Shown in pieces: positions 1 to 20,335 of a stretch of 20,335 nucleotides of DNA. Positions within the stretch are counted from its first letter, which is position 1. The number at the start of each line of letters is the position of its first letter. Source of the DNA: a virus; IMG/VR virus record IMGVR_UViG_3300027779_000209, positions 1-20,335 of that record. One strand, given 5' to 3'. A model generated the notes under the pieces. It saw only the letters and a list, made by a program, of their open reading frames with translations. It made no database searches and was not told the DNA's origin. A program made the position numbers and the translations under genes.

Positions 1-162
1 GCAGAAGATGGAATCACTCTAGGAATCGGAAAAGATATTTCCGCAAGAATAGACGAAAGAGCTGATAAATCTTATGCCACTCAAGTGTACTACTGCCAAA
101 GCATTGGTGCGACTAGAATGGAAGAAGCTAAAGTTCTTGGTGTAATATGCGTGGAAGCGTAA
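1..162 (+). CDS. Major capsid protein, C-terminal end (partial)
   Basis: The reading frame is open from the first base and stops at TAA 160-162, giving 53 residues of a protein whose start lies outside the window. The visible end has a run of the type S-Y-A-T-Q-V-Y-Y-C-Q-S-I-G-A-T-R followed by E-E-A-K-V-L-G-V-I-C-V-E. This resembles the closing beta strands of T7-like major capsid proteins as I know them, which often read ATQVY...GA(T/V)R...KV..I.C. The position, just before a small virion-like protein and the tail tubular genes, is where the capsid gene sits in T7-like phages. The assignment is from pattern and position only; another head protein is possible. Confidence 0.65.
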   Translation, partial: AEDGITLGIGKDISARIDERADKSYATQVYYCQSIGATRMEEAKVLGVICVEA

Positions 163-184
163 TAATAATAATAGGAGAATATAA

Positions 185-664
185 ATGACAACAAGAAATA
201 CAGGTCTAGTAGCTAATTTCGAAGCTATTCCACAAGTTGCAAATAATGCCGCAGAATTAGCTGGTGTTCTTAGAACAGCTAGTGGAACAGTAGAACTTTT
301 AGCTGGAGACAGTACAGATAACGATATTGTTATGCTTGCACCAATTCCTAGTAATGCGTCTATACCACAATTATTTGTGGGTGCAGACGAATTAGGGGGT
401 TCGTGTCAGTACAATGTTGGTCTTTACAAAACAGATGGTACAGTAAAAGATGAAGATGTTTTTGCAGCTGCGGTAGATGTACCTGCGGCTTTAGCAGATC
501 TTCGTTTTCAAACAGCTAATCTAAATACTGGTTCTCAAAAGTTATGGGAACTAGCTGGAGACAGCACAGATCCAGGAGGATATTTCTACGTTGCAGTTAC
601 TTTTTCTGCAACTGGCGGTACTGCTGGAACAATGAACTGGAACATACATTACATTGTAGACTAA
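185..664 (+). CDS. Probable capsid accessory/decoration protein
   Basis: A 159-residue acidic, Gly/Ala/Thr-rich protein with no signal peptide or membrane segment and a sequence suggesting beta strands throughout. It starts at an ATG 8 bases after a clear AGGAG, inside a spacer made of TAATAATAATAAT repeats, so it should be well translated. It holds a short internal duplication, LLAGDSTD near residue 38 and LAGDSTD near residue 122, also visible in the DNA, which may mean two related beta repeats. Its place directly behind the probable capsid gene and ahead of the tail tube genes fits a head decoration or stabilising protein, as found in many marine phages. I do not recognise the family with certainty, and a head-tail joining role cannot be excluded. 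Confidence 0.5.
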   Translation: MTTRNTGLVANFEAIPQVANNAAELAGVLRTASGTVELLAGDSTDNDIVMLAPIPSNASIPQLFVGADELGGSCQYNVGLYKTDGTVKDEDVFAAAVDVPAALADLRFQTANLNTGSQKLWELAGDSTDPGGYFYVAVTFSATGGTAGTMNWNIHYIVD

Positions 665-674
665 TATAAAAGAA

Positions 675-713
675 TTTTAGGCGGTGGAGACCGAGAGGCG
701 AAGCCGCCTAGAG
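675..713 (+). promoter_or_regulatory. GC-rich folded RNA element between capsid and tail genes
   Basis: A short block far richer in G+C than its surroundings can fold in two ways. One is a 7-bp stem, TAGGCGG (678-684) with CCGCCTA (704-710). The other is a three-way shape: an outer TAGG/CCTA stem (extendable by wobble pairs to 675-713), a perfect CGGT-GGAG-ACCG hairpin (682-693) and a GGC-GAA-GCC hairpin (697-705). No T-tract follows, so it is not a classical intrinsic terminator. It may be an mRNA processing or stability element that lowers expression of the genes behind the capsid genes, or it may control the ATG at 717. GGAG sits in the first hairpin loop. The structure is seen in the sequence; the function is inferred. 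Confidence 0.4.
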
Positions 714-716
714 TGC

Positions 717-917
717 ATGAAACAAATTAAAGATTTAAAACCTGTATTACATTTTAAAAAAAATGATTATGTTTATAGGTATGTGTTAGTAGACCGCTTT
801 AAAAATGATGCTAAGTATCATTATGGTTTTGACACAAAAGAAGAACGAACAGAACAAGAAATATTTGCTTTATTAAAAGATAGACAAATACGAAGAAAAT
901 ATATTATAAAGGATTAA
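717..917 (+). CDS. Small unknown protein with HF...VYRY motif
   Basis: A 66-residue basic protein of unknown function, without membrane segments. The frame is also open from a GTG at 684, but that extension runs through the GC-rich folded element and gives an Arg-rich stretch unlike its neighbours, so ATG 717 is preferred. There is no good Shine-Dalgarno next to it. A central core (LHF, four residues, then YVYRYVLVD) resembles the core of another small protein at 17301-17510 (VHF, six residues, then KVYRYALVE), so the two may be paralogues. The gene ends 1 base before the tail tubular A start and supplies its AAGGA ribosome binding site. I do not recognise the family. Confidence 0.6.
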   Translation: MKQIKDLKPVLHFKKNDYVYRYVLVDRFKNDAKYHYGFDTKEERTEQEIFALLKDRQIRRKYIIKD

Positions 918-918
918 T

Positions 919-1500
919 ATGGCATCAGTAGTTGGAATTTGTAATGGAGCATTAAATCAATTAGGTGGAACAACAATCCTTTCCCTAACAGAAGATTCAA
1001 AAAACGCAAGGCTTTGCAACTCAAGATACACACAAGTTAGAGATGCTTTATTCAGAACACACCCCTGGAATTGTTTACAAAAAAGAATTGCTGTCGCAGC
1101 AGATGTTGCTACTCCTGCTTGGGGTTTTTCTTACCAATATACTTTACCTGCTGATTGTTTAAGACTACTTAGAATATTAGATTACGATTCAAATTATAAA
1201 GTTGAAGGCAGAAAAGTATTAAGCAACGCATCAAGTATGAAAATTTTATACGTTGCACGAATTACAGATCCTAATGAATATGACGAATTATTAAGAGAAA
1301 CATTATCCTCATCACTTGCTGCCGATATTGCTTTTTCAATTACATCCAACAATAATACAACTCAAAATATGTGGGAATTATTTAAAGAAAAATTAAGAGA
1401 TGCTAGATTTGTGGATTCAACTGAAGGACAAAATATAGATCAAGACCTCGGCATGACAGATGTTATTGATGCTGGTACTTTTATAAACTCAAGGTTTTAA
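919..1500 (+). CDS. Tail tubular protein A (T7 gp11-like)
   Basis: A 193-residue protein matching the tail tubular protein A / gatekeeper family that joins the portal to the nozzle in T7-like phages. Visible family marks are the N-terminal ICNGALNQLGG with the following SLTEDSKNARLC, then Y-x-x-V-R-D-A-L-x-R-x-H-P-W-N near residues 37-51. A YQYTLPADCLRLLRI stretch follows near residue 72. The length is close to T7 gp11 (196 residues). The start ATG lies just after AAGGA provided by the end of the preceding gene. Tail tubular protein B follows directly, the standard order. No irregularity was seen. Confidence 0.92.
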   Translation: MASVVGICNGALNQLGGTTILSLTEDSKNARLCNSRYTQVRDALFRTHPWNCLQKRIAVAADVATPAWGFSYQYTLPADCLRLLRILDYDSNYKVEGRKVLSNASSMKILYVARITDPNEYDELLRETLSSSLAADIAFSITSNNNTTQNMWELFKEKLRDARFVDSTEGQNIDQDLGMTDVIDAGTFINSRF

Positions 1501-1503
1501 TCT

Positions 1504-4068
1504 ATGGCTAGAGTTGCAGTTCAACTAACGAACTTTACGGGTGGTGAATTATCTCCACGATTAGATGGGAGAACTGATCTTACCAAATATACATCAGGCT
1601 GTTCAACTTTAGAAAATTTAGTTGTTTATCCTCATGGTGCTGCCGCAAGGAGACCAGGCTCAACTTTTGTTGCCGAAGTTGCAGACAGCGATAATAAAAC
1701 AAGATTAATTCCTTTTGAATTTTCAACAACACAAACTTATATGTTGGAGTTCTCAAATTTAAAAATAAGATTCTATAAAGATAATGGTTCAATTTTAGAA
1801 GGCGATAAAACAATAACAGCAATTACTCAAGCTAATCCTGCTGTCGTTACATCTACTTCACATGGTTACTCCAATGGAGATGAAGTTGTTATTACTGCTG
1901 TGGTAGGAATGACACAGGTTAATGGTAAAAGATTTTTAGTTGCAGGTAAAACAACAAACACTTTTCAATTAACAGATAAAGATGGAACAAATGTAAACAG
2001 CACAGGGTATACTGCTTATGGTTCTGCTGGAATTTCTAATAAAGTTTATGAAATTACCACTCCTTATACAACAGCTCAACTGTTTGATATTAAGTTTGCA
2101 CAATCTGCTGATGTTATGTACATCACGCATCCTTCTCACGAAGTAGAAAAACTATCTCGGACAGCTCATACTACTTGGACATTAACTGATGTTGATTTTA
2201 CCAATGGACCATTCATGGATGTTAATACAACAGCAACCACTTTAACACCAGCTTCTGCTGGAGTAGGAACAGGCGTTAATATTACTGCATCCGCAATTAC
2301 AGGAATTAATGGTGGTGCAGGTTGGAAAACAACTGATGTGGGTAGACAAATTTATTTTAATGCTGGTTATGCAACAATCACAGCAAGAACAAATACTACA
2401 GTTGTGGTGGTTACTATTACTACAGCATTTACTAACACTAATGCTATTACTGCTTGGCAACTAGGATCATTTTCAGATACCACAGGTCATCCTTCTTGCG
2501 TTACCTTTTTTGAACAGCGATTAGTTTTTGCTGGAACAACAGATCAACCTCAAACCATATTCTTTTCTAAATCAGGTGATTATGAAAACATGGATGAAAA
2601 TATTGGCGGAACAATAGCTGATGATGATGCTATCGTTTATACGATTGCTTCTAACCAAGTTAATGCTATTCGTTTTATGACAGCAACAAGAACTTTAATT
2701 ATTGGTACAGCAGGGGGTGAGTTTACTGTATCAGGCGGTGGTACAGATAGTGCAGTTACTCCAACAAATATTTTAATTAAGAAACAATCTAATCATGGTT
2801 CTGCAAATGTAGATGCAATAGCTGTAGGCAATGCAACATTATTTTTACAACGTGCTAAAAGAAAAATAAGAGAACTAGCTTATAACTTTGATGTAGATGG
2901 TTACACAGCACCTGATATGACTATCCTTGCCGAGCATATTACTGAAGGTGGATTAACACAAATTGCTTATCAACAAGAACCTAATCAAATTATTTATGGA
3001 GTTAGAAGTGATGGTGAATTAATAGGATTAACTTATCAAAGAGAACAATTAGTAACCGCTTGGCATAGACATGTTTTTGGTGGAAGATTTGGTATAGCAA
3101 CACTTACAGTTTCAGATTATGCAAATATTGCAACTGGTACTAAATTAACTTTAACAAAATCAGATGGTACAACTGTTAATTTTACATCAACAACAGGTAC
3201 TGCTGGAACAGATGAATTTAAAACTGAAACAAACAATGATGCTACAGCTACTAATTTAAAAACTGCCATTAATACTCATGCTGATTTTACTGCTACAGTA
3301 GCAAGTGCAGTTGTAACAATTACCGAAACATCACCTGGTGCAACAGGATATTTAACAATTAAAAGTTTTGATTCAACACGATTAACAGCAGTAAGTGAAA
3401 GTAAAGCAGCTATTGAAAGTGTTTCAGTTATACCAACTGATGATACTGAATATCAAGTTTGGGTTATTATTAAAAGAACTGTCAATTCAATTACTAGAAG
3501 ATATGTAGAATATCTAAATGTATTTGATTTTGACCAAACAGATAACACAACATTTAATTTTTTAGATAGTGCGTTAAGTTATAGTGGTGTAGCAGTTTCA
3601 ACTATTTCAGGTTTAGATCACCTTGAAGGACAAGTTGTAGGAATATTAGCTGATGGTGCAACGCACCCCAATAAAACTGTAGCTTCAGGATCTATTACTT
3701 TAGATCGTTCATCTAAAAATGTTAAGGTTGGATTAAATTATACTTCTTTATTACAAACGATGAGACTAGATGCGGGATCTCAAGATGGCACATCTCAAGG
3801 TAAGACTAAAAGAATTTACGATATTACAGTTAGAATGTATGAAACAATAGGTGTAGAGGTTGGACCTAATTTAAATGACATGGAAAGAATACCTTTCAGA
3901 AGTTCCTCTGATCTTATGGATGAGGGTATTCCCCCATTCTCAGGAGACAAACAAGTTGAATTTAGAGGTAACTATGAAACAGATGGGTTTATCTATGTAA
4001 GACAAACTCAACCTTTACCTTTTACTATTTTATCGTTATACCCAAGGTTAGCTACCAATGACGGATAA
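1504..4068 (+). CDS. Tail tubular protein B / nozzle (T7 gp12-like)
   Basis: An 854-residue protein, the tube or nozzle component below tail tubular protein A. The N-terminus (LTNFTGGELSPRLDGRTDL, then LENLVVYPHGAAARRPGS) is typical of the gp12/nozzle family. Two extra domains can be seen. Residues about 104-176 carry an HGYSNGDEV...G-M-T-Q-V-N-G-K-R-F pattern of the FCCH-like beta insertion common in phage nozzle proteins. Residues about 530-630 have a second beta-rich, Thr-rich insertion (LTLTKSDGTTVNF...ATATNLKTAI) of a kind that recurs in phage tail proteins. It is a little longer than T7 gp12 (794 residues). Such inserts may face outward and contact the host surface. The gene overlaps the next one by 11 bases. 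Confidence 0.9.
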   Translation: MARVAVQLTNFTGGELSPRLDGRTDLTKYTSGCSTLENLVVYPHGAAARRPGSTFVAEVADSDNKTRLIPFEFSTTQTYMLEFSNLKIRFYKDNGSILEGDKTITAITQANPAVVTSTSHGYSNGDEVVITAVVGMTQVNGKRFLVAGKTTNTFQLTDKDGTNVNSTGYTAYGSAGISNKVYEITTPYTTAQLFDIKFAQSADVMYITHPSHEVEKLSRTAHTTWTLTDVDFTNGPFMDVNTTATTLTPASAGVGTGVNITASAITGINGGAGWKTTDVGRQIYFNAGYATITARTNTTVVVVTITTAFTNTNAITAWQLGSFSDTTGHPSCVTFFEQRLVFAGTTDQPQTIFFSKSGDYENMDENIGGTIADDDAIVYTIASNQVNAIRFMTATRTLIIGTAGGEFTVSGGGTDSAVTPTNILIKKQSNHGSANVDAIAVGNATLFLQRAKRKIRELAYNFDVDGYTAPDMTILAEHITEGGLTQIAYQQEPNQIIYGVRSDGELIGLTYQREQLVTAWHRHVFGGRFGIATLTVSDYANIATGTKLTLTKSDGTTVNFTSTTGTAGTDEFKTETNNDATATNLKTAINTHADFTATVASAVVTITETSPGATGYLTIKSFDSTRLTAVSESKAAIESVSVIPTDDTEYQVWVIIKRTVNSITRRYVEYLNVFDFDQTDNTTFNFLDSALSYSGVAVSTISGLDHLEGQVVGILADGATHPNKTVASGSITLDRSSKNVKVGLNYTSLLQTMRLDAGSQDGTSQGKTKRIYDITVRMYETIGVEVGPNLNDMERIPFRSSSDLMDEGIPPFSGDKQVEFRGNYETDGFIYVRQTQPLPFTILSLYPRLATNDG

Positions 4069-4513
4069 TAAACTACATATAGTTCCTTATACTGCTGAAC
4101 ATGGAAGATTTATCTTATCGTGTCAAATGAATCATAAGTTAATGGATAAAGACGCAGAGTTTGAAGGAGATGCTAAAAATTTAATACAAGATCATTTAGC
4201 TTTTACAGGTACTGTTAATGACAAGCCTATCTTTGCTGCGGGTATGAAAATAGTTTGGGGACAAGTTGCAGAGGGTTGGGTTATTGCTACGCAAGATGTT
4301 TGGAAACATCCACTCGCTGTAGCACGAGCCATTAAAAAAGATTTTAAAAAGGTGGCTAAAGAAAATAATATTAAAAGAGTTCAAACTGCTGTAAGAGTAG
4401 ATTTTGATAAAGGTTTAAGATTTGCAAAGTGGTTAGGATTAGAGGAAGAGGGTTTAATGAAACACTATGGTTTTGATGGTTCAGACCAATACAGATATGC
4501 GAGGATTTTCTAA
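4058..4513 (+). CDS. Internal virion protein, gp13-like (GNAT-type fold)
   Basis: A 151-residue protein with the character of T7 gp13: an N-terminal PYTAEHGRFI segment, a central GMKIVWGQVAEGWVIATQDVWKHP block, and a C-terminal FAKWLGLEEEGLMKHYGFDGSDQYRYAR. This looks like an N-acetyltransferase (GNAT) fold, a resemblance known for the gp13 family. Its place between the nozzle gene and the gp14-like gene matches the T7 order. In T7, gp13 is a minor internal protein needed for proper virion maturation. Whether this one acetylates anything is unknown. The start overlaps the end of the nozzle gene, so translation is probably coupled. Confidence 0.75.
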   Translation: MTDNKLHIVPYTAEHGRFILSCQMNHKLMDKDAEFEGDAKNLIQDHLAFTGTVNDKPIFAAGMKIVWGQVAEGWVIATQDVWKHPLAVARAIKKDFKKVAKENNIKRVQTAVRVDFDKGLRFAKWLGLEEEGLMKHYGFDGSDQYRYARIF

Positions 4514-4968
4514 TGAGTTGGCAAATGGCAGTAGTGGGTGCATTAGGTGCAGCACAGATACAACAACAAGGAGCTATTGGTAAATATAATCAATCTGTTG
4601 CTAATCGTAATGCTTTAGTTAAAGAACAAGAAGGTAAAATATTAGATGATAAATTAAATTTAGAACTTTCTCAATTTGATAAAAAATTTAAACAACTACA
4701 AGGAAGTCAAGTAGTTCAAACTTTAAAATCTGGAGCAGAATTTTCTGGAACAGCTAGAAATATACAATTATCAAATTTATATGAAGCAGAAGTAGAAAAA
4801 AATATTGCTAGATATAATACTGAAATAGGTAAAGCTAGAAAATTTGAAGAAGCTAATTTTGCTAGAATATCTGGTGAAGTTGCTAAACAACAAGCAAGAC
4901 TTGCACAACTTGGAACATTAGCTCAAGTAGGAACAAGTTTATTAAGAATGAAAGATGTTACTTCATAA
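4513..4968 (+). CDS. Internal virion protein, gp14-like
   Basis: A 151-residue protein, shorter than T7 gp14 (196 residues). It begins with a short hydrophobic Ala/Gly-rich stretch (MAVVGALGAAQIQQQG) and continues as long amphipathic helices rich in Gln, Lys, Glu and Ala. GSQVVQTLKSGAEFSGTARN near the middle is a pattern I associate with gp14-type ejection proteins. In T7, gp14 leaves the virion first and forms a channel in the outer membrane. The TAATG overlap with the gp13-like gene on one side and the HNH gene on the other places it in one tightly coupled operon. The assignment rests on order, size and the N-terminal pattern. Confidence 0.75.
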   Translation: MSWQMAVVGALGAAQIQQQGAIGKYNQSVANRNALVKEQEGKILDDKLNLELSQFDKKFKQLQGSQVVQTLKSGAEFSGTARNIQLSNLYEAEVEKNIARYNTEIGKARKFEEANFARISGEVAKQQARLAQLGTLAQVGTSLLRMKDVTS

Positions 4969-5186
4969 TGAGAGATTATAAATCAGAATATAATAATTAC
5001 CACTCTAAACCAAAACAAAAAAAGAATAGAGCTGGAAGAAATGGAGCAAGAAGAATTATGAAAAAAAAATATGGCTCTAGTATATTAGCTAGAGATGTAG
5101 ATCACAAAGATAGAAATCCTAGAAATAACAGTATAGGTAATTTAAGATTACAATCCAAATCTTCAAATAGATCAAGGAATCAATAA
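4968..5186 (+). CDS. Small HNH endonuclease (HNH_3-like)
   Basis: A 72-residue, strongly basic protein. The C-terminal half has the short phage HNH pattern: D45-H46-K-D48, then N53-N54, then N58-L59-R60, and N67 with following basic residues. This matches the H-x-D...N-N...NLR...N-x-N layout of HNH_3-type nucleases. The first 35 residues are Lys/Arg/Asn-rich and may bind DNA. It overlaps both neighbours by one base (TAATG at each end), so it is translated as part of the virion-core operon and does not look like an inserted transcription unit. It could be a homing-type nuclease of the free-standing kind or a nuclease used in packaging or ejection. The substrate is unknown. Confidence 0.7.
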   Translation: MRDYKSEYNNYHSKPKQKKNRAGRNGARRIMKKKYGSSILARDVDHKDRNPRNNSIGNLRLQSKSSNRSRNQ

Positions 5187-6922
5187 TGCCAAAAATACCT
5201 ACATTTACAGCTAAAGGAACAATAACTAGTCAAGGACCAAGTGTTACTACTGATTTACAAATACCCCTAACACAAACTGTTGGTGCTGCCTTAGAGCCTA
5301 TTTCAAAATATGTTGAGCAAGAATATATAAAAGAAAAAAAATTAGAAGAAAATAATAAAGTAGATAAATTAATATCTAATTCATATAAAGATAATCAAAA
5401 TGGTCCAGTTGGATTTTTAACTTTATCAAGTGAAACTGGAAAAAATCCCAATCCATCTGATGCTTCTAATATCTATGATCAAGGTGTAGATAAATTATAT
5501 AATTTTATATCTTCTAGTGAAGGACAAAATTTATCTCGTTTTGGTAAACAAATTTTTAAATCTAAATTTTATGGTTCAGCTGCACAATTAAAAGCAAATG
5601 CTTTACTACAATCAAGGAAAGAACAATTTAAAGAATCTTCTGATGTTGATAGCGATTTAATAACACAAAAAACTATTGCTCTTTCTTCACTTCCTGATGG
5701 TTCAGGATTAGATCAAATCTATAATGAAATAGATATAAGATTAGATTCTAACCCATATTACAATGAACAACCGCAACTTAAAAATGATGTTAAGAAAAAA
5801 TATCAACAATTTTCCGCATCTGCTGTTGCAAATAAAATGTTATTAACTCAACCAGATCTTTTAAAAAAACAATTACAAGAAGGTAAATATAATATTTTAG
5901 AATCAAAAGATATAATTGAACTTTCTACTAAAGCAGATGAAGTAATCAAAGGACAGAAGTTTGATTTTCTCCTTTCTGATTTAAAAATATTAGATGGTAA
6001 AATTGGATTAGATATTATTAATGATTTTAAAGGTGTTAAAGAAGGAACTTTTAATGGTGATGTAAATAAAATTAGATTATTTGAATCTTTAAATCCTTTA
6101 GAAAAAAAAGAATTAATTAAATTAGCTGAAACTCAAAGATCAAAATCTAATGCTGAAATTAATAATATTAATACTGGTATTAGAAATCAATTAAGAGATG
6201 AAGCTATACAAAATTCTGTAAGAGTTTATGATAGTTATAGAACAAAAGGTATATTTAATTCCGCAGAAATTAATCAAGTGTTTGGTGATTATGATGATGA
6301 TATTAACACTTCTACTAAACAACAATTTATAGAGTTATCAACAAAACAGGGAAACAATGAATTAAAAAAAATAAGCAATTATTATCAAAATGATGAAATT
6401 ACTTTTAGAATTTTAAATAAAGAAATTCAAGACATATCAACACCTTTTATACTACAAGGTGAAAACAAACCTTTAAGTATTTTACAAAGAGCAGGAGATG
6501 GAATTAATCCTGATGTAGATTTAAAATTTTATATAGATTATTTATTACCAAATATTACAGATCCTACTTTTGTAGATGATAATAAAGAATTTTTTAAATT
6601 TATAAAAAAATACCAACCTCTAATAGAAGGACCAACTTATTCTAAATATGTAGATAAAAATTTAGATAATCGTTTAAATCAATTTAAAAATGATATGTTT
6701 AAAAAATTTATTGAAAGAAGAAGATTAGCAGAACCAACAAAAGATTTATTAAGTAAAGATAGTAAAAAATTTATTGGTCATGATGTTTCTAGTTATCTTC
6801 CAACACAAGGAGATATAGAAAAAGGTATTCTTGAAAATTTTGAAACAGAGGGTAAAAAAAAATATCCTCCAAAACTCCCCAATGAAACTAAAGATGAATA
6901 TTTAAAAAGAATAGGTTTATAA
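5186..6922 (+). CDS. Internal virion protein, gp15-like
   Basis: A 578-residue, soluble, mostly helical protein rich in Lys, Asn, Asp and Ile with no membrane segment. The N-terminus (PKIPTFTAKGTITSQGPSVT) and the following amphipathic helices resemble the gp15-type core protein of marine T7-like phages. T7 gp15 is longer (747 residues). In T7, gp15 sits in the internal core, is injected into the cell and, with gp16, forms a periplasmic tube for DNA entry. Its place between the gp14-like (plus HNH) and gp16-like genes, with single-base overlaps, fits. Similarity along the rest of the chain cannot be judged by eye. Confidence 0.75.
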   Translation: MPKIPTFTAKGTITSQGPSVTTDLQIPLTQTVGAALEPISKYVEQEYIKEKKLEENNKVDKLISNSYKDNQNGPVGFLTLSSETGKNPNPSDASNIYDQGVDKLYNFISSSEGQNLSRFGKQIFKSKFYGSAAQLKANALLQSRKEQFKESSDVDSDLITQKTIALSSLPDGSGLDQIYNEIDIRLDSNPYYNEQPQLKNDVKKKYQQFSASAVANKMLLTQPDLLKKQLQEGKYNILESKDIIELSTKADEVIKGQKFDFLLSDLKILDGKIGLDIINDFKGVKEGTFNGDVNKIRLFESLNPLEKKELIKLAETQRSKSNAEINNINTGIRNQLRDEAIQNSVRVYDSYRTKGIFNSAEINQVFGDYDDDINTSTKQQFIELSTKQGNNELKKISNYYQNDEITFRILNKEIQDISTPFILQGENKPLSILQRAGDGINPDVDLKFYIDYLLPNITDPTFVDDNKEFFKFIKKYQPLIEGPTYSKYVDKNLDNRLNQFKNDMFKKFIERRRLAEPTKDLLSKDSKKFIGHDVSSYLPTQGDIEKGILENFETEGKKKYPPKLPNETKDEYLKRIGL

Positions 6923-9900
6923 TGGCTGAAAATCTAGGTTTAAAACAAATTCAAGCATTACAAGATGCTGGGTTTTCTGAAAATGTTATACAAAATCATG
7001 CACAAGAAAAATCTGATGCTTTATTGCAAGGAGGCTTTAAACAAGAAGAAATTAATAATTATTTTGGCTACAAAGAACCAAACACAAAAAAAATAGAACA
7101 ATTTTGGACAGATGGTATTCATGATATTATCTCTCCAAAAGATTTACAATTATTTAATGACAACAACACTAATGATATTGAGGCTGAAAAAATAGACAAA
7201 AAATTAACAGAACGATTATGGGGTAAAGATTTTAATCTTGGTCCTTTAGTAAAAAAAAAATTAGGAGATTCAACTGTTAATACTATGCTTAATGTTCATG
7301 CTGGTCGTGGTATGGAAATGAATTTACCTGAGCCAGATGATATTGGTTTTATTGAAAAACTAATTGGTGAAGGAGTTGGTATGGCTGCTGAACTTCCTAT
7401 TTATGCTGGAGGTTATGCTTATGGTATGTATAAAACAAAAAATCCATATGCTTCATTATTTGTTGCAGGTCTTTCAGGTGGAACAATAAGAGAAATGTAT
7501 TCTGATATGAGACTAAATGGAGAAGTAGAAAATTTTTCAGAATTTTGGAATTTATTTTTAAATAAAGGTTTAAGTGCTGGTGTTAAAGAAGGTATACAAC
7601 TTTACGCAGGTGGAGTTTCTACTAAATTTTTAGGACCATTAAAAAATAGTGTTTTAGCCAATACATTAGCTTTTAATACTGCACTCAGTACAGCAAGTGT
7701 TATTTTGGGTGATGAAGTTCCTGATGCAGAAAATTTTTTAATTCAAAATATATTATCATTACCATTAGGTTACACTTTTGCAAAACAAAACATTAAAGAT
7801 ACAGTTAATAAAACTGGCAAACATCAATCTGAAATATATGAAAATATGATTAAAGATAGAACTATAGCTGAAGATGCTGCAAGTATAAACATGAAACCAT
7901 TTAGAGCTTACAAAGATATTACAAAACAAGAAATAAAACCAACAAAAGAAATTATTATTGATACAAAAAAACCTTTAGATAAAGATGCTTTAAAAATAGA
8001 AGAAACTATTGAAAGAAAACCAATCAAACAATCTATAGATTATAAAAAATTAAAAAATGATTTTCTTTATTATGGAATTGATACATCTAATGTTTTTAAA
8101 CAATTAACTGAAAAAGCAAAAAAACTTAATTTTAATTTTGATAAAGTAGTTGATCCTTATGAGGGATTAATTATTCAACCTGGTTTAAAGGGTGTGGCGG
8201 AATATAATCTGTATAGTGGTACATTAGATAGTTTTGTAAATAGTTATAAAAAAATTGGACCATCATTAAAAGAAAGAGTTGGAAAAACTAAGGATGGTAA
8301 AAATATGGATCAATATTTGAATAGTATTGATCAAGCTCTTAAAGCCGCAAGAACAATAGAACTTACTAAAAAAAATATTGAATCTGGTGTTCCTTTACAA
8401 GCATCTAAAAATTTTATTAAAAAATTTCCAGAATTAATAAAAAGACAAAAAGATATTGTTGATTATGGAAAAACACAATTAAAAAATTTTAAAGATGAGG
8501 GTATGCTTACAGAGGAAGGATACAAAGCAATGACGGAAGCAAATAAAGATCATGTTACATTTGCCAGAGTTATTGAAGATGTTAAAGGTTCAAAACAATA
8601 TGGTGAAGGAATAGTTAATCCTTTAAGAAGGATGGTAGGTAGTAAGCTTAAAACATACTCTCCTTTAGCAACCGTTGTTAATAATACTTATTTATTAAGA
8701 GCTATATCAGAAAGAAATATGGCTCATAGGAATATTATAGATCTTATTTTAAAAATACAAAAAATAGAACCTGGATCATTTCCAGAGGTATATGAAGTCC
8801 CAGCAAGAACAAAAATTACAAGAGTGACAAGACAAGAGTTAGAAAAAGCTGGAATAATAGAAAAGGGTCAAAAACTTCCAGATGATGTTGCTGACGCATT
8901 TTCTGTATTTAGAAAAGAACAAGGTGCATTAAAATCTACTGAAGAACAAATATTTAGAAAGGGTGTTAGAAAAGTTTACGAAGTAGGTCCTGACTTTGCA
9001 AGAGGATTTAAAGGTATAGAAAAAACTGTTTGGGATGATATGACAAAAGTTATTGGTCTTCCTACTAGATTATTAAGATCAGGAGCCACACAGTTAAATC
9101 CAGAATTTATGTATAACAATTTACCAAGAGATGCTTTTACATCTGCTGTTCTTTCTAAAACATGGCATCCACCATTTTATGGTATGATTAATGGTGTTGC
9201 TATGTATGTTAAACCAATAAGAGGAAAATTGGGTTATCATCCAATTTTTGAAAAATATACAGTATCTGGAGCTTATAGAGATTTTATAGGTTATGCAGAA
9301 AGAAATTATTTTCAATCTGGTTATAAAGAAATATTTACAGGATTAAAACCAATAAATGTAATTACAAAACCTATTGAAATGATAAGAGTTGTTGCTGAAG
9401 CAAGTGAAACAGTCGGAAGAATGGGAACTTTTAAATTAGCGTATGAAAGATATATAAAAAAAGGATTACCAGAAAAAGAAGCTATAAGAAAAGCGGGATT
9501 TGATGCTAAAATAAATCCAGTTGATTACGGAAGAGCAGGAATGGCTTCAAGACAAGCTAATTTAGTATCAGCTTTTTTTACTGCAAGAATAGGATCTTTA
9601 ACCTCTCTTGTAGAAGCATTTAAACAAAGACCAATTAAAACAACAGCAAAAGCTCTTGCTTATATTACAACAATAAGTATATATAATTGGTTTCAAAATC
9701 ACGATGATCCAGATTATGCAAGGCTCCCTCAATGGAGAAAAGATTTGTTTTGGAATTTTAAAGTAACCAATCCTACAATAGTAAATGCTTTAGGTTTCGA
9801 AAAAGGATATTTTTATTTTCCTTTAAGCAAACCATTTGAACCAGGTCTGATATTTGGAACTGGTGCTGAAAGATTATTAGATTATTATTATGATAATGAT

Positions 9901-10647
9901 CCAGATGCTATTAACGAATTCAAAAATAGATTTATAAAAGATACTGTAATGGGTTTAGTTCCTATTCCAGATGTAGGAAAACCTTTTTTTGAATCATGGA
10001 GTAATAGAAGTTTATTTACTGGACAACCAATAATACCTAATTCAATAAAAAATTTACCATCAGAATATCAAGTAACAAATTATACATCAGAAACATCAAA
10101 GCTAATAGGTAATTTGATTAGAAAAATTAGTGGAGATGATTTTTCTTCTATATCAAGTCCAGTTCAAATTGATAATGCAATTAGAAGTTGGATTGGTCCA
10201 TTAGGTAGAGTTATAACACAAAGTATTGATAAGATTCTTTTAGAAGGTGGACTTATAGAAGATCCAATATTACCAGATAAAAGATTAACAGAGCAACCTT
10301 TTTTCAAAGTATTGGCAGCAAGAGATCCTGATAGAAATGCTGCACCTATACAAGAATTTTATGATAAATATAATAAAGTTAGAAGTAGACAATCTGCTAT
10401 TAAAAAATTTCAAGATTCTGGTCAATATGATTTAGCTGAAAAAGAAACAAAAAAATTACCACCTAATTATATAGACCTAGAAATGACTTATAATGCTATA
10501 AGAATAAAAGAAGATAATATTAGAAAAATTTTTAATGCAAAAAAAGGATATTCTGGAGAAGAAAAAGCATTTTTTATTAGAAAATTTACAGATCAAATGA
10601 TAGATGAAGCAATAAGAGGTTTAAAAAGATTTGAAGAAATTAGATAG
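6922..10647 (+). CDS. Internal virion protein, gp16-like, without transglycosylase domain
   Basis: A 1241-residue protein, the largest in the window, at the gp16 position. It starts with two short similar helical units (LQDAGFSENVIQNH and LLQGGFKQEEINNYFG, residues about 13-49). A Gly/Ala/Tyr-rich hydrophobic stretch lies near residues 150-190 and may touch membranes. Long Lys-rich helices and a C-terminal region with several Trp and aromatic residues follow. T7 gp16 (1318 residues) has a lytic transglycosylase domain at its N-terminus. I see no such catalytic pattern here, so cell-wall opening at entry must be done otherwise or not be needed. The protein probably forms part of the DNA-ejection tube across the inner membrane. 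Confidence 0.75.
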   Translation: MAENLGLKQIQALQDAGFSENVIQNHAQEKSDALLQGGFKQEEINNYFGYKEPNTKKIEQFWTDGIHDIISPKDLQLFNDNNTNDIEAEKIDKKLTERLWGKDFNLGPLVKKKLGDSTVNTMLNVHAGRGMEMNLPEPDDIGFIEKLIGEGVGMAAELPIYAGGYAYGMYKTKNPYASLFVAGLSGGTIREMYSDMRLNGEVENFSEFWNLFLNKGLSAGVKEGIQLYAGGVSTKFLGPLKNSVLANTLAFNTALSTASVILGDEVPDAENFLIQNILSLPLGYTFAKQNIKDTVNKTGKHQSEIYENMIKDRTIAEDAASINMKPFRAYKDITKQEIKPTKEIIIDTKKPLDKDALKIEETIERKPIKQSIDYKKLKNDFLYYGIDTSNVFKQLTEKAKKLNFNFDKVVDPYEGLIIQPGLKGVAEYNLYSGTLDSFVNSYKKIGPSLKERVGKTKDGKNMDQYLNSIDQALKAARTIELTKKNIESGVPLQASKNFIKKFPELIKRQKDIVDYGKTQLKNFKDEGMLTEEGYKAMTEANKDHVTFARVIEDVKGSKQYGEGIVNPLRRMVGSKLKTYSPLATVVNNTYLLRAISERNMAHRNIIDLILKIQKIEPGSFPEVYEVPARTKITRVTRQELEKAGIIEKGQKLPDDVADAFSVFRKEQGALKSTEEQIFRKGVRKVYEVGPDFARGFKGIEKTVWDDMTKVIGLPTRLLRSGATQLNPEFMYNNLPRDAFTSAVLSKTWHPPFYGMINGVAMYVKPIRGKLGYHPIFEKYTVSGAYRDFIGYAERNYFQSGYKEIFTGLKPINVITKPIEMIRVVAEASETVGRMGTFKLAYERYIKKGLPEKEAIRKAGFDAKINPVDYGRAGMASRQANLVSAFFTARIGSLTSLVEAFKQRPIKTTAKALAYITTISIYNWFQNHDDPDYARLPQWRKDLFWNFKVTNPTIVNALGFEKGYFYFPLSKPFEPGLIFGTGAERLLDYYYDNDPDAINEFKNRFIKDTVMGLVPIPDVGKPFFESWSNRSLFTGQPIIPNSIKNLPSEYQVTNYTSETSKLIGNLIRKISGDDFSSISSPVQIDNAIRSWIGPLGRVITQSIDKILLEGGLIEDPILPDKRLTEQPFFKVLAARDPDRNAAPIQEFYDKYNKVRSRQSAIKKFQDSGQYDLAEKETKKLPPNYIDLEMTYNAIRIKEDNIRKIFNAKKGYSGEEKAFFIRKFTDQMIDEAIRGLKRFEEIR

Positions 10648-10656
10648 ACATTTAAC

Positions 10657-10674
10657 TAATAATTTAATATAGAG
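10657..10674 (+). promoter_or_regulatory. Possible late promoter ahead of the tail fibre gene (weak)
   Basis: The 35-base spacer before the tail fibre gene is one of the few real gaps between structural genes. It contains TAATAATTTAATATAGAG, which recalls the TAATA...TATAG layout of single-subunit phage RNA polymerase promoters but is two bases shorter. In DNA this AT-rich such a resemblance can arise by chance, and no copy was found elsewhere. There is no hairpin here. Confidence 0.18.
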
Positions 10675-10682
10675 TAATAAGT

Positions 10683-13121
10683 ATGACAATATCTTCAACA
10701 GTAGTAAGACAATTAACATCAGGTGATGGTAGCACAACTAATTTCACCTATCCGTTCAAGATATTTGCAGATTCAGATTTATCAGTTATTATAAGATCCT
10801 CAACAGGAACTGAAACAACTAAGACTATTACAACCCACTACACAGTTGCAGGAGCAGGTGATGCTAGTGGTGGCTCAATAACTTTCACATCAGGAAATAT
10901 CCCAACAGCTACAGAAACTGTAGTGATGATTAGAGAAGTCCCGCAAACACAAGCAATAGATTATATTGCTAATGATCCATTCCCTGCGGAGAGCCATGAA
11001 GAGGGTTTGGATCGTGCAGCCATGACTACACAACAAATGCAAGAAGCGTTGGATAGATCATTTAAAGTATCTACTACCAACTCAATTACAACACCAGAAT
11101 TTACAGATAGTGCAGCAACGAGAGCTTCTAAAACTTTAGGCTTTGATAGCACAGGTCAAGTCTTAACTACGATTGCAGACTTTCTACCCTCAGGTGGAGA
11201 TAGTGCAATGTTTCAATATTCAACAACAACAGCTGATGCAGATCCAGGAGCAGGATTTTTTAGATTAAATAACACTACGATTGCTAGTGCAACAATAGGT
11301 TATTTTGATGACTTAGAATATAATGGTACAGACATTTCAGCATGGGTACAATCATGGGATGATGTAACAGGCAACGATACCAATAGAGGAAGAATAAGAA
11401 TTACCAAAGCACAATCATTAGATACTTGGATGGTATTTAAAGTAACAGGTGCAGTTACAGATGCCACAGGATATACAAAAGTTACTTTAGTTGCTATTGA
11501 TTCTGCTGGAACATTTGTTTTAAATGATAAATGTTGGGTAGCATTTTCAGCTAGTGGAGAAGATGGTGCAATACCAGGTTACCTGTATAAATTTGATACA
11601 GGAACTTCAGATGCCGATCCTGGTGCTGGAGAAATAGCATTTAATCATGCAACGTATGCTTCAGCTACAAGAATATACATTGATGATGCTGATGCTAATG
11701 GTGTAACCACTCAAGCAGATACTGCAACTTGGGGTGCAAGTACATCTACGATTAAAGGATCATTACACATTGTTGATATTAACGACAGTACGACTTACGC
11801 AAGATTTAAAATTACAGCAGCTGTTACAGATGCTTCAGGTTATAATACAATTACAGTTGTTCATCTCGCTTCCAATAATACTTTTAGTGCTGCTGATGAA
11901 TTATCAGTAACTTTTATTAGAGCTGGAGATAAAGGAACAACAGGAGATACAGGTTCTACAGGAAGTACAGGATCAACAGGTTCTACAGGAGCTGCTGGTA
12001 CTAACTCTCAACTTTCTATGACTTGGAGTTCGGCAACAACTGACGCTGACCCAGGTGCAGGTAAAATTGCTTGGAATCATGGCACAATAGCAAGTGCAAC
12101 TATTTTATATGTAGATGACGCAGACGATGCTTCAGCTGATATTACTTCTTATGTTCAATCTTGGGATGATGTATCTAATGCAGTTGCAAGAGGAATTGTA
12201 ACTATAACAAAAGAAGGAACAGCATCTACTTATGCTACCTTTAAAGTTTCAGGAGCTGTAACGGATGCTTCTGGATATACTAAAGTTCCAGTAACTCATG
12301 TAGTTTCAAGTGGTACATTTTCAAATACAGATGGTGTTGGAGTTCATTTTGAATACTCTGGTGCTGATGGTACTGGAGATATTGCTGGAGTTACTGCTGG
12401 TACAAATTTATCAGGTGGTGGAACATCAGGAACAGTTACAGTTACTTTAGCAGATGCTTCAACATCCGTTAAAGGAGCTGCTTCATTTAGTTCAGATAAT
12501 TTTGCTGCTAGCTCTGGTGCAATAACAGTTAAAGATTTAGGAATAGCAACAGCGGAAATTCAAGATAACTCAATTACTTTAGCAAAAATGGCTGGTGGTA
12601 CTGATGGTAATTTAATCACATATGACGCATCAGGTAATCCTGCCGCAGTTGCTACAGGTGACGATGGACAAGTATTAACTTCTGCTGGAGTAGGTGCAGC
12701 ACCAGTTTTTGAAGCATTACCAGCAGGAGGTGGAAAAATATTACAAGCTGTTGGTGCATCTGATACAACAGTTAGAACGTATGGAACAGCTAGTTTTTCA
12801 AAAGCAAGTAATACTTTAGATTGTGCAATCACTCCATCATCATCATCAAGTAAAATATTTGTTTCATGCGGTGTTGGTGTTTATTCTAATGGAGATTTTT
12901 CAGTTTCTATTTTTAGAGATAGTACAAATTTAGGAGAGGCACAAGATGGTTGTGCAAGAATAATAGGTAAATCTCAATTTGGTGGTGGTTTGTTAGATTC
13001 TCCAAGCACAACTTCAGCAGTAACTTATTCGTTTCAAGTCAATGCAATTGATGGAACAACGATAAGTATAAATTATGAAGGAGCTACAGGACACATGGTA
13101 GTTATGGAGGTAGGTCCATAA
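10683..13121 (+). CDS. Tail fibre protein (T7 gp17-like N-terminus)
   Basis: An 812-residue fibre. Residues 1 to about 130 form the T7 gp17-type attachment domain (VRQLTSGDGSTTNFTYPFKI at the start; ESHEEGLDRAAMTTQQMQEA near residue 103). Three copies of a beta-rich module of about 115-125 residues follow, each opening with (S/T/A)DADPGAG at residues about 183, 309 and 453. Each contains (A/V)VTDA(S/T)GY. Nine Gly-x-y triplets (415-441) lie between the second and third copies. Then comes a spacer with the common ITLAKMAGGTDGNLITYDASG segment. A C-terminal module (about 685-812) ends in MVVMEVGP, of a type often exchanged between marine phage fibres. The C-terminus probably binds the receptor. 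No intramolecular chaperone was recognised. Confidence 0.9.
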   Translation: MTISSTVVRQLTSGDGSTTNFTYPFKIFADSDLSVIIRSSTGTETTKTITTHYTVAGAGDASGGSITFTSGNIPTATETVVMIREVPQTQAIDYIANDPFPAESHEEGLDRAAMTTQQMQEALDRSFKVSTTNSITTPEFTDSAATRASKTLGFDSTGQVLTTIADFLPSGGDSAMFQYSTTTADADPGAGFFRLNNTTIASATIGYFDDLEYNGTDISAWVQSWDDVTGNDTNRGRIRITKAQSLDTWMVFKVTGAVTDATGYTKVTLVAIDSAGTFVLNDKCWVAFSASGEDGAIPGYLYKFDTGTSDADPGAGEIAFNHATYASATRIYIDDADANGVTTQADTATWGASTSTIKGSLHIVDINDSTTYARFKITAAVTDASGYNTITVVHLASNNTFSAADELSVTFIRAGDKGTTGDTGSTGSTGSTGSTGAAGTNSQLSMTWSSATTDADPGAGKIAWNHGTIASATILYVDDADDASADITSYVQSWDDVSNAVARGIVTITKEGTASTYATFKVSGAVTDASGYTKVPVTHVVSSGTFSNTDGVGVHFEYSGADGTGDIAGVTAGTNLSGGGTSGTVTVTLADASTSVKGAASFSSDNFAASSGAITVKDLGIATAEIQDNSITLAKMAGGTDGNLITYDASGNPAAVATGDDGQVLTSAGVGAAPVFEALPAGGGKILQAVGASDTTVRTYGTASFSKASNTLDCAITPSSSSSKIFVSCGVGVYSNGDFSVSIFRDSTNLGEAQDGCARIIGKSQFGGGLLDSPSTTSAVTYSFQVNAIDGTTISINYEGATGHMVVMEVGP
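11217..12359 (+). repeat. Three tandem protein modules in the tail fibre gene
   Basis: Residues about 179-559 of the fibre consist of three related modules. Shared marks are DADPGAG at the start, then (N/T)xxx(I/Y)ASAT with a D-D/DDAD turn, SW/TW-x-D/A in the middle, (F)K(V/I)(T/S)(G/A)AVTDA(S/T)GY and a closing (V/F)xF...(G)(D/E)xG. DNA identity between copies is only moderate, so the duplications are old. Confidence 0.75.
11925..12005 (+). repeat. Collagen-like Gly-x-y repeat in the tail fibre gene
   Basis: Nine in-frame Gly-x-y triplets encode residues 415-441 (GDK, GTT, GDT, four GST, GAA, GTN). The DNA is a run of near-identical 9-base units (GG-TCTACA / AGTACA), prone to length change by slippage. 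Such stretches make triple-helical shafts in trimeric phage fibres. There is no proline in the run. Confidence 0.85.
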
Positions 13122-13408
13122 TGAAAAATTACGGATATAAAACAATATTTTTATTAGATGCTGTAAAAGCAATTAAATCAGATTCCAATGCTCAAATTAG
13201 TGGAGAAGATTTATCTACTATTGTTTGGCTTGATGATAATCCAACCAATATTACTAATGATGCAATACAAACAAAATACAATGAATTAATTGCTGCTGAA
13301 GATGCAAAGGTTGCTGCAAAAAGTGATAACAAAGCATCTGGCAAAGCGAAGTTAAAAGCTGGTGAAGCTCTAACTGATGCTGAAATATCAGCATTATTTG
13401 AGAATTAA
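13121..13408 (+). CDS. Small protein following the tail fibre; possible fibre assembly factor
   Basis: A 95-residue soluble acidic protein. The middle (ISGEDLSTIVWLDDNPTNITNDAIQTKYNELIAAEDAK) has a pattern often seen in small proteins encoded just behind phage tail fibre or baseplate genes (an XkdW/YorD-like look): a short beta segment with W-x-D/D-N-x-T, then a helix. The C-terminus is Ala/Lys-rich (GKAKLKAGEALTDAEISALFEN). It overlaps the tail fibre stop (TAATG), suggesting coupled expression and a role with the fibre such as folding, assembly or attachment. That role is inferred from position and pattern only. Confidence 0.55.
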   Translation: MKNYGYKTIFLLDAVKAIKSDSNAQISGEDLSTIVWLDDNPTNITNDAIQTKYNELIAAEDAKVAAKSDNKASGKAKLKAGEALTDAEISALFEN

Positions 13409-13417
13409 AACTTTATA

Positions 13418-13969
13418 ATGTTTTTTAAAGTTGTAGAAAACTTTTTACCAAAACAGGTTTTTGATAGATTGTTAATGATTGTTGAAAGTGAAGAATTAAA
13501 TTGGCATTGGTCTGCCTCAACACATTACGATAAAAATAAAAAAGAGTTAGATAGTAATTTTATGTTAAGTAAAATGATATTTAACCACAAACAATCAACA
13601 AATGGTTATTACGAAGATAAAAAATATTTACAACTATTTTGTTTAATTGCTGATTATCAACAATCTATAAAAAAAGCTAATAATTTAATCAGAATGAAAT
13701 TAAATCTTTATCCTAATCAAGGAAAAAATGTAAAGCACGCAAAGCACGTTGATATGATGTTAGACAAAAAGATTGATAATAGAGTTATGACTTCTATTTT
13801 TAACTTTCATACCTGTAATGGCTCAACAGTTATTGAATTAGATGATAAAATAGAAGAAGTTAAATCTAAAGCTAATCAATTAATTATGTTTGATAATACG
13901 TGGCATTATGGTATTACTCAATCAGACACACCAAGAAGAATTGTATTAAATATTAATGTTTTAAAATGA
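13418..13969 (+). CDS. 2-oxoglutarate/Fe(II) oxygenase (prolyl 4-hydroxylase-like)
   Basis: A 183-residue enzyme of the 2OG-Fe(II) dioxygenase class. The metal-binding triad is visible: H110-x-D112 in AKHVDMM and H163 in NTWHYG. The 2-oxoglutarate-binding basic residue is R173 or R174 in PRRIVLNI. The order and spacing (about 50 residues from HxD to the distal His, 10-11 to Arg) fit the family. Such enzymes use O2 and 2-oxoglutarate to hydroxylate proteins, nucleic acids or small molecules. They are common in marine phages, where substrates are mostly unknown. The gene overlaps the next oxygenase-like gene by 4 bases (ATGA), and both follow the tail fibre genes. Confidence 0.82.
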   Translation: MFFKVVENFLPKQVFDRLLMIVESEELNWHWSASTHYDKNKKELDSNFMLSKMIFNHKQSTNGYYEDKKYLQLFCLIADYQQSIKKANNLIRMKLNLYPNQGKNVKHAKHVDMMLDKKIDNRVMTSIFNFHTCNGSTVIELDDKIEEVKSKANQLIMFDNTWHYGITQSDTPRRIVLNINVLK

Positions 13970-14505
13970 AATTAGAATTATTTTCAGTACCTGTTTTTAT
14001 AGGTAATGTAGATTTAAAAAAAATTAAGTTAGATGCAGAAATGGGAGAAGCTTTTCTTTCAAAAACTCCTAGTTCTTTTTACAATAAAAATATATTAGAC
14101 CCTGAAAGTGGTAAATATCTTATATCGGTTATTGCTGAGTTATTAAAAGAAAAATACCAATATTTTACAGTTAATTTAAACGGAGTATGGAGAAATAAAT
14201 ATTTGAATAATGATTTTCAAGAGCCACACATTCATGTAGGTTCTCAGTTTTCTTTTATTCTTTATGAAGAGGTTAATACTCCGCACACTATTTTTTACAA
14301 TCCAGCTAAATATTTAATATCAGCAACACTAGGTCCTAGCGATGCTTATGTTTTACAGCAATTTAAACCGCAGGTAACAAAGGGTCAAATTATAGTTTTT
14401 CCATCTTATGTTGAACACATGGTTAATAAAAATTCGGATCAGGTAACTATATCAGGAAATTTAGATTTTAAATTTATTAACAAATTAACGAAAGAAAAAG
14501 AATAA
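13966..14505 (+). CDS. 2OG-Fe(II) oxygenase-like protein (Oxy_5 type), atypical
   Basis: A 179-residue protein with the layout of the short 2OG-FeII_Oxy_5 family found in marine phages and bacteria. It has LFSVPVF at the start, GVWRNKYLNN at 73-82, H88-I-H90 with GSQFSFILY, and GQIIVFPSYVEHMV with H151. The normally conserved Arg that should follow about ten residues after the distal His (usually eRisisfN) is absent: the stretch reads S-D-Q-V-T-I-S-G-N. Without it, 2-oxoglutarate binding may be changed or lost. It could be an active variant, a non-catalytic partner of the neighbouring oxygenase, or a binding protein. It is translationally coupled to the preceding gene. Confidence 0.7.
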   Translation: MKLELFSVPVFIGNVDLKKIKLDAEMGEAFLSKTPSSFYNKNILDPESGKYLISVIAELLKEKYQYFTVNLNGVWRNKYLNNDFQEPHIHVGSQFSFILYEEVNTPHTIFYNPAKYLISATLGPSDAYVLQQFKPQVTKGQIIVFPSYVEHMVNKNSDQVTISGNLDFKFINKLTKEKE

Positions 14506-14517
14506 TAAATTATTAAT

Positions 14518-15303
14518 ATGTCACTTGAAAAAGTTATTCGTTACATTAATAGTAAAGTTGAAGGACACGATGTTACTGTAGGACAGATGTACGGCACTGA
14601 AAATTTTTGTCATCTTCTTTATTCTTTAGTTAAAATGGAACAACCTGATACTATAATAGAACTTGGTGTAGGAGCAGGAGCTACTACTTGTATGATGGCA
14701 CAGGCAGTAAAAGAGAATAATAAAGGATTTGTATTTGCAATAGACAATGGCGATCAATGGAAAGAAATGAAAATTCCATTACAGAAAATTTTAGGAGAAT
14801 CTTTAGCTGATGAATCTTATGAAAACTTTTTACATAAACTTTTAGAAAAACTAGAGTTAGAAAAGTATGTTGATTTTAAAAATATTACTTTAACTAATAA
14901 ACAATTTTTTGATCCAAAAAAACCAGTAGACCTTTTATTTTTTGATGCTCACGATAGTGGTCCATTAGGCTGTATAAGTTTATTGCATTATTATCTACCT
15001 AAAATGAATAAGTATTCTTCTATTTTTATTGATAGAGCCTCTACTATTCATCATGCTTATTTAGTGCTTGAACAAATAATAAAACACTTTCAAAATAAAG
15101 AAATACCAGAATGTTTACTTTCTGAACTTGATGATAAACAGATAAAAAATTTACGACATATAGTTTCTACTTCAAAATTTACATTAATACATTTAACAGA
15201 AACAGGAAAAGCTAAAATAAATAAGACACAAAATAGTACAGCATGGATAAAGATTGAACCTATTGATTTATATCATCATAATCATGTTGAAACTTTTGTT
15301 TAA
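14518..15303 (+). CDS. SAM-dependent methyltransferase, class I
   Basis: A 261-residue protein with a Rossmann-type methyltransferase core. Motif I is E48-L-G-V-G-A-G-A-T-T, the acidic end of strand 2 is AIDNGD near residue 76, and the strand-4 segment is LLFFDAHD at about 139-146. A late strand, SSIFIDRAST, lies near residues 167-176. It looks closest to the small-molecule O-methyltransferase / Methyltransf_24 group and lacks the NPPY or DPPY motif of DNA adenine or N4-cytosine methyltransferases, so DNA modification is less likely. It follows two 2OG oxygenase-like genes after a 12-base spacer, and the three may form a modification cassette. Protein, glycan or metabolite could be the substrate. 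Confidence 0.72.
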   Translation: MSLEKVIRYINSKVEGHDVTVGQMYGTENFCHLLYSLVKMEQPDTIIELGVGAGATTCMMAQAVKENNKGFVFAIDNGDQWKEMKIPLQKILGESLADESYENFLHKLLEKLELEKYVDFKNITLTNKQFFDPKKPVDLLFFDAHDSGPLGCISLLHYYLPKMNKYSSIFIDRASTIHHAYLVLEQIIKHFQNKEIPECLLSELDDKQIKNLRHIVSTSKFTLIHLTETGKAKINKTQNSTAWIKIEPIDLYHHNHVETFV

Positions 15304-15336
15304 TATATTTATAAGAAAGAGATAAAGGAGATAATT

Positions 15337-15405
15337 ATGATGTGTTGGTTTTGTAAATTGTTAAATAAAATTAAAAAGTTTATTGCTAAACAATTTAATG
15401 CGTAA
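15337..15405 (+). CDS. 22-residue cationic micropeptide ahead of lysis genes
   Basis: A 22-codon frame behind one of the best ribosome binding sites in the window (AAAGGAGA, 6-7 bases before ATG). It begins MMCWFC and continues as a Lys-rich amphipathic helix (LLNKIKKFIAKQFNA) with five lysines and no acidic residues. The frame overlaps the nuclease start at 15398 by 8 bases, so it could serve as a leader for coupled translation. The hydrophobic/cationic alternation also looks like a membrane-active peptide, and endolysin and holin follow within 800 bases. A CxxC pair sits at the N-terminus. I know no family. A real but purely regulatory upstream frame is the main alternative. Confidence 0.5.
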   Translation: MMCWFCKLLNKIKKFIAKQFNA

Positions 15406-15703
15406 AAGAAAAACTGCAAATGTAGGTTTAGTTAATGAACTTGCTGCACAGCTTGATTTTGCAAAAGACGTAAATATTGTAGTCTTTACACCTTTAGGTG
15501 GTTTAGGACCTGTGGATATTGTGACTTTAAATTTAACTACAGGTGAGTATAGTGCTTATGATGTTAAAAGTAAAAATTATAGAAAATCAAACTATAGAGA
15601 TAAAGATGGTTATAAAAGAAAAAGTATTGGATCTTTTATTTCAAGAGGAAGAACTAAAGAGCAAAGAAAATTAAAGGTAAAAATTATTTATGCAACTATC
15701 TAA
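15398..15703 (+). CDS. PD-(D/E)XK family endonuclease
   Basis: A 101-residue basic protein from ATG 15398. A TTG at 15383 would add five residues but overlaps the micropeptide more, so the ATG is chosen. The pattern is that of a small PD-(D/E)XK nuclease: E14 in the first helix (GLVNELAAQL), P38-V-D40 after a Gly-rich loop, then D55-V-K57 on the next strand (YSAYDVKSKN). A Lys/Arg-rich C-terminus follows. Related folds include Holliday junction resolvases and group-I-intron-type endonucleases. It may cut branched DNA, as T7 endonuclease I does, or degrade host DNA. It overlaps the endolysin start by 14 bases and sits in the lysis operon, an unusual place for such an enzyme. Confidence 0.68.
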   Translation: MRKRKTANVGLVNELAAQLDFAKDVNIVVFTPLGGLGPVDIVTLNLTTGEYSAYDVKSKNYRKSNYRDKDGYKRKSIGSFISRGRTKEQRKLKVKIIYATI

Positions 15704-16187
15704 ACATTTTAAATTAGAAGAATTTACACGTAGTCAAATTGCGGCAAGAAATGGATTAAGTAATACTCCAGGATCAGGTGAGGTTAAGAACCTAGAAAAC
15801 ATTTGCTATGAAATACTAGAGCCTGTGAGAGCTAAGTTTGCAAAACCTATTATGATTAATAGTGGTTATAGATCCTTAGAGGTTAATCGTAAACTAGGAT
15901 CAAGTGATTCGTCACAGCACACCAAAGGTCAAGCAGTTGACTTTGAAATAGCAGGTATTCACAATCTTAAAGTTGCACATTGGATTAAAGATAACTGTGA
16001 TTACGATCAATTAATCCTTGAGTTTTATAAACCAACAGAAAAAAATGCGGGGTGGATTCACGTGAGCTATAATGAAAAAGGAAACAATAGAAAAAAAGTT
16101 TTAACCTTCGATGGTAAGTCTTATGAAAATGGATTACCTGAGATGAATTACAAATATGATAAGATGGGAAATGAGGTGATAGTATAA
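15690..16187 (+). CDS. Endolysin, peptidase M15 (D-Ala-D-Ala carboxypeptidase type)
   Basis: A 165-residue protein with the M15A zinc peptidase pattern: NSGYRS at 57-62, S-Q-H77-T-K-G-Q-A-V-D84 (zinc ligands His and Asp), then the catalytic-Glu region DQLILE111, and GWIH124VSY with the third zinc ligand. Such enzymes cut peptide bonds in peptidoglycan and serve as endolysins in many marine phages. There is no signal peptide, so it needs the holin encoded directly behind it. The start overlaps the nuclease gene and its stop shares a base with the holin start (TAATG). Since the gp16-like protein shows no transglycosylase, this is the only peptidoglycan-degrading enzyme seen here. Confidence 0.9.
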   Translation: MQLSKHFKLEEFTRSQIAARNGLSNTPGSGEVKNLENICYEILEPVRAKFAKPIMINSGYRSLEVNRKLGSSDSSQHTKGQAVDFEIAGIHNLKVAHWIKDNCDYDQLILEFYKPTEKNAGWIHVSYNEKGNNRKKVLTFDGKSYENGLPEMNYKYDKMGNEVIV

Positions 16188-16564
16188 TGTGGTTAGGTGC
16201 GATTAAACTTGCAGTTCAAGCTGGAAGTCATATATATAAAAAAAAGCAACAAACAAAAATGTTAATGGCTGATGCACAAATGCGTCATGCACAGAAGATG
16301 AGTAGTGGTGAACTTGAATATAAAGCAAAGATTATTGAAAGCAATGATAATGGTTGGAAAGATGAGTTTGTTCTCATTCTTATATCCATTCCTATGTTGC
16401 TATTGGCTTATTCTGTTTTCTCTGACGATCCTGATATTCGTGCTAAATTAGATTTATTTTTTGAGTATTTCCAAAACCTTCCTTATTGGTATCAAGCCAT
16501 ATTTATAGGGGTTATATCTGCTATCTATGGTCTTAAAGGTGCAGACATTATGAGAAAAAAATAA
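16187..16564 (+). CDS. Holin (3TM / GTA-type holin-like)
   Basis: A 125-residue membrane protein. An N-terminal basic, helical cytoplasmic part (IYKKKQQTKMLMADAQMRHAQKM) is followed by WKDEFVLILISIPMLLLAYSVF (membrane segment at about 61-78) and by LPYWYQAIFIGVISAIYGLKG (membrane segment at about 101-117). The W-K-D-E entry and the P-x-W-Y...GLKG ending are typical of the 3TM/GTA-type phage holins. It should form the inner-membrane pore that releases the M15 endolysin. It lies between endolysin and a spanin-like gene, sharing single bases with both, so the lysis genes are one translational unit. Confidence 0.82.
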   Translation: MWLGAIKLAVQAGSHIYKKKQQTKMLMADAQMRHAQKMSSGELEYKAKIIESNDNGWKDEFVLILISIPMLLLAYSVFSDDPDIRAKLDLFFEYFQNLPYWYQAIFIGVISAIYGLKGADIMRKK

Positions 16565-16926
16565 TGAAAGTATCAGATAAAACATCAGTAAGTATGCCAA
16601 TCAAAAATATGATTGGTATTATTGCTGCGGTTTCTATGGGTATCTTTGCATACACAGAACTAACCAGTAGGCTTACTTCACTTGAGACATCAAGAGAATT
16701 ATTCCAAGCTGATTTACTTAAAAAATCTGAGCAATTGCCTGTGGACCAGGAACAATTTATGTTGGTGGAAGATTTATATAAGACAGTAGAGAAGTTAGAA
16801 AAAACCCAAGAACAAAACATGACCAACAAAGTTAATATAGAATTTTTAAATAAACAATTAGAAAAAGCTTTAGGAGATATAGAAAAATTAAAAGATAAAG
16901 TAAGAAAAAATGGAGGAACACATTAA
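16564..16926 (+). CDS. Membrane-anchored coiled-coil protein, possible inner-membrane spanin
   Basis: A 120-residue protein with one N-terminal membrane segment (about 14-30, KNMIGIIAAVSMGIFAY) and then a continuous acidic/basic coiled coil (about 32-115, with heptad-like L/I spacing such as LEKALGDIEKLKDKV). The N-in/C-out arrangement and the place directly after the holin match an inner-membrane spanin, which bridges the periplasm and disrupts the outer membrane. No lipobox-bearing outer-membrane partner was found overlapping it, so the spanin role is not proven. A second protein of the same design lies at 17947-18258. Confidence 0.6.
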   Translation: MKVSDKTSVSMPIKNMIGIIAAVSMGIFAYTELTSRLTSLETSRELFQADLLKKSEQLPVDQEQFMLVEDLYKTVEKLEKTQEQNMTNKVNIEFLNKQLEKALGDIEKLKDKVRKNGGTH

Positions 16927-17141
16927 TGACTGAAGTAGTAGTGGCTTTATTAATGTTTCTGAATGGAAACATGATTGAGTTTACTTATAAAGATACAATG
17001 TCAGCTTGTTTAAAAAGTAAGCGTATTGCTATGAGAGAAATAAATCCTGATACTGTTCTTATGTCTTGTAAAAAAATAAAAGCTGAGACAGAGATATATC
17101 AGGGTAGAAAAAAAATACTTAAAGTTTTAGAAGTAAAATAA
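16926..17141 (+). CDS. Small exported protein with two cysteines
   Basis: A 71-residue protein with a short hydrophobic start (VVVALLMFLNG) and two cysteines (C28 and C48, the second in MSCKKI), then a basic tail. The hydrophobic segment could be a short signal or anchor, and the cysteines could form a disulphide bond in the periplasm. It overlaps the spanin-like gene by one base. The opening (hydrophobic stretch, N/Q-G-x-x, E-F) resembles that of the protein at 17720-17950, which also has two cysteines. I do not recognise a family; a lysis or superinfection role is only a guess from the neighbours. Confidence 0.55.
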   Translation: MTEVVVALLMFLNGNMIEFTYKDTMSACLKSKRIAMREINPDTVLMSCKKIKAETEIYQGRKKILKVLEVK

Positions 17142-17143
17142 TT

Positions 17144-17290
17144 ATGGCTAAGTGTAAAGATTGTTTTTGTGATTGTCATTGTAGTGTTAAAGGACACTCC
17201 GATGCCACAGGTGTATGTCCTTGCGAGAAATGTAATTGTAATCCTCAAGGTGCTAAAGTAAATGATGATGAGTGTCTCTCATGTCAGTAG
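17144..17290 (+). CDS. Metallothionein-like cysteine-rich protein (48 aa)
   Basis: A 48-residue frame starting 2 bases after the preceding stop, with no separate ribosome binding site, so re-initiation is likely. It has 11 cysteines (23%) and two histidines but no Trp, Tyr, Ile or Arg and only one Phe. The pattern is C4-x2-C7-x-C9-x-C11-x-C13 with H12, then C25-x-C27-x2-C30-x-C32, then C44-x2-C47. Dense CxC and CxxC clusters joined by a short hydrophilic linker are the hallmark of metallothioneins, which bind several Zn, Cu or Cd ions through thiolates. The small size, hydrophilic nature and lack of a signal suggest a cytosolic metal buffer. A structural zinc-cluster protein or an assembly factor is the alternative. 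No metal-responsive site was seen. Confidence 0.7.
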   Translation: MAKCKDCFCDCHCSVKGHSDATGVCPCEKCNCNPQGAKVNDDECLSCQ

Positions 17291-17300
17291 ATAAAACAAA

Positions 17301-17510
17301 ATGACTTTAGCAAAATTTGATCCAAGACATATAGATCATTATAATGAACCAAGATTTCTAGTTCACTTTCAATGGGGTACTAATGAAAAAGTTTATCGTT
17401 ATGCTTTAGTTGAAACGATTAATACAAATGAAATTGACCACACCACTAAACAAAAACAAGATGAATTAGGTTTGTCTCAAAAAGAAATTTGGGAGAAAAA
17501 ATATAAATGA
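17301..17510 (+). CDS. Small unknown protein with HF...VYRY motif (second copy)
   Basis: A 69-residue soluble protein of unknown function. Its middle (FLVHFQWGTNEKVYRYALVE) resembles the core of the small protein at 717-917, with HF and VYRY-x-L-V-(D/E) in the same order; outside that core the two differ. The N-terminus (KFDPRHIDHYNEPR) is His-rich, with three histidines, and the C-terminus is a Lys/Gln helix. It begins 10 bases after the cysteine-rich gene and ends in an ATGA overlap with a basic peptide frame. Two related copies, one beside the tail tube genes and one in the accessory region, point to a useful small domain, perhaps for protein binding. Confidence 0.6.
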   Translation: MTLAKFDPRHIDHYNEPRFLVHFQWGTNEKVYRYALVETINTNEIDHTTKQKQDELGLSQKEIWEKKYK

Positions 17511-17641
17511 AAAACATAATGACATCCTTTGCTCAACAATATAAGAAGAAAGTAAGTTTATTATCGCAGCAAACAGGTAAATATGGCAAAAAAGTTCGAT
17601 CCAAGCAAACAAAAGCACGAAAGAATAGCAAAAAGTACTAG
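17507..17641 (+). CDS. Basic 44-aa peptide, overlapping frame (tentative)
   Basis: A 44-codon frame linked to the previous gene by ATGA, encoding a Lys/Arg/Gln-rich peptide (16 Lys or Arg, no acidic residue, ending KNSKKY). Its last 59 bases share DNA with the next frame at 17583. The Lys-rich ending may simply reflect the shared A-rich DNA, so this could be a chance frame. The stop/start link on its left side argues for translation. Confidence 0.35.
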   Translation: MKNIMTSFAQQYKKKVSLLSQQTGKYGKKVRSKQTKARKNSKKY

Positions 17642-17723
17642 CATAGGAAGGAGACCTAAGATGTCATCCATGAATAAAGGCAAAAAAAGTTCTTTCAAAA
17701 AATACATAGGTCAAGGTAGATGA
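17583..17723 (+). CDS. Small basic conserved-type phage protein (SSMNKGKK...KKYIGQGR)
   Basis: A 46-residue, strongly basic, soluble protein. The ending SIGRRPKMSSMNKGKKSSF then KKYIGQGR resembles a short protein I associate with marine T7-like phages, where the SMNK...KKYRGQG pattern recurs; the function there is unknown to me. It has no strong ribosome binding site and starts within the preceding basic frame, but it is linked to the next gene by ATGA. The charge suggests nucleic acid binding. The recurring C-terminal pattern makes it the more credible of the two overlapping frames. Confidence 0.6.
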   Translation: MAKKFDPSKQKHERIAKSTSIGRRPKMSSMNKGKKSSFKKYIGQGR

Positions 17724-17950
17724 TGCCAAAATTATTAGTTATATTTTTATTACAAGGTCCAGCCGAATTTGAAGTGGCTAGTAATCTCAATCTTGTATAT
17801 ATGAACTTTCCTAAAGGCATAGAAAATTGTGCTACTTTAATAGATCAAGTAAGAGAAGAAATCGCTACCTTTGATGATGAAAATAATCAATGGGTTTTAA
17901 AAACCAAAGGCATACATAGTGGTCAATTCGTTGGGGGTATGTGTAAATGA
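17720..17950 (+). CDS. Small exported protein with two cysteines (second copy)
   Basis: A 76-residue protein with a hydrophobic start (MMPKLLVIFLLQG) that could act as a signal or anchor, and two cysteines (C37 and C75, the last in GGMCK at the end). The chain between them is acidic with aromatic residues. The layout (hydrophobic start, Q-G-x-x-E-F, Cys, C-K) parallels the 71-residue protein at 16926-17141, and each is adjacent to a membrane-anchored coiled-coil gene. It shares ATGA overlaps with both neighbours. The family is not recognised; a periplasmic location with a disulphide bond is inferred. Confidence 0.55.
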   Translation: MMPKLLVIFLLQGPAEFEVASNLNLVYMNFPKGIENCATLIDQVREEIATFDDENNQWVLKTKGIHSGQFVGGMCK

Positions 17951-18258
17951 ACATAGCGGAACTTTTTAAAAAGAACTTTATCTTTATTCCTATTATTATT
18001 TCAATAGTCGTTGGGGGTTTTACTTCTATTAAATATGTTTTAAGTTTAACAACAACTATTAATGATAACCAACAAACTATCATTAATATGGAAAGAGATG
18101 TAGGTGTTCTTCAAGATAGTTTATCAGAAGCTAAAAGTAGACTTGCATCAGCAGAAGCCACATGGAATATGGCAGAGAATTTATATAATGTTTTAGCTAA
18201 TGAAGTTAGGGAACATGGCTATGATATTAAGGATCTCAATAGAGATATGAATAATTAA
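17947..18258 (+). CDS. Membrane-anchored coiled-coil protein (second spanin-like protein)
   Basis: A 103-residue protein with a basic N-terminus, one membrane segment (about 11-30, FIFIPIIISIVVGGFTSIKY) and a following coiled coil (about 35-80, INDNQQTIINMERDVGVLQDSLSEAKSRL), ending acidic. The design and orientation match the spanin-like protein at 16564-16926. It is coupled by ATGA to an exported two-cysteine protein upstream and followed 10 bases later by another exported protein. Taken with the first copy, this suggests a repeated envelope module. It could be a second spanin, a holin regulator or a superinfection-exclusion protein. Confidence 0.55.
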   Translation: MNIAELFKKNFIFIPIIISIVVGGFTSIKYVLSLTTTINDNQQTIINMERDVGVLQDSLSEAKSRLASAEATWNMAENLYNVLANEVREHGYDIKDLNRDMNN

Positions 18259-18268
18259 GGATTTATGG

Positions 18269-18856
18269 ATGGAGATTCTCAGGATGGACTACAGATTTAC
18301 AGCAGCAATAATTATAGCTATGTGTTTAATGGTTTTGTTTATGGAACCTGCTTATCCTAAAAATGAATACTTAGATTTAAGAACTGATAATCATTGTAAT
18401 AATGGTTACTTCGAAGCTAGTATAGAACAAGATGATGACCAGTACAGCAGAGACCATTACAGTAACTCTAGCAATTATACAGACACAGAAGATGACAGGC
18501 GAATTACGTTTAGTTATAGACGTTATCTAGGTTCATCTTGTACTAAAGAAAATACCGAACTCCAACAAGAAATAACAGAATTAAGAATGTTAATGGAGTT
18601 AATGAAGAAATGTGAAAAGGTTAATCGTAATCCAGGTTATGCTAGAAATCCATCATTTGCTTTATTATATAATAAGTGTGCTGGTATTTTACCTATAACT
18701 AAACAAGTAGAAGATGAGGATTACAGACCTGAAGGAAATTATTGGGAAGAACTCAAAGAGGGTTATATAAAAGAAAACCCAGGTAATTACATGGGAGATA
18801 AAAATAGTTTGAAAACACCACCAAAAGATTTTATATTGCCAAAACCAACGGAATAA
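18269..18856 (+). CDS. Exported protein with four conserved-looking cysteines, unknown function
   Basis: A 195-residue protein with a signal-like start: a few residues, then TAAIIIAMCLMVLFMEPAYP with a possible cleavage site after EPA (residue 28). The mature part is acidic and polar (an Asp/Ser/Tyr-rich stretch at 52-75). It has cysteines at 43, 91, 115 and 137, enough for two disulphide bonds, and a short coiled coil at about 93-115. The C-terminus is Pro/Lys-rich. Two starts are possible: ATG 18269 (AAGGA 7 bases before) and ATG 18284 (GGAG 9 bases before), both with good signals. The cysteine at 19 is not in a proper lipobox. It probably works in the periplasm; the function is unknown. 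Confidence 0.6.
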   Translation: MEILRMDYRFTAAIIIAMCLMVLFMEPAYPKNEYLDLRTDNHCNNGYFEASIEQDDDQYSRDHYSNSSNYTDTEDDRRITFSYRRYLGSSCTKENTELQQEITELRMLMELMKKCEKVNRNPGYARNPSFALLYNKCAGILPITKQVEDEDYRPEGNYWEELKEGYIKENPGNYMGDKNSLKTPPKDFILPKPTE

Positions 18857-18859
18857 AAA

Positions 18860-19051
18860 ATGATTAAACAAGACGCACTACAAAAAATAGAATCACATGA
18901 AAAGCTATGCAGAATCATGCAAAAACAAACTCACGATAAAATCCTTAAATTAGAAAAACAAATTAATAGAGTAGAGAGTATTCTTTTAGTATCTGTTGGA
19001 ACTTTAATTGCAGGTATGGCTAGTATGATTTTTATGCTAGTCTCAGGATAA
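18860..19051 (+). CDS. Small coiled-coil / C-terminal membrane protein (XhlA-like)
   Basis: A 63-residue protein: a helical, charged N-terminal part (HEKLCRIMQKQTHDKILKLEKQINRVESI, coiled-coil-like) followed by a single C-terminal membrane segment (LLVSVGTLIAGMASMIFMLV, about 42-61). This layout is that of XhlA-type phage proteins, which stay with the inner membrane and assist holin/endolysin lysis in PBSX-like phages. The gene begins 3 bases after the exported protein gene, with only GGA as a weak ribosome binding site. A role as lysis regulator is plausible but inferred from architecture alone. Confidence 0.6.
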   Translation: MIKQDALQKIESHEKLCRIMQKQTHDKILKLEKQINRVESILLVSVGTLIAGMASMIFMLVSG

Positions 19052-19063
19052 TAAAAAATAACG

Positions 19064-19246
19064 ATGATTGATAATATAATATTAAAATTTTGTGATCTAA
19101 TAGATCAATTCCATGATTGGATTAATAATCTATTTGCACCGCGTTGTAAGTGTGGCAAAAATAAATCTAAACCTACATCTAGCAAGGAGTGGGTCAAAGG
19201 TTATAATAAGCAAAAAAAAATAAATGAAAAAGAAAACTTGGGTTAA
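19064..19246 (+). CDS. Small unknown protein with CKC motif
   Basis: A 60-residue protein. The first 25 residues are an amphipathic, partly acidic helix with two Trp/His-containing turns (FHDWINNLF). R-C28-K-C30-G-K-N-K and a Lys/Ser-rich tail with EWVKGYNKQKK follow. A third cysteine is at position 10. One CxC pair is too little for a zinc finger by itself; a metal site shared with another chain is possible. It overlaps the following gene by 23 bases. The family is not recognised. Confidence 0.45.
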   Translation: MIDNIILKFCDLIDQFHDWINNLFAPRCKCGKNKSKPTSSKEWVKGYNKQKKINEKENLG

Positions 19247-19400
19247 GCCAAAAAATCAAATTGTATTTTGTGGTTGTTGTGAGGTATGTAATAAACAATT
19301 ATATTCTGATACGGGTGGTTGGATTATTAATGCTGAGAAAAAAAGTTTTTGCCACAATGGAGTAGACGAGTTGTGCTTTGATACTTATCTTAATCGTTAA
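19224..19400 (+). CDS. Small zinc-finger-like protein (CxCCxxC...C...C)
   Basis: A 58-residue protein with a Lys-rich start (MKKKTWVKPK) and six cysteines: C16-x-C18-C19-x2-C22 in VFCGCCEVCNKQLY, C43-H44 in KSFCHNG, and C51 in ELCFD. A CxxC knuckle followed about 20 residues later by C-H and C suggests a treble-clef or zinc-ribbon domain of the sort found in small phage regulators. It overlaps the gene before it by 23 bases. Its last 11 bases are shared, in opposite sense, with the end of the DnaA-like gene on the minus strand. It is the last plus-strand gene. Whether it binds DNA or a protein is unknown. Confidence 0.6.
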   Translation: MKKKTWVKPKNQIVFCGCCEVCNKQLYSDTGGWIINAEKKSFCHNGVDELCFDTYLNR

Positions 19401-19407
19401 GTAAAGT
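19383..19407. terminator. Possible weak hairpin at the meeting point of the two gene sets (tentative)
   Basis: An imperfect inverted repeat lies exactly where the plus-strand and minus-strand genes meet: CTTAA (19389-19393) pairs with TTAAG (19397-19401) around a TCG loop, then a 2x2 mismatch, then ACTT/AAGT. It is AT-rich with only a short T-tract on the right, so any terminator activity would be weak. The position between converging genes is the main argument. Confidence 0.2.
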
Positions 19408-19881
19408 TTCAAAGTCTTTCCAAATCGTTTCATTCTCTTTCCAAAATCTTCGCTTATCCCGTTTCATATGAACTGAATTTAATACTGTCGTATGATCTTG
19501 ACCAAAGCGATGACCAATCATGGGTAGGCTCATGTTATATTTTTCTCTTAAAATATTATAAATGATACTTCTTGCTCGAACCAAATGTCCCTTACGACAT
19601 TTTCCTAAGACTTGATCTTTGGGAACCTCCAAACGAATACAAACTTTATTAATAAGACTATCAATCATTACTTTGGGTGCTTTATTGGAAAACGTTTCTT
19701 TCTTTTTTATAATTTGATTGGATTTAATATAATGAATAGTTTTCTTGGTGTGTTTCTTGGCTAACTTATAACCATTTCTAAAAGCATTTTTATAAATACT
19801 TTTTTCAACGTGAGATAAATCACGATAATGTCCAGCTCTGAGAGCCACCCTTAATTCCGAAATAATTTCTATTGAAGTCAA
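19390..19881 (-). CDS. DnaA domain IV-like DNA-binding protein (no AAA+ domain)
   Basis: A 163-residue basic protein. Residues about 70-160 match the C-terminal DNA-binding domain of the replication initiator DnaA: VCIRLEV..DQVLGKCRKGHLVRARSIIYNIL, then SLPMIGHRFGQDHTTVLNSV. DnaA normally reads F-G-G-R-D-H-T-T-V; here it is F-G-Q-D-H-T-T-V, one residue shorter, without the Arg that contacts the DnaA box. Residues 1-66 are helical and basic and show no Walker motifs, so the ATPase part is absent. The first possible start is TTG (no ATG before Met72). It may bind origin-like DNA to start phage replication, or compete with host DnaA. It ends by running 11 bases into the last plus-strand gene. 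Confidence 0.8.
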   Translation of the reverse strand: MTSIEIISELRVALRAGHYRDLSHVEKSIYKNAFRNGYKLAKKHTKKTIHYIKSNQIIKKKETFSNKAPKVMIDSLINKVCIRLEVPKDQVLGKCRKGHLVRARSIIYNILREKYNMSLPMIGHRFGQDHTTVLNSVHMKRDKRRFWKENETIWKDFETLLND

Positions 19882-19931
19882 AACTTCCCTATGCCTTTCT
19901 TTGTTTTTTTTCCAATTTGTATATTGATTGG

Positions 19932-20090
19932 CTAGTTAGCCATCAATAATTCTTTTGTCTGCTCAACTTTTCTCATCAATCTCATACTTTGTTGATGATA
20001 CTTAGCTGCTTGAATCTTACTGTCAAGAAACTTCTGATGTTTCTTTTCCTGAAGATCCCTGTACTTTTGCAGACGCATCTTTATCTTCAT
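19932..20090 (-). CDS. 52-aa basic helical protein overlapping its upstream neighbour
   Basis: A minus-strand frame of 52 codons with a strong AAGGAG five bases before its ATG. The product is highly charged and helical (Arg, Lys, Gln, Met-rich; MKIKMRLQKYRDLQEKKH at the start, ending KELLMAN), coiled-coil-like, with no membrane segment and no cysteine. Its first 68 bases lie inside the 3' end of the gene at 20023-20253 in another frame. The ribosome binding site and coherent helical character argue for a real gene. The family is not recognised. It sits just upstream of the DnaA-like gene in the same direction. Confidence 0.55.
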   Translation of the reverse strand: MKIKMRLQKYRDLQEKKHQKFLDSKIQAAKYHQQSMRLMRKVEQTKELLMAN

Positions 20091-20253
20091 CGTTCTCCTT
20101 TTTCACTTTTAAAAAGTTGTATTTAATACTATCAACTTTTATTTCTACAAATTTCCCTTTAACACTAGGATCTGCAGCCTTATTGACATCATTAAAGAGT
20201 TCTACTTCTGTAAAACTAGCTTCACCATGTCTTAATCTTCTATATATAGTCAT
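20023..20253 (-). CDS. Small unknown protein, minus-strand unit
   Basis: A 76-residue protein starting MTIYRRLRHGEASFTEVELF, with a mixed beta/helix middle (GKFVEIKVDSIKYNFLKV) and a polar, disordered-looking acidic tail (KKENDEDKDASAKVQGSSGKE). A good AAGGAT sits about 5 bases before the ATG. The start overlaps the stop of a tiny upstream frame (ATGA) and its 3' end overlaps the next gene. No known family is recognised and no catalytic pattern is seen. Position suggests a regulatory or early gene expressed with the DnaA-like gene. Confidence 0.5.
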   Translation of the reverse strand: MTIYRRLRHGEASFTEVELFNDVNKAADPSVKGKFVEIKVDSIKYNFLKVKKENDEDKDASAKVQGSSGKETSEVS

Positions 20254-20300
20254 ATCTTATCCTTTTTAGCAACCTCTTTTTTGTGTACCTCTTTTGTCAT
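20250..20300 (-). CDS. 16-residue Lys-rich upstream frame (leader peptide, tentative)
   Basis: A minus-strand frame of 16 codons (MTKEVHKKEVAKKDKI) whose stop overlaps the ATG of the next gene (ATGA). No ribosome binding site precedes it. It holds AAAAAGGAT, the binding site for the gene behind it. It may be a leader or a chance frame. The AT-rich stretch before it (20301-20335) contains TATATA-type sequence that could be a promoter -10, but no matching -35 was found. Confidence 0.25.
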   Translation of the reverse strand: MTKEVHKKEVAKKDKI

Positions 20301-20335
20301 TTTGTTATATATACTTAAATCTATATAATTATCTG

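Follow-up and report, generated by a model that had tools for sequence, protein, structure and literature searches.

An open reading frame of 48 codons, 11 of which encode cysteine, raises the questions of whether it is a gene at all and of what so cysteine-rich a protein would do for a virus. The frame, hereafter ORF1, lies at 17144-17290 (+) in IMG/VR record IMGVR_UViG_3300027779_000209, a virus fragment of 20,335 nucleotides that is called the window. An earlier note, made from the sequence letters, had proposed a phage-encoded metallothionein-like protein. Here, we examine the coding status, conservation, distribution and likely function of ORF1 and its relatives.

ORF1 and its setting in the window

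ORF1 is intact and translates to MAKCKDCFCDCHCSVKGHSDATGVCPCEKCNCNPQGAKVNDDECLSCQ, 48 residues with a single aromatic residue and with the cysteines in the groups C4xxCxCxCxC13, C25xCxxCxC32 and C44xxC47. This agrees in full with the earlier description, which had listed 11 cysteines in these groups, two histidines and few aromatics. The strand opposite 17144-17290 holds no comparable coding content. The features discussed below are as follows.

15690-16187, + strand: peptidase M15 endolysin (PF08291, phrog_894), about 1 kb upstream of ORF1 in the same gene run
16926-17141, + strand: upstream gene of 71 aa (PHROG match, phrog_24646), its stop 2 nt before the ORF1 start
17144-17290, + strand: ORF1, metallothionein-like, 48 aa with 11 Cys and 2 His (translation, family members, dN/dS)
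17153-17182, + strand: ORF1 N-terminal ligand group CxxCx[C/H]xCHC, codons 4-13 (anchored sample, n=55)
17195-17218, + strand: ORF1 loop HxDxYGxC, in the window HSDATGVC, codons 18-25 (alignments, n=104 and n=55)
17216-17239, + strand: ORF1 second ligand group CxCxxCx[C/H], codons 25-32 (anchored sample, n=55)
17273-17287, + strand: ORF1 C-terminal CxxCQ, codons 44-48, missing from some relatives (anchored sample, n=55)
17281-17304, + strand: ORF2 remnant MSVDKTK, 7 codons and then TGA at 17302-17304 (downstream reading of loci)
17301-17510, + strand: downstream ORF of 69 aa with no family match, its start codon overlapping the stop of the ORF2 remnant

On sequence, the window phage is an HTVC010P-type pelagiphage. 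Its tail tube B protein (1504-4068) has 82% identity to the counterpart in Pelagibacter phage HTVC010P, and nucleotide similarity to that phage runs through the endolysin region (the endolysin scores E 5e-21 with Pfam PF08291 and E 3e-46 with phrog_894) to about 16914. ORF1 is placed directly past the point where the shared sequence ends. Because the family HMM detected no ORF1 family member in the examined 24-kb regions of HTVC010P and HTVC034P, we regard ORF1 as an accessory gene in the window phage; neither phage is among the tblastn matches of ORF1 in the whole phage collection. With an ATG 2 nt past the preceding stop, in a run of genes on the same strand, ORF1 looks like a member of an operon. 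The 71-aa gene upstream also has a homologue in 023P-type loci. Near ORF1, neither metal-responsive regulation nor a transporter gene was identified, and promoter-like sites show no excess over what an AT-rich region would give; scans of the window for tRNA and Rfam families gave no match.

Several other genes of the window were recorded. Two adjacent genes (13418-13969 and 13966-14505) resemble 2OG-Fe(II) oxygenases, with PF13640 below and PF13759 above the cut-off, and are followed by a Methyltransf_24 gene (14518-15303). The gene at 19390-19881 (-), on the strand opposite to the late genes, encodes 163 aa with a match to the DnaA C-terminal domain (PF08299, E 7e-15), and near the end of the late run small ORFs at 19064-19246 and 19224-19400 contain cysteine pairs (CKCGK; CGCCEVC...FC).

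A family under purifying selection

The search for relatives that the earlier note had suggested was productive. Scans of viral contigs confirmed 50 relatives when queried with the window protein and at least 128 when queried with the family alignment, and tblastn over the phage collection placed the family in four named phage genomes. A relaxed search over all retrieved loci brings the family to at least 147 distinct proteins, with the consensus head [KR]CKxCx[C/H]xCHCxxxxHxDxYGxCxCxxCx[C/H]. For 41 close ORF1 nucleotide variants, the median pairwise dN/dS by a counting method is about 0.11, which indicates purifying selection and is a rough figure because the pairs are of common ancestry and dS is near 0.9. 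ORF1 is a real gene under selection, far beyond chance.

The second of these scans used the pattern C[KQ]xCx[CH]xCHC with an extra filter that demanded a second cysteine group, and the invariance of cysteine in the resulting 104-sequence alignment, in which the loop residues H18, D20 and G23 are near-invariant, is thus partly forced by selection of the sequences. Given this bias, we resampled the family by anchoring on the 215-aa gene found upstream of ORF1 in many loci. A family member lies within 1.2 kb (HMM E <0.001) in 52 of the 75 usable anchored loci, a proportion that is not a population frequency because the best 80 anchor matches favour phages close to gene carriers; several of the other loci have a divergent cysteine-rich ORF in the same place, and the remainder have none. 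The anchored alignment contains 55 distinct ORF1 proteins, most of them chosen by HMM or by a relaxed cysteine regular expression, a selection that could miss a cysteine-poor homologue at an anchored site.

In these 55 sequences, C4, C11 and C13 of the N-terminal group are always present and C7 and H12 are each present in 54, while residue 9 varies among C (35), H (15) and K (5). The loop ligands H18 and C25 are found in 47/55 and 49/55, respectively; C27 and C30 of the second group are in 55/55, and residue 32 is either C (51) or H (4). Each protein has 8-11 cysteines, and within the core the mean modal frequency is 0.94 for cysteine columns versus 0.45 for non-ligand columns. The idea that all 11 cysteines are conserved thus holds for the core, where the columns apart from position 9 are retained in 49-55 sequences, and fails at position 9 and at the C-terminal CxxC, which is kept in 33/55. 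Histidine is the main replacement of cysteine at position 9 (15/20 changes) and the sole one at position 32 (4/4), and the five K9 sequences all lack both H18 and the first cysteine of CxCxxC, a co-loss that may be one event of common origin. Such swaps and joint losses form the pattern that would be expected where residues share putative metal sites. Broken frames or lost cysteines in relatives, which the earlier note had named as evidence that would count against its reading, were not what loci chosen without regard to cysteine revealed; one family member, at 5001-5117 of locus L042, appears to be frameshifted by one base near codon 33, and this may be a sequencing error since the rest of its tail can be read in a different frame.

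A second small frame and a recurring tail motif

A small second ORF, ORF2, occurs at the end of ORF1 in 63 of the 147 cases, usually starting within the last ORF1 codons; in the window, codons 46-48 overlap its start. The earlier note had mentioned neither ORF2, nor its truncation in the window, nor the HxDxYGxC loop. Intact ORF2 proteins of relatives are of a Cys3-His kind, roughly 37-70 aa long, and an alignment of 55 of them has invariant C9, H12, E17, G20, C22 and C23; the AlphaFold model of ORF2 reaches pLDDT 67.8 and pTM 0.36. Past the point where the window remnant ends, these proteins read on as K[C/T]CxxHxxEKExxGxCCQ. Nucleotide similarity of the window to 023P-type loci stops at 17303, where the unrelated gene 17301-17510 begins, and the remnant looks like a recombination scar in which ORF1 and the first ORF2 codons would have been joined to new sequence.

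A tail motif of the [ST][YF]E type is present in 40/147 ORF1s and in 51/63 ORF2s. None of the 40 ORF1s with the motif has an adjacent ORF2, versus 63/107 of the others (Fisher p 1.5e-12, uncorrected for shared descent).

Distribution and genome context

As the earlier note held, the gene is phage-encoded. It was found in phage genomes and viral contigs, and among 297 sampled SAR11-family genomes, some possibly incomplete, in 1/297, on a phage-like contig. A search of 84,980 species genomes gave one confirmed relative, this same one, which comes from a single-cell assembly of the Pelagibacteraceae; its contig also encodes phage PolA and helicase. One annotated relative was sampled at 3010 m. 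When ORF1 was considered as a host-derived auxiliary metabolic gene, no homologue was found on a SAR11 chromosome in the 297 genomes sampled. In that possibly incomplete set, the bacterial metallothionein family PF02069 was detected in 0/297. Four further genomes from a class-wide search (E ~0.008 over 18-25 residues) were rejected as noise, and a match in HTVC033P (E 0.5) lay inside a DUF3310 gene and failed the HMM.

Fragments that encode an HTVC023P-type polymerase make up most of the ORF1 relatives. Of 122 ORF1 loci, 97 contain a family A DNA polymerase, nearly always upstream, with 023Pt_psg01 and HTVC027P/HTVC023P as its nearest named relatives. The four named genomes are Autographiviridae, and in them the gene lies directly before the capsid gene. 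It has no annotation in HTVC041P and KT997847, whereas Gjalp and Eyrgjafa, where the protein has 54 aa, list it as a 'hypothetical protein'; the suggestion that gene callers overlook so short a frame is thus correct for the first two and wrong for the others. Position varies by lineage, with the gene following the polymerase, lying among the late or lysis genes, or preceding the capsid gene. Loci L001 and L058 encode an identical ORF1 protein within flanks that are related but diverged, and this, together with the spread over lineages, suggests movement between phage lineages.

Two neighbours of the gene deserve mention. The 215-aa gene upstream (L061 5357-6004 and 84 further loci) is called 'ferredoxin' in PHROGs and its slot 'PurM' in GenBank; both labels look doubtful, since they conflict and Pfam gives no match for the protein. 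In L043 (4656-4988) and L049 (3971-4303), ORF1 is followed at a short distance by a NifU-domain gene (PF01106, E 1e-20), and this cluster occurs in 5/122 loci, which are HTVC023P-like; many of the 122 loci are short.

Proposed function and alternatives

On balance, we think it likely that ORF1 buffers metal as a metallothionein-like protein made by the phage. Supporting this are the 8-11 cysteines with usually 1-2 histidines, arranged in CxC-rich groups, under purifying selection and shared by several pelagiphage lineages, with almost no trace in the SAR11-family genomes sampled; multinuclear Zn/Cu thiolate clusters typically contain CxC repeats. The protein would be expected to wrap around a small metal-thiolate cluster, with Zn(II) as the likeliest metal, and its core of nine cysteines and two histidines could hold about 3-4 ions by comparison with SmtA, a number that is a guess because AlphaFold confidence is low. 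Modelled without metal from the 104 alignment rows minus three from annotated phage records, ORF1 reached pLDDT 61 and pTM 0.33 with almost no secondary structure, and the absence of a metal-free fold would be expected of a metal buffer without being diagnostic of one. Made during infection, the protein may hold and hand over zinc or, alternatively, keep zinc and other soft metals off the phage machinery, in a streamlined host in whose sampled genomes no PF02069 metallothionein was found. In many relatives, ORF2, with its invariant CxxH...CC, would add a second site that the window phage appears to have lost. The M15 endolysin was considered as a zinc client and rejected, as an M15 gene is near ORF1 in few loci, many of those short.

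Several results count against the buffer: neither metal-responsive regulation nor a transporter gene was identified near ORF1, its genome position varies by lineage, and its likeness to known metallothioneins stops at cysteine spacing. The conservation that argues against a plain buffer is that of the HxDxYGxC loop, which exceeds what a plain chelator would need and suggests a specific fold or partner. Together with the tail motif, it makes a folded zinc-binding adaptor the main rival: the Cys/His head would contain structural zinc, one or two ions of it, and the protein would act in takeover by binding a nucleic acid or a protein of the host, with the variable tail ([ST][YF]E or ECxxCQ) docking. 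Conserved non-ligand residues (H-x-D-x-Y-G), a tail that recurs in ORF1s or ORF2s with the ORF1 motif never beside an ORF2, and the closeness of the gene to DNA polymerase in 023P-type loci all speak for an adaptor. However, 11 cysteines in 48 residues with stacked CxC exceed the need of one or two mononuclear sites, zinc-finger profiles from Pfam, PHROG and PDB do not match ORF1, and a cysteine number that varies among relatives is unusual for a fixed finger; we therefore consider this reading unlikely, though it carries real weight. Somewhat more doubtful is the idea that ORF1 and ORF2 form a modular, phage-only metal module, in which the head is combined either with an [ST][YF]E-type tail of its own or with an overlapping Cys3-His ORF2 that has this motif, and the tail docks the metal-loaded head on a host target to redirect or strip zinc.

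A role as an iron-sulfur or redox helper, working with Fe-S proteins of the phage (the NifU-domain protein, for example) or as a thiol redox buffer, would suit the nearby NifU gene and the 'ferredoxin' label of the 215-aa family. We find it improbable, since NifU is near so few of the loci (short as many are), the label is itself doubtful, and near-invariant histidines with C/H swaps suit zinc better than Fe-S. There is next to no chance that ORF1 is a random or decaying frame, or one kept only by its overlap with the ORF2 start. The overlap and the frameshift in L042 would fit, but purifying selection across the coding frame (dN/dS) and conservation in the anchored loci refute a chance frame, and ORF1 is conserved in loci that lack ORF2, including the window with its broken copy. 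The metal buffer therefore remains our preferred reading of ORF1, which probably works like a metallothionein, with Zn(II) as the predicted metal, and represents a new family.

Few ocean bacteria are as abundant as SAR11, many of which are killed by their phages. If ORF1 does buffer metal, infection would alter how SAR11 cells retain and release zinc and other scarce trace metals. Since the cultured phages Gjalp and Eyrgjafa (strain HTCC1062) and HTVC041P (HTCC1063) carry the gene, the metal-binding idea is directly testable.

Comparison with known families

ORF1 has no significant match in Pfam, NCBIfam or PADLOC and none to a defence protein; family matches to GASA, UFD1 and GatB in Pfam (E 0.02-0.4) fall below the cut-off and were dismissed as cysteine-composition noise. 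A test for zinc fingers and ribbons gave no significant Pfam, PHROG or PDB profile and no PDB chain at E 10 (profile A1). The phage family phrog_6389 (72 positions) matches ORF1 residues 5-37 weakly (E 0.022), which is below significance, and 3/16 ORF1 family members match it. The sole SmtA-like match in the phage collection, in 'Microcystis phage MaAM05' (MW495066.1 111778-111939, L140), was not counted as a phage metallothionein, since FabI and EngB are encoded in that record, whose DNA looks bacterial.

The ORF1 family usually resides in the HTVC023P-type pelagiphage region of polymerase, '215-aa/PurM' and small genes; unlike typical carriers, the examined regions of HTVC027P and 023Pt_psg01 lack ORF1. 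The text of a paper on HTVC023P-type pelagiphage genomes (PMC9599517) contains neither zinc nor metallothionein, and no report of a phage-encoded metallothionein was found in the open-access literature.

Calling ORF1 metallothionein-like, as the earlier note did, is borne out by a ligand set under selection and does not extend to membership of PF02069. At E 10, 0/16 family members match that family; SmtA scores 18.7 bits against the ORF1 profile, where shuffled SmtA with cysteine positions kept averages 19.6; and hhalign gives a probability of 5% over 10 columns. Likeness to SmtA and further bacterial metallothioneins in the PDB appears limited to cysteine spacing. Like BmtA/SmtA (PF02069; PDB 1jjd, 6gv6, 6gv7), ORF1 is small, has about 20% cysteine and CxC motifs, and is likely to use histidines as ligands, and its segment VCPCEKCNC resembles KCACEPCLC of those proteins; unlike them, it has its cysteine groups in a different order and lacks a YCxxxCxxxH segment. 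The ligand set of cyanobacterial SmtA is Zn4Cys9His2, and the ORF1 core of 9 Cys and 2 His has the same ligand count. In the broad sense, a metallothionein is a small, cysteine-rich, CxC-containing and metal-binding protein. In size and cysteine content ORF1 is of this kind, with 48 aa, 11 Cys and CxC/CxxC clusters, and in the anchored set its family conserves cysteine far above other residues. The family appears to be undescribed, with a mode of action that appears to be of a known kind.
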